DNA of 47,323 nt from a virus: the IMG/VR virus record IMGVR_UViG_3300047509_000053, positions 1 through 47,323 of that record, one strand, 5' to 3'. The notes beneath the pieces were generated by a model. That model was given only the letters and a program-made list of their open reading frames with translations, ran no database searches and was not told the origin of the DNA. The position numbers and the translations under genes are program-made. Positions 1-47,323 of the stretch are shown one piece after another. Position 1 is the stretch's first letter. The number at the start of each line of letters is the position of its first letter.

Positions 1-127
1 TATGACGGACGGGACGACGACGAAGAACCTGACGCTCATGGGTGGCGTGTCGAACTACTGGCGCGACAACTTCCTTGCGACCTACGCGACGACGTTCAAG
101 ATTGTCAGCGCCATCTACCGCGGGCAT
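1..127. repeat. Terminal direct repeat, left copy (contig circularisation overlap)
   Basis: These 127 bases are identical to 47197-47323. The repeat lies in the middle of a coding frame and the reading frame is continuous across the join, so it is best read as the overlap of a circular assembly and not a biological terminal repeat. A length of exactly 127 is a common assembler k-mer size, which supports an assembly origin. Confidence 0.93.
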
Positions 128-733
128 CTCATCATCTCGCTGGTCAATGCGTCGAACGTTTATGTAGACACTCTCGTCTGTGACCTGAACAGGAACGTCT
201 GGTGGCGCAACACAAACTGGCCGATGCGGTCAGCGGCACAGGTTCACAACGTGCCCGAGGAGTGCTACGTCGGCATGGGGGCGAGGGTGGCCCAGGTCTC
301 AACCTGCTGGTCGCCCACCGCCGCGAACAAGAACGACGCTGACGGTACGGCTGTGACGTGGACGATTGAGTCCGCGATGCACCGTGGCTTCATGCGTCTG
401 CACCGTCGCTGGATTGTCTCGCAGGCGATTCAGACCTGGCGTGCCCTGTACCTGGACTACGACATGCGCGATGCCGCCTCGGACAACCCGAGCATCCGCG
501 TCTCTGTCCTCAACGACTCACCCGAGTCGACGACGTACACGGATGCAACGGCTGGTACAGCACAACCTCCCGACCCGCTGAAGACCTCCGCGTGGTCTCG
601 GATTCGGATGCTCATCAACCATCCCTCCAACGGTCTCGCCTACAAGCTCCAGTCGACGAACGCCTCTGCCGACACCCGCATCTACGGCGTTGAGTCTGAG
701 TACGCCGGCCGCGAAGGAAGTCGCACCAGATGA
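1..733 (+). CDS. Podovirus tail nozzle/stopper-like protein, C-terminal part (5' end is at 46448-47323)
   Basis: This is the 3' half of a gene that starts at 46448 and crosses the artificial contig end. The joined protein is 493 residues, with window position 2 corresponding to residue 251. No catalytic motif is visible. The whole protein is rich in beta-strand-forming, Trp/Gly-containing stretches that suggest a beta-propeller-like structure, as in the tail nozzle or stabilisation proteins (T7 gp12, P22 gp10) of short-tailed phages. It follows directly on the adaptor gene, the expected order for head-to-tail connector proteins. Its stop codon overlaps the next ATG (ATGA at 730). The family assignment is by fold impression and position, not by a diagnostic motif. 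Confidence 0.72.
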   Translation, partial: MTDGTTTKNLTLMGGVSNYWRDNFLATYATTFKIVSAIYRGHLIISLVNASNVYVDTLVCDLNRNVWWRNTNWPMRSAAQVHNVPEECYVGMGARVAQVSTCWSPTAANKNDADGTAVTWTIESAMHRGFMRLHRRWIVSQAIQTWRALYLDYDMRDAASDNPSIRVSVLNDSPESTTYTDATAGTAQPPDPLKTSAWSRIRMLINHPSNGLAYKLQSTNASADTRIYGVESEYAGREGSRTR

Positions 734-1287
734 CGACGCCGAACCAGCCCAAGCCGGACAGCACCTATCAGTTCCTCTCCGACCCTTCCAAACTTCCCCC
801 GGAGTTCAAGGGCTGGTTGCAGAACTACTTCCAGGACAACCCGCCGAACATCCCGGTCGGGTCAATCGTCGGCTACCAGATGCAGCGCCTTGTCGTGAAG
901 TTGGAGAACACCCCGCAGTCGATTCCCAACAACTCGGAAACCGCTCTCACCTTCGCCGTCGTTACAAGCGACAAGCAGCACACGTTCGACGGTACGAGCA
1001 CCATCAAGCTCCTCTATGACGGCATCTACCTCGCCTCCGGGTTTACGACCTGGGGGGCGAACACAACCGGGGCGCGGTACTCGACCATTAAGCAGAACGG
1101 CGTCGTCCGCGCACAGGACTTCCGCGCCGCCACCGCGACCACGGCTCAGACGGCGAGCAACACGATTGCTTGCGTCATCGTCGGCAAGAAGGGTGACAGC
1201 ATTACGCGGACGGTCTTCCAAGATTCGGGTGGGTCGTTGAGCACGGCCGGTACCACCTTCGAGCTCGCACTCCTCAACATCTATTAG
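730..1287 (+). CDS. C1q/TNF-like jelly-roll virion protein
   Basis: A 185-residue protein starting at an ATG that overlaps the preceding stop. The second half carries a pattern typical of C1q-like trimeric jelly-rolls: alternating strands, then a Gly-Phe-Thr-Thr-Trp segment, a Gly-Ala-Arg-Tyr segment and an Asn-Gly turn around residues 100-125, with a hydrophobic strand at the extreme C-terminus. Such domains form trimeric knobs on phage fibres and tail proteins. Its place between the nozzle gene and the internal virion proteins suggests a tail or fibre-tip component. No enzyme motif is seen. The fold is a pattern-based inference. Confidence 0.6.
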   Translation: MTTPNQPKPDSTYQFLSDPSKLPPEFKGWLQNYFQDNPPNIPVGSIVGYQMQRLVVKLENTPQSIPNNSETALTFAVVTSDKQHTFDGTSTIKLLYDGIYLASGFTTWGANTTGARYSTIKQNGVVRAQDFRAATATTAQTASNTIACVIVGKKGDSITRTVFQDSGGSLSTAGTTFELALLNIY

Positions 1288-1294
1288 GAGCGGA

Positions 1295-2125
1295 ATGAGA
1301 ACAGCAGGTTCAGAGCTCAGCGGAGGTGCTCCGCTCCCGTCGTACATGAATCCCAACCCCGCTCCTCCGGTGACGCAGCCCCCGGCTCCTTCTCTTCCGC
1401 CTCCGACTCCGCCTCCGACGCACGCGCCCATCACGATTGGCGGCGACCCGAACGCATGGCTCCAGGGTGATGCCGGGTACCAGGCTTTGCTGTCCTCTCT
1501 CCACGGCAACGAGGATGCCTTCGGCGCAACCATGAAGTCGCAGATTCAGCGTGATGCGCTCCAGTCCGGTTACAACATCCCGCAGCTTGCGCCGTACCTT
1601 GACGCAGGCATGGCGGGGCAAATCACCAGCGACCCGAACTCCGCTGCCGCCGTCTCAAGCGAGACCCACGCGAACAACCTCCGCGCCATTCAGAACCAGC
1701 TTGCAGCCCGCGGCGCATACGACTCCGGGGAACTGACCTACGGGATTGGCAACGAATCAGAACGGTACAACCGCGAGGGGCTCTCCCAGCGTGGCGCTTT
1801 GCTCGACCAAATCAACTCCCTCCTGGGGCAGCAGGCGTCGATGCAGGGAAGCGACCAGGCGCAGCTCGCGACCGAACTGGGTAACGCTGCGGGAAGGCAG
1901 GCCACGTTGCATCCGGTCACCACGGCGAACTACGACGCCTCTACTGGAGGGTACGTCGACCAATACGGAAACCACTTCAACGCTGATGGCACGCCGTTTG
2001 CGTCTACAGCATCAGCGCCCGCGACTCCTGCTCCGGCAGCGGCTCTCGCTCCCGACCTACAGACGGGCGCGCAGGCAGTAGCTAGCGGTGGCCCGTACTC
2101 ATGGGGTATCGGCGGGAAGCAGTAA
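1295..2125 (+). CDS. Internal virion (ejection) protein candidate, Pro-rich N-terminus
   Basis: A 276-residue protein. The ATG at 1295 is preceded by TTAGGAG, which also contains the previous stop. Residues 10-45 are a proline-rich linker, the middle (about 60-195) is helical and rich in Ala, Gln and Ser, and the C-terminus is Ala/Pro-rich. Composition and position, after the tail nozzle and before two further Ala/Gln-rich proteins and a muralytic protein, match the group of ejection proteins of podoviruses. No family was recognised from motifs. The stop shares a base with the next ATG at 2125, implying translational coupling. Confidence 0.55.
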   Translation: MRTAGSELSGGAPLPSYMNPNPAPPVTQPPAPSLPPPTPPPTHAPITIGGDPNAWLQGDAGYQALLSSLHGNEDAFGATMKSQIQRDALQSGYNIPQLAPYLDAGMAGQITSDPNSAAAVSSETHANNLRAIQNQLAARGAYDSGELTYGIGNESERYNREGLSQRGALLDQINSLLGQQASMQGSDQAQLATELGNAAGRQATLHPVTTANYDASTGGYVDQYGNHFNADGTPFASTASAPATPAPAAALAPDLQTGAQAVASGGPYSWGIGGKQ

Positions 2126-3516
2126 TGGCCCTTAACCCGCAGACCAAGACGCCAGCGGCCAAGGCCCCAGCAAGGGTTGCGCTCCGCCCGCAGACCAAGA
2201 CACCGTACGTCGCTCCTCCCGTTGTCAAGCATCCTCCGACGTCTCCTGGGGTTGCTGGCTCTCGTCCTCCCGCGAAGGGCTCGGCCACAACGTTCGACCC
2301 GCGCAACCCCTCGACGTGGGGTGCTGGCATGAACTCGGCCCAGCTCTCGTCAATCGTGAAGACGCAGATTGCTGACTCCATCAACCCCCAAGTCACGGGG
2401 CTGACGCAACAGCAGACGACCTTCGACAACCAGCAGAAGGCCGGCCAGGACTCCCTCACTGCGTACTACAAGGCCCTCGCTGGGGCACTGGGTGGAGAAT
2501 CGCCCGCGGTCAGCGACGCCTACAACTCCGCTGCTTCAACGATTGGTCAGGTCGGGCAAGGTCTTACTGGGGATGCAGGGCAGGCGATGCAGGCGGAGAA
2601 CGCCAACACGCAGGCCATCCTTGCACGCGGTGGGCAGGCGCAGGCCGCAGACTATGGTGCGGCGAAAGCCAACCCGGGCGGGGTGGCACTCAACCCCTTC
2701 TTCTCCGAGCACGCCCTCTCCCCGGCTGAAGGTCTTGCCGGTACGGGCGCGGCTCGAGCGACCGACGCCGCGAACCAACCCGGCATCTGGGCGACGCATG
2801 GTGCGGACGCCCTGACCGAGGCGATTCAGAAGGCCACTGAGGGTGACGCACAGTTCCAGCAGAAGATTGCTGACATCTACACCCAGGTTCCCGCTCTCCG
2901 CGACAAGATTCTCACGACCGTCCAGAACTTCGAGACGCAGCAGCGTCAGTTGAAGGACACGGAGACGGAGCTCGGCATCAAGAACGCGGCCACGCAGGCG
3001 GCAACCACGACCAAGTTGGCATCGCTGAAGTTGCAACAGCAGAAGCTCGTTGCCGACATCGCGCATTGGAACGCGCAGCTTCAGAACTCATCGCTTGACC
3101 GTGCAAGTCGCGCGCAGATTGCCGCACAGGCTCGGGCCGCGCAGGCGCAGCTTGTGAAGCTCCGTGGGCAGGTTGCGGTTCAGGTTGCCATCGACAAGAA
3201 GAACGCTGGCATTACGACGGGTAGCTCCAAAACTGGCAAGAACGCATGGCCGTCAGTCGCCGCCTCCATCACCAAGCAGGCTGAGTATTACTGGAACCAT
3301 CCGACGTCCAAGGCGAAGACCGATGCCTTCGGGAAGCAGATTTCGCCGGCTACACACCAGCAGCCGCAGGCGGTCTTCAACTCCCTCTGGTCGGCCTACG
3401 TGAACCCGTACCTGAAGAGTGTTCCCGCGAACGCCCAGGCGACGGCGCGCAAGCAGGCCAAGCAAGCAATCTTGAACGCGATGCGCGCAGCGGGCTTCCC
3501 GCTTCCGGGGGCGTAG
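2125..3516 (+). CDS. Internal virion protein candidate with coiled coil
   Basis: 463 residues from the ATG at 2125, chosen over the upstream in-frame ATG at 2101 because it overlaps the previous stop and has GGGAAG just upstream. The N-terminal 75 residues are Pro/Lys/Thr-rich and contain a near repeat of Pro-Gln-Thr-Lys-Thr-Pro. Residues about 255-360 are a long Gln/Ala/Lys/Leu heptad-rich region predicted to be coiled coil. The protein is soluble-looking and has no catalytic motif. It is likely part of the ejected DNA-translocation complex with its neighbours; that role is inferred from position and composition. Confidence 0.55.
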   Translation: MALNPQTKTPAAKAPARVALRPQTKTPYVAPPVVKHPPTSPGVAGSRPPAKGSATTFDPRNPSTWGAGMNSAQLSSIVKTQIADSINPQVTGLTQQQTTFDNQQKAGQDSLTAYYKALAGALGGESPAVSDAYNSAASTIGQVGQGLTGDAGQAMQAENANTQAILARGGQAQAADYGAAKANPGGVALNPFFSEHALSPAEGLAGTGAARATDAANQPGIWATHGADALTEAIQKATEGDAQFQQKIADIYTQVPALRDKILTTVQNFETQQRQLKDTETELGIKNAATQAATTTKLASLKLQQQKLVADIAHWNAQLQNSSLDRASRAQIAAQARAAQAQLVKLRGQVAVQVAIDKKNAGITTGSSKTGKNAWPSVAASITKQAEYYWNHPTSKAKTDAFGKQISPATHQQPQAVFNSLWSAYVNPYLKSVPANAQATARKQAKQAILNAMRAAGFPLPGA

Positions 3517-3517
3517 C

Positions 3518-6500
3518 TTGTCCATCAGCTTCGGGGAAATCCGGGCCAAGGCAAACGCCGCCAACGAGCACGCGCCTCAAGTCACAGCACCAAAGCAGGG
3601 CCCGCCCTCGCCAGGACATGGTGTGGCGGGCCCTTTTTCGTCTCACCTCAAGAGCATCGCGCTCCCGGTGCAGACGTCCTCCCGTGGTCGCCCCGAGGTT
3701 CCCTCGTCGTCGATGCACCACGCACCGTCAGTGCTCGGGCATCTCAGCGACCTCGCGAAGGAGCAGTTCACACGGGACATGGCGTACAGCAACTCCGTCG
3801 TGGCCCATCCGCTCCGGGGCCTCGGCGTTCCCACGTCCATCCATGAGTTCCTGCACGGCAACAAGCACGGGCAGACGATTGAGCACATCAAGGTCAACCA
3901 CGGGCAAGTCCATCTGACCGGCACGAAGAAGCAGCAGGCCGAAGAGGCGTTGATGCTCACGCCGGGGAAGGGCTTCCTTGGCTCGGCTCAGGAGGTCATG
4001 GGCATCGGGCCTGGTGTTGGCTTGCTTGCGGTGCAGGGCGCGCATCATCCTCTCGGCACGGCGGAGTCGGTTGGTCGGAGCATCGGCAGTTCGATGGTTG
4101 GAACGGCAACCCACGGGCGCTACGGCACCAAGGGAAACACCCCTCTGGATGACGCCCTGAACATCTGGACTGCCGCAACCCTCGGGGCCGGCGCAGCAGG
4201 ACGTGTGGGAGCCATCGCTTCCGCCGACAGCGCCAAGGCCGCTATGAAGGCTGCTGTCTTCCGCCCCCACCAACCGCCTCGGGTTCTTCATGTGGGCGAG
4301 GGTGAGTTCTCCAAGCCTGTCATCGCGGCGGCTTCGCGCAACCCTGCGGCGGCTCTTGTGCAGCGCCACATCTACGACCGCCTGACGCAGCACTCTCTCC
4401 GCACGGGGCAGACCGACCTGGGCTCTGTCATCCTCCGTCGCTTCGGCTCGCCCGAGACCCGGATGGCACGCCTCGCCCGCAACCACCTCCGCGTTGAGAA
4501 CGAACTAGGGGCAGCACCGGGGCATGAGTTGGAGCGGTACGGGACGAGCGTCACGAAGCGCGCCGCCAAGGGCAGGCTCGGTGGCCTGACGATGGCGCAG
4601 CAGCACGCGGCGTTCATCTCCTCGCTGGGGCACACACCGGAGACGTTCGCTCGAGCGTCCGAGAACGCCATCGCTCACGCTGACCACCTCGCACAGCTTG
4701 AAGGTGTTCCTGCCGACGTCATCCGCAAGAACCACGAAGACCTGCTCGCGAAGACGAAGCTGTCGGCTCAATACTTCGACCAGCACGGGCACCTCAGCCA
4801 CCCGAAGGTGAAGCAGGCAGCGGAAGCAATGCAGCGCGCCATTTCCGCCCGTGAAGACACGCGGGGGATGACAGCCGACGAGATTCACCACGCTCTCGGT
4901 TCGCGCTGGTATGCAGTTCATCACCTCGCAGAGAACCCGACCGCCGAGTCACTCCACCAGCAGCTTGCGGACGAGGCGAAGGTTGAGGCAATCCATGAGC
5001 AGTTCCGCGCCAAGGGCGAGGAGCTTCAGAAGCATGGGGCCTTCTACCTCCCCCAGTCGTCGGAGACCAAGGCTCTCACCAAGATGCGGCAGGGCGTCAC
5101 TCGCCGCCCCGGCCCGTACGGGTTCTCCGCGCCGAAGGGCGAGAAGACCTACGCCCAGATGGGGCACCTGTTCAACACGGGTGACTTCAGGACTCAGGCT
5201 GTCCCGCTGGCACAACACGCCTTCGGCAAGGCGAAGATGCTCCAGTCGCAGCAGCGTCTACACGAAATGCTCTTGGCGCTGTCGAAGAAGACACCCGAAG
5301 AGGTGGGTCACGCCCACCCGATTCCGATTCGTGTCAAGGGCGCACCGACAGCAGAGCTGAAGAAGTTCATCAACGAGCTGTACCAGGGCGACCACGCGAA
5401 GGCGGAAGGCTCCGGGGCCGAGGCGCTGTGGAAGCACCTGATGCCCGGGCATGTCCCCGAGGGTGAGGATGTTCGCTACCTACACCCGGACGTGGCGGGG
5501 GTCTTCAAGCCGCACCACGCCTCCGAGCTCGCCCGCAACATCGGACGCTTCAACCAACTCATCCGCGCGCAGCGGTTCCTGAACCCGAAGTACGGCATCT
5601 GGAACGCGCAGAACGCAATGGTCGGGCTGCCCCAGCAGGGCGCGTTGATGCCCGCCAACGCTCTGCGCTACCTCCGCACGGTCAGGAAGCTCGACCCGGA
5701 GACCTACTCCAAGATTGAGTCGACGGTCGGGGCCGGGATGTCGAAGTCCCTCACCGCACCGGGCGACCAGAAGGCCGTTCAGCACCTCGCCGGCTTCTGG
5801 CACCACGTCAACGACCACGCCTACCGAATGATGTCCTTCACCCATGAGGCGCGGGCGATGGGCTATCACTCTGCGGATGACCTGAAGCGCCTGATGAACT
5901 CGAAAGACCCGAAGGTTGTCGCTGACCGTCATCAGGTCATTCAGTCCGCGAACCGTGAGGCGATTGACTACGGGGCCATGACCGCCACGGAGCGTGAGTC
6001 GGTTCGCCGCTACGCCGCCTACTGGCCGTGGACACGCGGTGCGACAGCGTGGACTCTTAGGCTTGCGAAGGAGCATCCGCTCTGGGCACAGGTCAACCTC
6101 GAGGCCGGACGCAGAGGAAAGAAGTACGTCGACGAGTTCTACGCCAAGCACGGCGGGATGGTTCCCCCCAACCAGGAGGGTGCGTACCCGGCGAAGTCAG
6201 GGCCCATCGACATGGAGGCGTTCAACACGCCCTCGACCCTGGCGCAGGACGCGGAGGCAGTCTCGGGGATGTTCAACTCCGGGGCGTCCAAGTACCTGAC
6301 CGGGACGGCACTGGGTCAGGCAGCACCCGCTGTGAAGGTCGGGCAGGAACTCCTCACCGGCCTGAACAAGTACGGCTCCGCCCCGAAGTCCGGCTCGGCT
6401 TTCGGTCAGACGCTCCACGACCTCGCCGCTGGCATCGAACCTCTCCAGCTTGGCAAGGCAGCCCTCGGGAAGGGCAGGCCGGGGAGTGGCATCGCCCCGG

Positions 6501-7057
6501 GTGGGTTGATGCATGAGGCGGAGCGTTGGGCTGGCTACCCGCAGGAGCGCGGTGTCAACTACGACGACCTCGCCCAGTACGGTGCTTCAATCGAGAAGAG
6601 TTCTCTTCGCGGGCCGGCGCAGGCCCAGTACGCGGCGAAGCAGCAGCTTGTCCAGCTCGACCAACTCGCCAAGAAGGTCAAGCTCGACCCGGGAGAGCGT
6701 CAGACCTACGTCCGCTACTGGAAGGCGCAGGCGGTTCTCAACGTGACGCTGACGACCGCGGCCAAGAAGGCAGGCATCGTCTCAGACGACTACCGCAAGG
6801 CTGAGAAGAGCCTCTCCTTCCAAGACCCCGTCGCTTACCTGATGGCCTACGCCACCGCAGCATCGAAGCTCGGCGGAAGCCCCGGTTATGTGAAGGAGGC
6901 GAGGGACTACGCCACCCAGATTATGAACACGCCCGGTCACACCAAGCAGCAGAAGGGCGATGTTCTCTACAAGGTGGCGCAGAAGCTCTGGGACGGGGTC
7001 AACCCGTCGACCATCTCAAGCTCGTACTACAAGCGCCTCGCGCAGGCTGGGCTCTAA
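3518..7057 (+). CDS. Very large internal virion/ejection protein (1179 aa)
   Basis: The longest gene of the phage, starting at a TTG two bases after the previous stop. Largely helical and Ala/His/Lys-rich, with a hydrophobic Gly/Ala-rich stretch around residues 155-240 that could be membrane-active. The C-terminal part around residues 960-1070 resembles a helical scaffold. No lysozyme or protease motif was seen. Its size and place immediately upstream of a transglycosylase/peptidase gene resemble the large ejection proteins of T7-like and P22-like phages. Its stop overlaps the stop of the convergent short gene on the minus strand (shared CTAA at 7054-7057). No specific family was recognised. 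Confidence 0.6.
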   Translation: MSISFGEIRAKANAANEHAPQVTAPKQGPPSPGHGVAGPFSSHLKSIALPVQTSSRGRPEVPSSSMHHAPSVLGHLSDLAKEQFTRDMAYSNSVVAHPLRGLGVPTSIHEFLHGNKHGQTIEHIKVNHGQVHLTGTKKQQAEEALMLTPGKGFLGSAQEVMGIGPGVGLLAVQGAHHPLGTAESVGRSIGSSMVGTATHGRYGTKGNTPLDDALNIWTAATLGAGAAGRVGAIASADSAKAAMKAAVFRPHQPPRVLHVGEGEFSKPVIAAASRNPAAALVQRHIYDRLTQHSLRTGQTDLGSVILRRFGSPETRMARLARNHLRVENELGAAPGHELERYGTSVTKRAAKGRLGGLTMAQQHAAFISSLGHTPETFARASENAIAHADHLAQLEGVPADVIRKNHEDLLAKTKLSAQYFDQHGHLSHPKVKQAAEAMQRAISAREDTRGMTADEIHHALGSRWYAVHHLAENPTAESLHQQLADEAKVEAIHEQFRAKGEELQKHGAFYLPQSSETKALTKMRQGVTRRPGPYGFSAPKGEKTYAQMGHLFNTGDFRTQAVPLAQHAFGKAKMLQSQQRLHEMLLALSKKTPEEVGHAHPIPIRVKGAPTAELKKFINELYQGDHAKAEGSGAEALWKHLMPGHVPEGEDVRYLHPDVAGVFKPHHASELARNIGRFNQLIRAQRFLNPKYGIWNAQNAMVGLPQQGALMPANALRYLRTVRKLDPETYSKIESTVGAGMSKSLTAPGDQKAVQHLAGFWHHVNDHAYRMMSFTHEARAMGYHSADDLKRLMNSKDPKVVADRHQVIQSANREAIDYGAMTATERESVRRYAAYWPWTRGATAWTLRLAKEHPLWAQVNLEAGRRGKKYVDEFYAKHGGMVPPNQEGAYPAKSGPIDMEAFNTPSTLAQDAEAVSGMFNSGASKYLTGTALGQAAPAVKVGQELLTGLNKYGSAPKSGSAFGQTLHDLAAGIEPLQLGKAALGKGRPGSGIAPGGLMHEAERWAGYPQERGVNYDDLAQYGASIEKSSLRGPAQAQYAAKQQLVQLDQLAKKVKLDPGERQTYVRYWKAQAVLNVTLTTAAKKAGIVSDDYRKAEKSLSFQDPVAYLMAYATAASKLGGSPGYVKEARDYATQIMNTPGHTKQQKGDVLYKVAQKLWDGVNPSTISSSYYKRLAQAGL

Positions 7058-7179
7058 CGATTCTCGTACAGGCGCAACGCTAGAGAGCCAAGCCCCGTCA
7101 CGATGGCGGGGAGTAGGAACCAGAACGGGATTGGCCCAATGCTCGGGCCTTCCATGATGTGCCAGACCGTTTCGAGCAT
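7054..7179 (-). CDS. Small single-pass membrane protein, antisense within the late region
   Basis: A 41-residue frame lying in the only gap of this stretch (7058-7207), opposite to all neighbours. From the ATG at 7179 it encodes a short polar N-terminus, then a strong hydrophobic segment (about residues 15-35, Pro-Phe-Trp-Phe-Leu-Leu followed by Ala, Ile, Val, Leu), then a Leu-Arg-Leu-Tyr-Glu-Asn-Arg tail, a typical positive-inside membrane peptide. Its stop overlaps the stop of the 1179-residue gene. There is no strong ribosome-binding site. It may instead be a chance frame in a noncoding spacer; the good membrane topology is the only support. Confidence 0.38.
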   Translation of the reverse strand: MLETVWHIMEGPSIGPIPFWFLLPAIVTGLGSLALRLYENR

Positions 7180-7207
7180 GTGGCAACCGTACACCAGAGA
7201 GGCATGA

Positions 7208-8206
7208 GTGTCTACACCGTGGGCCCCACAAGCCGCGCACGTCGCGGCCCAGTTCGGCATCCCGAAAGGGCTGTTCCTCGGGCTGGTCAACCAGGAGTCG
7301 GGCTTCAACCCAACCGCTCGCTCGAGCGCGGGGGCCTATGGCCTGACCCAACTCATGCCGGGGACGGCGAAGTCCCTCGGGGTCAACCTCAACGACCCGC
7401 ACTCCCAGCTTGTCGGCGGGGCGAAGTACCTGGCCCAGCAATACAAGACGTTCGGGAACTGGGCGCTTGCCCTCGCGGCCTACAACGCAGGCCCGGGGAA
7501 CGTCAGCGACGGGGCGTGGCGGCACATACCAGAAACCCAGCACTACGTCAAGTCCATTCTAGGGTCGGTAGCCAAGTACGGCGGAGTAGCCCCACAAGCC
7601 CCTGTAAGCCCCCCTAACGCCACGGCACCCCAAGTCCCGGCCCCTGTCATCAAAGGCACCGCGGGCCTAGACACGCAGGCTTTCGCCAGCGACGAGTTTT
7701 CCCACCTTGGAGACCCCGGCTACGCCCTCAAGGGCCTGGCGATGGGGCAGTACGAGACAGCGCCCCCGGTCATCAAGCAGCCGGCGTTCTCAGACCAGCT
7801 TCTCGGGATGACCCACGTCGCCACCGCCCCGCGGGTTGGCAAGGCTGGCGTCCCGGTCGCGCACCTCACCTCCGAGGGGGGGTTGCATCCCACGATGGGC
7901 CTTGCTGACTACCCAGCCCACGACTTCTTCGCACCGTCCGGCTCCCCCGCGACCGCTCCTGTTACGGGCAAGGTCATCCGCCTCTCGGGTCACGACCCGG
8001 CGAAAGGCCCGACGCAGGGCCCGCATGGGCCTTTGGGCTGGAGTGTCTACATCCGCGGGACTGACGGACACACCTACTACCTGACCCACATGGGCTCGCG
8101 CTCGGTGAAGGTCGGCCAGATTGTCAAAGCAGGTCAGCCCATCGGAACGGTGGCCGACTACGCCAAGTACGGCACACCAAGCCACATCCACATGGGGGTT
8201 CACTGA
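7208..8206 (+). CDS. Virion peptidoglycan hydrolase: lytic transglycosylase (SLT) fused to M23 endopeptidase
   Basis: 332 residues from a GTG start. Residues about 10-130 are a soluble lytic transglycosylase domain: catalytic Glu30 in Asn-Gln-Glu-Ser-Gly-Phe, followed by the Gly-Leu-Thr-Gln-Leu-Met-Pro signature and the Ala-Tyr-Asn-Ala-Gly-Pro-Gly motif. A Pro-rich linker leads to an M23 (LytM-like) domain in the last ~100 residues, with His-Asp in Ala-His-Asp-Phe-Phe and the C-terminal His-Ile-His-Met zinc ligands. The enzyme would cut glycan strands and peptide cross-links. Adjacent to the ejection proteins and without a signal peptide, it is likely a virion-carried hydrolase used at DNA entry, although a lysis role is possible. 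Confidence 0.88.
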   Translation: MSTPWAPQAAHVAAQFGIPKGLFLGLVNQESGFNPTARSSAGAYGLTQLMPGTAKSLGVNLNDPHSQLVGGAKYLAQQYKTFGNWALALAAYNAGPGNVSDGAWRHIPETQHYVKSILGSVAKYGGVAPQAPVSPPNATAPQVPAPVIKGTAGLDTQAFASDEFSHLGDPGYALKGLAMGQYETAPPVIKQPAFSDQLLGMTHVATAPRVGKAGVPVAHLTSEGGLHPTMGLADYPAHDFFAPSGSPATAPVTGKVIRLSGHDPAKGPTQGPHGPLGWSVYIRGTDGHTYYLTHMGSRSVKVGQIVKAGQPIGTVADYAKYGTPSHIHMGVH

Positions 8207-8553
8207 TGGAACCGCAGACCGACTACCAGCGAGGGCTGCAAGAAGGGGCTCGGGACGCGCTCATCGAGGAGCACACCAAGAGACTGAATCGAATCAACGG
8301 GAGCGTCGAACGTCACGCCATCGCCGTTGAGAAGCTGTCCGGGGAGATACGCGAGCTCCGCGAGGAAGCCCGCAGGCGAGAGGAAGCGGTGAAGGTTGCC
8401 GCCAGCACACTTGCCGAAGAGACGGAGCGCCGCCGCGCCGCCCTGGCAGAAGACAGCGGGCGCTGGTCTCTGCTGGCCAACAAGTCGACCTTCTTCACTG
8501 GCGGGCTGGCTGTCTTCTTCGCCGCCGCCACCCTGTACCTGTCCTTCCACTAG
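8206..8553 (+). CDS. Coiled-coil protein with C-terminal membrane anchor (lysis cassette)
   Basis: 115 residues; the ATG overlaps the stop of the SLT/M23 gene. Residues about 20-85 are a charged Glu/Arg/Ala heptad-rich coiled coil. Residues about 92-113 form one transmembrane segment ending in Leu-Ser-Phe-His. This topology, a long cytoplasmic coiled coil and a C-terminal anchor, occurs in phage-encoded membrane proteins next to endolysin genes of Gram-positive phages. With the downstream GH25 enzyme and the small membrane protein at 9254 it probably forms the lysis cassette. Whether it is a holin, antiholin or lysis regulator cannot be told from sequence. Confidence 0.68.
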   Translation: MEPQTDYQRGLQEGARDALIEEHTKRLNRINGSVERHAIAVEKLSGEIRELREEARRREEAVKVAASTLAEETERRRAALAEDSGRWSLLANKSTFFTGGLAVFFAAATLYLSFH

Positions 8554-8561
8554 GGAGATAC

Positions 8562-9194
8562 ATGCTTCCATTCATCGACGTCTCCTCCTACCAGGGGGAC
8601 ATCAACTGGCCGCTGGTCAGAAAGCACTACAACGCTGCCTACCTGAAGGCCAGCCAAGGGACGAGTTGGAACGACCCGAAGTTCCAGGCCAACCGCAAGG
8701 CAGCCAACGCTGCCGGTGTTCGCGTCGGGGCCTACCACTTCGCCAACGTCACTGACGGGGTGCTCGAGGCGAAGCACTTCCTGAAGACCATCGGTGGCGT
8801 CGGGCCGAAAGACCTGAAGCCCGTGCTGGACTTCGAGACCAACCCGAAGAACTGGCCGGCCCTCCATCTGCGCGACTTCGCACTCAAGTTCAACCAAACC
8901 ATCCACTCATACACGGGTGTATGGCCCATGTTCTATAGCTACGCCAGCTTCATTCAGGACATGGAGATTGACCGCCCGTACGGGAACGGCCTCTGGATTG
9001 CCGCCTACGGGCGCAACGACGGCGTCTCGCATCCGGTCTTCGCACCGAAGCCCTGGAAGAAGTACGTCGCCCACCAGTACACCTCGAACGGAACGGTCGC
9101 TGGCATCAAGGGCCGGGTCGACGTGAGCATCAGCCCGAACGGACTGACTCCTCTTCTCGCCCATCCGGTGAAGAACTACCTCAGTAGGTTCTAG
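8562..9194 (+). CDS. Endolysin, GH25 (Chalaropsis-type) lysozyme
   Basis: 210 residues, ATG preceded by AGGGAG. The whole length is a glycoside hydrolase family 25 barrel: the N-terminal Phe-Ile-Asp-Val-Ser-Ser-Tyr-Gln-Gly motif (Asp6), the Gly-Ala-Tyr-His-Phe strand, and the catalytic Asp90-x-Glu92 in Leu-Asp-Phe-Glu-Thr. The enzyme cleaves beta-1,4 bonds between N-acetylmuramic acid and N-acetylglucosamine. No separate cell-wall-binding domain and no signal peptide are present, so export would need a holin. Flanked by two membrane protein genes, it is the main lysis enzyme. GH25 endolysins are typical of phages of Gram-positive hosts. Confidence 0.93.
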   Translation: MLPFIDVSSYQGDINWPLVRKHYNAAYLKASQGTSWNDPKFQANRKAANAAGVRVGAYHFANVTDGVLEAKHFLKTIGGVGPKDLKPVLDFETNPKNWPALHLRDFALKFNQTIHSYTGVWPMFYSYASFIQDMEIDRPYGNGLWIAAYGRNDGVSHPVFAPKPWKKYVAHQYTSNGTVAGIKGRVDVSISPNGLTPLLAHPVKNYLSRF

Positions 9195-9204
9195 TCGTCC
9201 GAGA

Positions 9205-9236
9205 CTGTGTCTAAAGTGTGCGAAGGCAACCAAACC
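9205..9236 (+). promoter_or_regulatory. Dispersed 5' element copy 1 (AGGCAACCAAACC, 13/13)
   Basis: The 13-bp element occupies 9224-9236. It sits 17 bp before the ATG of the membrane gene at 9254, with the ribosome-binding site AGGAGG between them. Ten bases upstream lies CTGTGTCTAA (9205-9214), which recurs as one half of a palindrome before the integrase copy. The element starts a gap of 59 bp after the endolysin gene and may provide a separate start of expression for the holin-like gene. Confidence 0.75.
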
Positions 9237-9253
9237 TGTAGTAGGAGGCACGC

Positions 9254-9448
9254 ATGACTCAACCAGTACCTCCCGTTGTCAAGACCTCGACAGCCAAGAA
9301 GGCATGGCGTGGGTTTTTGGCAGGCATCACCTCCACTGACGCGGTGAAGCTCGAGAAGTCGCTCGCCATCCTCATCGTCACACGGGTTCTCCTCGCAGCC
9401 GGGGCGTCGGCCGGAATGGTCGACATCCTCGTCAAGGCGTTCGGGTGA
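9254..9448 (+). CDS. Small holin-like membrane protein
   Basis: 64 residues with a strong AGGAGG before the ATG. The N-terminus (about 25 residues) is polar and Lys-rich; residues about 34-62 are hydrophobic (Leu-Ala-Ile-Leu-Ile-Val, then Leu-Leu-Ala-Ala-Gly-Ala-Ser-Ala-Gly-Met), forming one membrane segment or a tight hairpin. Immediately downstream of the GH25 endolysin, it is the best holin candidate. It has its own copy of the phage-wide upstream element, so it may be expressed separately from the endolysin. The family is not recognised. Confidence 0.65.
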   Translation: MTQPVPPVVKTSTAKKAWRGFLAGITSTDAVKLEKSLAILIVTRVLLAAGASAGMVDILVKAFG

Positions 9449-10185
9449 CCAAGAGGGATGTAGAGAGACTCTTCTTCATCCCCGACCTTCACTGCCCGTA
9501 CAACGACAAGCGGGCGACCGAGCTGATGTTCGATGCGATGGAGAGCTTCAAGCCGGACACGGTCGTAATCATGGGGGACTGGGTGGACTTCCTTGCGGTA
9601 AGCCACTGGCCCAAAGACCCCCGTAACGTGAAATCCCTCAAAGAGGAAGTCAAGAAGGCCGGCGAGTACCTCGACCGCATTACGGCGAAGAACAAGATGT
9701 ACGTCGCCGGGAACCACGAGGACAGGCTTCAAAGGTTCCTGACCGACAAAGCTCCCCAGCTCCTTGACTTTGAGGATGTCCCACGGCTGCTCAAGTTGGA
9801 GGAGCGTGGGTGGTCGTATACGCCGTACAAGGAGTCGACCAAGATTGGGAAGCTCCACATCACCCATGACGTCGGCTCCGCGGGAAGGTACAACGTCTAC
9901 AAGGCGCTCGACACCTTCCAAGCCTCCGTCGTCACCGCCCATACTCATCGCTTCGCCTATGTAGTTGAGGGTAGCGCGACAGGCAAGGGCCAGGTCTCAA
10001 CCCAGTTCGGCTGGCTCGGGGACGTTAACCAGGTTCCCTACATGCATCGCATCAACGCGAAGCGCAACTGGGCTCTCGGGTTTGGCTACGGCTACCACCA
10101 GCTCAGTAACGGTCTCGTCTACCTCGTCCCCGCTCCCATCGTGAACTACACCGTCGCTGTAGAGGGGAAGGTGTTCAGGCGATGA
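9445..10185 (+). CDS. Calcineurin-like metallophosphoesterase
   Basis: 246 residues from a GTG that overlaps the preceding stop (GTGA). All signature blocks of the calcineurin-like phosphoesterase fold are present in order: Asp14-x-His16, Gly-Asp45, Gly-Asn90-His91-Glu-Asp, His141 in Ile-Thr-His-Asp, and His166-x-His168 near the end of the core. These ligate two metal ions. Phage members act on nucleic-acid or nucleotide phosphates, but the substrate cannot be told here. It lies downstream of the lysis genes in a three-gene group of likely early or lysogeny function at the end of the late transcript. Confidence 0.88.
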   Translation: MTKRDVERLFFIPDLHCPYNDKRATELMFDAMESFKPDTVVIMGDWVDFLAVSHWPKDPRNVKSLKEEVKKAGEYLDRITAKNKMYVAGNHEDRLQRFLTDKAPQLLDFEDVPRLLKLEERGWSYTPYKESTKIGKLHITHDVGSAGRYNVYKALDTFQASVVTAHTHRFAYVVEGSATGKGQVSTQFGWLGDVNQVPYMHRINAKRNWALGFGYGYHQLSNGLVYLVPAPIVNYTVAVEGKVFRR

Positions 10186-10523
10186 GCATCCTCGACGAGG
10201 CGAACGACATCGTCAACGGCCCCAGGAGAGACGCCTATGGTCACCCGTTGGACAATCACTCTGCGACGGCTGAGATGTGGACTACGTACCTGCGCCGGCG
10301 CTATGGCACAGACATTCTGGTCGACGCAGAGGACGTCTGCTGGCTCAACGTCCTCCAGAAGGTCGTACGGGACGCCAACGTCCGAGCCAGAGACAACCGC
10401 GTCGATGTCGTCGGCTTCACCGCCAACCTCGAAATGGTGGAGAGCGAACGGAAAGACCGGCTTCAGATGGCAGCCAACCGAGAGAAGGGGAGAGGACATG
10501 AGCGTCACCCAGGAGGATGTTGA
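10182..10523 (+). CDS. Small phage protein resembling the DUF6378 group
   Basis: 113 residues, ATG overlapping the previous stop. The motif Asp-Ala-Tyr-Gly-His-Pro near residue 17, followed by a helical region with Trp-Leu-Asn-Val-Leu-Gln-Lys and Arg-Asp-Asn-Arg-Val-Asp, is familiar from a widespread family of short helical phage proteins of unknown function (the DUF6378-type proteins, from memory). It looks soluble. The C-terminal 20 residues are charged and overlap the next gene. Function unknown. Confidence 0.6.
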   Translation: MSILDEANDIVNGPRRDAYGHPLDNHSATAEMWTTYLRRRYGTDILVDAEDVCWLNVLQKVVRDANVRARDNRVDVVGFTANLEMVESERKDRLQMAANREKGRGHERHPGGC

Positions 10524-10716
10524 GACCAAGGCTGACTCCCCTCTGGAGTTCACCCAGCAGAAGGTGTACGACTGGCGGCTCGAGACCTTTGAGAAGATAG
10601 GCTTCACCGGGGCTATCGCTGAGGCTCTTGCGGGCTCCAAGGCAGACCTGACGGTCGCTAGGAGGATGCATGAACGAGGAGCCACCTTGGCAGTAATATT
10701 GAAAATCCTCATGTAG
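10498..10716 (+). CDS. Hypothetical protein, 72 aa, last gene of the late transcript
   Basis: The start is taken as the ATG at 10498, preceded by GGGGAGAGG; longer readings of the same frame only run antiparallel to the real gene before it. The protein is helical, with a Trp-Arg-Leu-Glu-Thr-Phe-Glu-Lys segment and an ending rich in Leu, Ile and Ala. No family recognised, although similar short proteins with a Trp-Arg-x-x-x-Phe helix are common next to such genes in actinobacteriophages (general recollection). It is the last plus-strand gene before the terminator region. Confidence 0.6.
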   Translation: MSVTQEDVETKADSPLEFTQQKVYDWRLETFEKIGFTGAIAEALAGSKADLTVARRMHERGATLAVILKILM

Positions 10717-10769
10717 GAAATAGGTATGAATTCTGGGTTGGTGCTTGACACTCCCCTTACGTTCAGTTA

Positions 10770-10799
10770 GAACCCCCCGTGCGGGTATGGGGGTGGTTC
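10770..10799. terminator. GC-rich hairpin after the late operon
   Basis: Arms GAACCCCCC (10770-10778) and GGGGGTGGTTC (10789-10799) pair with one bulge and a loop of about 10 bases. There is no T-run on either side, so it may act as an mRNA 3'-end stabiliser or pause site for the late transcript and not as a complete terminator. Confidence 0.45.
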
Positions 10800-10858
10800 C
10801 TCTGCTCGTATCAAGCCTCCTCTCCCTGTCTCTGAGGTATCGAGACGCAGGTTGAGAT

Positions 10859-10870
10859 GGTTTGGTTGCC
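10859..10870 (-). promoter_or_regulatory. Dispersed 5' element copy 2 (12 of 13 bases, orphan)
   Basis: Reads GGCAACCAAACC on the minus strand, matching the consensus except for its first base. Like other copies it directly follows an inverted repeat (here the terminator stem). Unlike other copies, no clear gene starts downstream on that strand; the sequence runs into the antisense of the plus-strand genes ending at 10716. Confidence 0.6.
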
Positions 10871-10918
10871 GGCCCCTCGTCACTTCGCTGCAAAGCTGGT
10901 GGCGGGGGGCTTTTTCTA
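10871..10918 (+). terminator. Rho-independent terminator of the late operon
   Basis: Left arm GGCCCCTCGTCAC (10871-10883) pairs, with a few G-T and bulged positions, with GTGGCGGGGGGC (10899-10910). The loop contains a small inner stem. Directly after the right arm comes TTTTTCTATTTCT, the U-tract expected for plus-strand termination. On the minus strand the same stem directly precedes element copy 2. Confidence 0.75.
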
Positions 10919-11012
10919 TTTCTGGGGGAGAAGAAAATTGAGTGTTGCCAAAAGCGCCAACGTGGGCACAGAAGTGGGCAACATTCAAAGCAAAATAGTC
11001 AGCGTTTGAGTC

Positions 11013-11087
<75 letters not shown>

Positions 11088-11150
11088 CTTCTATGAGCAG
11101 GGATTTATGTCTTAGAGCTCGTAGAGCTGGGAACCTGGTTGGTCAGCGGT

Positions 11151-11405
11151 TCACGGAAGTTCGTCCCAGACACGCTGCATGTCAGCCCGAGTCGCGACGG
11201 CATTGCCGGCAGAGTCAAGAACGGCGTCCTCGCAAGTGCTCAGGTTGCCGGAATCCTCACCGTACGCAAGAAACAGCAGAGCCTCGTCAATCGAGTCGAA
11301 TTCGTCGTCGCGGTACTCGGTGAAATGTCGGAAGAAGTGGGCGTAATACTTCCTAGAGCCCGAAAGGGCTTCGTCGTCCCCATGACGCTCTTCGCCGTAG
11401 CTCAT
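11151..11405 (-). CDS. Hypothetical acidic protein, 84 aa
   Basis: Last protein gene of the minus-strand operon. ATG at 11405 overlaps the stop of the gene before it (ATGA). The sequence is acidic and aromatic in the first half (Tyr-Tyr-Ala-His-Phe-Phe-Arg-His-Phe, then Asp/Glu-rich) and helical in the second half. A Ser-Ile-Asp-Glu-Ala-Leu-Leu-Phe-Leu segment resembles the helices seen in many small phage accessory proteins. No family recognised. Confidence 0.62.
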   Translation of the reverse strand: MSYGEERHGDDEALSGSRKYYAHFFRHFTEYRDDEFDSIDEALLFLAYGEDSGNLSTCEDAVLDSAGNAVATRADMQRVWDELP

Positions 11406-11770
11406 TCTCCGTCCCGTTCTCCTACCCCGCCACCCAAACCAGCAGAAGAACTAGAAGATGGGTGCGCCAGAGGCGCTGTAGTGGAGGTTGTCGTACTGTC
11501 TGACATCTCCTCGCCTTCGCCGCGCTGGTAAAGGACAACCTTCGCCGCGAGAGCGATGGTGCTGTCCGTCGTCTTGGCGGCAATCTCGCGAAGATGCTCG
11601 GTCGGGATGTTGGCTACGGCGAAGTAGCCCACCGCAGCTTGGAGAGCAACCTCGCGGGCCTCCAAGTAGTCGAAATATGCAGCGTCATCTTCCATACTCA
11701 CTTCAAGGTCGCTTGGGTCGGTTTGTGTAAAGAGTCCTCCTGTTGTTGCCCCAGCGCGACTGTCAGACAT
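11402..11770 (-). CDS. Hypothetical protein, 122 aa, Ser/Thr-rich tail
   Basis: Start placed at the ATG at 11770 (ATGTCTGACAG), which overlaps the preceding gene by 8 bp; a longer frame only runs through that gene. Residues about 25-85 are helical (Tyr-Phe-Asp-Tyr-Leu-Glu-Ala-Arg and Ala-Ala-Val-Gly-Tyr-Phe-Ala-Val). The C-terminal 35 residues are low-complexity Ser/Thr/Gly. The same start sequence ATGTCTGACAG occurs two genes upstream at 12283, hinting at local duplication of a start region. Function unknown. Confidence 0.6.
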   Translation of the reverse strand: MSDSRAGATTGGLFTQTDPSDLEVSMEDDAAYFDYLEAREVALQAAVGYFAVANIPTEHLREIAAKTTDSTIALAAKVVLYQRGEGEEMSDSTTTSTTAPLAHPSSSSSAGLGGGVGERDGE

Positions 11771-12002
11771 CCGTCTTTCCCCCAAGCGTTCGGCAAAACA
11801 GGCATCCATACTGACGCCGGAGATTGCAACGGCGGCCCTTGCGCTTCGACCCATACCCAACCCCATGTTCTCTGGCCGCAGCCTCCTCAACGGCCCCTTT
11901 CAGCGCGTCTCGTTGTTCTGTGAGTTCCCGGATGCGTTCAAGTGCTTCATTCAGGTGACGACATCCGTCGTCCGTAGTGGAAGTAGGCGCGAGGTCTGTC
12001 AT
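11763..12002 (-). CDS. Hypothetical protein with coiled coil and C-terminal Cys pair, 79 aa
   Basis: ATG at 12002 overlaps the previous stop. Residues about 15-45 form a charged coiled coil (Leu-Asn-Glu-Ala-Leu-Glu-Arg-Ile-Arg-Glu-Leu). The C-terminus is basic and ends with Cys-Asn-Leu-Arg-Arg-Gln-Tyr-Gly-Cys-Leu-Phe-Cys, which could be half of a zinc site. No family recognised. Confidence 0.58.
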   Translation of the reverse strand: MTDLAPTSTTDDGCRHLNEALERIRELTEQRDALKGAVEEAAAREHGVGYGSKRKGRRCNLRRQYGCLFCRTLGGKTDV

Positions 12003-12283
12003 ACTTCCGCCTCAAACGCATCGGTGCGAAGTACCAGCATCCCGCGCTTGGCGCACCGCTCGCAGGCATAGAGGTCTGTCCAGTTCTTAGGGAAGTAACG
12101 CCGTGGGAAGAGTGAGGGCATTTCCAGCCATTTGTGGCCCTTTCGAGCGCACGTGGGAGACATCACGGGCTTGGGAAGATGCGGCCTCACTGTGTCGAGA
12201 ATCACCTCGTGGTAGCCATCATCCCTGTCGTCGAGAGCGCTGTAACTGTTCTCCCAAGATTCGGTAGCGCCTCTGTCAGACAT
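11999..12283 (-). CDS. Hypothetical protein with Cys/His zinc-binding pattern, 94 aa
   Basis: Start at ATG 12283, 8 bp inside the preceding gene, with GGAGTGGAGG upstream. Residues about 40-80 contain Cys-Ala-Arg-Lys-Gly-His near an aromatic segment and then Cys-Glu-Arg-Cys, a likely single zinc site. Similar one-zinc proteins of unknown role are frequent in actinobacteriophage early operons (general knowledge). Function unknown. Confidence 0.6.
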   Translation of the reverse strand: MSDRGATESWENSYSALDDRDDGYHEVILDTVRPHLPKPVMSPTCARKGHKWLEMPSLFPRRYFPKNWTDLYACERCAKRGMLVLRTDAFEAEV

Positions 12284-12899
12284 TCCGCTTGCCTCCACTC
12301 CCGGCGGCCGAGCCGCCTCCTTCATTTTCGGTTCGATATTTCGCCTCTTGCTCCACAATCCTCAACAACGCCATCAGCTTTTCGTTTTGTTGTGTGAGTT
12401 CCCGGATAGCGACCTGGGCCTCGGCCTGAACGAGCGCGATGTCTTCGCAGGCCGACATCCACTGCCGATGCCAGTCATTGCGTTCGCGCATGTTCTGCGC
12501 TCGCCAGTAGGCGTTTGTGTCGCGGTCTTGTTCGGCTACACGCAGCAGGGAACGAAGGGACTCAATCTCACAGCCCGGGCAGTCATCGGCATGCGGAGCG
12601 GAGTACGTAATCGGGTCGAGCAAGCCGTGGACGTAATGATGCATCACCGGCCGCTCGCCGTCCTCCACTACAGGCGAACTTGGTTCGCCACCCTGAGCGT
12701 CGTCTTTGTCGGCTAGCCCATCCAGCCCGAGACGCATTAGAAGCGGTTCCCTCACGAACTGCTCGTCGTCCGGTTCGCGACAACCGGGACACCCTGAGTA
12801 CGTCAGTTCAGCCTCGGTCGTCTCGGCGTTGCAACGCGGGCAGTCCACGGTTTTCCGTTCGTCGGTGTTTGACGGGTTCTCTGCCTCAGGCTCAGCCAC
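12276..12899 (-). CDS. Hypothetical zinc-ribbon and coiled-coil protein, 207 aa
   Basis: Starts at GTG 12899. N-terminal residues about 18-42 carry Cys-Pro-Arg-Cys and Cys-Pro-Gly-Cys, a typical zinc ribbon. A second short Cys-Pro-Gly-Cys occurs near residue 108. Residues about 110-190 are a Gln/Glu/Arg/Leu-rich coiled coil. The C-terminus is a Gly/Ser tail. This looks like a nucleic-acid- or protein-binding accessory factor; no enzyme motif was seen. Confidence 0.6.
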   Translation of the reverse strand: MAEPEAENPSNTDERKTVDCPRCNAETTEAELTYSGCPGCREPDDEQFVREPLLMRLGLDGLADKDDAQGGEPSSPVVEDGERPVMHHYVHGLLDPITYSAPHADDCPGCEIESLRSLLRVAEQDRDTNAYWRAQNMRERNDWHRQWMSACEDIALVQAEAQVAIRELTQQNEKLMALLRIVEQEAKYRTENEGGGSAAGSGGKRNV

Positions 12900-13101
12900 G
12901 ACGATGCAGCCCCTTCAACGCGCGCGGCAGGAAGCGTGGGTCGCGAAAACTGCCGTAGCCAATCTCCCTTTCGTTGTCGCTGTAGGCATGACCGCCGAAC
13001 GAGCCAGGGTCAGGCTCTCCGCGCCACGGCTCGTCTACGAACCACTGCCGGACTTCTTCAAGCAGCGTCCCTGGTTCTTCTGAGGGGACAGGAGACGCCA
13101 T
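12892..13101 (-). CDS. Hypothetical protein, 69 aa
   Basis: ATG at 13101 shares a base with the preceding stop. Soluble, charged, with Trp-Phe-Val-Asp-Glu-Pro-Trp-Arg-Gly-Glu-Pro-Asp-Pro in the middle and a basic C-terminus. The first codons (Ser-Pro-Val-Pro-Ser) are encoded by a 17-bp stretch (13080-13096) repeated at the start of the neighbouring gene (13301-13317). No family recognised. Confidence 0.55.
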   Translation of the reverse strand: MASPVPSEEPGTLLEEVRQWFVDEPWRGEPDPGSFGGHAYSDNEREIGYGSFRDPRFLPRALKGLHRRG

Positions 13102-13328
13102 CAGGCCACCGACCGATGCTTGTCGCAGAAAGCCGTCGAGCGCCTGTCGATTGCGTCCCACGTCGTAGTCGTCTCCGTGCTGGCACAGCGCCCGCGTCCG
13201 TCCTCGTGTTCGCAGCGCCAACCGCGCCTGCCGGTTGCCTCACCGCGCCGCGCGCCAGTAACGACCTTCACCGGGTCGGGGTTGTGCTGCAAGCGCCCCG
13301 CTGAGGGGACAGGAGACGGGACGGTCAC
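13101..13328 (-). CDS. Hypothetical small zinc-binding protein, 75 aa
   Basis: Start chosen as GTG 13328 because it overlaps the stop of the micro-frame before it (GTGA). The C-terminal half has Cys-x6-Cys and a final Cys-Asp-Lys-His, suggesting a C2CH zinc site. The N-terminal part repeats Pro-Ser-Pro-Val-Pro-Ser, encoded by the same 17-bp stretch found at the start of the next gene. Function unknown. Confidence 0.52.
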   Translation of the reverse strand: MTVPSPVPSAGRLQHNPDPVKVVTGARRGEATGRRGWRCEHEDGRGRCASTETTTTWDAIDRRSTAFCDKHRSVA

Positions 13329-13360
13329 AGGGAGTCCTTTCGGGTAGCGACATCCGTCAT
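13325..13360 (-). CDS. Micro-frame of 11 codons joining two genes
   Basis: ATG at 13360 overlaps the stop of the 57-residue gene (ATGA), and its TGA overlaps the GTG of the 75-residue gene. The 11-residue product has no recognisable feature. The perfect overlap on both sides suggests that ribosomes are passed through this frame, making it a translational coupling device or an artefact of chance. Confidence 0.25.
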   Translation of the reverse strand: MTDVATRKDSL

Positions 13361-13530
13361 GGCCTCGAAATCCTCCAGCACATACTCTTCCCATGCTTGG
13401 GGACATAACAGCGAACCGCGTACTTGCCAGCGATAGTGGTGAACCATGCCGGGGTGTCCCACGACACGGTTGCCTTGTGGTGAGCTCTGACGGCAGCAGG
13501 CGGGGGGTCTGGTTGCGGTGTGTGAATCAT
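13357..13530 (-). CDS. Hypothetical protein, 57 aa, directly after the integrase gene
   Basis: ATG at 13530 overlaps the integrase stop (ATGA). Product begins with a Pro-rich segment, then contains Trp-Asp-Thr-Pro-Ala-Trp-Phe-Thr-Thr and a Cys-Tyr-Val-Pro segment. No family recognised. An excisionase would be plausible in this position, but there is no visible helix-turn-helix, so I do not call it one. Confidence 0.5.
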   Translation of the reverse strand: MIHTPQPDPPPAAVRAHHKATVSWDTPAWFTTIAGKYAVRCYVPKHGKSMCWRISRP

Positions 13531-14564
13531 TTAGGGCCTCCGTACATCTCGTCCAAGGCTTCAGCCTGGACTGGGAAAAGAACGCCGGCCAGGTGCATGT
13601 ATTGCCTTGTCGTATCCATCGACCGATGACCCGCTCGAGCCATCAGAGCCATCGGGTTTGACTGCGCCGTCGCCGCCTCGTTGGTCAGGGACGTGTGGCG
13701 CATGTCGTGGAAGGGCCTGACATGGTCTGTGATGCCAGCCTTCCCAAGGGCCCGGTTGAAAGCGTTCGTGTACCAGACCGCGTTGAACGGATTGGCAAGG
13801 GACGACGGGAAGACGTAGTCAGAAGGCTCCTTGTCCTTGCACCACTCACCAAGCTGGGTTACGAGGGAGTTCGGGAGGGCCATCCACCTCTCCCCAGCGT
13901 CGGTCTTCGACTCCACTACCCGGAGTGCGTTGCGGACGAAGTCGACGTCCTGAACCTTCAGGTGTCTACACTCGCCACGCCTCATCCCCGTCCTGACCAA
14001 CGTGCGGAAGATGAGCTGGGCCATCTTGTCGTCGAAGCACTCGTCTACGTTCCTGATTTCCTCCGGGGTCAGGATTCTCCACTGGCGCTTCTTCACCCGC
14101 GGCCTCGGAGCCTTGGCTGCAACGTTCGCGTGGAGGAACTCCCTTCTGACGCCGTACTCAAGAACCGCGTGGAGGGTGGAGAGGTCGAAGTTCACCGTCT
14201 TCGGGCTGAAGGTCTTAATTGCTTTGGAGGAGAACCGCTCCACGTCCATGCGTCGGATTGACTCAACCCTCTGATTGTCGAAGGCCCGTAGACGCTTCAA
14301 AGACGTCCGGTAGGCAGACCTCGTCCTCGGGGCCCAGGTCTTCGTCTCCGCGGTGTCGTCAAACCACTCGTCGGAGAGCCTGCGGAAAGAAATCCCCGCT
14401 GGCCGGACGTAACCCTTCGTGACCTGGGCGAGGCGGTCGCGCTCAATCTTCTTCGCCTGGGCCACGCTGATATCGCGCCTGTGGCCGAGCGTCTCCCGTA
14501 CCTGCTTGCCGGCCGCATCCCTGTAGCGGATGCTGACGCGGTCGTCGCGGACTTCGACACTCAC
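13527..14564 (-). CDS. int: Phage integrase, tyrosine recombinase
   Basis: 345 residues, GTG at 14564 with GGAG eight bases upstream. An N-terminal arm-binding-like domain (residues 1-50) is followed by a core-binding SAM-like helical domain (about 58-150) and a catalytic domain with Arg195 (Thr-Gly-Met-Arg-Arg-Gly-Glu), Lys220, His286-x-x-Arg289, His313 (Ala-Gly-His-Arg-Ser) and nucleophile Tyr322 (Thr-Thr-Arg-Gln-Tyr-Met). All six catalytic positions are intact. It would integrate the phage at an unidentified attB. The gene has its own copy of the dispersed 5' element and a palindrome upstream, so it can be expressed apart from the helicase genes. Confidence 0.96.
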   Translation of the reverse strand: MSVEVRDDRVSIRYRDAAGKQVRETLGHRRDISVAQAKKIERDRLAQVTKGYVRPAGISFRRLSDEWFDDTAETKTWAPRTRSAYRTSLKRLRAFDNQRVESIRRMDVERFSSKAIKTFSPKTVNFDLSTLHAVLEYGVRREFLHANVAAKAPRPRVKKRQWRILTPEEIRNVDECFDDKMAQLIFRTLVRTGMRRGECRHLKVQDVDFVRNALRVVESKTDAGERWMALPNSLVTQLGEWCKDKEPSDYVFPSSLANPFNAVWYTNAFNRALGKAGITDHVRPFHDMRHTSLTNEAATAQSNPMALMARAGHRSMDTTRQYMHLAGVLFPVQAEALDEMYGGPK

Positions 14565-14580
14565 TAGTCGCTCCAGCTCA

Positions 14581-14620
14581 TGTTTGGTTGCCTACTTCCT
14601 ATTCGCTGTGTCTAACACAG
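14581..14620 (-). promoter_or_regulatory. Dispersed 5' element copy 3 with upstream palindrome (integrase control)
   Basis: AGGCAACCAAACA at 14581-14593 (12 of 13 matches) is 17 bp before the integrase GTG, with GGAG between. Thirteen bases further upstream lies a perfect palindrome CTGTGT-CTA-ACACAG (14606-14620, as read on the plus strand). The half CTGTGTCTAA also lies before element copy 1. This makes the palindrome an operator candidate, and the 14594-14661 spacer a possible place for attP, although no att core could be identified. Confidence 0.65.
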
Positions 14621-14661
14621 TCTACGCACAGAGCATACACCTCTGAGCGGATAACGCAAGG

Positions 14662-15969
14662 CTAGAACGGCACGGACTCCTGGGCGATATCATCCTCAAC
14701 GAGCTCGTAGTCGTCCGGGTCGGTCTCCGAGAAGCCAATCGTGTTGCTGTCGAACCAGACCTGCTTTGAGTACGTGGAGCCGTAGCGGTTCTTGTCGACG
14801 ATGAACTTCGCCTTGTGCGGAATGAACTGGTTGTCCTCGTCGCGCTCTCGATAGACGAACCAGATATGGGCCGCTTTGGCGTCAATCATTCCCGACTCTC
14901 TCAGTAACCTTGCCGTAGGTATCGGGTATGGGTTCTGAAAATTGCCTGAACGGCTGAGTTGGGCCAGCAACAGAACCGGGATTTCAAACGCCCGCGCCAT
15001 GTTTTTTAGGTCGTGGACGTTCTGCTCCAGGTGCTTCCGGTCGTTCCATTGCATCTCATGGAGGTGGTCGACGATGATGAGGTCAAACTTCTTGCCCCGC
15101 TGAATCCTCCGCAGCTTGGCGGGTGTCATGTCCTCGTCGTCGAGGATGGTCAGCTTCCCCTTCCAGCCCCGCATCATCTCGGTCACCTCATCAACCCGGG
15201 CCCGTTGCTCCACGGTCAGGTCTCCCCGCTGGATGCCCCGATAGCTGACACCGGAGAGGCCGGAAATCCACCGCTCCATCAAGTCCTTCTCCGACATCTC
15301 CAGTGAGGCGATGCACACGTCCTTGCCGTCCTCGAGCGGCGGCACGGCGAACTGCATCGCACACGCTGTCTTCCCGTGGCCCTGGTAGCCCCCGAGGATG
15401 TAGAGTCGTCCGCCAATCATCTCGTCGAGGAAGCTGAACGGCACCTTGATGCCTCTTACTGACTCGCTGGGGTTGGCAAGGTGCTTGTCGAAGTAGTCCA
15501 GCGCCGTCACCATGTCCACGATGGAGTCGTGCTTCTCCTCCACCATGTCAGCCAGCCGGATGCTTGCTTCCTCGTAGGCTGCGACGGCCTCGTTGGCCGG
15601 CATCTCAACCAGCTTGTCGTTCAGCCCCCAGATGGATGACTGAAGCTCTCTCTTCGTCCACGCATCCCTGACCAGCTTGGCGTGATGGGCGATATTGGAG
15701 GTGGAGGGGACGAGGCTCGCCAACTCGGTAACCAGTTCCAGCGGGACGTCGATGCCGTGCTCGCTGATGTACGACCTGACCGTGATGGCATCCAGTGGCC
15801 TTCCCTCCGCGGTCATCAACTCCATCGTCCTGAATAGGTGCTCGTGGGAGAGCTTGTAGAAGTGCTCGGGGGTGAGGGCCTCCATCGCCCGGTCGGCAGC
15901 GGTGTCGCTGATGAGGCAGGCCGCGAGGACGTGGGTCTCCGCGTCCTCATTGAAGATGGGCTCAAGCAT
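14662..15969 (-). CDS. dnaB: Replicative DNA helicase, DnaB type
   Basis: 435 residues, ATG at 15969 overlapping the preceding gene. N-terminal DnaB-like helical domain (about 5-105, starting with the typical Asn-Glu-Asp-Ala-Glu segment), then a RecA-like core: Walker A Gly-Gly-Tyr-Gln-Gly-His-Gly-Lys-Thr at 193-201, Walker B Leu-Ile-Ile-Val-Asp301, and an arginine/sensor region near Gln-Leu-Ser-Arg. The C-terminus is acidic and ends Ser-Val-Pro-Phe. It unwinds DNA at the fork as a hexamer. No phage loader, primase or polymerase was found, so host enzymes must complete the replisome. Confidence 0.95.
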   Translation of the reverse strand: MLEPIFNEDAETHVLAACLISDTAADRAMEALTPEHFYKLSHEHLFRTMELMTAEGRPLDAITVRSYISEHGIDVPLELVTELASLVPSTSNIAHHAKLVRDAWTKRELQSSIWGLNDKLVEMPANEAVAAYEEASIRLADMVEEKHDSIVDMVTALDYFDKHLANPSESVRGIKVPFSFLDEMIGGRLYILGGYQGHGKTACAMQFAVPPLEDGKDVCIASLEMSEKDLMERWISGLSGVSYRGIQRGDLTVEQRARVDEVTEMMRGWKGKLTILDDEDMTPAKLRRIQRGKKFDLIIVDHLHEMQWNDRKHLEQNVHDLKNMARAFEIPVLLLAQLSRSGNFQNPYPIPTARLLRESGMIDAKAAHIWFVYRERDEDNQFIPHKAKFIVDKNRYGSTYSKQVWFDSNTIGFSETDPDDYELVEDDIAQESVPF

Positions 15970-16270
15970 TCTTCGCCGCCCTCTCCCGCTCTAGTTCGGC
16001 CTGGGCAACCTCGTAACCATCCGTCACTGACTGGCGCAGGTACTCGAAGAACTTCTCTCCACCCTTGAAGCCCTTCGACGGTGGGTAGAGCAACTGCTCA
16101 TTCACGTAGAAGAACTCCGTCATGTACGCAACCAGCGCCATCGGCACCGGATGCCAGTAGTCCCCGGTGAAAATCTCGAGCCGCATGTCACCCTCTACTT
16201 TGCGTCCGGGGACAACGCGGATGTAGACACCGGAGATGAGATGGGGGATGCCGTCAGGGGTGAACTTCAT
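15962..16270 (-). CDS. Hypothetical protein, 102 aa, upstream of the helicase
   Basis: The ATG at 16270 is used because it overlaps the previous stop (ATGA) and follows AAGGAGT. The product has a beta-rich first half (Val-Tyr-Ile-Arg-Val-Val-Pro-Gly-Arg) and a helical charged C-terminus (Glu-Leu-Glu-Arg-Glu-Arg). It could be a helicase partner by position alone. No family or motif recognised. Confidence 0.62.
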   Translation of the reverse strand: MKFTPDGIPHLISGVYIRVVPGRKVEGDMRLEIFTGDYWHPVPMALVAYMTEFFYVNEQLLYPPSKGFKGGEKFFEYLRQSVTDGYEVAQAELERERAAKNA

Positions 16271-16710
16271 GCCCACTCCTTCTTCCAGCGGCGCTTCTTG
16301 TTTAGCGGCTGGTCAATGCGCCGTCCGCCACGCGAGGGTCGATTCCAGTCGCCTCCACTTGTTTGGCTGTCTTCAACCCAGCCCGCCGCCTTGAGAGACG
16401 TGCCCTCTTCCTCGTCCAAGATGAATGTCTGAATCCGCGTGAAGCCCATCTCCCGCGCAATGCGAGCCGACGCTCCATAGAGGAATGAGCAAGCGTTTTT
16501 GCTGCCGTCAGTGACGAGTCTCGTCACCTCTGCGGTTGTGTATTGCTCCGTCATCCGCGCAACTGGTCGCCCAACAATCGCAGCTCCGACAAGCACGCCC
16601 TCATGCTCTGCGCCGATTGAAAACCTGTGTCCTCGGACGGGCTTGTGGTGACGATGAAGACGCTCGACTAGGTCGTTGGCCTGAGCCAGCGTCAGGGGAA
16701 CAGTCTTCAT
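16267..16710 (-). CDS. XF1762-like protein (GNAT/acyltransferase-like fold)
   Basis: 147 residues from ATG 16710, which overlaps the previous stop; the longer frame is not needed. The motifs His-Arg-His-His-Lys-Pro near residue 20, Gly-Ala-Ala-Ile-Val-Gly-Arg-Pro-Val-Ala-Arg, Glu-Val-Thr-Arg-Leu-Val-Thr-Asp-Gly, Asn-Ala-Cys-Ser-Phe-Leu-Tyr-Gly-Ala and Gly-Thr-Ser-Leu-Lys-Ala-Ala-Gly-Trp are those of the phage/prophage XF1762 family. That family is thought to have an acetyltransferase-like fold related in outline to Mom-type DNA modification proteins. The substrate is unknown. Confidence 0.82.
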   Translation of the reverse strand: MKTVPLTLAQANDLVERLHRHHKPVRGHRFSIGAEHEGVLVGAAIVGRPVARMTEQYTTAEVTRLVTDGSKNACSFLYGASARIAREMGFTRIQTFILDEEEGTSLKAAGWVEDSQTSGGDWNRPSRGGRRIDQPLNKKRRWKKEWA

Positions 16711-17111
16711 GCCGACTTCGCCTCGTTGAAGAGGCGAGCGCGGCGCACGAACTCCAAGCAGTTCTCTAGCCACTCCTCGCTGTCACGACCGAACTCAATC
16801 TGGCCGAGAATCTTGTTGCATTGCCAGTGAGCCAACCCGCGCGGGTAGTAGCCGCCGAAGTGAGCGTGCTCGCGGTCGAGACGAAAGCCCTCAGATGCCC
16901 TCGGGCGTTTACAGATGCCGCAGGTGTTCTCGTCAAGACCGTGGACAACTTGGTTGATTTCGACGTGCTCCTCGTACGACAAGAGACCAGCCTCATGAGC
17001 TGGCTTCTTCGTGACAGGCTTCGTCAACGCCTCGCAGTTGAGACACTTCTTCGATGCGGTACGTTCATTCCGGTACTTGCATTTTCTGCAAGTCCAGTAC
17101 CTACGCGCCAT
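16707..17111 (-). CDS. Recombination endonuclease VII-like HNH nuclease with N-terminal zinc ribbon
   Basis: 134 residues from ATG 17111, which lies 11 bp inside the previous gene. Residues 7-30 hold two Cys-x2-Cys pairs (zinc ribbon). The C-terminal part has the endonuclease VII signature: Cys-Gly-Ile-Cys, then a Asp-Arg-Glu-His-Ala-His segment (the usual Asp-His-x-His core changed to Glu-His-Ala-His), then Arg-Gly-Leu-Ala-His-Trp-Gln-Cys-Asn. The last Cys-x2-Cys is degenerate (Trp-Gln-Cys). Such enzymes resolve branched DNA before packaging. It may also be a mobile endonuclease. Confidence 0.8.
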   Translation of the reverse strand: MARRYWTCRKCKYRNERTASKKCLNCEALTKPVTKKPAHEAGLLSYEEHVEINQVVHGLDENTCGICKRPRASEGFRLDREHAHFGGYYPRGLAHWQCNKILGQIEFGRDSEEWLENCLEFVRRARLFNEAKSA

Positions 17112-17328
17112 CAAGTTCCTCAATGGCCGCAATGGCATATGACGCGGCCTCAACCAGAACCTTGCGAAGCTGCTGGTTGTCTTCCAGGCCGTCAAGTGCG
17201 AGACAGGCCGCGGTGTCAAGCTCATGCAGCCAGACGTCATGGCCGTGGATGCCGTACCACTCTTCCTTCTCCTGCTTCAGCCGTTCCGCCTCAACCTGGA
17301 CGTAGATGATGTCGCGCGGGTGACTCAC
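17101..17328 (-). CDS. Hypothetical helical protein, 75 aa
   Basis: GTG at 17328 overlaps the previous stop (GTGA). Entirely helical by composition, with Trp-Tyr-Gly-Ile-His-Gly-His-Asp-Val-Trp-Leu-His in the middle and an Ala/Leu-rich C-terminal helix. No family recognised; the reading frame follows the operon pattern of tight overlaps, which supports that it is real. Confidence 0.65.
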   Translation of the reverse strand: MSHPRDIIYVQVEAERLKQEKEEWYGIHGHDVWLHELDTAACLALDGLEDNQQLRKVLVEAASYAIAAIEELDGA

Positions 17329-17645
17329 GACCCTGTCTCCTCAAGCCTTGCTCCCTGGAGAATCAGGGCATAGCCGTACGTGTTAACTGCCCAGCGCCAG
17401 TGAGGCTTCTTGTAGATGTCGAGAGCCTCCGCTGCTGCCTGTGCCACCTCGTCATGTGATTCGGCGTCATCCAGCGGTGTTCTGTACGAGCTGACCTTTG
17501 TCTTCGGGGACGCCGGCTTCTTGGCGTGGGGGACACGGCGGTTGCACTTCGGGCAGGTATCACCCTCCGCTACGGGTGGACGTCCAACGACTTCCCAATG
17601 GTCAACTTCGCCACCTTCAATGGTCTGTTGCAGAGCCTCAGTCAT
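17325..17645 (-). CDS. Hypothetical zinc-finger protein, 106 aa
   Basis: ATG at 17645 overlaps the previous stop and follows AGGTGG. Residues about 30-45 carry Cys-Pro-Lys-Cys-Asn-Arg-Arg-Val-Pro-His, a probable zinc knuckle completed by His. The C-terminal half is helical with Trp-Arg-Trp-Ala-Val-Asn. Function unknown; nucleic-acid binding is possible. Confidence 0.62.
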   Translation of the reverse strand: MTEALQQTIEGGEVDHWEVVGRPPVAEGDTCPKCNRRVPHAKKPASPKTKVSSYRTPLDDAESHDEVAQAAAEALDIYKKPHWRWAVNTYGYALILQGARLEETGS

Positions 17646-17836
17646 GACCACCTCGGGTGAGCCGTAACGGTCAGGACTGTTTGAAGGTCGCCGTCAGTCA
17701 GGCCAACGTTGATTGAGATGAGTGCGTACTTGTTCTTTTTCGTCCAGTTCGCTACTTCGCGTAGACACGAAGCGTCGTCCTTCTCCACGAAGCATTGGAC
17801 GACTACGGGCGGCGGATTGACAATTTCCCAGTTCAC
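17642..17836 (-). CDS. Hypothetical protein, 64 aa
   Basis: Begins with GTG at 17836 immediately after a perfect copy of the dispersed element, whose first bases form part of AGGAGG. Product has alternating strands and one helix (Val-Val-Val-Gln-Cys-Phe-Val-Glu ... Ala-Asn-Trp-Thr-Lys-Lys-Asn-Lys-Tyr ... Leu-Ile-Ser-Ile-Asn-Val), suggesting a small alpha/beta fold. No family recognised. Confidence 0.62.
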   Translation of the reverse strand: MNWEIVNPPPVVVQCFVEKDDASCLREVANWTKKNKYALISINVGLTDGDLQTVLTVTAHPRWS

Positions 17837-17849
17837 GGTTTGGTTGCCT
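17837..17849 (-). promoter_or_regulatory. Dispersed 5' element copy 4 (13/13)
   Basis: Perfect AGGCAACCAAACC on the minus strand, inside the operon, between the stop of the SLOG gene and the GTG at 17836. Its AGG is preceded by GGA... so that AGGAGG overlaps the element. It is the only copy directly abutting the start codon of the gene it serves, showing that the element can lie within the translation initiation region. Confidence 0.75.
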
Positions 17850-17850
17850 C

Positions 17851-18279
17851 CTACTTGACTGTGTGGAACGGCACGCGCATCCTCTTGGCGAGGGACTGGT
17901 AGTTCTTGCTCCGAGCCGACGTGTCGAAGGCGACAATCTGTGTTGCCTTGGCTACGACACGTTCGTCCCGCAACGCACTTCCCTCATCCCACTCGCCCTT
18001 GTCGCTCTTGCCAACAACGGTGACCCTCAAGTCCATGTCCTTCGCAGCCTCCGCCGCTTCCTTCTCTAGGTTGGACGTGTCACCGCAGACCAGCTCGGCA
18101 TGTGGGTACTTCGTTCCGAGGTTGGTTACGAACTCCCGTACGTCATCGGTGCGTTCGGAGCGTTGAGAGCCGACGACGGTTACGACGAACAGCGTTGGTG
18201 AGTTTGGGTCGTCGTGCAGTACGCCCTCTCGAATCAGGTCGCGGACTTCTGCCATCAGCGCCGGCTCACTCAATGTCAT
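17851..18279 (-). CDS. SLOG/DprA-like Rossmann-fold protein
   Basis: 142 residues from ATG 18279, inside the preceding gene by 14 bp. After a short helix the core reads Phe-Val-Val-Thr-Val-Val-Gly-Ser-Gln-Arg near residue 30, then Leu-Val-Cys-Gly-Asp-Thr, then Ala-Glu-Ala-Ala-Lys-Asp-Met-Asp-Leu-Arg-Val-Thr-Val-Val, and Gln-Ile-Val-Ala-Phe-Asp. This order matches small phage proteins of the SLOG superfamily (YspA/DUF2493-like), which bind nucleotide or nucleic-acid ligands. Exact ligand and role unknown. Confidence 0.68.
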   Translation of the reverse strand: MTLSEPALMAEVRDLIREGVLHDDPNSPTLFVVTVVGSQRSERTDDVREFVTNLGTKYPHAELVCGDTSNLEKEAAEAAKDMDLRVTVVGKSDKGEWDEGSALRDERVVAKATQIVAFDTSARSKNYQSLAKRMRVPFHTVK

Positions 18280-18475
18280 CACCCTCGATGAACGGAGGTG
18301 TCGGCTCCGGGGCGGGAACACTCATGACAGCCGCGCCTTCGTCAGATGGAACTTGTTGCAGTCCGGGCAGCGATACGCCCGCTGACTGCGGTGCGGGGTG
18401 TGACTGACCGCTCTGTACGCTTTCCCGCGTGAGCAGTACGCGACCTTCCCGGTTGCGTGGCAACGTGTCACTCAT
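18266..18475 (-). CDS. Hypothetical protein, 69 aa, Pro/Ser-rich
   Basis: ATG at 18475 overlaps the previous stop (ATGA). Low-complexity, Pro/Ser/Gln-rich, with an acidic end (Glu-Gly-Asp-Asp-Ile-Glu). It looks disordered. The reading frame is maintained in the overlapping operon, but evidence for function is absent. Confidence 0.5.
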   Translation of the reverse strand: MSDTLPRNREGRVLLTRESVQSGQSHPAPQSAGVSLPGLQQVPSDEGAAVMSVPAPEPTPPFIEGDDIE

Positions 18476-18825
18476 GCCACCGCCTCAAAGTCTTCGCGGG
18501 CGAGGATTGCTTCCTCGTACTCCAAGATTGCGAGCCGGTACTCGTTCAGCGGCGGCTCCAACCACAGGTGCGTGCTGTCGAACGCAACCAAGAGACGGTC
18601 AATCTTCATCTCCGACACCGTCCTGAACGTCGGGTTGAACAATCGCCGTGCGTTGGCCTCGTCGACGTTCATCCGCAGGCTGACGCTGTGAGGCGTTGCG
18701 TTGGGGTCGATGAGACGAATGACCTCCCGCGCAACGTGGGACGGGATGGCGAGGTAGCTGCCCTGACGGGAAATCAGGTGACTGAGATGGTCGGGAATCC
18801 TCGGGGGGCGGTGGTGGGCTCTCAT
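18472..18825 (-). CDS. Hypothetical protein, 117 aa
   Basis: ATG at 18825 overlaps the end of the exonuclease gene. Basic His/Arg-rich N-terminus, then a helical middle with Leu-Ile-Ser-Arg-Gln-Gly-Ser and Val-Asp-Glu-Ala-Asn-Ala-Arg-Arg-Leu-Phe-Asn-Pro. A helix-turn-helix around residues 45-85 is possible but not convincing. No family recognised. Confidence 0.6.
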   Translation of the reverse strand: MRAHHRPPRIPDHLSHLISRQGSYLAIPSHVAREVIRLIDPNATPHSVSLRMNVDEANARRLFNPTFRTVSEMKIDRLLVAFDSTHLWLEPPLNEYRLAILEYEEAILAREDFEAVA

Positions 18826-19478
18826 TTCAACGCCTCCTTCACCGAAGCGAGCGCGTTGTACGTCCTCAGCACCGCAAGGAAATCGTCGTAGGTGGCCTTC
18901 GCGCGTTTACACTGGTACAGCCCGTCAGCCGTCACATGGATGACTGCCCGAGCGTCAGTGGGCTGGTAGCCGCACTCAATCCCGGCCCCCTCGTACGCCT
19001 CCAACTGCATCAGGTGCGTGCTGTAGATGCTCTTGGAGCTCTTCAGGTCGACCAGCAACGTCGTACCGCTGGGGATGGTGGTGAACTTCGGCCCGGACGC
19101 AAGGGGCTTGCCGGCCTGTGTGGTTGCTTTCGCAACCAACCGGACGTCACGGTTGACCTTGCCTCTCAGGTCGTAGCGACCAGCGAAGCCATGCTCCTTG
19201 GAGCCAACTGTGACCTCAACGCCTTCTGTCTCCCAGGCGTCACCCATTGCTTTGCAGAACTCAAGGAGTCCCTGTACGTAGCCCTGCTCCTCGACCGGAT
19301 GGTTGGCCGGGTTGGGAAGCTGTCCGGTGATGGCCCACGCCTCGAAGGCGTTGTGTGCACCGACTCCGCGGACGCCAGCCTTGTCGCGCTGGTGGTTGAT
19401 GGAGATTTTCTCGCTGACAAGAAGGGCAACGATGCTCTCCTTCGTCGCGCGAGTCCCATCCGGGTGCGCTAGATGCAT
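18822..19478 (-). CDS. RecB/Cas4-like exonuclease, C-terminal fragment with the catalytic core
   Basis: 218 residues from ATG 19478, which follows GGGAGGA. Residues 25-45 (Ile-Asn-His-Gln-Arg-Asp-Lys-Ala-Gly-x-Arg-Gly) and His42 match the first half of the PD-(D/E)XK phage exonuclease family; the catalytic residues follow: Asp103 (Gly-Arg-Tyr-Asp-Leu), Asp144-x-Lys146 (Val-Asp-Leu-Lys-Ser) and Gln158-x-x-x-Tyr162. The N-terminal strand/helix part of the usual protein is missing here and is encoded by 19861-20127, on the other side of an HNH gene. All active-site residues are intact, so the two pieces could reassemble. Confidence 0.85.
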   Translation of the reverse strand: MHLAHPDGTRATKESIVALLVSEKISINHQRDKAGVRGVGAHNAFEAWAITGQLPNPANHPVEEQGYVQGLLEFCKAMGDAWETEGVEVTVGSKEHGFAGRYDLRGKVNRDVRLVAKATTQAGKPLASGPKFTTIPSGTTLLVDLKSSKSIYSTHLMQLEAYEGAGIECGYQPTDARAVIHVTADGLYQCKRAKATYDDFLAVLRTYNALASVKEALK

Positions 19479-19861
19479 CGTTCCTCCCAGTGGAGAATCG
19501 CGTGGCAGTTGGCACAGAGCACGTCGCACTTAGCCAACTCGGCACGAACGGCCTTCCAGCCGGCGCGAAGGAACGCGCTAGGCGTGCGCGTCTTTAGCGC
19601 GGGGTTGCGGTGATGAAAAACGAGCGCTGCCTCATGCGTGCGATAGCCACAACGCAGACAACCCTTGAGCGTCTTGTAGCGCCGAAGAACTGCCGCACGC
19701 TGCTGGTACTCGTCACGCTTGCGCTGTAGCTCGCGCTCCCGATTCGCCCAGTAGTACGCTTTTGAGGCAGCCTTGACTGCTTCCGGGTTTTTGCGCGCCC
19801 ACTTACGAGAACTGGCGCGATGCTCCTCAGAGTGCTCGGCCCTCCATTGAGCCGTAGTCAT
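19469..19861 (-). CDS. HNH homing-type endonuclease splitting the exonuclease gene
   Basis: 130 residues. ATG at 19861 overlaps the stop of the N-terminal exonuclease fragment (TGATGA); its TAG lies 10 bp inside the C-terminal fragment. The N-terminal half is a basic helical DNA-binding arm (Arg/Lys/Glu-rich, Ser-Arg-Lys-Trp-Ala-Arg-Lys-Asn-Pro-Glu-Ala-Val-Lys). The C-terminal half has Cys-Leu-Arg-Cys-Gly-Tyr, Val-Phe-His-His-Arg-Asn-Pro and Cys-Ala-Asn-Cys-His, the HNH/zinc signature. It fills the gap between exonuclease halves almost exactly, leaving no space for an intron. A free-standing homing endonuclease is the best reading. Confidence 0.88.
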   Translation of the reverse strand: MTTAQWRAEHSEEHRASSRKWARKNPEAVKAASKAYYWANRERELQRKRDEYQQRAAVLRRYKTLKGCLRCGYRTHEAALVFHHRNPALKTRTPSAFLRAGWKAVRAELAKCDVLCANCHAILHWEERCI

Positions 19862-20127
19862 CAGTCGCTCCCCAAGACCAGCAGGCCGCGACTGACGAGC
19901 TCGAGAATCCCCTCAACGGCAACTCCCTGGGCCCACCACGGCAGCCCGCTTTTGTCGAGCACCCCGAGAACAGTCGTGACGCTCGGCACCTCAACGCCGT
20001 CGATGTGATAGGCCCTCTTCGGCGCGGTGTAAAAGTCGATGGTGTACCCGGCTGGAACCGTTGAGCTGGTTAGCGGGGTGGGCTTCTCCTCCGCTTGTGC
20101 GGTAGGCACTTCCTCCGTAGTCGCCAT
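19861..20127 (-). CDS. RecB/Cas4-like exonuclease, N-terminal fragment
   Basis: 88 residues, ATG at 20127. After a disordered, Thr/Pro/Glu-rich leader of about 28 residues, the sequence reads Ala-Tyr-His-Ile-Asp-Gly-Val-Glu-Val-Pro-Ser-Val-Thr-Thr-Val-Leu-Gly-Val-Leu-Asp-Lys and then Leu-Pro-Trp-Trp-Ala-Gln-Gly-Val-Ala. The Pro-Ser-Val-Thr-Thr-x-Leu block and the following Trp-Ala are the recognised start of phage Cas4-like exonucleases. The frame ends shortly after Glu-Leu-Val-Ser-Arg-Gly and the family continues in the gene at 18822-19478. So this is a broken or split gene, not a complete small protein. Confidence 0.82.
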   Translation of the reverse strand: MATTEEVPTAQAEEKPTPLTSSTVPAGYTIDFYTAPKRAYHIDGVEVPSVTTVLGVLDKSGLPWWAQGVAVEGILELVSRGLLVLGSD

Positions 20128-20129
20128 GA

Positions 20130-20723
20130 CTAGAAGGGGATGTCGTCGGAGGCGAGGCCGGGAGCAGCCGTGGCAGCGACCGCGCCACTGTTGTCATCCA
20201 CGTACGTGTTGGGAACCTCACCGTTCAGCCACGCCCGGTAGTAGTCGGCCAGTGACGTGACGCTTCCCCAGTCATTCAGCTCAAGCCCCACGATGCTGTC
20301 TACGGCGGCCTTGATTGCAACGGCACGCTGGATGGCTTCCTCGCGGTCGGTCTGAGTCGGCTGGGAGACGATGATTGAGGTAGATGCCCCAGAAGCCACT
20401 GTGCTGCCCTGTGACGCCACGGGGACGTAAGGCGGGGGGGTTGAGTCGAACGCCTGTTCGCCCGCAGCAGAAAGGCTCTTGAGGTAGCGGTTGGTGTAGG
20501 TGGTGTCTACACCCTGACGGTTCGGCTTCACCGTGGTCGACAGTTCGAAGCCAATCGTGGCGTTGTGGCCCTTCAGCGCGGCGGCCTGTACCGCCAACTC
20601 CTTGTCGAATGTGCTGTATTCAACGCCCAGCACGTCCTTGACCAAGAACAACGTTCCAGGGCCCTTCGAGGTGTTGATGTCTTTCGACTCGACAGCCTGG
20701 ATACCGACGATGGTGGATTCCAT
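20130..20723 (-). CDS. Single-stranded-DNA-binding-like protein with SSB-type C-terminal tip
   Basis: 197 residues, ATG at 20723 after AGGAGG, first long gene of the early operon. Residues 1-100 are beta-rich and consistent with an OB-fold; residues about 100-180 are a linker and helix; the last residues are Asp-Asp-Ile-Pro-Phe, the conserved acidic tip by which SSB proteins bind partner enzymes. The next gene is a RecB-like exonuclease, so it likely protects or presents single strands during replication/recombination. The OB-fold is inferred; the tip is seen directly. Confidence 0.75.
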   Translation of the reverse strand: MESTIVGIQAVESKDINTSKGPGTLFLVKDVLGVEYSTFDKELAVQAAALKGHNATIGFELSTTVKPNRQGVDTTYTNRYLKSLSAAGEQAFDSTPPPYVPVASQGSTVASGASTSIIVSQPTQTDREEAIQRAVAIKAAVDSIVGLELNDWGSVTSLADYYRAWLNGEVPNTYVDDNSGAVAATAAPGLASDDIPF

Positions 20724-20735
20724 CTATGCCTCCTG

Positions 20736-20813
20736 CTAAGTATTCCGACCACCCCCCAACGACTGTTCTAGGGGCGGGCATCCCACCTGGGGCGAAGGAT
20801 GGCCGGAACACAT
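20736..20813 (-). CDS. Possible 25-residue leader peptide of the early operon
   Basis: ATG at 20813 follows element copy 5 without a gap. Twenty-five codons later the frame stops, 13 bp before the SSB-like start. No separate ribosome-binding site precedes it other than the element itself. It contains two Cys residues and Pro/Gly-rich sequence with no family. It could be a leader peptide or a chance frame in the untranslated leader. Confidence 0.3.
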   Translation of the reverse strand: MCSGHPSPQVGCPPLEQSLGGGRNT

Positions 20814-20826
20814 GGTTTGGTTGCCT
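20814..20826 (-). promoter_or_regulatory. Dispersed 5' element copy 5 (13/13), early operon leader
   Basis: Perfect AGGCAACCAAACC on the minus strand at the head of the long early operon. An imperfect inverted repeat (20827-20887) lies immediately upstream. The SSB-like gene begins about 90 bp further on, so this copy is unusually far from its first substantial gene. Confidence 0.75.
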
Positions 20827-20887
20827 GGAGAAGCCACTGTATACGGCCCTTCGGACGACAAACACTGTGGGCTGTATGTGCTTCTCC
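20827..20887. promoter_or_regulatory. Inverted repeat upstream of the early operon element
   Basis: Arms 20827-20849 (GGAGAAGC...TATACGGCCC) and 20869-20887 (GGGCTGTATGTGCTTCTCC) pair over about 17 bases with small bulges, separated by 19 bp. Two pieces, TATACGGC and GGGCTGTAT, recur in the same order and orientation at 24000-24025 near element copy 9. It could be a transcript hairpin or a repressor operator. Confidence 0.6.
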
Positions 20888-21019
20888 TTAGTATCGGAGC
20901 GTACATGCGACCCTTTGCAAACCGCAATAGGCCAAGTGGGTATCGGTGAGACCTAGTTGCTATGACACACGACTATGTCAAGCGAGATTGTGGATTGCCT
21001 GTAGGGTCGCTAGCAGGAC
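20888..21019. promoter_or_regulatory. Divergent control region between early operon and repressor
   Basis: 132 bp, no gene. It separates the minus-strand early operon from the plus-strand HTH gene and must hold both promoters. On the minus strand TTGCAA followed 19 bp later by GATACT is a weak sigma-70-like candidate. On the plus strand TGACA and TGTCA (around 20964-20981) form a short inverted repeat. None of these is strong enough to be called a defined promoter. Confidence 0.4.
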
Positions 21020-21358
21020 ATGGCAGACATGGAGGAAGAGGAAGAATTTGAAAACCTTGCTGCGGCTTTAGCGGGTGCCAGGAAGCGCGCAGGACTCACG
21101 CAGAGACAGGCCGGCGAAGCGATTGGGATGAGTGGGAGAGCCTGGCAGGAGTGGGAGGCGGGCAACGGCGACCCGGTACGACACATTCCAAACATCGAAA
21201 CCGCGCTCGGGCTCCGCCGAGGTTGGTTCTCAGGTCAACTGACCGTGCTCGAAAGGTTGTTGGTGTTCGAGGAAAGACAAGCCCGCATTGAGGAGAAGCT
21301 GGACGAAAGTGTTGAGCTCTTGAGGGACGCGATAGGTTTGTTGCGAATCACACGTTAG
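21020..21358 (+). CDS. HTH repressor-like regulator (Cro/CI-type XRE domain)
   Basis: 112 residues from ATG 21020, with only a weak AGGA before it. Residues about 12-65 are an XRE helix-turn-helix: Ala-Arg-Lys-Arg-Ala-Gly-Leu-Thr-Gln-Arg-Gln-Ala-Gly-Glu-Ala-Ile-Gly-Met-Ser followed by a Trp-Gln-Glu-Trp-Glu recognition segment. The rest is a Leu/Glu/Arg-rich coiled coil likely giving dimers. It has no self-cleavage peptidase domain. Transcribed away from the early operon, it is the best immunity-repressor candidate; its operators are likely in the shared 20888-21019 region. Confidence 0.83.
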   Translation: MADMEEEEEFENLAAALAGARKRAGLTQRQAGEAIGMSGRAWQEWEAGNGDPVRHIPNIETALGLRRGWFSGQLTVLERLLVFEERQARIEEKLDESVELLRDAIGLLRITR

Positions 21359-21534
21359 CCAAAAGCAGGACAAAGGACTGTGCTCAGACTGTGTGTGCGA
21401 GTCGTCCGGAAGCGTTTGTACAATCGAGTTCGTTAGGTCTTAAGAGGGTTTGATTTTGAACTTTGCTTGAAACCTCTCATAACTAGTAAACGTGTACTTC
21501 GCGCGAGGCAACCAAACCGAAGGAGCACCAGCTT
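21359..21534 (+). other. Spacer with promoter-like sequences before the sigma-like cassette
   Basis: 176 bp without a gene. It contains the inverted repeat and element copy 6 annotated separately. An A/T-rich stretch (about 21450-21490) with TTGAAC, an 18-bp gap and TAACTA is a candidate promoter. Upstream, ACTGTGTGTGCGAG near 21396 resembles the CTGTGT half-sites before copies 1 and 3. Confidence 0.4.
21443..21518 (+). promoter_or_regulatory. Dispersed 5' element copy 6 (13/13) with upstream inverted repeat
   Basis: Perfect AGGCAACCAAACC at 21506-21518, followed by AAGGAG and the GTG at 21535. An inverted repeat with arms AGAGGGTTT (21443-21451) and AAACCTCT (21470-21477), one base bulged, lies 28 bp upstream of the element with an 18-bp spacer. 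Confidence 0.72.
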
Positions 21535-21807
21535 GTGAGAGCCAAGCGTTTACGCGGGCCTGTTGTCTTCCGCAACCATCGACGCACCCAATGCCCTGCC
21601 TGTCTCGACCGTGACGCGCTAACCCTGATTGGCCGGCCCGTCTTCGTCAACGGCATGAAGCTCTCAGGCGGATGTGAAATCTGCGGTGGAACAGGCGAGA
21701 TTGTGGAGGTCATCCGTGTTGATGACCACAGACGTGACCCGTGGGTGCTACTTCCCCAGCCTCGCAGGAAGCGGGGTTCTTTGAAAGTCGCCGCGGAATC
21801 AGAATGA
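21535..21807 (+). CDS. Small zinc-finger protein (DnaJ-like Cys motif), 90 aa
   Basis: GTG at 21535 after AAGGAG. Cys-Pro-Ala-Cys at about residue 20 and Cys-Glu-Ile-Cys-Gly-Gly-Thr-Gly at about residue 47 resemble the repeated Cys-x2-Cys-x-Gly-x-Gly of DnaJ-type zinc domains. N- and C-termini are basic. It overlaps the following regulator gene and may be a co-regulator. No specific family recognised. Confidence 0.65.
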   Translation: MRAKRLRGPVVFRNHRRTQCPACLDRDALTLIGRPVFVNGMKLSGGCEICGGTGEIVEVIRVDDHRRDPWVLLPQPRRKRGSLKVAAESE

Positions 21808-22091
21808 GTCCCGAGCTGCGGCAACCGCGCCTGGATGCCGCACAATCGGCAGAGGATGAATACTTCAAGGAGCCTGAATCCGAGCCTGTGTGCACGGTCG
21901 ACCAGCTCCACGATGCTCTAAAGATTCTCACCACTCGCCAACGCTTCGTGGTTGAGCTCCGCTACGGCATGAGGGACGGCTACTGCTATCCGGTGGCACA
22001 GGTGGCAGACATGATGGGTATCAGTCATGTCGCCGTTGTGAAGCTCGAGCAGGCCGCCGTGGCGTCTCTCGCCAAGGGGTTACACGCTTAA
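21804..22091 (+). CDS. Orphan sigma-70 region 4-like transcription regulator
   Basis: 95 residues from ATG 21804, chosen because it overlaps the previous stop (ATGA). After an acidic N-terminus, residues about 35-92 read Leu-Thr-Thr-Arg-Gln-Arg-Phe-Val-Val-Glu-Leu-Arg-Tyr-Gly, then Gln-Val-Ala-Asp-Met-Met-Gly-Ile-Ser-His-Val-Ala-Val: the sigma region 4 four-helix HTH. There is no region 2, so it is not a complete sigma factor. Phage proteins of this shape (for example late-transcription activators) bind -35-like sites. It could control the dispersed-element cassettes or late genes; that is inference. Confidence 0.75.
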   Translation: MSPELRQPRLDAAQSAEDEYFKEPESEPVCTVDQLHDALKILTTRQRFVVELRYGMRDGYCYPVAQVADMMGISHVAVVKLEQAAVASLAKGLHA

Positions 22092-22149
22092 CTACGTCTA
22101 TAGAGTCTCTGGGTACTTCCACAAAAGCGCCTAGGCATCACCAAGACTA

Positions 22150-22169
22150 AGCGCCCCTTGCGGGGCGCT
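22150..22169. terminator. Bidirectional terminator hairpin between convergent cassettes
   Basis: Perfect stem AGCGCCCC (22150-22157) and GGGGCGCT (22162-22169) with a TTGC loop. It lies between the end of the plus-strand sigma-like cassette and the end of the minus-strand 22174-22741 cassette. U-tracts are weak on both sides (CTTGT on the plus strand). Confidence 0.78.
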
Positions 22170-22173
22170 CTTG

Positions 22174-22248
22174 TCACGGTCGGATGATGGCGACGATTAG
22201 CCCTAAGCCAACCGTTGAGACTATCTCAATGGCGTGGAGGATGAGCAA
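22174..22248 (-). CDS. 24-residue membrane peptide
   Basis: Starts at TTG 22248, six bases after AGGAGG, which itself overlaps the end of the preceding gene. The product is one hydrophobic helix (Leu-Ile-Leu-His-Ala-Ile-Glu-Ile-Val-Ser, then Val-Gly-Leu-Gly-Leu-Ile-Val-Ala-Ile-Ile) ending in Arg-Pro. Strong ribosome-binding site and clear membrane segment make it believable. Function unknown. Confidence 0.55.
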   Translation of the reverse strand: MLILHAIEIVSTVGLGLIVAIIRP

Positions 22249-22249
22249 G

Positions 22250-22480
22250 TCAATCCTCCTCGCTGATGGTGGTGGTGTAGACAGTCCCATCCTCAACCCG
22301 GTCGACCCGATACAGGATTGACTCCGGGCCCAGCACAGGCTTACGCACGATGGTCAGCATTACCGGGTCTTTGTAGGTGTTTGAGCAAAGACCTTGTGCA
22401 ACGTTGACCGCGTGCATCGGATGGGGCCGGCGCGCTACCTCAACGCCGTTGAGCATCACCTTGAACTGGTCAGACTTCAT
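22250..22480 (-). CDS. Hypothetical protein, 76 aa
   Basis: ATG at 22480, 11 bp inside the preceding gene. Beta-rich with Phe-Lys-Val-Met-Leu-Asn-Gly-Val-Glu-Val-Ala, one helix (His-Ala-Val-Asn-Val-Ala-Gln-Gly-Leu-Cys) and an acidic end. Small accessory protein of a three-to-four gene cassette led by element copy 7. No family recognised. Confidence 0.65.
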   Translation of the reverse strand: MKSDQFKVMLNGVEVARRPHPMHAVNVAQGLCSNTYKDPVMLTIVRKPVLGPESILYRVDRVEDGTVYTTTISEED

Positions 22481-22664
22481 GGACGACGCCCCCTTCGCCG
22501 AACGTCAACCAGCCGTCCGCCTCGATGTCGTGACGCCTACACCAAAAGCGGAAGAGCGGACGACCGAAGCGGTCTTTGATGTCTTCGCGAGCCTTGAGAA
22601 CGGTTACGGTCGTTCCCTGATACTGGAACGTGTCACCCTTTTCGAGAGTGTTAGCGAGTCTCAC
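22470..22664 (-). CDS. Hypothetical small beta-rich protein, 64 aa
   Basis: The start is placed at GTG 22664 (GTGA overlap with the membrane peptide), not at the upstream TTG. Contains Gly-Asp-Thr-Phe-Gln-Tyr-Gln-Gly-Thr-Thr-Val-Thr-Val-Leu, a small SH3-like strand pattern, and Trp-Cys-Arg-Arg-His-Asp-Ile. No family recognised. Confidence 0.62.
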   Translation of the reverse strand: MRLANTLEKGDTFQYQGTTVTVLKAREDIKDRFGRPLFRFWCRRHDIEADGWLTFGEGGVVHEV

Positions 22665-22741
22665 AGCAAGCCCCAAGCGTGGAGCTCATACACTCCGGTG
22701 ATGATGAGTGCGCCGATTAGGACGCCAATCAGGAAAACCAT
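22661..22741 (-). CDS. 26-residue membrane peptide
   Basis: ATG 22741 with CGGAGG six bases upstream, first gene after element copy 7. Sequence is one hydrophobic helix (Met-Val-Phe-Leu-Ile-Gly-Val-Leu-Ile-Gly-Ala-Leu-Ile-Ile) followed by Tyr-Glu-Leu-His-Ala-Trp. The stop overlaps the next GTG. Too short for family recognition. Confidence 0.6.
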   Translation of the reverse strand: MVFLIGVLIGALIITGVYELHAWGLL

Positions 22742-22755
22742 CGGTGCCTCCGTTC

Positions 22756-22806
22756 GGTTGGTTGCCTAAGTACCGGGATGCTCAGAGCCCCATATCGAGA
22801 CTCTGA
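22756..22806 (-). promoter_or_regulatory. Dispersed 5' element copy 7 with upstream inverted repeat
   Basis: AGGCAACCAACC (one A shorter than consensus) at 22756-22767 on the minus strand, followed by CGGAGG and the ATG at 22741. Arms TCAGAG (22782-22787) and CTCTGA (22801-22806) form a 6-bp inverted repeat just upstream. The same repeat could instead end the preceding cassette transcript. Confidence 0.68.
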
Positions 22807-22818
22807 ACCACCCGCTAA

Positions 22819-22980
22819 CTAGACAGAGCGCCTAGCCAACTCTTCATCAATGTCCCTCGCCAGTTGCTCCAGGTCAACAACACCCAGCATCGTGAACGTC
22901 TCAGCCGGCCACGGTTCCGGGACAGCCCCGCAAAACTCACAGCCTAGGTCGTCACAGACGACACACTCGGGGATGGTCAT
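22819..22980 (-). CDS. Small zinc-ribbon protein, 53 aa
   Basis: ATG 22980 overlaps the stop of the preceding gene. Residues 6-17 hold Cys-Val-Val-Cys-Asp-Asp-Leu-Gly-Cys-Glu-Phe-Cys, two Cys-x2-Cys pairs separated by four residues. The remainder is a Glu/Leu/Ala-rich helix. Likely one zinc atom; function unknown. Too short for the usual size cutoffs but consistent with the operon. Confidence 0.6.
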   Translation of the reverse strand: MTIPECVVCDDLGCEFCGAVPEPWPAETFTMLGVVDLEQLARDIDEELARRSV

Positions 22981-23222
22981 ACCAGGTGCTCCGTCCGACT
23001 TGCGAGCACCCTTCCAAGACTGTCAACGTCACGCCGTAGCAGCGCCACGTCTCTATGCAGATTCCGCCAGCGCGCCTCCGCTTGAGCCTGCGGAGCGGTC
23101 GAGAACCCCGCCACCTTGCCGACGAACTCGTCCGTTCCCGCTGGCGAGTCTCCCATTGGCCCCCATACAACCCACTCTTCGGGGTCGGTATTCGACCGAC
23201 GAACGAAAAACTCTGTAGACAT
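22977..23222 (-). CDS. Hypothetical protein, 81 aa
   Basis: ATG 23222, preceded by AAGGGAG and element copy 8. The first half is beta-rich with Trp-Val-Val-Trp-Gly-Pro-Met-Gly-Asp; the second half is an Arg/Leu/Ala helix (Asn-Leu-His-Arg-Asp-Val-Ala-Leu-Leu-Arg-Arg). No family recognised. Confidence 0.65.
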   Translation of the reverse strand: MSTEFFVRRSNTDPEEWVVWGPMGDSPAGTDEFVGKVAGFSTAPQAQAEARWRNLHRDVALLRRDVDSLGRVLASRTEHLV

Positions 23223-23234
23223 CGTGCTCCCTTC

Positions 23235-23267
23235 GGTTTGGTTGCCTCTAACGGAACTAACCGTTAG
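23235..23267 (-). promoter_or_regulatory. Dispersed 5' element copy 8 (13/13) abutting a palindrome
   Basis: Perfect AGGCAACCAAACC at 23235-23247 on the minus strand. Directly upstream, with no gap, is CTAACGG-AACTAA-CCGTTAG (23248-23267), a 7-bp perfect inverted repeat. The element is followed by AAGGGAG and an ATG at 23222. This is the clearest case of the palindrome-element-RBS arrangement. Confidence 0.78.
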
Positions 23268-23290
23268 ATGTGTTAGAGCCTTAGAGCTCC

Positions 23291-23316
23291 GACCCTCACC
23301 ATTGCTGGTGAGAGTC
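23291..23316 (-). terminator. Hairpin ending the 23323-23953 cassette
   Basis: Arms GACCCTCACCA (23291-23301) and TGGTGAGAGTC (23306-23316), one mismatch, TTGC loop, seven bases after the stop of the gene ending at 23323. No U-tract follows on the minus strand, so it may be a weak terminator or transcript 3'-end stabiliser. Confidence 0.6.
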
Positions 23317-23322
23317 GCAACG

Positions 23323-23688
23323 CTACGCCATTTCTTCTTCGTCGTATCCCAGCCACGCCGCCGCTACTTCGTGCCAGTCCACATCACCCAGCGCGTAGCC
23401 AAGAAGGTCGGAGACGAACGAAGCCTGCTCGAGCGCGTCCCCGCAAAGCTCTTCTACGAAGTCTTTGAGCGCGTCCGCGACGTTGTAAAGCTTCGTCTGG
23501 CTCTCGTCCCAATACTCGGAAAGGTGAGCAGGGTTAGCAGCGTTCTCCCTGACTAGCTCGCGCGTTGCGTTGTAGAGCCCTTCGTCGTTTGAGAGCCAGA
23601 GATTCACGTTCCAGGTCGGATAGTTCTTCCATCCGTTGTAAGTCTCGGTTGCCATCCTTGCCTCTCTAATCCTCTCTGATGCTGTCAT
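23323..23688 (-). CDS. Small phage protein resembling the DUF7249 group (YNGWxNYxTWN motif)
   Basis: 121 residues, ATG 23688 overlapping the previous stop; an internal ATG at 23655 (residue 12) is a second possible start. The motif Tyr-Asn-Gly-Trp-Lys-Asn-Tyr-Pro-Thr-Trp-Asn-Val-Asn-Leu-Trp-Leu-Ser-Asn-Asp-Glu is characteristic of a widespread family of small phage proteins of unknown function. The C-terminus has Asp-Val-Asp-Trp-His-Glu-Val-Ala and an acidic tail. Family by memory of the motif. Confidence 0.72.
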   Translation of the reverse strand: MTASERIREARMATETYNGWKNYPTWNVNLWLSNDEGLYNATRELVRENAANPAHLSEYWDESQTKLYNVADALKDFVEELCGDALEQASFVSDLLGYALGDVDWHEVAAAWLGYDEEEMA

Positions 23689-23882
23689 GACGCGCTCAAT
23701 GCTTCAATGATGCGCTTTGCTGCCTCTTCGTCAGTCGTGAATGCGATGTAACCGCCCGCCTCCTCGTCCAGAATCCCATAGACGGGACTGAATGAGTTAT
23801 CCAGCGTAGACGTGAGGCCGTAGTAATCGGTTCCGTCGTAGCTGTAGCGCGGAAGGTCATCTGAGCCGTAGAGAGGACTCAT
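23685..23882 (-). CDS. Hypothetical protein, 65 aa
   Basis: ATG 23882 overlaps the stop of the 24-residue membrane peptide (ATGA). Tyr/Asp/Gly-rich first half (Tyr-Asp-Gly-Thr-Asp-Tyr-Tyr-Gly-Leu), strand, then helix (Glu-Glu-Ala-Ala-Lys-Arg-Ile-Ile-Glu-Ala-Leu). No family recognised. Confidence 0.6.
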   Translation of the reverse strand: MSPLYGSDDLPRYSYDGTDYYGLTSTLDNSFSPVYGILDEEAGGYIAFTTDEEAAKRIIEALSAS

Positions 23883-23953
23883 GACGCCCAGCTCATCAAG
23901 CAGCGGCCCACAACAATCATGGCCGGGAAGATTGCAAGAGCGTACAGATACAT
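23879..23953 (-). CDS. 24-residue membrane peptide
   Basis: ATG 23953, eight bases after AAGGAGGG, first gene behind element copy 9. One hydrophobic helix (Tyr-Leu-Tyr-Ala-Leu-Ala-Ile-Phe-Pro-Ala-Met-Ile-Val-Val-Gly) then Arg-Cys-Leu-Met-Ser-Trp. Strong ribosome-binding site and coupling to the next gene support it. Confidence 0.6.
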   Translation of the reverse strand: MYLYALAIFPAMIVVGRCLMSWAS

Positions 23954-23968
23954 GGTCTAGCCCTCCTT

Positions 23969-24029
23969 GGTTGGTTGCCTACCTACGATGATGCGCCCCT
24001 ATACGGCGAACGTCAAGGGCTGTATACAC
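23969..24029 (-). promoter_or_regulatory. Dispersed 5' element copy 9 and putative operator
   Basis: AGGCAACCAACC at 23969-23980 on the minus strand, followed by AAGGAGG. Upstream (24000-24029, plus reading) are TATACGGC, 9 bp, then GGGCTGTATACAC. The two pieces TATACGGC and GGGCTGTAT are also in the inverted repeat of the early operon leader, there 21 bp apart. The region also separates this cassette from the plus-strand gene at 24077 and so may regulate both. Confidence 0.6.
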
Positions 24030-24076
24030 AGATATTCCCGCAAATAGCGACAATTTCAACCGTGACAAGGTGAACC

Positions 24077-24595
24077 ATGAGCACAGACAACCTAGACTCA
24101 TTGCCGCTAGGGGTCGACTCAACCCCCTCGCCCGCCCCAGGGTCAACCCCTAGCACTCCTCGTCAATGCTCCTCCCTCACTAGAGCAGGCAAGCCCTGTG
24201 GAGCTAGAGCGGTGCACGGTGAGCAGGTGTGTGCGATGCATAGCTCCAGGGGTGCAGAGATTCGAGCTAAGGCCACTCAGGCATCAGCCGATGCTAGGCG
24301 GGACAAGGTAAAGGACAGGAAAGAAGCCCAAGAGGCTGCAAAACTGAGTCTGACAGAGGCTTTTAGGCTTGCGGCAGGCAAGCGCCAGACGGAGCTCGTC
24401 AACGCAACACTCGACCGCGCCATCCTTGATAAGGACTCAGCGGTACTAAGGCTTGTATGGGAGCGGCTAGAGGGCAAGGTTGCCGACCACCTGGTTACTG
24501 AGGCCGGCGACCCCTTCACCATGACCGAAGCCCAGCTAGCTAAGTGGCTCGATACACCCGTAACAGAGCAGGGTACTGCGTCAGAACCCCAGTGA
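24077..24595 (+). CDS. Zinc-finger protein in small-terminase position
   Basis: 172 residues, ATG preceded by AAGGTG. After a Pro/Ser/Thr-rich leader, residues about 30-56 carry Cys-x8-Cys-x11-Cys-x2-His (Cys-Gly-Ala-Arg ... Cys-Ala-Met-His-Ser), a zinc site common in phage proteins lying next to terminase genes. The rest is helical and charged, with a Gly-Asp-Pro-Phe-Thr-Met-Thr-Glu segment near the C-terminus. It is the first gene of the late direction, so it is the best small terminase candidate. The large subunit is 7 kb downstream, an unusual separation. Could also be a regulator. Confidence 0.5.
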   Translation: MSTDNLDSLPLGVDSTPSPAPGSTPSTPRQCSSLTRAGKPCGARAVHGEQVCAMHSSRGAEIRAKATQASADARRDKVKDRKEAQEAAKLSLTEAFRLAAGKRQTELVNATLDRAILDKDSAVLRLVWERLEGKVADHLVTEAGDPFTMTEAQLAKWLDTPVTEQGTASEPQ

Positions 24596-25055
24596 TACCA
24601 ACGCATAGCGAGGTACTGGGAACAGCGTAGGTCACTATCACTACGTGCGGGGATGGTCGAATCCGTTTCTCTCGAGCCCATCCTTGCTCGGTCACCACAG
24701 CCACGGAGGGCCAGGGGTACCCCCGCGACAGTGTCGACGACGATAGGTACTCCTATCCCGGGGCCCCAAGAACTGCGACTGTCATCCCACAACCTGTTAG
24801 CAACTTGTTAGGCGCATCACCGAATAGGCGAATAACGGGCCGATTCTCATATATATGGGAAAAATCCTGCACTTCCGTGGGACTTTGTGACAATCCCGGC
24901 CCACGTAGTTAAGCCAAAAGCGTCCGTATAGACGACTCTAGGCTTCGACTTTGTGACAGCTTGGCAGGAATAGTCGGTTCGCAACCGTGAACCCGAGTAG
25001 GGCGTTCCTGCCTCCTTTGCTCTAGGCAACCAAACCAAAGAACGGAGAACCGCCT
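24596..25055. other. 460-bp noncoding spacer, possible packaging or control region
   Basis: No convincing gene on either strand; open frames here lack ribosome-binding sites. It holds TGTTAG repeated 11 bp apart (24798 and 24809), an A/T-rich patch with ATATATAT near 24850, the duplicated 12-mer GACTTTGTGACA (24881-24892 and 24947-24958), an 8-bp inverted repeat and element copy 10. By position after the putative small terminase it might contain a packaging site. Confidence 0.45.
24963..25036 (+). promoter_or_regulatory. Dispersed 5' element copy 10 (13/13) with inverted repeat
   Basis: Perfect AGGCAACCAAACC at 25024-25036, followed by CGGAG and the GTG at 25056. The arms GGCAGGAA (24963-24970) and TTCCTGCC (25005-25012) are a perfect 8-bp inverted repeat with a 34-bp spacer, ending 11 bp before the element. 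Confidence 0.72.
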
Positions 25056-25253
25056 GTGCGTAAGTTCGTGCTCATTCTGCTCGTCGCTCTGGCGGTTCCC
25101 GCCTCGGCTTCCGCGTACCTCTCGGGTGGGGGCGGTGGGATGCCCATGTGCAATGACGGCATCATCGGCGCGACCTACGAGACTGCGGCCCACGACCACT
25201 ACACCTGTGTCTTCGGTTATCCCGACTACTGGGCCTGGACGGGTCGTTACTAG
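25056..25253 (+). CDS. Small secreted protein, 65 aa
   Basis: GTG 25056 after CGGAGAA. Classic signal peptide: Met-Arg-Lys, a hydrophobic core (Phe-Val-Leu-Ile-Leu-Leu-Val-Ala-Leu-Ala-Val) and a likely cleavage site Ala-Ser-Ala. The mature part (about 45 residues) has a Gly-rich stretch, Cys at two positions able to form a disulphide, and many aromatic residues. Genes of this type are often morons expressed by prophages; here the function is unknown. Its stop overlaps the next GTG (TAGTGA). Confidence 0.7.
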   Translation: MRKFVLILLVALAVPASASAYLSGGGGGMPMCNDGIIGATYETAAHDHYTCVFGYPDYWAWTGRY

Positions 25254-26065
25254 TGAGATTCCTTCTCACGTTCGCTCTTGCCGTTGCGACCATCTCCATC
25301 GTCTGGGTTTGCTTCCCGACCAAGACGACCACGACCAAAACCGTAGACGTCTCGGTAACGCAGACCATCTACATCCGCAACCTGTCGCCGCGGTACATGA
25401 GCGACAAGGAAATCCAGAACGACATGCCGGCGTGGGAGCGCTCGTACAACCACGACTTCGCTCCCGTGTGGCACACGACGCAGTTCCACCTCGTCTTCCT
25501 GGGTCGCAAGCAGGCACCCGCTGGGGGAATGGTCGCGACGTTCGTCAAGTCCGGCCCTGTCCAAGGTGCCCTTGCGTATCACGATGTCAGCAAGGGCGTT
25601 CCCGGCATCGTCGTGTATTCCGGTACTGGGGTGTATTACGGCTACGACAACTCGGTCTCCTTCACGCATGAGTTGGAGGAGCTCGGCGCTGACCCGACCA
25701 TCTCGGTGACGAATCAGGGCTGGCCGTACGACTGGATTAACGTCGTGAACCGAGACCGCGTCATGCAGACCGAGGGGACTGTCTGGGCTCAGGAGGTTTC
25801 CGACCCGGTCGAAGCGTACTCATATCTTCGCCCTGGCGCTGACGGAAGTCCTGTGCACATCTCGGACTTCGTGGAGCCGAACTGGTTTAACAACGCCGTC
25901 AATGGCAGCTACGACTTCATGAATCTAGTCCAGCAGCCCTTCACCATCCTTCCCGGGGGGTATGCCCAATTCTTGACCGACACCGGTTGGACTTCCATCC
26001 AGAACTTCAGGAAGGGCCACCCCGCTGACGCCGGGTTCTACCGTGGCGAAGGCTCCGAGCGTTAG
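25253..26065 (+). CDS. Secreted putative zinc metallopeptidase-like protein (HExxE motif)
   Basis: 270 residues from a GTG overlapping the previous stop. Residues 1-21 are a signal peptide or anchor. Around residue 139 it reads Thr-His-Glu-Leu-Glu-Glu-Leu-Gly-Ala-Asp-Pro, and later Gln-Glu-Val-Ser-Asp-Pro-Val-Glu. Paired Ser/Thr-His-Glu-x-x-Glu...Asp-Pro and Glu-Ile/Val-x-Asp motifs occur in a poorly characterised group of bacterial secreted proteins thought to be zinc peptidases; catalysis is not shown for this one. Located with other secreted or cell-surface proteins in front of the terminase, it may change the host surface. Confidence 0.58.
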   Translation: MRFLLTFALAVATISIVWVCFPTKTTTTKTVDVSVTQTIYIRNLSPRYMSDKEIQNDMPAWERSYNHDFAPVWHTTQFHLVFLGRKQAPAGGMVATFVKSGPVQGALAYHDVSKGVPGIVVYSGTGVYYGYDNSVSFTHELEELGADPTISVTNQGWPYDWINVVNRDRVMQTEGTVWAQEVSDPVEAYSYLRPGADGSPVHISDFVEPNWFNNAVNGSYDFMNLVQQPFTILPGGYAQFLTDTGWTSIQNFRKGHPADAGFYRGEGSER

Positions 26066-26418
26066 TGCGGCCCGTCAGCCCCGAGCACAGGCTTGAAACC
26101 AGGCGGAGAGCGCAAGCCAACTACCGCAAGAACCATCCTGACGCTAACCGCAAATGGCGCTTGCCTCAGATGTACGGCATCACGGTTGAACAGTACGACG
26201 AGATGCGCGAAGCGCAGAAGCATGTGTGCGCCATCTGCTCGCGCCCTGAGACAGTCGTCATGCGCGGGAAGGTGAAGCCGCTATCGGTCGACCATGACCA
26301 CCTCACCGGAAAAGTTCGCGGACTGCTGTGCCACGAATGCAATGTCGGCCTCGGCAAGTTCAAGGACAACCCGCGCCTATTGAACGCGGCCCGTCACTAC
26401 ATCGAAAGGGCATATTGA
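26065..26418 (+). CDS. Recombination endonuclease VII (HNH fold)
   Basis: 117 residues, GTG 26065 (1 bp overlap). Signature complete: Cys-Ala-Ile-Cys at residues about 51-54, Ser-Val-Asp-His-Asp-His-Leu-Thr-Gly-Lys-Val-Arg-Gly-Leu-Leu-Cys, then Glu-Cys-Asn. These bind zinc and form the ββα-metal active site that cuts branched DNA. The N-terminus is basic (Arg-Arg-Ala-Gln-Ala-Asn-Tyr-Arg-Lys-Asn-His-Pro-Asp). It may act on concatemers before packaging, or be a mobile endonuclease inserted in the cassette. A second, degenerate member is at 16707. Confidence 0.92.
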   Translation: MRPVSPEHRLETRRRAQANYRKNHPDANRKWRLPQMYGITVEQYDEMREAQKHVCAICSRPETVVMRGKVKPLSVDHDHLTGKVRGLLCHECNVGLGKFKDNPRLLNAARHYIERAY

Positions 26419-27461
26419 CCGACCCGCTGATTGTCGCTGCCGCCAACAACCCGTTCCCGGCTCTGTCCGCGAACCGGACGATTACGCTCGAGGGGACTGT
26501 CGCAACCAACGCCACCGCTGCTGCGACTGCGACGGCGAACGCCGCGGCAACTGCTGCTGCTGCGACCGCGGCTCTTGCGGCGCGCGTGGCCAAGCTCGAG
26601 GCTGCCACTCCGCCTGTCGTTCCACCCGTCACTAGGAACCACGTCGGCAATGGACTCATCCTCTTCCACTACGCGGACGCATGGCCGACCGACCTCACGG
26701 GGTACAGCAAGTACGGAGCCGTCGTCGTTGGTTACGGCCATGACGCCGACGTCGCCAAGCTGGCGTCCCCAGCGACGGGGTTCAACTATCGCACCGCAGT
26801 TGAGGTTACGCCGACCACGAACATCTCTGACTCGCAGTTCGGCATCTCTCTCCAGCAGATTCAGTCCCTCGGCACAAACGCCAGTGGTAGGTACGTCGGT
26901 CTGCTCTACGACGTCAACGGCAACCTGCTTTCACCCTCTGCTGGCAACTACGCCTGCGACCTCGGGCATCCGGGCGTTCAGCAGTTGTGGCTCCAGAACG
27001 AGCTCGCCCGCTGGACGAAGGAAGGGCTGCACGCGGTCTTCATCGACAACGTTGTCCCGTCGTGCTGGTTCGGCACTCCCGCGAACATGTATGCCGCCAA
27101 CTCGTTCGACAACGCCTACGTCTCGTTCCTGAAGTACATCTCAGCGAACCTGCCGTCGAACGGCTACATCCTTGCCAACTCGGGCCCCGGTGGTTCCGCG
27201 TGGGCGTCCCGCATCGGCCTGTATGTCAACACGCTGGTGGAGAGCTGGACTGGCTCGACAGCGAATCTGGCTTTCATCACGGCAACGCAGACCGCCGGCG
27301 GCGACGCTTTCGCTTTGACGGACACCGTCGACCCTGCGGGCGCTCTTGCGAAGCAGTACGCGCAGGCTTTCCATTCCGTCTGGAACCGTGTTGGTGGCGG
27401 GTTCGGCATCGACTTCGGTGCTGCTGACCCGTACAACGCCAACTGGGTTTCGGCCATCTAA
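26415..27461 (+). CDS. Glycosidase-like TIM-barrel protein with N-terminal Ala-rich coiled coil
   Basis: 348 residues from TTG 26415, which overlaps the previous stop (TTGA); the longer frame upstream is spurious. Residues about 30-65 are an Ala/Thr-rich coiled coil likely to trimerise. The rest resembles TIM-barrel proteins of the GH114/TM1410 type: Leu-Ile-Leu-Phe-His-Tyr-Ala-Asp, a conserved Gly-Leu-His-Ala-Val-Phe-Ile-Asp-Asn-Val strand (catalytic-type Asp), and Gly-Tyr-Ile-Leu-Ala-Asn-Ser. It may digest surface polysaccharide. The coiled coil suggests a virion fibre. Confidence 0.6.
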   Translation: MTDPLIVAAANNPFPALSANRTITLEGTVATNATAAATATANAAATAAAATAALAARVAKLEAATPPVVPPVTRNHVGNGLILFHYADAWPTDLTGYSKYGAVVVGYGHDADVAKLASPATGFNYRTAVEVTPTTNISDSQFGISLQQIQSLGTNASGRYVGLLYDVNGNLLSPSAGNYACDLGHPGVQQLWLQNELARWTKEGLHAVFIDNVVPSCWFGTPANMYAANSFDNAYVSFLKYISANLPSNGYILANSGPGGSAWASRIGLYVNTLVESWTGSTANLAFITATQTAGGDAFALTDTVDPAGALAKQYAQAFHSVWNRVGGGFGIDFGAADPYNANWVSAI

Positions 27462-27470
27462 GGAGACTGT

Positions 27471-27539
27471 TTGCCCCTTCTGACCATTCTCATCATCCTC
27501 GGCATCATCTGTGCAGTCGTCTTCATCGTGAGGCACTGA
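27471..27539 (+). CDS. 22-residue membrane peptide
   Basis: TTG 27471, nine bases after the AAGGAG. Nearly all hydrophobic (Leu-Leu-Thr-Ile-Leu-Ile-Ile-Leu-Gly-Ile-Ile-Cys-Ala-Val-Val-Phe-Ile-Val) with Arg-His at the end. Stop overlaps the next ATG (TGATG). Confidence 0.52.
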   Translation: MPLLTILIILGIICAVVFIVRH

Positions 27540-27613
27540 TGGCAGCCAAGCTCGTCACGTTGCTTCTTTGGATTCTGACCAAGTTCGGATTCAAGACCAA
27601 CCTCAATGCTTAG
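27539..27613 (+). CDS. 24-residue amphipathic peptide
   Basis: ATG overlapping the previous stop. Met-Ala-Ala-Lys then Leu-Val-Thr-Leu-Leu-Leu-Trp-Ile-Leu-Thr-Lys-Phe-Gly-Phe, a short hydrophobic helix flanked by Lys. Coupled to its neighbours on both sides. Possibly membrane-active; a toxin-like peptide cannot be excluded. Confidence 0.48.
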   Translation: MAAKLVTLLLWILTKFGFKTNLNA

Positions 27614-27701
27614 TCAGACCTCGAGCGCCCTCATCCTGGTTCTTCTCGCAGGTGGGGTGAACGTTCTACGGGATGTGTTTCTCGCCGTTGCGCGAGTATG
27701 A
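27606..27701 (+). CDS. 31-residue membrane peptide
   Basis: ATG 27606, 8 bp inside the previous frame. One hydrophobic helix (Ala-Leu-Ile-Leu-Val-Leu-Leu-Ala-Gly-Gly-Val) with charged ends (Arg-Asp, Arg-Val). Overlaps the next gene at 27673 by 29 bp. Third consecutive tiny membrane peptide. Confidence 0.48.
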   Translation: MLSQTSSALILVLLAGGVNVLRDVFLAVARV

Positions 27702-27867
27702 GCACGCCGTGCCCGAAGACGGGTACGAGCACGACACCTCTCCCAACTCCCTGGCCTGTCCCTGTCAGCCCGAGCTGGTAAGCATCCTCTGGGTTGGCTC
27801 CGCTATCTGCCATCGCCACATCAACCTTTCCGTTCCTGACTACGTTCCGCTGAATTGGGGTGCATGA
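27673..27867 (+). CDS. Hypothetical protein with Cys/His cluster, 64 aa
   Basis: ATG 27673 inside the previous small frame. Residues about 28-50 carry Cys-Pro-Cys, then Cys-His-Arg-His, which could bind zinc or form disulphides. The C-terminus is Pro/Tyr/Trp-rich. No ribosome-binding site is strong; the overlap suggests coupling. No family recognised. Confidence 0.45.
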   Translation: MCFSPLREYEHAVPEDGYEHDTSPNSLACPCQPELVSILWVGSAICHRHINLSVPDYVPLNWGA

Positions 27868-27870
27868 CAG

Positions 27871-28191
27871 TTGCCGACAGTCTGCATTGACTTCGACGAC
27901 ACGCTGGTTGGGTACAAGAAGTTCGGCACTCCCGGCGAGTGGCTGCCCGGAGCAGTTGAGTCCCTCCGCTTCTTCCGCAAGAAGAAGTTCACCATCGTCA
28001 TCCACTCCTGTCGCGCACAGTGGCCCGAGGGCCGGCGCGAGATTGAAGACAAGCTGAAAGAGATTGGCTTCCGCGAGTCCTCGCGCTTCCGCATTGAGGA
28101 GAAGCCCCTCGCTGTCGCATACATCGACGACCGAGCTCACGCCTTTGCTGGCGACTGGTCTGCTATCGACTTGGAGGCAATTGGTGGCTAA
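27871..28191 (+). CDS. HAD-family phosphatase, short form
   Basis: 106 residues from TTG 27871. Motif I is Asp-Phe-Asp7-Asp-Thr-Leu (with nucleophile Asp7 and acid/base Asp9), motif II His-Ser in Val-Ile-His-Ser-Cys, and the terminal Tyr-Ile-Asp-Asp-Arg (motif IV). Without a large cap domain this is a short, C0-type HAD enzyme like phage polynucleotide or sugar-phosphate phosphatases. Next to sugar-modifying genes, it may remove phosphate from a sugar intermediate; the substrate is inferred. Overlaps the next gene by 8 bp. Confidence 0.8.
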   Translation: MPTVCIDFDDTLVGYKKFGTPGEWLPGAVESLRFFRKKKFTIVIHSCRAQWPEGRREIEDKLKEIGFRESSRFRIEEKPLAVAYIDDRAHAFAGDWSAIDLEAIGG

Positions 28192-28396
28192 GAAGCCGGA
28201 CGAAGACTATGGGGAGGTGGAATACATCGACTCGTACACCGAGGGCTACCGCGAGGGGTATGTCAAGGGCTTTGACGAAGGAGTCTGCGACGGTCGCTAC
28301 CAGGGCTATCGCGATGCGAAGACGAGAGCCTTCAGGGCGCTTGACTACGACGACGACATGAAGCTGGAGCTGGAGAAGGCGCTAGGCGAAGAGTAG
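28184..28396 (+). CDS. Hypothetical Tyr/Gly/Glu-rich protein, 70 aa
   Basis: GTG 28184. Contains repeated Gly-Tyr-x-Glu-Gly-Tyr-like units (Thr-Glu-Gly-Tyr-Arg-Glu-Gly-Tyr-Val-Lys-Gly-Phe-Asp-Glu-Gly), the pattern of a helical repeat with Gly-Tyr spacing, then an acidic helix. Similar Gly-aromatic-x-x-Gly proteins occur as phage morons. Function unknown. Confidence 0.6.
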   Translation: MAKKPDEDYGEVEYIDSYTEGYREGYVKGFDEGVCDGRYQGYRDAKTRAFRALDYDDDMKLELEKALGEE

Positions 28397-28422
28397 TCCG
28401 ACGCGGCTGCTAGGTTCTGTTT

Positions 28423-28434
28423 AGGCAACCAAGC
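28423..28434 (+). promoter_or_regulatory. Dispersed 5' element copy 11 (AGGCAACCAAGC)
   Basis: Twelve-base variant of the consensus, 13 bp before the ATG at 28448 with GGAGG between. An imperfect stem (AGTAGTC and GGCTGCT around 28393-28412, needing G-U pairs) precedes it. It restarts translation, and perhaps transcription, for the sugar-modification block. Confidence 0.65.
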
Positions 28435-28447
28435 TCGGAGGTTAAAA

Positions 28448-28594
28448 ATGGGTAAGGGTCAGGTCGTTTCCCGCGAGCAGTCTCTCTGCAAGATTGTCAT
28501 CGCCCTTCTCTCGATTATCGAGGACGACCGCTATGCGGCAGCCGACCGTGTCGCTGCCGCGAATGTTGCAATCGATGCCGCAGACCGCCTGTAA
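28448..28594 (+). CDS. Hypothetical protein, 48 aa
   Basis: ATG 28448 after GGAGG. Helical, Ala/Ile/Asp-rich (Leu-Cys-Lys-Ile-Val-Ile-Ala-Leu-Leu-Ser-Ile-Ile-Glu-Asp, then Ala-Ala-Ala-Asp-Arg-Val-Ala-Ala-Ala). A first helix could lie in the membrane, the second is amphipathic. Shares its last base with the next ATG. Confidence 0.55.
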   Translation: MGKGQVVSREQSLCKIVIALLSIIEDDRYAAADRVAAANVAIDAADRL

Positions 28595-28806
28595 TGGCAC
28601 ACGAAGGACTGTATTCAGCGCACTCCACGTACGACCCGCTCGCGCCGTGGGCCAACTCGTTTCAGCCCGACGTGCGCGACATTCGCGACCCGGAGGACAT
28701 CGGCTCCCGCATCCTGAGAGTCCGTGAGTCCAACCCGCTGAAGAACCTCAAGACGCATGAACTGCACGACCTCCTCGAGGAGGGTCGCAGTGTCGTTCGG
28801 GTCTAG
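28594..28806 (+). CDS. Hypothetical protein, 70 aa
   Basis: ATG 28594. Aromatic/Pro-rich first half (Tyr-Asp-Pro-Leu-Ala-Pro-Trp-Ala-Asn-Ser-Phe), then a charged helix with Asn-Pro-Leu-Lys-Asn-Leu-Lys-Thr-His-Glu-Leu. No family recognised. Overlaps the next gene by 17 bp. Confidence 0.58.
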   Translation: MAHEGLYSAHSTYDPLAPWANSFQPDVRDIRDPEDIGSRILRVRESNPLKNLKTHELHDLLEEGRSVVRV

Positions 28807-28933
28807 CTCCCAGCCCAAGCGCTTCGGCGCTGACAAGACCAAGAAGGCTTCCAAGGACTGGGTGTGTGGCTGCGGCGTAACACGTTCGCGCCACCAGCTT
28901 TTCTGCGGACGCTGCGAGAAGGGCCAGTCGTGA
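28790..28933 (+). CDS. Small zinc-ribbon protein, 47 aa
   Basis: GTG 28790 after GGAGG. The basic N-terminal half leads to Cys-Gly-Cys-Gly ... His-Gln-Leu-Phe-Cys-Gly-Arg-Cys, a compact zinc ribbon of the kind seen in many early phage proteins. Its TGA overlaps the next GTG. Not recognised as a specific family; could bind nucleic acid. Confidence 0.6.
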   Translation: MSFGSSSQPKRFGADKTKKASKDWVCGCGVTRSRHQLFCGRCEKGQS

Positions 28934-29601
28934 GTCGCTCCGGTCGCCACCTCGCCTATGTAGACGCGCAGGGAACGCCGCACTACTTCGACGACCACGA
29001 ACTCTTCTTCTTCCAGATTCAGACGCGGAGCATCCATCCGTCCGCAGAGATTGGTCTCCCCCCGGAGATGCGCGACTACAAGCCGGGACACAAGCACCAC
29101 GGCGTCATCGTCCATGAAGAAGCGCGCATCGGTGCCTTCTGCACCATCGACGCTGGCTACGAAAGTCCAACCCGCATCGGCAAGTGCTGGCTGATGAAGC
29201 ATGTGCATGTCGGCCACGACGCAATCATTGGTGACGGGGTTGAGATTGCACCGCACACCTCGGTCGGCGGGTACGTCGTGATTGGCAACAACGTCAAGGT
29301 CGGCCAGTCCGCGGTCTTCAAGCCGTACGTCGTCGTTGGTGAAGGCGCTGTCATCGGCATGGGCGCGGTCGTAACGAAGAATGTTCCCGCTGGCGAGACC
29401 TGGGTGGGCAACCCGGCTAGCAAGATGGAGAAGCGCCCGCAACACAAGATTGAGCACCGTGAGTCAGACGACAACATGTGGTCTCGTCTCTACGGGCGCA
29501 CCGAAACCGAAATCATCAAGAATCCATCCGGGTACAAACCAGGCGTAAATGTTTCCGGCACTCCGGTCGGTGACACCTCCTGGTGCGATGACGATGATTG
29601 A
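28930..29601 (+). CDS. Hexapeptide-repeat acyltransferase (left-handed beta-helix)
   Basis: 223 residues from GTG 28930. From about residue 55 to 170 the protein has hexapeptide repeats of the [Ile/Val]-Gly-x-x-x-x type (Ala-Arg-Ile-Gly-Ala, Pro-Thr-Arg-Ile-Gly, Ile-Ile-Gly-Asp-Gly-Val-Glu-Ile, Val-Val-Ile-Gly-Asn-Asn-Val), ending with Gly-Ala-Val-Val-Thr-Lys-Asn-Val-Pro-Ala-Gly-Glu-Thr-Trp-Val-Gly-Asn-Pro-Ala-Ser. Such trimers transfer acetyl or succinyl groups to sugars or nucleotide sugars. With glycosyltransferase and epimerase genes next door it likely modifies a surface sugar. Could alter host antigens or virion glycans. Confidence 0.85.
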   Translation: MSRSGRHLAYVDAQGTPHYFDDHELFFFQIQTRSIHPSAEIGLPPEMRDYKPGHKHHGVIVHEEARIGAFCTIDAGYESPTRIGKCWLMKHVHVGHDAIIGDGVEIAPHTSVGGYVVIGNNVKVGQSAVFKPYVVVGEGAVIGMGAVVTKNVPAGETWVGNPASKMEKRPQHKIEHRESDDNMWSRLYGRTETEIIKNPSGYKPGVNVSGTPVGDTSWCDDDD

Positions 29602-29782
29602 GAAGATGCCCGATGACGCGGTCATCGTCTCCTCGTTGACCATCACCAACTTCATCAACAACGAGGGTAAGTCCTGCCACGCTCTGACGTTGGCCGGGAA
29701 CACCACATTGGTTCAGACGCTCGGAGCGTTGGAGCTTGTGAAGTTCAACGTGCTCGCGCTGGGAGTCAACGACAATGAGTGA
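29588..29782 (+). CDS. Hypothetical protein, 64 aa
   Basis: Start taken at ATG 29588 (a second ATG is two codons on), 14 bp inside the acyltransferase gene. Beta-strand rich (Ala-Val-Ile-Val-Ser-Ser-Leu-Thr-Ile-Thr) with one helix. No family recognised; it sits inside the sugar block. Confidence 0.5.
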   Translation: MTMIEKMPDDAVIVSSLTITNFINNEGKSCHALTLAGNTTLVQTLGALELVKFNVLALGVNDNE

Positions 29783-30482
29783 CTCCATCGCTGACGTCAC
29801 TGTCGTGACCCCGTGCATCCCCGAGAGGGCTTTCCTCAAAGGCTCTGGCAACGGGATGCTCGGTGACTGCATCGCCAGTGTCGAGGCGCAACTGGTGAAG
29901 CCGCGCCGGCACATCATCGCCATCGACTACGAACGTGTCGGCTGCGCCCGGATGATGAACGACCTTGTCCAGGCTGTAGACACCGAATGGATTGTCCCGC
30001 TTGCCGACGATGACCTCCTGCTGAAGGGCTACATCGCAGAGATGGTCACAGCCGCGGGTAACTCCGCCGTCACGTACTCGCGACCGATTGCTGTGGGTGC
30101 CGACTGGGCTCCTCGGCGTTACGACTTTTCAGCAGTAGAGCTCCGCAAGGAGAACTACATCCCTTCAACTGCGCTCATCCGTACAGAGATGTGGCGAAAG
30201 GTAGGCGGATACAGGAGTGCTCAGGATGCGAAGGGAGAGAGGTTCTTCGACGAGTGGCGCATGCGAAGCAACTTCACAGAAGACATGTTCCCCGACGACT
30301 GGGACTTCTGGCTCAGATGTCTTGACGCTCGCGGACATTTCCGCCACGTCCCCTCTCGCAACTGGGTCTACAGGATGCATCCCGGCAACCTCTTCAATCA
30401 ACCGAAGCTACGCGGAGACAGCACTCGGGAGACGCAGCCTGCACCACGACTTCAAGAACCTTCCGCAGCAACTAGCGGGTAA
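29775..30482 (+). CDS. Glycosyltransferase, GT2-like (GT-A fold)
   Basis: 235 residues, ATG 29775. N-terminal nucleotide-binding strand (Val-Thr-Val-Val-Thr-Pro-Cys-Ile-Pro) and Leu-Ala-Asp-Asp-Asp-Leu-Leu near residue 78 give the DxD-type motif of GT-A enzymes; a later Asp-Asp-Trp-Asp-Phe-Trp-Leu-Arg is the usual acceptor-side motif. It would transfer a sugar from a nucleotide donor. The last 30 residues are low-complexity and overlap the start of the epimerase frame; the natural C-terminus is therefore uncertain. Confidence 0.8.
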   Translation: MSDSIADVTVVTPCIPERAFLKGSGNGMLGDCIASVEAQLVKPRRHIIAIDYERVGCARMMNDLVQAVDTEWIVPLADDDLLLKGYIAEMVTAAGNSAVTYSRPIAVGADWAPRRYDFSAVELRKENYIPSTALIRTEMWRKVGGYRSAQDAKGERFFDEWRMRSNFTEDMFPDDWDFWLRCLDARGHFRHVPSRNWVYRMHPGNLFNQPKLRGDSTRETQPAPRLQEPSAATSG

Positions 30483-31239
30483 GCGTGTCCTCGTCACTGG
30501 CGCACACGGGAGTCTCGGCTCCGCGCTCGTCCCGCTCCTGGCCCCGTACGTCGCCTGGATTGACTCTTCGGACATCGAAGGCATGGACGTGCGCGACAGC
30601 GCGACCGTTGCAGACGTGGTTGCTGAGTCGAAACCGGACGTCATCTTCCACCTCGCAGGCGCGAAGCACGCGCCCGTAGGTGAGACGGAGCCGCTCGAGA
30701 CTCTCTTCACCAACTCGCTCGGCACGGCGAACATCATCAACGCAGCCAACGGCGCGCGGGTGGTTCTCGCCTCAACGTGCAAGGCCATCAACCCGGAGAC
30801 GGCCTACGGTGCATCCAAATTGCTAGCAGAGCGTATGACCCTTAATTACGGGAACGGGGCGGTCGCCCGATTCCACAATGTTGTCGAGACGCAAGGCAAC
30901 GTCTTCGACTTCTGGGAGAACGACTGGGGCGGGACAGCAACCTCCCACTACGGCACCTACCCCGTCACTGACTGCTGGCGCTACTTCATCACGAAGGACG
31001 AGGCACTCACGCTTCTTCTCTACGCCGCTGTCAACCACCGAGGTCTTTACTCGTTCTACGCCGGCAAGCCGCAGTCAATGTGGACTATCGCCTCCCGGCT
31101 GTACGGGGAGACGAACCTGAACCTGATTCCCCGTCGACGCGGTGACCGCGGAACCGAACCCTTTGCCCACGAAGAAGAAACGGCTGTCCTGTGTGACGGC
31201 CCGATTCGCAGACTACGCGGCCCGCACGCGGGCGCATAA
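30439..31239 (+). CDS. NAD-dependent nucleotide-sugar epimerase/dehydratase (SDR), non-canonical or frameshifted start
   Basis: SDR protein: Val-Thr-Gly-Ala-His-Gly-Ser-Leu-Gly dinucleotide motif near the start, Tyr-Gly-Ala-Ser-Lys active site, and a Thr/Ser serine-equivalent in Leu-Ala-Ser-Thr. No ATG, GTG or TTG lies in this frame between the end of the glycosyltransferase core and the SDR domain. The first usable codon is CTG 30439, seven bases after GGGAG, giving 266 residues. Alternatively the frame is read from the glycosyltransferase by a +1 shift, or a base is missing in the assembly. Confidence 0.72.
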   Translation: MHHDFKNLPQQLAGKRVLVTGAHGSLGSALVPLLAPYVAWIDSSDIEGMDVRDSATVADVVAESKPDVIFHLAGAKHAPVGETEPLETLFTNSLGTANIINAANGARVVLASTCKAINPETAYGASKLLAERMTLNYGNGAVARFHNVVETQGNVFDFWENDWGGTATSHYGTYPVTDCWRYFITKDEALTLLLYAAVNHRGLYSFYAGKPQSMWTIASRLYGETNLNLIPRRRGDRGTEPFAHEEETAVLCDGPIRRLRGPHAGA

Positions 31240-31249
31240 GGAGAGCAGC

Positions 31250-31441
31250 ATGGCAGCAGGCCCCTCCGCCGAGAACGTCGGCGCAGACTCAAGCGCGTCG
31301 AACAAAGACCTGACCCAGTCCGGCGCGAACAGCGTTGGCAAGGACGGCGAGAGCACCCTTGGTGACGTCTCCGCCGCGTACAACCCGCTCAACATCGGCG
31401 GCAACCTCGGACTTCCCCCGTCCGTTTCAAGCCCCCTCTAG
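31250..31441 (+). CDS. Hypothetical protein, 63 aa, Ser/Gly/Asn-rich
   Basis: ATG 31250 after AAGGAGA. Disordered Ser/Gly/Asn/Ala-rich composition with a Leu-Gly-Leu-Pro-Pro-Ser tail. The same type of small Gly/Asn-rich proteins is seen near phage terminase and portal genes. No family recognised. Confidence 0.58.
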   Translation: MAAGPSAENVGADSSASNKDLTQSGANSVGKDGESTLGDVSAAYNPLNIGGNLGLPPSVSSPL

Positions 31442-31449
31442 GAGTGCCC

Positions 31450-31728
31450 GTGGCGCAGACAGATAAAGACCGCGCGGAGAAGGCATCCATCGGTATCGCC
31501 TTCGGCACCGGACATACGGTGTCCGGCTACTCGATGGTGACCGGAACCGAGGCTGGTCGCAACATCGCTGAGAACACCCGCTGCACTATGGGCATCGGCA
31601 TCGCTGGTGGCAGCCAGGTTCTCTACGCAACGAACGTCATCGCAACGTCCCCCGCTGACGCGGAGGCGAAGCGCATCGCCAACGGTGCAGGTATCGCTGG
31701 CGGCAGTCAGTCCCGGTACGGTACGTGA
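31450..31728 (+). CDS. Gly-rich protein with Gly-Ile-Ala-Gly-Gly-Ser repeats, 92 aa
   Basis: Start at GTG 31450, five bases after AGGAG; GTG 31444 is a less likely alternative. Contains two copies of Gly-Ile-Ala-Gly-Gly-Ser-Gln-(x)-(x)-Tyr and regular Gly-x-Gly stretches. Looks like a small fibrous or disordered structural protein. Its TGA overlaps the start of the terminase. Confidence 0.6.
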   Translation: MAQTDKDRAEKASIGIAFGTGHTVSGYSMVTGTEAGRNIAENTRCTMGIGIAGGSQVLYATNVIATSPADAEAKRIANGAGIAGGSQSRYGT

Positions 31729-33401
31729 GCTTTCCGGCCCTCTCGCCTGAAAAGCGAGAATGGGCCGAGAAGCTGCACGACCACCTTCGGGCCCGTGAGC
31801 ATCCGGCTTTCCTCCTCAAGCACGCCAAAGGCGTAGACGAGAAGACAGGCGAGCCATTCGAGTTCATCGTCTCCGACGAGGCTCGGGACGCACAGTTGGG
31901 CTGGTCGTGGCAACGCGACATCCTCGACTGGTGGATGGAGTACGACAAGACGTGCATCCTCAAAGCACGTCAGCTCGGTGTTACTTGGCTGGCCTCCGGG
32001 CTGGCCCTGTGGTTCCTTCTCTACCGCCCCGGCACGAAGGTGCTCGCGGTCAGTATCAACGAGGAGGACGCATCGAAGGTCGTCAACCGGGCGTACGACC
32101 AGTACCTCTCGCTGCCGGCGCTCTTTCGCAACGGGGTCGTGCAACTGAAGCCGACCCGCGGGGCAAGGCCGTACAACGAGCTCCAGTTCCGCCACCCGTC
32201 CGGGCAAATCTCCACCATGCTCGCCCTGCCTTCAACCAAGAAGGCGGGTCACGGTCAGACCGCGGCGCTCGTCATCCTCGACGAGTTCTCCCGTCAGGAG
32301 TACGCACGCGACACCTGGAAGGCCGTCATCCCGACGATGGCAGACGGTGGTCGTGTCCTCATCATCTCCACGGCGAACGGAGTGTCGAATGACATCACAG
32401 GTGAGGGTAACTTCTACCACCATGCTTGGGTGCACGCCGACGAGTATGGGCTGGACACGAAGTTCCTCCGCTGGGACTTGCATCCCGACCGAGACGAGGA
32501 CTGGTACAGAACTCAAGCATCAGCCCTCCCCACTAAAGATAGGGCCGAACAGTACCCCCGTGACGAACTCGAAGCGTTCATCCTCACGGGCGACGTCTAC
32601 TTCGACGCCGACGCTCTAAGTTTCTACGCGAAGAAGAAGCTCAAGGAGCCTCTCTATCGCGCGCAGTTCACATCGAACACTCCAACTCGAGCGACCCTCA
32701 ACAAGAAGACGAACGGCTGGATTCACGTCTTCGAGGAGCCGGGTTACGACGTGGAGGTTGTTGGTGAAGCGCACACCCAGCGAACCAAGAAGAAGTACGC
32801 CATTGGATGTGACGTCTCAACTGGCCGTGGTTACGACTATTCCTGTGCCTACGTCATCGACCTATCAACTATGGCGCTTGTCGCTGAGCTCCACGCCAAG
32901 CTTGATGCCGACCAGCTTGCCGAACAACTCCACTTCCTCGGACGCTGGTACAACGACGCCCGCATTGCAGTAGAGGTCGCAGGAGGGTACGGAGACGCGG
33001 TAATCGTCAACCTCCGCGACGGGCGCGAAGGAAGACCTGCCTATCCGAAGCTCTATCGTCACCGCCAGTTCGCGCGTGGCGACCAGCCCGAAGCGAAGCC
33101 GTTCGGATTCCCGACGAACGCGAAGACCCGTCCGCTCATCTTGGAGCACATGACGCAGGTTCTCCGCGAGCACTCGCTGCCGTATGTCGGCCACGGGCTC
33201 ATTCAGGAATGTCAGACCTTCACGTACGCGAAGACGACACCGTCACCGCGCGCACAGGAGGGCTGCAACGACGACCGTGTCATGGCCTGCGCCATCACGC
33301 TCGAGATGTACCGCCAGTTCGGCCACTACGCGGAACGCACGCGCAAGCGGTCGACGAGGAAAACCAGGCTCGACTACTTCGGTGTAAACGAGGAGGCGTA
33401 A
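31725..33401 (+). CDS. terL: Terminase large subunit
   Basis: 558 residues, GTG overlapping the previous stop (GTGA). Residues about 75-260 are the packaging ATPase: Walker A-like Lys-Ala-Arg-Gln-Leu-Gly-Val-Thr-Trp (80-88), Walker B Leu-Val-Ile-Leu-Asp-Glu-Phe (182-188), coupling motif Ile-Ser-Thr-Ala-Asn. The C-terminal RNase H-like nuclease has Asp363 (Gly-Cys-Asp-Val-Ser-Thr-Gly), Glu417 (Val-Glu-Val-Ala-Gly) and Asp-Asp516-517 before Arg-Val-Met-Ala. It cuts concatemers and pumps DNA through the portal. The gene begins the head module. Confidence 0.95.
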   Translation: MSFPALSPEKREWAEKLHDHLRAREHPAFLLKHAKGVDEKTGEPFEFIVSDEARDAQLGWSWQRDILDWWMEYDKTCILKARQLGVTWLASGLALWFLLYRPGTKVLAVSINEEDASKVVNRAYDQYLSLPALFRNGVVQLKPTRGARPYNELQFRHPSGQISTMLALPSTKKAGHGQTAALVILDEFSRQEYARDTWKAVIPTMADGGRVLIISTANGVSNDITGEGNFYHHAWVHADEYGLDTKFLRWDLHPDRDEDWYRTQASALPTKDRAEQYPRDELEAFILTGDVYFDADALSFYAKKKLKEPLYRAQFTSNTPTRATLNKKTNGWIHVFEEPGYDVEVVGEAHTQRTKKKYAIGCDVSTGRGYDYSCAYVIDLSTMALVAELHAKLDADQLAEQLHFLGRWYNDARIAVEVAGGYGDAVIVNLRDGREGRPAYPKLYRHRQFARGDQPEAKPFGFPTNAKTRPLILEHMTQVLREHSLPYVGHGLIQECQTFTYAKTTPSPRAQEGCNDDRVMACAITLEMYRQFGHYAERTRKRSTRKTRLDYFGVNEEA

Positions 33402-33404
33402 GGC

Positions 33405-33725
33405 ATGGCAATGAATCCGTTGGCAGCGATTCTCGCTGCTCATCAGCCGGCAGGGCCTCCCCAGGGACAGCCTCCGTCAATCAGCGTCCCTGACCACGGT
33501 GGCCCCGCGCCCGGTGGGCCCGACCCGTCCGCCGCACTCAAGGCCGCAATCCAGGCTGTGCATCAGGCAGCGGTTGTCTCTGACGACCAGACGGACAAGC
33601 AGACTCTCCTGAAGTGCCTCGCCGCAATCCAGAACATCCTGGCGACGGAACAGAAGCAGAAGGAAGCAGCACTCGGCACGACCGCAGCGCATAAGGGCCT
33701 CGCCAAGGCTTCCGCGAGCTACTAG
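33405..33725 (+). CDS. Hypothetical protein, 106 aa, Pro/Ala-rich N-terminus
   Basis: ATG 33405, AGGAGGC seven bases upstream. N-terminal Pro/Gly/Ala-rich section, then a helical C-terminal half ([13 protein letters not shown], Gln-Lys-Glu-Ala-Ala). Small virion or packaging accessory by position. No family recognised. Confidence 0.6.
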
Positions 33726-33726
33726 G

Positions 33727-34152
33727 GTGAAAGTCCTTTCGGAGGAGCACAAGCGGAATATCTCCGCGGCCCTCACGGGGCTTCCAAAGACCCCAGAGCA
33801 TCGCCAGAAAATCTCCCTAGCGAGAGCCGGGAAGTCCGGCCCACGCCTGACGGGTCTAGCCAACCCAGCGTGGAGGGGCGGGCGTCGGAGTAAGCGGGGC
33901 TACACCGAAGTTAGGGTGCCCACCGACCATCCGATGGCGATGAAGAGTGGTTACGTTCTAGAGCATCGACTTGTTATGGCTCAATTTATCGGGCGCGCGC
34001 TTGAATCATTCGAGACGGTTCATCACCGCAATGGTGACAGGGCAGACAATCGCATTGAGAACCTCCAACTTCGTATCGGAAATCACGGCACGGGGGTTGC
34101 TCATATGTGCGGTGATTGTGGGTCAATCAATGTCTTGACGGTGGAACTGTGA
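33727..34152 (+). CDS. HNH homing endonuclease with NUMOD3-type motif, between terminase and portal
   Basis: 141 residues, GTG 33727. Residues 1-40 have repeated Ser-Glu-Glu-His-Lys-Arg-Asn-Ile and Thr-Pro-Glu-His-Arg-Gln-Lys-Ile-Ser helices, the NUMOD3 DNA-binding motif of homing endonucleases. The nuclease core has Leu-Glu-His-Arg-Leu-Val-Met and Val-His-His-Arg-Asn-Gly-Asp ... Asp-Asn-Arg-Ile-Glu-Asn-Leu (HNH), then Cys-Gly-Asp-Cys near the end. Base composition is visibly more A/T-rich than the flanks, indicating transfer. A typical free-standing homing gene inserted between two structural genes. Confidence 0.88.
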
Positions 34153-36062
34153 CTTTGACGCCCCTGCGGGAGAAGCTGAAGGACGACGGCTTCGCCAAAG
34201 CGCACGTCCTCAAGGACGTTGACAACTCGAAGATTTGGCACGACCGCTTCGTTGAGACAATCGAGGCGCGCCATCTCTCGTACCGCGGGGTTCTGAAGAA
34301 GAACTCCGAGCCAGCGAAGTGGACGTCGAAGCTGCACCCGCCGTATCTCTTTCAGGTGTTGGAGACCATCGCCGCCAACCTGATTGACGACGACATCAAG
34401 GCGCAGGTCAAGCCCCGCGTCCATCCCGACTCAACGCCGGCCGAGCACCAGCAGCTTCTCCTTGGCGCTGAGGCGATTGAGGCAGCGCTGAACTACGAGA
34501 ACGAGCTCGACCACCTCTCCGAGAAGCAGCGCCCCATTGCACTCGAGGCGTGCATCATCGGCATCGCGGTCGGCAAGCTCTACTGGGACTACCGCACCTC
34601 TGCCATCACCACCCAGCAGCAGGTTCTTGAGGCCGTGCATGACGAGGTTGGCAACGTCCTCGGTCACATCCCGGTCTGGAAGGACGTTCAGCAGAACACC
34701 GTCCTCCGCGACGGGCCGTGCTTCGACCCGGTCGACATGCGCGACTTCTTCTGGGACGAGTCGGCAACCTCCATTGAGCGCGCCCGCTGGTGCTGCCATC
34801 GCGTCTGGATGACTCTCGACGAGCTGCTGCACATGCAAGACCTTGGTGTTTACAGCGGGGTCGAAGACCTCTCGGACAACGAGGAGATTCAGAAGCAGAC
34901 GGAGCAGTCCACCGAGGACACGCTCCTTCACCGCAACCGCACCAAGGGACTCTACGAAGTCCTCGAGTATTGGACGAATGACCGTGTCGTTGTTGTGGCC
35001 GACCGCAAGGTTCTCCTTCGCAACGACCCCAACCCGTTCGACCACGGCATGAAGCCGTTCGTGGAGTTCTCCACGATGCCTCAGCCGTATCAGGTTGGCG
35101 GAACGTCGGACGTGGAGTTGGTGAAGCACTTGCAGGACGCAGCGTGGCTGATGCTGAACCAGCGCATCGACAACGTCAACCTGCTCAACAACGCCATCAT
35201 CCTCATGCGCTCCGACGTGGACGACCCGGACAACTACGAGTTCGAGCCGGGTGCGCGTTGGTTGGTCGACGACATCGCTCAGGTCACAGTCCTGCCGATG
35301 AACGACGCGCCGGCCCAGGTGTCTCTTGACAGCGAGAAGCTCATCAAGGGCGACATCATGGACATCACGGGCGGGATGCCGTTTACATCCGGCGTGCCCG
35401 ACTCGACCGAGTCCAACACGGCAACCGGCGCTTCCATCTACCAGACGGTCGCCCAGCGCCGCCTCGCCGCCCGCAAGCAGCAGTTGAAGTATTCGTGGCG
35501 TCGGGTCATGCAGATGAAGCTGGAGCTCTTGCAGCAGTTCATCACCGAAGCCCGCCTCGTCCCCATCATCGGCAAGGGCGGAACGAAGGACTTCCTGACC
35601 GTGCTCCCCGAGCAGCTTCAGGGCTCGTTCGACGCCTCCATTGACCCCGTCTCCGACTCGTTCATGCGTCAGGAGAAGAGGGCGGAGGCGCAGGCGATGT
35701 TCCAGGCTGCCGTCCAGGCCGCTCCCGCGATGGCCGCTTCCGGCGCGCCGCTCAACATGGGCAAGTTCACGGAGCATTGGCTGGAGCAGTACGGCATCAC
35801 CGACCCGGAGAGTTACATGCTCCCCGCGGCACAGGCGCAGGCGGGTATCGCTCCGCCTCCTGGCGCGCAACCGGGGGCGAACATGGGTGGCACGGCTCCG
35901 ACCCCGGAGAACGCTATCCCGCCGTTGCAGGGCCAGCCCGGTGTCACTAACCCCGCTCTCGCAGCAGGGCCTATGTCACCGTCCAGCGCAACATCAATCT
36001 CCCCCGTCGCGGCTATTCAGCAGTCGCTCGCCTCGGGCAATGGAGGGGGTAGGTCAGCATAA
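34149..36062 (+). CDS. Portal protein
   Basis: 637 residues from GTG 34149, overlapping the HNH stop. Long, mainly helical protein with alternating Gln/Asp-rich regions, an [13 protein letters not shown] stretch typical of portal wing helices, and a Pro/Gly/Gln-rich tail. Its size (large podovirus-type portals are about 550-730 residues) and position after the terminase fit a portal that forms the dodecameric DNA entry ring. No enzyme motif. Identification is by size, order and general pattern. Confidence 0.82.
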
Positions 36063-36067
36063 CTATT

Positions 36068-36232
36068 TTGCGTCGTCTCAAGTGGGCCTTTGGTAATCGC
36101 GTGGTGGCGTTCCCTATCACCACCTCCTTGGATGTCGGGTATTTCCGCGATGGTGATTACTTGGAAATCGGGACTGAACTTAGGCGCGTGCGGAAGACCG
36201 ACCTACGTGCTTTGACGCTTTATGTCTACTGA
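36068..36232 (+). CDS. Small hypothetical protein, 54 aa, A/T-richer than its neighbours
   Basis: TTG 36068; GGAGGGGG lies about 17 bp upstream, rather far. Protein-like pattern with Phe-Gly-Asn-Arg-Val-Val-Ala-Phe-Pro-Ile, Val-Gly-Tyr-Phe-Arg-Asp-Gly-Asp-Tyr and Val-Arg-Lys-Thr-Asp-Leu. Composition lower in GC than the genes around it. The end overlaps the next gene by 11 bp. Believable but short. Confidence 0.45.
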   Translation: MRRLKWAFGNRVVAFPITTSLDVGYFRDGDYLEIGTELRRVRKTDLRALTLYVY

Positions 36233-36512
36233 AGACGCACTCCGCGCGAAGGGCGAGATGTCCGAGCGCCTCAAGTCTCTCAACCAGGACGAAGCCTTCC
36301 AGTACCTCAAGACCGTCATCGAGAAGAAGCGTGACTCGATTGTTGAAGCCCTCGCTAGAGCAATCCTCGCGGGAGGTGAGGTTGACCCGGTCAAGCTCGC
36401 CCGCACCCAGGGATTCTACGAGGGCGCCATGCACGTACTCAACCGTCCAGAGAACGCGGAGGCTGCCTTCCACAAGGCTCTGAAGCGCCTGGAGGAGGAC
36501 ACATCTGAATGA
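36222..36512 (+). CDS. Hypothetical helical protein, 96 aa, head module
   Basis: ATG 36222. Fully helical with Lys/Glu/Leu/Arg-rich heptads (Ile-Glu-Lys-Lys-Arg-Asp-Ser-Ile-Val-Glu-Ala-Leu-Ala-Arg). Lies between portal and scaffold, overlapping the scaffold start (ATGA). Possibly a small packaging or assembly factor. No family recognised. Confidence 0.65.
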   Translation: MSTEDALRAKGEMSERLKSLNQDEAFQYLKTVIEKKRDSIVEALARAILAGGEVDPVKLARTQGFYEGAMHVLNRPENAEAAFHKALKRLEEDTSE

Positions 36513-37465
36513 GCGAAATTACGAGGGAGCCTACGGACGCTGAGTTCGCAGCTCTCATGGACAATGTCTCGCCCGACCGCCAGCGTGAGCCCGGTACGGA
36601 GAACGTGACAGCGCCCGAACCGCAGGCCGCACCTGAGCCTGTTGAAGTCCCGGAAGTTCCGGCCGAAGAGGCACTCCCCGAGAAGTACCAGGGGAAGACG
36701 CCGGCCGAACTAGCCCAGATGCACTCGCAGCTTGAGCAGCGTCTCGGCCAGCAGGGACAGGAACTTGGTGAGCTCCGCGCAATCCGCGAAGAGTTCGCCC
36801 AGCTACGGGAGTCGATGGCTACACCTGAGCCCGCCCCGTGGGAAGCACAGCAAGGATACGACAACTTTGAAGAGCGGGTACTGACAGACCCGAAGGGGAC
36901 GCTGGACTGGATTGCTCAGAACCAGCCACAGCTCCTCGAGCGCGGACTTGCAACGTGGGCGCAACTCGACCCTTTTGCAGCCGCCCGGTATGACACCGCT
37001 CACCAGCTTGCGGAGGTTCGGCGGCTCCACGCCGCTGAACTCGACGCAGTAAGAGCGCCCGTGGTGCAGTCGCAGAACGACGCGATGTTGCAGCAGGCGT
37101 ATCAGAACGTGGCGAACACCAATACCTTGCTCGCATCAGTAGCCGAGGACATCCCGGCCCTCTTGGAGGAGAACCCGGAGTTCAAGGTGCTGCTCGGCAA
37201 CGGCGACGTTCCCACCCGCGAGCGTGCTCTCAACAACCTCGTCGCAATCGCCGCCCAGCGGCGCGCGGAGAGTACGGGCACGCCCGCAGAAACAGCCGCT
37301 TCGGCGGCTCATCAAGCGAAGACGCTTGCAGCAGTAGCTACTTCCGGCTCCGCCGCAGAACATGGCGGGCAACCCGGGTCTACAGCGGCCAGTCGTATGC
37401 TCGCTTCCGAGGGTACGTCCATCGCGGACGAACTTGCTCGCAACCGCGCCGCCCACGGCCGGTAG
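36509..37465 (+). CDS. Scaffolding protein
   Basis: 318 residues, ATG 36509. Pro/Glu-rich N-terminus (residues 20-60), long Gln/Glu/Leu coiled coil (about 65-115), helical Ala-rich middle and an Ala/Gly/Arg C-terminus that would bind the coat. Acidic and helical composition and place directly before the major capsid gene are as expected for a phage scaffold, which is removed during maturation. Sequence identity of scaffolds is low in general, so the call rests on position and composition. Confidence 0.8.
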   Translation: MSEITREPTDAEFAALMDNVSPDRQREPGTENVTAPEPQAAPEPVEVPEVPAEEALPEKYQGKTPAELAQMHSQLEQRLGQQGQELGELRAIREEFAQLRESMATPEPAPWEAQQGYDNFEERVLTDPKGTLDWIAQNQPQLLERGLATWAQLDPFAAARYDTAHQLAEVRRLHAAELDAVRAPVVQSQNDAMLQQAYQNVANTNTLLASVAEDIPALLEENPEFKVLLGNGDVPTRERALNNLVAIAAQRRAESTGTPAETAASAAHQAKTLAAVATSGSAAEHGGQPGSTAASRMLASEGTSIADELARNRAAHGR

Positions 37466-37501
37466 CCCTTAACGAGGCCCTTCACAGGACAACCTCCGCT
37501 G

Positions 37502-37521
37502 GGTAGTTCACCGCAACTACC
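37502..37521 (+). promoter_or_regulatory. Leader hairpin before the capsid gene
   Basis: Perfect 7-bp stem GGTAGTT (37502-37508) and AACTACC (37515-37521), loop of six bases, followed by CGGAGAG and the ATG of the major capsid gene at 37540. It may stabilise the capsid mRNA 5' end or expose its ribosome-binding site. Confidence 0.6.
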
Positions 37522-37539
37522 AAACAACGGAGAGCATCA

Positions 37540-38700
37540 ATGGCCGTCTCGACCCTTACGGGTCTGGTCGACGACAACGTCATCCTCGCGGATGAGCGCA
37601 TCGTCGACATGGACAACGTCATCGCCATGCTCGACCCGGACGTCTCGCAGTTCACGACGATGCTGATGAAGATTGCATCCTCGCCTGCGTACAACTCGAA
37701 GATTGAGTGGCTCGAAGACCAGCTCTTCCCGCGTCTTTCGGCTCTCATCGCTTCGGCTGCTTCCTCGGATACCACGCTGGCCGTCACGGTCGGTACTGGT
37801 GCGTACTTCCGGGCAGGCGACGTCGTCCGCATGGGTCGTACTGGCGAAGTGGTTCGCGTTACCGCAATCTCGACTGACACCATCGGTGTCACGCGCGCAA
37901 TTGCAACAGTCACCGCCGCGTCGATGGACTCGACGTACGGCGTTGTGATTGTCGGCAACGCATCGCTTCAGGGCGCGACGCTCGGTACCCGCAAGGTGAC
38001 CAAGCGCGTGCTGAACTACAACTACGAGCAGATTCAGCGTAACCCGTACGGGTTCACTGAGACGCTCATCGCCTCTCGCCTCTACGGCGGTGGCGCGATG
38101 GACAAGGAGCGCAAGAAGAAGGCTATCGAGCACAAGCGTGCGATTGAGAACACGCTGTTCTTCGGTGGTCGGGCACTTGTGACTTCCGGTGCCAACCCTG
38201 TCGGGTACTCCGGTGGTGTTGACGAGTTCATCGTCACGAACAACAAGAACCCCGGTGGTGTCATCACCAAGGCCAACTTGGACGACTACTTCCGCGCGTT
38301 CTTGCAGCATGGTTCTACCAACAAGGTGCTGTTCGCAGCGCCGCTCGTCGCACAGGCAATCTCAGGATTCCTGCGTGACAACTGGGTTCGTTCCCAGCCT
38401 GGTGACCAGGTGTGGGGTGTCGCAGTTGACGCCTTCATCTCTGGCGCGTACGGCTACCAGATTCCGGTTGTGGTCAAGCGGGATTGGAACGACTTCCAGA
38501 CCACGGTCAACCAGTACGGTGGTCGCGCCTACCTCGTCGACTTGGACTACGTCAAGTTCCGCCCGCTCCGCGAGACTCGTCATCTCACGGGCCGGCAGGG
38601 CAACGACGCAGACGAGCAGGACGAGGAATACCTCACCGAGTTCAGCCTCGAGTTCGCTCAGGAGGCCGTGCACGGTGTGATTCAGGGCGTGACCGGCTAG
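37540..38700 (+). CDS. Major capsid protein, SU10/DUF5309-type HK97 fold
   Basis: 386 residues, ATG 37540 preceded by CGGAGAG. The pattern Lys-Ile-Glu-Trp-Leu-Glu-Asp, several beta-hairpins (Gly-Asp-Val-Val-Arg-Met, Gly-Glu-Val-Val-Arg-Val) and Arg-Ala-Ile-Glu-Asn-Thr-Leu-Phe-Phe-Gly resemble capsid proteins of the SU10 group (DUF5309) with an HK97 fold. It forms the icosahedral shell. Followed by a strong hairpin, as usual for this highly expressed gene. Confidence 0.9.
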   Translation: MAVSTLTGLVDDNVILADERIVDMDNVIAMLDPDVSQFTTMLMKIASSPAYNSKIEWLEDQLFPRLSALIASAASSDTTLAVTVGTGAYFRAGDVVRMGRTGEVVRVTAISTDTIGVTRAIATVTAASMDSTYGVVIVGNASLQGATLGTRKVTKRVLNYNYEQIQRNPYGFTETLIASRLYGGGAMDKERKKKAIEHKRAIENTLFFGGRALVTSGANPVGYSGGVDEFIVTNNKNPGGVITKANLDDYFRAFLQHGSTNKVLFAAPLVAQAISGFLRDNWVRSQPGDQVWGVAVDAFISGAYGYQIPVVVKRDWNDFQTTVNQYGGRAYLVDLDYVKFRPLRETRHLTGRQGNDADEQDEEYLTEFSLEFAQEAVHGVIQGVTG

Positions 38701-38712
38701 TCCGGTTCATGA

Positions 38713-38740
38713 GGGCGGGGTGGTTAACGCCACCCCGCCC
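38713..38740 (+). terminator. Strong hairpin after the capsid gene
   Basis: Perfect 11-bp stem GGGCGGGGTGG (38713-38723) and CCACCCCGCCC (38730-38740), loop TTAACG. No U-tract follows, so it is likely a partial terminator or an mRNA 3'-end stabiliser that sets capsid level above downstream genes. Confidence 0.75.
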
Positions 38741-38761
38741 GACCCTACAAGGAGACCCCAC

Positions 38762-39301
38762 TTGCGTTTCATTTCTTCGTACCGCGGCCTTGAACTTGGT
38801 CTGCGGAATCCCAAGATTACTGGCTTCACCCAGACCGGCGACCCCATCTACGACGGCAGCTATCTCAAGGCCGAGTTCATCCAGGGTGGGGTGGACGAGC
38901 GCGAGGCTCAGGAAGCGTTCAAGAGCCTCATCTTCAAGGGCATGTACGAGAGCGAAGACCCGCGTGAGCGCCTCTCCTGGTTCGACACGGAGCTCGCGCA
39001 GATGCACTACAAGTGGACAGACGAGGAGCGCGAGTACGCCGAGGGCCGCCTCCAGGAGCTTGAAGGATTCGGCCGGGACTACATCCTGGTTCAGCCGGAA
39101 GCCATTCCCGCCCCGTGGGCTTCGTACGACACGACCGACGTGAAGCTGATTGTCGACCTGATGCAGGCGACAGGCACCAACGCGGGCGACGTGCTGGCGT
39201 ACGAGCGCAGCAACAAGAACCGTCAGGCCGTCATCGACGCAGTTGAGGCTGCTGGCAACGACGCGCCGCAGAAGAGTGCTGAGGTAGTTGTCAACGCCTA
39301 A
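38762..39301 (+). CDS. Hypothetical virion or head-completion protein, 179 aa
   Basis: TTG 38762 chosen over the GTG at 38720 because AAGGAG lies 11 bp upstream and the longer frame crosses the hairpin. Mixed alpha/beta; Gly-Phe-Thr-Gln-Thr-Gly-Asp-Pro-Ile-Tyr-Asp-Gly early, Trp-Phe-Asp-Thr-Glu-Leu and Ala-Val-Ile-Asp-Ala-Val-Glu late. Place right after the capsid suggests head completion. The family is not recognised. Confidence 0.6.
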   Translation: MRFISSYRGLELGLRNPKITGFTQTGDPIYDGSYLKAEFIQGGVDEREAQEAFKSLIFKGMYESEDPRERLSWFDTELAQMHYKWTDEEREYAEGRLQELEGFGRDYILVQPEAIPAPWASYDTTDVKLIVDLMQATGTNAGDVLAYERSNKNRQAVIDAVEAAGNDAPQKSAEVVVNA

Positions 39302-40325
39302 CCGCGCTACATGGTGGATGCAGGAGGGCAAGGCAGGGCACTACGTCCGCTGCGAACTCCCCGCCCGTTACCTCCCCGGCAAGACCGCAAACCTTGACTT
39401 CACCACCCCGGTACTGAACGGCACTCACCCGGACGGAAGCCCGAAGGTGGACTTCCCAGACCAGGAGGGCGCTGCCATCTGGTGCCTTCCCGGCAACGCT
39501 ACCCGCGGCGTGCTGATGAGGGCCCAGCAGTTGAACGGGACACGGGTCTTGGTGGAGGTGGACGACAACTACCTGACCATGCCGCCGCACAAGACGGAGT
39601 GGCAGAAGGACATCGTCCCGGGCGACCAGGAAGACCATCACTCCCGTGACGCCCATAGGCGCATCGTCCAGAACGTCGCTGACGGAATCATCGTGTCTAC
39701 GCCGTACCTGGAGAAGAGGTACCAGCGGGAGATTGGCAAGCCGGTCTTCCTCTGTCGCAACACGGTCGACCCGCAGGACTGGGAGTGCGTCAAGGAGGTG
39801 AAGAAGGATGACGAGATTCTCCGCTTCGGCTGGAGCGCCTCTGAGTCCCACCGCTTCGACGCTGCTCTCATCGCTCCCGCTATGCGCTGGTTGGCAAAGC
39901 AGGACGGTGTCATCTGCTGTCTCGTCGGTCTTCAGCCCGCGGAGATGGAGAACATCATGTGCGAGCGGGCGGGGTGGACGAACGACCTTGAGGTGTTCCG
40001 CAAGAACCTCGCCCACTTCGATGTTGGCTTCTGTCCGGTCAAGAGGACGGACTGGTCTGCCGCACGTTCTGACCTGAAGGCTCTCGAGTATTCGATGGCC
40101 GGCGCGGTCAGCATCGTGTCGAAGAACGAGCCGTATGACCTCTGGCAGTCCCCGGACATGCCGTGTCTACAGGCAGGCAATCACAAAGAATTTCTGAAGG
40201 CGGCTCAGTGGTGCGTCAAGCATCGCGACGAGCTCAAGGCCATCGCCCGTCAGGCCAAGGACTACGTACTGGCGGAGCGGACTACCGAAAAGAACGTTTG
40301 GCATTGGGAGGAAGCAATCGCATGA
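39288..40325 (+). CDS. Glycosyltransferase, GT4-like (GT-B fold), inside the structural operon
   Basis: 345 residues from TTG 39288 (ATG at 39318 is a shorter alternative). N-terminal domain with Val-Asp-Asp-Asn-Tyr and an Asp-His-His-Ser segment; C-terminal donor domain with Phe-Gly-Trp-Ser-Ala-Ser, Val-Gly-Phe-Cys-Pro-Val, then Leu-Lys-Ala-Leu-Glu-Tyr-Ser-Met-Ala-Gly-Ala-Val-Ser-Ile-Val, the Glu-x7-Glu-like motif of GT-B enzymes. Insertion between capsid and decoration genes, and coupling on both sides, suggests virion protein glycosylation. That role is inferred. Confidence 0.78.
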   Translation: MSTPNRATWWMQEGKAGHYVRCELPARYLPGKTANLDFTTPVLNGTHPDGSPKVDFPDQEGAAIWCLPGNATRGVLMRAQQLNGTRVLVEVDDNYLTMPPHKTEWQKDIVPGDQEDHHSRDAHRRIVQNVADGIIVSTPYLEKRYQREIGKPVFLCRNTVDPQDWECVKEVKKDDEILRFGWSASESHRFDAALIAPAMRWLAKQDGVICCLVGLQPAEMENIMCERAGWTNDLEVFRKNLAHFDVGFCPVKRTDWSAARSDLKALEYSMAGAVSIVSKNEPYDLWQSPDMPCLQAGNHKEFLKAAQWCVKHRDELKAIARQAKDYVLAERTTEKNVWHWEEAIA

Positions 40326-40594
40326 GCAAATATGAAGGCCCGGTGTGCTTCGTCCCGCAAGGGTTCGACGTGCCAGCGAAGAGGTTTGCATGGCTCGGCC
40401 GCGTTCAGAGGCTTGAGGCGGGGTGGCACTACTCGACCCGCTTCCTGAAGAACGGCCATGAGGTTCCCCACCAGAAGCTCCACCTCAACACAGAGGACGA
40501 GAGCGCACCGTTCTACGAGCTGGCTGAGAAGCACCACAAGTCCTGGCTTGAGAAGCACGGCACCGGCAACGTCGTTTCGATGAAGGGCAACTAA
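40322..40594 (+). CDS. Hypothetical protein, 90 aa
   Basis: ATG 40322 overlaps the glycosyltransferase stop (ATGA). Beta first half (Val-Cys-Phe-Val-Pro-Gln-Gly-Phe), then Trp-His-Tyr-Ser-Thr-Arg-Phe and a His/Lys-rich helix. Could be a partner of the glycosyltransferase or a minor structural protein. No family recognised. Confidence 0.6.
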   Translation: MSKYEGPVCFVPQGFDVPAKRFAWLGRVQRLEAGWHYSTRFLKNGHEVPHQKLHLNTEDESAPFYELAEKHHKSWLEKHGTGNVVSMKGN

Positions 40595-41013
40595 TGGCCT
40601 CCGGTAAGTCAAACAACCTGGCGAAGAAGATTGCTGACGTGATGTACGGGGCGGTTGCGTATACGACCGTCACCCCGGTGTTCTTCGCTCTCTGGACTGC
40701 GTCCCTGTCCGCTACCTCTACGGGGTCGACGGCTGGCGAGGCGTCCTACACCGGGTACGCCCGTGTGTCGGTGACCAACAACGCGACCCAGTTCCCCGCT
40801 GCCACCGGCTCCGGTGCGGCTACGAAGCAGAACGCGAACGCCATCACCTGGCCGCAGAACTCCGCGACCGTGAACACGGTCATCTCGGCTGCTGTCTGTG
40901 ACGCCTCCACGACGGGGAACATCCTCCACTGGGGCGACATCGTTTCGACGGTCATCAACGTGCTCGACACGCCGCAGATTGCGACTAACGGCTTCACGCT
41001 GACAGAGAGCTAA
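40594..41013 (+). CDS. Minor structural protein of the phage tail/decoration type, 139 aa
   Basis: ATG 40594 overlapping the previous stop. Pattern Ala-Leu-Trp-Thr-Ala-Ser-Leu, Gly-Glu-Ala-Ser-Tyr-Thr-Gly-Tyr-Ala-Arg-Val-Ser-Val-Thr, then Ala-Ile-Thr-Trp-Pro and a Gly-Asn-Ile-Leu segment recalls a common family of short beta-rich phage structural proteins. Predicted immunoglobulin/jelly-roll-like. Role probably capsid decoration or tail. Confidence 0.65.
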   Translation: MASGKSNNLAKKIADVMYGAVAYTTVTPVFFALWTASLSATSTGSTAGEASYTGYARVSVTNNATQFPAATGSGAATKQNANAITWPQNSATVNTVISAAVCDASTTGNILHWGDIVSTVINVLDTPQIATNGFTLTES

Positions 41014-41724
41014 GTGGCTTGGTCAGCCGTTACGGGCGCGGCCGGAACGCAGGGCACCGGGGTAACGACCCGCGCGGTGACGCTAGGCGCGGTTCAGGTG
41101 GGGGACATCATCATCGCCTCCGCCACCCGGGCTTCAGCCAGTGACGACTTCGCCTCCGACTCCTGCGCTGACACGCTCGCGGGCAGTTCCTACGCCTCGC
41201 TCGGACACGCCTTCTCAACGCCCGATGGGGCCGGGTACTCCTGGTTCTACTCTGTCGTCGTAACCGCGGGCACTCCGACCGTCACCATCACCTTCCCTGG
41301 CTCCGAGAACTTCTGCAACATCGTTGCTGAGGCGTACCGGGGCGGTAGCGGGGTTGTCGATGTGAAGCTCTCTGCGTCCGCGCAGCAGCTCGCAGGAGGT
41401 GGGGCGGACAGCGTCACCGAAGGGCCCATCACCACGACAGGCAACGGTGACCTTGTTGTCGCCACCGTCGTGAACACAGGCAACGCCGACCCGTTCACCG
41501 CTGGCACGGGGTGGACGGGAGACCAGACGGCCACGGTCGCGGGCGGGAACATCCTGCTCCTGGAGTCACTCTTCCAGACCAATGCCGGGTCGATTACCAG
41601 CAAGGCGACTTGCGCTGCTGGCACACACGGCTACGTCGGCGGCATCGCTTCCTTTTTCTTGGCCTCGAGCGGCAACCGAACCTACTTCAACCCGATTCCT
41701 CTCATGTCACCCGGAAGGATTTAA
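41014..41724 (+). CDS. Beta-rich structural protein, 236 aa
   Basis: GTG 41014 directly after the previous stop. Alternating Ser/Thr/Val/Gly strands throughout (Gly-Asp-Ile-Ile-Ile-Ala-Ser-Ala-Thr; Thr-Val-Thr-Ile-Thr-Phe-Pro-Gly) suggest a jelly-roll or Ig-like domain as in phage decoration and fibre proteins. No catalytic motif. Overlaps the next gene. Structural role by composition and neighbours. Confidence 0.65.
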   Translation: MAWSAVTGAAGTQGTGVTTRAVTLGAVQVGDIIIASATRASASDDFASDSCADTLAGSSYASLGHAFSTPDGAGYSWFYSVVVTAGTPTVTITFPGSENFCNIVAEAYRGGSGVVDVKLSASAQQLAGGGADSVTEGPITTTGNGDLVVATVVNTGNADPFTAGTGWTGDQTATVAGGNILLLESLFQTNAGSITSKATCAAGTHGYVGGIASFFLASSGNRTYFNPIPLMSPGRI

Positions 41725-42266
41725 TGGCCCGCCAATACTTGCAGGATGGCCCGTACATTGACCCGCCTGTCTCTTCTCCGCTTTCGGCGGACGTGGCAAC
41801 AACCGCGGTGTCGATGTGGTCGGGTGCCCAGTTCACGCCGCTGTTCGCGAACGACGCGAAGGCCGGGAAAATCTACGTGATTGAGGCCGGTGGTCTCATC
41901 ACCACCGCTGCCACCGGAGCTCTCACCATCGCTCCCGGGCTTGGAACATCCTCACCGGGTACGACCCTTGGCACGTCCATCGCGCAGACCGCTCCGGTCT
42001 CGTCGCTCTCGGGGCCGTGGTACTTGAGGTCGACCTGGGTGGTTCGCACCATTGGCGCTGCCGGCGCGAACTCAACCATCATGGGAGAGGGCTGGTTCCA
42101 GTCGGGCGGCGTTGCAGCCACCGCGAACTCTGGCCTCCAGGTCACGTTCGGCGGAACGTCGTGCGCGTTTGACGCGACGGTCAACAACTTCTTCACGTTC
42201 CAGAAGACGCTCTCTGTTGCCGGGTCGTTCACGACCCATTGGTGCGTTATCTACGCGATGAACTAA
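41724..42266 (+). CDS. Beta-rich structural protein, 180 aa
   Basis: ATG 41724 overlapping the previous stop; a longer frame upstream is shadow. Gly/Thr/Ala/Ser-rich strands (Lys-Ile-Tyr-Val-Ile-Glu-Ala-Gly-Gly, Trp-Tyr-Leu-Arg-Ser-Thr-Trp-Val-Val-Arg-Thr), ending Cys-Val-Ile-Tyr-Ala-Met-Asn. Likely jelly-roll surface protein similar in style to its upstream neighbour. No family recognised. Confidence 0.65.
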   Translation: MARQYLQDGPYIDPPVSSPLSADVATTAVSMWSGAQFTPLFANDAKAGKIYVIEAGGLITTAATGALTIAPGLGTSSPGTTLGTSIAQTAPVSSLSGPWYLRSTWVVRTIGAAGANSTIMGEGWFQSGGVAATANSGLQVTFGGTSCAFDATVNNFFTFQKTLSVAGSFTTHWCVIYAMN

Positions 42267-42269
42267 GCG

Positions 42270-42890
42270 ATGCCAATGTTCCTACCGGGGCCGGGGCCGC
42301 TTCTCCGGCAGCCGATAGAGAACGTCCCTGCTGTGGGCGCGACAGACGTCTTCACGTTCTCTGTCGCATCCGGTTCGTCAGCAGCGTTTACGACCAAGGG
42401 AACGGACGTCATCTCGTTCCCGGTTGCCGCGAGCAAGTCGTCCGTTGTCTTCACGACCAGCGGCACGGACAGCGTCAACTTCAGCGTTGCGTCCAAGTCG
42501 GCTGTGGTTTTCACCCTCGCCGGGATGACGGACACGCTGGCCTTCGCGGTGGCGAGCAAGTCCGCCGTTGCGTTCTCACTGGCGGGGATGACCGACCTCA
42601 TCACGTTCTCGGTCGGGTCGAAGTCGGTCGCCACGTTCACGACCACGGGCACGGACAGGATTGTCTTCTCCGTTGGCTCCGCCTCCACCGCGGCGTTCAA
42701 CACCATCGGCACCGACCTTGTCGCCTTCACTGTCGGCTCGCAGTCCGTACCGACGTTCGTCTTCACCGGGATGACAGACCCAATCCTCTCTGTCTACGCA
42801 AGCCTTTCCGTCGTCACCTTCGGTGTCTTCGTCGGCTCGCAAGCACCGGCCCCGAAGGGCTTGGACACGTTCCTCTTCTTCAATCACTAA
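42270..42890 (+). CDS. Fibre-like protein made of eight 20-21-residue tandem repeats
   Basis: 206 residues, ATG 42270. From about residue 27 the sequence is a run of eight repeats with the plan Phe-(Ser/Ala)-Val-x-Ser-(Lys)-Ser-x-x-x-Phe-(Thr/Ser)-x-x-Gly-(Met)-Thr-Asp-x-(Ile/Leu). Each repeat would give two short strands and a Gly turn, fitting a beta-solenoid or beta-prism. DNA of the repeats is also partly repetitive (GCGTCCAAGTCGGCTGT- and GGGATGACxGAC-like stretches). Probably a trimeric fibre or decoration shaft. I know no named family with this repeat. Confidence 0.7.
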   Translation: MPMFLPGPGPLLRQPIENVPAVGATDVFTFSVASGSSAAFTTKGTDVISFPVAASKSSVVFTTSGTDSVNFSVASKSAVVFTLAGMTDTLAFAVASKSAVAFSLAGMTDLITFSVGSKSVATFTTTGTDRIVFSVGSASTAAFNTIGTDLVAFTVGSQSVPTFVFTGMTDPILSVYASLSVVTFGVFVGSQAPAPKGLDTFLFFNH

Positions 42891-42899
42891 GGAGCCTCA

Positions 42900-43187
42900 A
42901 TGGCTGAAGTCCCCTATGGCTTGCCCTCTACTGGGGCTCATGCCACTAGCTCTCCTCTTGCTACGGGCAGCGGCTCGACTATCACCAATCCGCTCGGAGC
43001 TCACGCCTGCTTCATCACCGTCGCGACACAGAACGCCTACCTGACGCTTGACGGAACCACTCCGTCCGCGACCAACGGGCTGACGCTCGTCGCTGGCGGA
43101 CAACCGTTTTTCCTTCCATGTGGCCGCCCGCTCACAGTTCTCTCGGCTACGGCCGGCGCGGTCATCAATGTTCTCTGGCTTGCATAG
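42900..43187 (+). CDS. Small beta-rich structural protein, 95 aa
   Basis: ATG 42900 after AAGGAG. Gly/Thr/Ala-rich, with Cys-Phe-Ile-Thr-Val-Ala-Thr-Gln-Asn-Ala-Tyr-Leu-Thr-Leu-Asp and Val-Ile-Asn-Val-Leu-Trp at the end. Resembles decoration or fibre tip folds of phage structural modules. No specific family recognised. Confidence 0.62.
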   Translation: MAEVPYGLPSTGAHATSSPLATGSGSTITNPLGAHACFITVATQNAYLTLDGTTPSATNGLTLVAGGQPFFLPCGRPLTVLSATAGAVINVLWLA

Positions 43188-43195
43188 GAGGCCCA

Positions 43196-43393
43196 GTGGC
43201 TAAAGACGCAACAGGAAGTCCGATGGACTTCCCCGATGGTGGACTCACCGCTGGCGATGACGGCCTCGCAGACCTCGCCAAGGGCCTAACGACTGACGGC
43301 ATCCAGACCATCGGTTCCGTTGGCTCCATCCCCTCGTTCCAGTCCCCCGGGCAGATTCGCAAGGGCGGCAGCTTTGAGGGTGTTCCCGGTTGA
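43196..43393 (+). CDS. Hypothetical protein, 65 aa, Gly/Asp-rich
   Basis: GTG 43196 after AGGAGG. Gly/Asp/Ser-rich and probably disordered (Gly-Gly-Leu-Thr-Ala-Gly-Asp-Asp-Gly). Stop overlaps the next TTG (TTGA). No family. Confidence 0.55.
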   Translation: MAKDATGSPMDFPDGGLTAGDDGLADLAKGLTTDGIQTIGSVGSIPSFQSPGQIRKGGSFEGVPG

Positions 43394-43782
43394 GCAACAA
43401 GTGGGCGACGAACTGGCGTGAGCCAATCATTCCCGTCGCAACCGACCACGACACCGAAGCCTACGACATCGTTGAGGGCCAGGTTCGTCGGGCCATCAAG
43501 TGGATTCTCAAGGCCGAGGATGTTGAGCGCATCGCCCAGGGCTACTCCTGTCTGAACTGCCTCGAGCCGTTCGAGACGGAGCACAAGCGTGGCAACTGTC
43601 CTGTCTGCGGCTACCACCTCGCGGACACGCTCTACGACCTCGCCCGCGTTGACCGCGGAGGCACGCACGTTGGCCCCGCGACGACTCTCGACGAGGAGCG
43701 TGAGCGTCTGATTCTCGAGGGCGACCGCCGTCGACACACCCCCGGTGGCTCCATTCTCGTACCGAAAGGATTCAACACATGA
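43390..43782 (+). CDS. Zinc-ribbon protein in the structural module, 130 aa
   Basis: TTG 43390, overlapping the previous stop. The middle (about residues 52-78) has Cys-Leu-Asn-Cys and Cys-Pro-Val-Cys-Gly-Tyr-His, a zinc ribbon with 17 residues between pairs. The C-terminus is acidic/basic charged and ends Leu-Val-Pro-Lys-Gly-Phe. Similar small zinc-ribbon proteins are found among phage structural genes; a role is unknown. Confidence 0.65.
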   Translation: MSNKWATNWREPIIPVATDHDTEAYDIVEGQVRRAIKWILKAEDVERIAQGYSCLNCLEPFETEHKRGNCPVCGYHLADTLYDLARVDRGGTHVGPATTLDEERERLILEGDRRRHTPGGSILVPKGFNT

Positions 43783-44054
43783 GCAAGTTTGGACTGTACG
43801 ACCATGCCCAGAAGGCGTGGCTGCACGTTTACGACACGCTGGAGGAGGCGCAGGAGAAGCTCCTTCGCATCGATGTGAAGACCGCGGTCGTCGCACCGTA
43901 CGGTGAGGCTCCGTCCGCTGACTCCGAGGGCGCACCCGCTGCACCGCAGGAGAACGTGGCAGTTGTGACCGGGAATGAAGCAGCTCCCAACGTCGCCGCT
44001 CCTGAGCCCGAAGCGCCGGCTGACCCCGAAGTCGCCGCTGACGTCGTTGCCTAA
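43779..44054 (+). CDS. Hypothetical protein with Ala/Pro/Glu-rich tail, 91 aa
   Basis: ATG 43779 overlapping the previous stop. The first 40 residues form a small alpha/beta unit; the last 45 are Ala/Pro/Glu/Val-rich and disordered. No family recognised. Confidence 0.6.
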   Translation: MSKFGLYDHAQKAWLHVYDTLEEAQEKLLRIDVKTAVVAPYGEAPSADSEGAPAAPQENVAVVTGNEAAPNVAAPEPEAPADPEVAADVVA

Positions 44055-44169
44055 GAAAATCGGCAAGCGGCAGACCACGAAAACACGCAGTCAACGCAAG
44101 CGCGCCGGTCGGCGCAAGGAGTCGCGCCATGCCCGGAACGCTAACTCTGACGCCAGTAAGCGTCGGTAG
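44047..44169 (+). CDS. Very basic 40-residue peptide
   Basis: TTG 44047, inside the previous frame by 8 bp. Nearly half of the residues are Lys or Arg (Lys-Lys-Ile-Gly-Lys-Arg, Arg-Lys-Arg-Ala-Gly-Arg-Arg-Lys). It overlaps the next gene by 41 bp. Could condense DNA in the virion or bind RNA, or could be a chance frame. Ribosome-binding site is weak. Confidence 0.42.
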   Translation: MPKKIGKRQTTKTRSQRKRAGRRKESRHARNANSDASKRR

Positions 44170-44317
44170 TCTCACCCTGACTCCGGTAGTCAGTTCTATC
44201 GGCACGGCCGTCATCTGCTCCGAGGCGCTTGCGTGTAGCGAACTCCTTCCCTGTGGAGAACTCGGCCTCGGCCTTGGCATGAGAGACGTCGGAACCCTGA
44301 CGCTAGGGAATCCCTAG
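44129..44317 (+). CDS. Small hypothetical structural protein, 62 aa
   Basis: ATG 44129 with AAGGAG nine bases upstream. Begins with a duplicated Leu-Thr-Leu-Thr-Pro-Val pattern and contains three Cys and a Leu/Gly-rich end. Short fibre-like strands. Shares one base with the tailspike start. Confidence 0.6.
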   Translation: MPGTLTLTPVSVGSLTLTPVVSSIGTAVICSEALACSELLPCGELGLGLGMRDVGTLTLGNP

Positions 44318-45738
44318 TGGCGTATACGAAGACGACTTGGGTCGACGGCGTAACGAAGCTTGGGCCCACGAATCTCAACCACCTTGAGAACGCCGTCAAT
44401 GACCTCAAGACGCAGGTGTTTAGCGTCAAGGACTACGGGGCCGTTGGCGACGGAGCCACCGATGACGCGACAGCCGTCCAGGCTGCCGTCACCGCCGCCG
44501 TCGCCGCATCTGGCGGAGTTGTGCTGTTCCCATTCACCTCGACTGGGTACAAGATTGGGTCGACGATTACCGTTGGCGTAACCGGGATTCAGTCGGTCAA
44601 GTTCCTCGGCGGTAGCTCACATACCCCGCTGGTCTTCTCCGGGTCTGGGACGATGTTCGACATCCCCGGCACGTCCCCGGCTCGCAAGGCGTACGTGCAG
44701 TTCGAGAACCTGTCATTGACGCCCTCCGTCCGTCGCGCGTCCGGCACCATCGCGGTGAACCTCGCCTTCACGGATGTCGTTGACTTCCGTAACTGCCGAA
44801 TCCGCCAGTTCGAGACCGGGCTGCATGTCGACAACTCCACGGGGGTTCATCTCTACAACTGCGTTGTTTACGACTGCACGACGGGTCTGAGGATTAGCGC
44901 CGGCTCGGGTGGTTTTGAGATGTTCGGTGGCGAGCTCGACAACTGCCAGCTCGGCTTCCTAGTTGACGGAGTCGCGAACAACATCGCCTTCTACGGGACG
45001 CAATGCGACACCGACCCTGACGGGACGAACGGCGCTTCTTCGCAGGGCGCTGGAAAGGTGACTGCGGCAGCCAACCAGATTGGCTTCTTCAACTGCTCCT
45101 GGTTCGCTGAGGCTACGCCCGTCGCCGGAACCGGAGCCACGATTCTCCTCGACGGTGGTTGTTCCAACATCACCTTCGAGAACAACTACTTCAACGGCCA
45201 GCAGGGCGGCACCGCCTCCCAGGCGGCTGTGAAGATGGTTTCCGTCTCGCGGGTGAAGTTCAGCGGGGGCAAGACAATCAGCCATTCCGCCTCCTCCTTC
45301 ATCGTCAACACGGGCGCGTCTCACATTCTCCTAACCGACATGGAGAACAACGAGGGGACGTTCGCCAGCGGCACCGCGACCGGGGTTCCCGTGCGCGCCC
45401 TTACTGAGGACGGCTGCTTTGTCGTCAACGGCTCAGTCATCGCTGACCATGGCGGCTTCCTGATTGTCCGTGGCGATGGCGTGTCGACGGGCGGCAACCT
45501 GCAAATCAACAACTCGACCAACGCTCTCAACCAGCACATCAGTTACGCCAGCGGCCTTGTCGTGGGCGATGCAGGAAAGAGCCTCGCCTTCTACGGCGGA
45601 ACGCCTGTCGCGAAGGCTGGAGCAATCACAACCCCTACGGCCCCATCGGCGGCCTATGTACAGGCGGAGGCCCAATCCATGAAGACAGCGGTGGATGCGA
45701 TTCGCACGGCCCTCTCAAACATCGGGATTACGGTCTAA
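44317..45738 (+). CDS. Tailspike with pectate-lyase-type beta-helix
   Basis: 473 residues, GTG 44317. N-terminal linker, then Val-Lys-Asp-Tyr-Gly-Ala-Val-Gly-Asp-Gly-Ala-Thr-Asp-Asp and Ala-Val-Gln-Ala-Ala-Val near residues 35-60, the start signature of pectate-lyase-3 beta-helices. The central 300 residues have regular beta-helix turns (Phe-x-Asn-Cys, Asn-x-Ser, Gly-x-x-x) and a C-terminal helix. It is the likely receptor-binding, polysaccharide-degrading tailspike. Asp/Glu residues of the active groove cannot be assigned by eye. Confidence 0.88.
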   Translation: MAYTKTTWVDGVTKLGPTNLNHLENAVNDLKTQVFSVKDYGAVGDGATDDATAVQAAVTAAVAASGGVVLFPFTSTGYKIGSTITVGVTGIQSVKFLGGSSHTPLVFSGSGTMFDIPGTSPARKAYVQFENLSLTPSVRRASGTIAVNLAFTDVVDFRNCRIRQFETGLHVDNSTGVHLYNCVVYDCTTGLRISAGSGGFEMFGGELDNCQLGFLVDGVANNIAFYGTQCDTDPDGTNGASSQGAGKVTAAANQIGFFNCSWFAEATPVAGTGATILLDGGCSNITFENNYFNGQQGGTASQAAVKMVSVSRVKFSGGKTISHSASSFIVNTGASHILLTDMENNEGTFASGTATGVPVRALTEDGCFVVNGSVIADHGGFLIVRGDGVSTGGNLQINNSTNALNQHISYASGLVVGDAGKSLAFYGGTPVAKAGAITTPTAPSAAYVQAEAQSMKTAVDAIRTALSNIGITV

Positions 45739-46448
45739 TGGCAACCCTCGCAAACTTCCGCACCCGCATCAGCGCCAAGCTCGGCCTTGACAACACGGCG
45801 TCCTCGAGTGAGCAGTCTCTCATCGACAGTTGGGTCAACGAGGGCGTAAACGACGTCTTGATGGAGACCCAGGTCTACGTAACGGAGTCGACGTCCGCGC
45901 TGACGAACGGCCAGGGCGATTACACGCTCGACCCGAACATCCTCGCCATCAAGGACATCTTCGTCACCTCGGGGAGCGTGCAATACATCCTCTCGCACGT
46001 TTCGCCGGACGAGATTATCCAGCGCCGCTCCGCAACCTCGACCACCTCCGGGCCTGCGCGGCTCTACGCCATTAACGGGGCGAACAACATCATGCTCTAC
46101 CCGGCTCCCTCCACGGGGGACACGCTGACGTTCTGGTACGTGCCGCGTCCCACCGCGCTGTCCACCGGAACGGACGACCCCTCGGACTCAGCGCACGGCG
46201 GCATCCCTACGGAGTGGCACAAGGCGATTGAACTCTACGCGCTGTGGCAGGGCGGCGACTACGCCGACGACGACTCCTCCCAGCAGGGTGAGCGTTACCA
46301 CCAGGCGTACGAGATGTGGCTGAAGCGGGTCAAGAAGGAACGCTCCTACAAGGGCGGACGCCTCCTTGGCTCCATTACCCCGGGCCGGCGCAAGCGCCCG
46401 TTCGCTCCGCACGACCCCTCCACCGACACCGGCTACTTCTACTCCTAG
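45738..46448 (+). CDS. Head-to-tail adaptor protein (podovirus type)
   Basis: 236 residues, ATG 45738 sharing bases with the tailspike stop. N-terminal helical part (Asn-Phe-Arg-Thr-Arg-Ile-Ser-Ala-Lys-Leu-Gly, Asp-Ser-Trp-Val-Asn-Glu-Gly-Val-Asn-Asp-Val-Leu) followed by beta-hairpins and Trp-His-Lys-Ala-Ile-Glu-Leu-Tyr-Ala-Leu-Trp near residue 155 resembles adaptor proteins that dock under the portal (P22 gp4/T7 gp11 role). It is directly followed by the nozzle/stopper gene, the expected order. Confidence 0.8.
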   Translation: MATLANFRTRISAKLGLDNTASSSEQSLIDSWVNEGVNDVLMETQVYVTESTSALTNGQGDYTLDPNILAIKDIFVTSGSVQYILSHVSPDEIIQRRSATSTTSGPARLYAINGANNIMLYPAPSTGDTLTFWYVPRPTALSTGTDDPSDSAHGGIPTEWHKAIELYALWQGGDYADDDSSQQGERYHQAYEMWLKRVKKERSYKGGRLLGSITPGRRKRPFAPHDPSTDTGYFYS

Positions 46449-47323
46449 TGGCGTCACCTTTTCCGCTCGACAACGACTGGTCGTTGGGGATGCGGCGCGA
46501 CTACTCGCGTGACGCGATGCCTTCCGGCTCGGCGTGGAACCTCGCCAACCTGATTCCCTCCACCCTCCAGGCTCCCTTGCGGAAGCGTGGGGGATGGACG
46601 TACGTCGGGTCGACTCTCTCGGGCGTCAATAACATCTACGGCCTGTGCTGGGCCCCGTTCACCGCGGCCTCCCAGCTCGCAGGGGTGGATGAGACCGGGA
46701 AGCTCTGGAACGTCCTCGCGGCCACCAGCCCTGGCACCGTCTACATCGGCGCGCAGAACCCGTTCTTCTACCGCCAGAAGGTCATCTTCCCGAACAACGA
46801 CGGGACGACGGCCATCAAGTCCTACGACGGCACGACTGTTACTGCTCTCACGGGCTCGTTCACGGGCAAGTTCGGTGGTGTGTTCAAAGACCACGCTGTG
46901 CTCGCGTGCTCGAGCGCCAACCCGCAGCGCCTCGCGTTCTCCAACCCGGCTGACCCGACCACCTGGGACTTGACGCTCCAGGTCTGGGACGCCTCCTTCC
47001 CGCTGAAGGGCTTGGGCTTCCTCCGCTCAGGGATTCTCCTCTTCCAGGAGGCGGGTACGGAAATCATCCGCGGGTCGATTCCCCCTCCGGGTGGCGACTT
47101 CACGATGACGCCACTGGTGAACGTCGGCTGTCTCGACGCCTTCTCGATTGTCAACTGGAACGACTCTGTTATCTGGGCTTCCGCTGAGGGTGTCTTTATG
47201 ACGGACGGGACGACGACGAAGAACCTGACGCTCATGGGTGGCGTGTCGAACTACTGGCGCGACAACTTCCTTGCGACCTACGCGACGACGTTCAAGATTG
47301 TCAGCGCCATCTACCGCGGGCAT
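46448..47323 (+). CDS. Podovirus tail nozzle/stopper-like protein, N-terminal part (3' end is at 1-733)
   Basis: GTG 46448 overlaps the adaptor stop (TAGTG). The frame is open to the contig end and continues without interruption at position 1, giving 493 residues in total. It has Trp-rich beta repeats (Leu-Arg-Lys-Arg-Gly-Gly-Trp-Thr-Tyr-Val-Gly, Ser-Tyr-Asp-Gly-Thr-Thr, Leu-Ala-Phe-Ser-Asn-Pro) compatible with propeller blades. See the entry at 1-733 for the family discussion. Confidence 0.75.
   Translation, partial: MASPFPLDNDWSLGMRRDYSRDAMPSGSAWNLANLIPSTLQAPLRKRGGWTYVGSTLSGVNNIYGLCWAPFTAASQLAGVDETGKLWNVLAATSPGTVYIGAQNPFFYRQKVIFPNNDGTTAIKSYDGTTVTALTGSFTGKFGGVFKDHAVLACSSANPQRLAFSNPADPTTWDLTLQVWDASFPLKGLGFLRSGILLFQEAGTEIIRGSIPPPGGDFTMTPLVNVGCLDAFSIVNWNDSVIWASAEGVFMTDGTTTKNLTLMGGVSNYWRDNFLATYATTFKIVSAIYRGH
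47197..47323. repeat. Terminal direct repeat, right copy (contig circularisation overlap)
   Basis: Identical to 1-127. Joining the two copies restores one uninterrupted gene, which supports a circular molecule of about 47,196 bp. Confidence 0.93.

Follow-up and report, generated by a model that had tools for sequence, protein, structure and literature searches.

The DNA analysed here, hereafter the window, comprises the 47,323 nucleotides of the IMG/VR virus record IMGVR_UViG_3300047509_000053. As a whole it looks like a temperate phage: genes for a tyrosine integrase (13527-14564, minus strand) and a DnaB helicase (14662-15969, minus strand) are present, and SU10-type portal and capsid proteins and a GH25 lysin are also encoded. 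Between the helicase gene and the region described below, two minus-strand genes (16267-16773 and 16707-17240) place a Mom-like DNA modification gene beside an endonuclease VII-like gene whose product bears a RanBP-type zinc finger; a gene similar-looking to one of this pair lies at 6204-6575 of a related viral contig (L008), shortly after an undivided exonuclease gene. The locus considered here, in which an exonuclease gene is divided by an HNH endonuclease gene, contains the following features.

18472-18825, minus strand: downstream ORF, with a 4-bp overlap (ATGA) with the stop of the C half (from the sequence).
18822-19478, minus strand: C half of the exonuclease, 218 aa (phrog_298 and BLASTP to L001).
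19469-19861, minus strand: HNH homing-type endonuclease, 130 aa, a whole free-standing ORF (CxxC...HH...CxxCH; phrog_2255/3106 and L003 match).
19482-19488, minus strand: GGGAGGA, Shine-Dalgarno sequence of the C half, just before the ATG at 19478 (from the sequence).
19858-19898, minus strand: hairpin with an 11-bp stem (one G-U pair) and a 19-nt loop over the HNH start (from folding).
19861-20127, minus strand: N half of the MGME1/RecB-like exonuclease, 88 aa (phrog_298, BLASTP to L001 and mapping on MGME1).
19868-19873, minus strand: GGGGAG, Shine-Dalgarno-like site of the HNH gene, within the N-half coding sequence (from the sequence).
20130-20723, minus strand: upstream gene adjoining the N half, with a weak match to phrog_993 (unknown function).

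The ORFs, their coordinates and strands and the overlaps reported in the first-pass annotation were all confirmed by the sequence: the N half and the HNH gene share 1 bp (TGATG), and the HNH gene and the C half share 10 bp. The starts of the HNH gene and the C half lie 266 and 649 nt away from that of the N half, which places the three ORFs in three different frames. The C ORF also has a longer in-frame start, a GTG at 19529 that would give 235 aa; the ATG at 19478 is preferred because it has a Shine-Dalgarno sequence, the GGGAGGA that had been assigned to this half and that was found at 19488-19482. The downstream ORF is probably translationally coupled to the C half. Upstream, a gene that by eye is similar to that at 20130-20723 precedes the undivided exonuclease gene in two related contigs, L042 and L008. 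In a third, L001, an extra 274-aa ORF (4826-5650) lies between the upstream gene and the exonuclease gene.

Both halves match the same exonuclease family in consecutive parts. Against the profile of phrog_298 ('exonuclease'), the N half covers positions 52-91 (E 5.5e-5) and the C half positions 99-251 (E 1.4e-15). A scan of viral contigs with the C half found the nearest undivided relative in L001, where a single 338-aa ORF holds both parts; in BLASTP, residues 22-105 of that protein align with the N half (42% identity, E 8e-22) and residues 119-338 with the C half (64% identity, E 1e-100). At the level of sequence, this match of both halves to an undivided exonuclease is far beyond chance, and it bears out the earlier reading of the 88-residue protein as the N-terminal block of the enzyme. 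Taken together, the halves span the undivided homologues from L001, L008, L016 and L042 end to end; actinophage Cas4-type exonucleases are more distant undivided relatives. One uninterrupted ORF is present at each related locus examined (20 loci, some of them from the L001 or L008 contigs or near-duplicates, plus L042), one of which runs off the contig end, and none of the undivided genes at these viral loci carries an HNH gene. A second split copy was sought in scans of viral and genome contigs, which returned only undivided genes, and a DNA-level search of the 7.5-kb region against GenBank phages gave no match. The record is a virus contig without reads, and an assembly chimera could be imagined. 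This explanation is nevertheless vanishingly improbable, as it would need two exact junctions joined to complementary halves of one gene, and the G+C content is alike (0.61-0.63) in all three ORFs.

A large missing piece between the fragments, which would have marked a dead gene, was looked for and not found. The window is about 4-12 residues shorter at the split than its near relatives, varying by pair, and the split site falls in a segment that differs in length among relatives and is absent altogether from many distant family members. Such a poorly conserved insertion point is unusual for a homing site, and this counts against the explanation preferred below.

The host enzyme is, as judged by profile and fold comparisons, MGME1-like and of the RecB/Cas4 type (a PD-(D/E)XK exonuclease), with a predicted nuclease function. 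The exonuclease-family profile matches human MGME1 (E 9e-11), and the best PDB fold for a model of the undivided L001 protein is MGME1 (E 5e-7, TM by target 0.64). The model used was built from 18 sequences (pLDDT 89.6, pTM 0.82) in place of an earlier, poor five-sequence model (pLDDT 62.6). By profile alignment and published residue numbers (PMC6237815), S49, T51 and W65 of the N half map on MGME1 Ser132, Thr134 and Trp152, and H42, D103, D144, K146, Q158 and Y162 of the C half map on His180, Asp238, Asp251, Lys253, Gln271 and Tyr275. In MGME1, Ser132 and Thr134 contact DNA phosphates, Trp152 belongs to a pin, and helices alpha2 (143-160) and alpha3 (162-187) make an arch over single-stranded DNA (PMC6237815). 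In the L001 model the cut lies in a loop between strands 100-102 and 108-112, flanked by helix 78-96 (MGME1 alpha2) and helix 135-159 (alpha3), and on this model it falls at the apex of the helical arch in which single-stranded DNA is held. The predicted division of labour is a phosphate clamp and arch arm alpha2 with the pin Trp in the N half, and arm alpha3 with the metal-ligand His and the active site in the C half. The short strands flanking the break could pair across it.

The motif residues of this enzyme type have been kept. All five catalytic residues previously listed for the C half are present, namely motif II Asp (D103), motif III (D144/K146) and motif IV (Q158/Y162, QhxxY), to which we add the His of motif Ia (H42); the PSVT clamp (S49, T51) and the arch-helix Trp (W65) are present in the N half. 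At 11 positions that are at least 90% invariant in the 18-sequence alignment (T68, G146, H150, E208, G220, D223, D264, K266, Q278, L279 and Y282 in L001 numbering) the window retains 11/11, one in the N half (the Thr of PSVT) and ten in the C half. The metal-binding and catalytic side chains are all located in the C half, which might suggest that it is a working enzyme by itself and the N half a by-product. We consider this improbable, since the N block is found in all family members examined, its Ser and Thr bind DNA phosphates in MGME1, and Trp152 matters on duplex-containing DNA (PMC6237815). As MGME1 W152A still cuts single-stranded DNA, partial activity is conceivable.

A dead exonuclease, disrupted by a recent HNH insertion and represented by remnants on the eve of decay, is a more serious alternative. 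The split is known from a single example, and several N-half residues have changed: 18/25 residues invariant in four undivided relatives are kept, and the KPALPWWGMxxG of near relatives reads KSGLPWWAQGVA, the PALPWWGMxxG block being replaced by SGLPWWAQGVA, a change that may have come about through adaptation to the split, recombination or drift. On the other hand, neither half has its reading frame interrupted, each has its own start, and the near-invariant residues are intact. Between the window and L001, the C half has a dN/dS of about 0.2 (dN 0.29 vs dS 1.34), with dN well below dS, and the N half one of about 0.5, similar to the N-half values of undivided pairs (L008-L042, 0.5; L001-L042, 0.7); these ratios are rough, with synonymous sites near saturation and with long branches that may for the most part be older than the insertion. 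Relative-rate tests against L001 were inconsistent (17:7 with L008 as outgroup, 8:5 with L016), and N-half decay by this test was dropped as evidence because the outgroups disagree. Sequence comparison therefore gives no clear sign of decay in the exonuclease halves, though a recent insertion would show none, and the split could be recent. On balance we regard a dead gene as unlikely, but as deserving serious attention.

The inserted gene has the features of a homing-type endonuclease. It matches phrog_2255/3106 (E ~1e-23) and retains an intact HNH nuclease motif (CxxC...HH...CxxCH). The ORF spans MTTAQWRAEHSE to NCHAILHWEERCI, and its residues 1-128 of 130 match a free-standing HNH ORF in contig L003, readable from MPTEQWRRDNPE to NCHAILHWKERQ (114 aa), which likewise ends NCHAILHW(K)ER, the ILHW(K)ER ending being common to both. 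Because of this near end-to-end homology to a free-standing gene, the inserted DNA is little more than the HNH ORF. More distant HNH relatives in phages are separate genes amid diverse, unrelated neighbours. The GGGAGGA in front of the C half is spelled by the C-terminal Trp-Glu-Glu codons of the HNH gene, so that the C half has HNH sequence as its ribosome-binding site. Self-splicing introns and inteins often house HNH endonucleases, and excision of the right length at the RNA level could restore the frame, so an unusual element of this kind has to be weighed. It is very improbable here, as had been argued earlier from the layout: an Rfam search of 2.5 kb gave no match at E<=10, there is hardly any sequence beyond the HNH ORF, three ORFs in three frames argue against an intein, and with a start for each half splicing is not needed. 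We also considered, and dropped, a programmed frameshift or a bypass across the insert, as about 385 nt with a complete gene lie between the halves and each half has its own start. Elsewhere in the window, a second homing-type endonuclease gene (HNH_3 + NUMOD3; 33727-34152, plus strand) is flanked by a terminase-side ORF and the portal gene, and the listed start of the latter gives an overlap of 37 bp with it.

The HNH start is covered by a hairpin (19898-19858), with its Shine-Dalgarno-like GGGGAG in the loop and its start codon in the stem. Stems of 11 bp or more with a loop of this kind occur at four distinct places on the window minus strand, this one included, and five composition-preserving shuffles gave 0-7 such stems, so that the length is not rare in itself; the hairpin is noteworthy for its position, which was spotted after the fact. 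Around the two internal starts, the RNA folding z-scores (-1.43 and -0.37) do not reach significance. Hairpins that cover the start region have been described for I-TevI, I-TevII, I-TevIII, segB and Aeh1 mobE, and coupling of T4 mobE to nrdA via overlapping stop and start codons has been discussed (PMC2988022). The three other long hairpins in the window are located at 38713-38740, directly behind the capsid gene and possibly a terminator, at 24106-24154 and at 23290-23317.

Insertion of the HNH gene into the exonuclease gene is near certain, and reassembly of the two halves is what we infer from their anatomy. As a single account, an HNH insertion that made a genes-in-pieces exonuclease whose halves reassemble is the explanation we think probable. 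A free-standing HNH gene would have entered a single-chain MGME1/RecB-type exonuclease gene essentially as a bare ORF, within the codons for the helical-arch apex. The insert would bring its own punctuation, with the HNH start overlapping the new N-half stop (TGATG) and the HNH Trp-Glu-Glu codons providing a Shine-Dalgarno sequence for the new C-half start, while the hairpin would limit HNH synthesis unless the N half is being translated. Produced next to each other from a single mRNA, the two polypeptides would then join non-covalently as a working exonuclease, with phosphate clamp and Trp-pin arm coming from the N half and His arm and active site from the C half. Family and location suggest that the HNH protein may cut uninterrupted copies of the exonuclease gene in co-infecting phages and be copied in. 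As the cut sits at the arch apex, the arch of the reassembled enzyme can perhaps open, and the enzyme might then get onto single-stranded DNA with no need to thread a free end, changing its substrate use; we offer this as a long shot.

If this explanation holds, an arch-type exonuclease joins the few phage enzymes known to be split by homing endonucleases. In addition, the cut between arms whose role is known from MGME1 structures would provide a natural two-chain enzyme in which the need for covalent closure of the DNA-holding arch can be tested. The locus also suggests that a bare endonuclease ORF can supply a stop, a Shine-Dalgarno sequence and a start, leaving a split gene translatable at once.

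By its anatomy the locus fits a known kind, the gene split by a homing endonuclease gene: the gene is undivided in relatives without the endonuclease (L001, L008, L016, L042 and others), both fragments are kept without loss of conserved sequence, and Rfam search and frame analysis revealed no splicing element. The host enzyme and the cut site appear new. The first-pass annotation knew of no such split in this exonuclease family, and a literature search, outside which most subscription papers lay, found no report of a split phage Cas4/MGME1-like exonuclease. The members of PHROG 298 and the actinophage 'Cas4 family exonucleases' examined, which form the sequence family of the host gene, are undivided, whereas the window gene is split. 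Human MGME1 (PDB 5zyt, 5zyu, 8xa9) has the same fold and motifs (PSVT clamp, Trp pin, RecB-type motifs), but it is a single chain with a short arch apex, which in the window enzyme is interrupted.

Aeh1 nrdA, phage 25 gene 43 and probably the T4 topoisomerase gene are split by homing endonucleases and their products work together (PMC2988022). The analogy with nrdA/mobE of Aeromonas phage Aeh1, already drawn in the first-pass annotation, holds and is strengthened by the RNA hairpin over the HNH start: in both, a free-standing HNH gene splits a DNA-metabolism gene into two ORFs and a hairpin covers the HNH ribosome-binding site (PMC2988022). In Aeh1, however, the host gene codes for ribonucleotide reductase and a working enzyme has been shown, whereas the host gene of the window codes for an MGME1-like exonuclease whose halves would reassemble; moreover, the window insert is little more than an ORF, unlike that of Aeh1. 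The split-gene products of T4 mobA/topoisomerase large-subunit gene and phage 25 seg43/DNA polymerase gene 43 are likewise thought or shown to assemble, but the host enzymes differ from that of the window, and in phage 25 gene 43 may already have been split when the endonuclease entered it. Finally, in phage ShiLan an HNH ORF lies out of frame in a methylase gene, likewise without a recognisable intron or intein; in that gene the insert leaves the host frame open (PMC11855218), whereas in the window it is cut into two ORFs.
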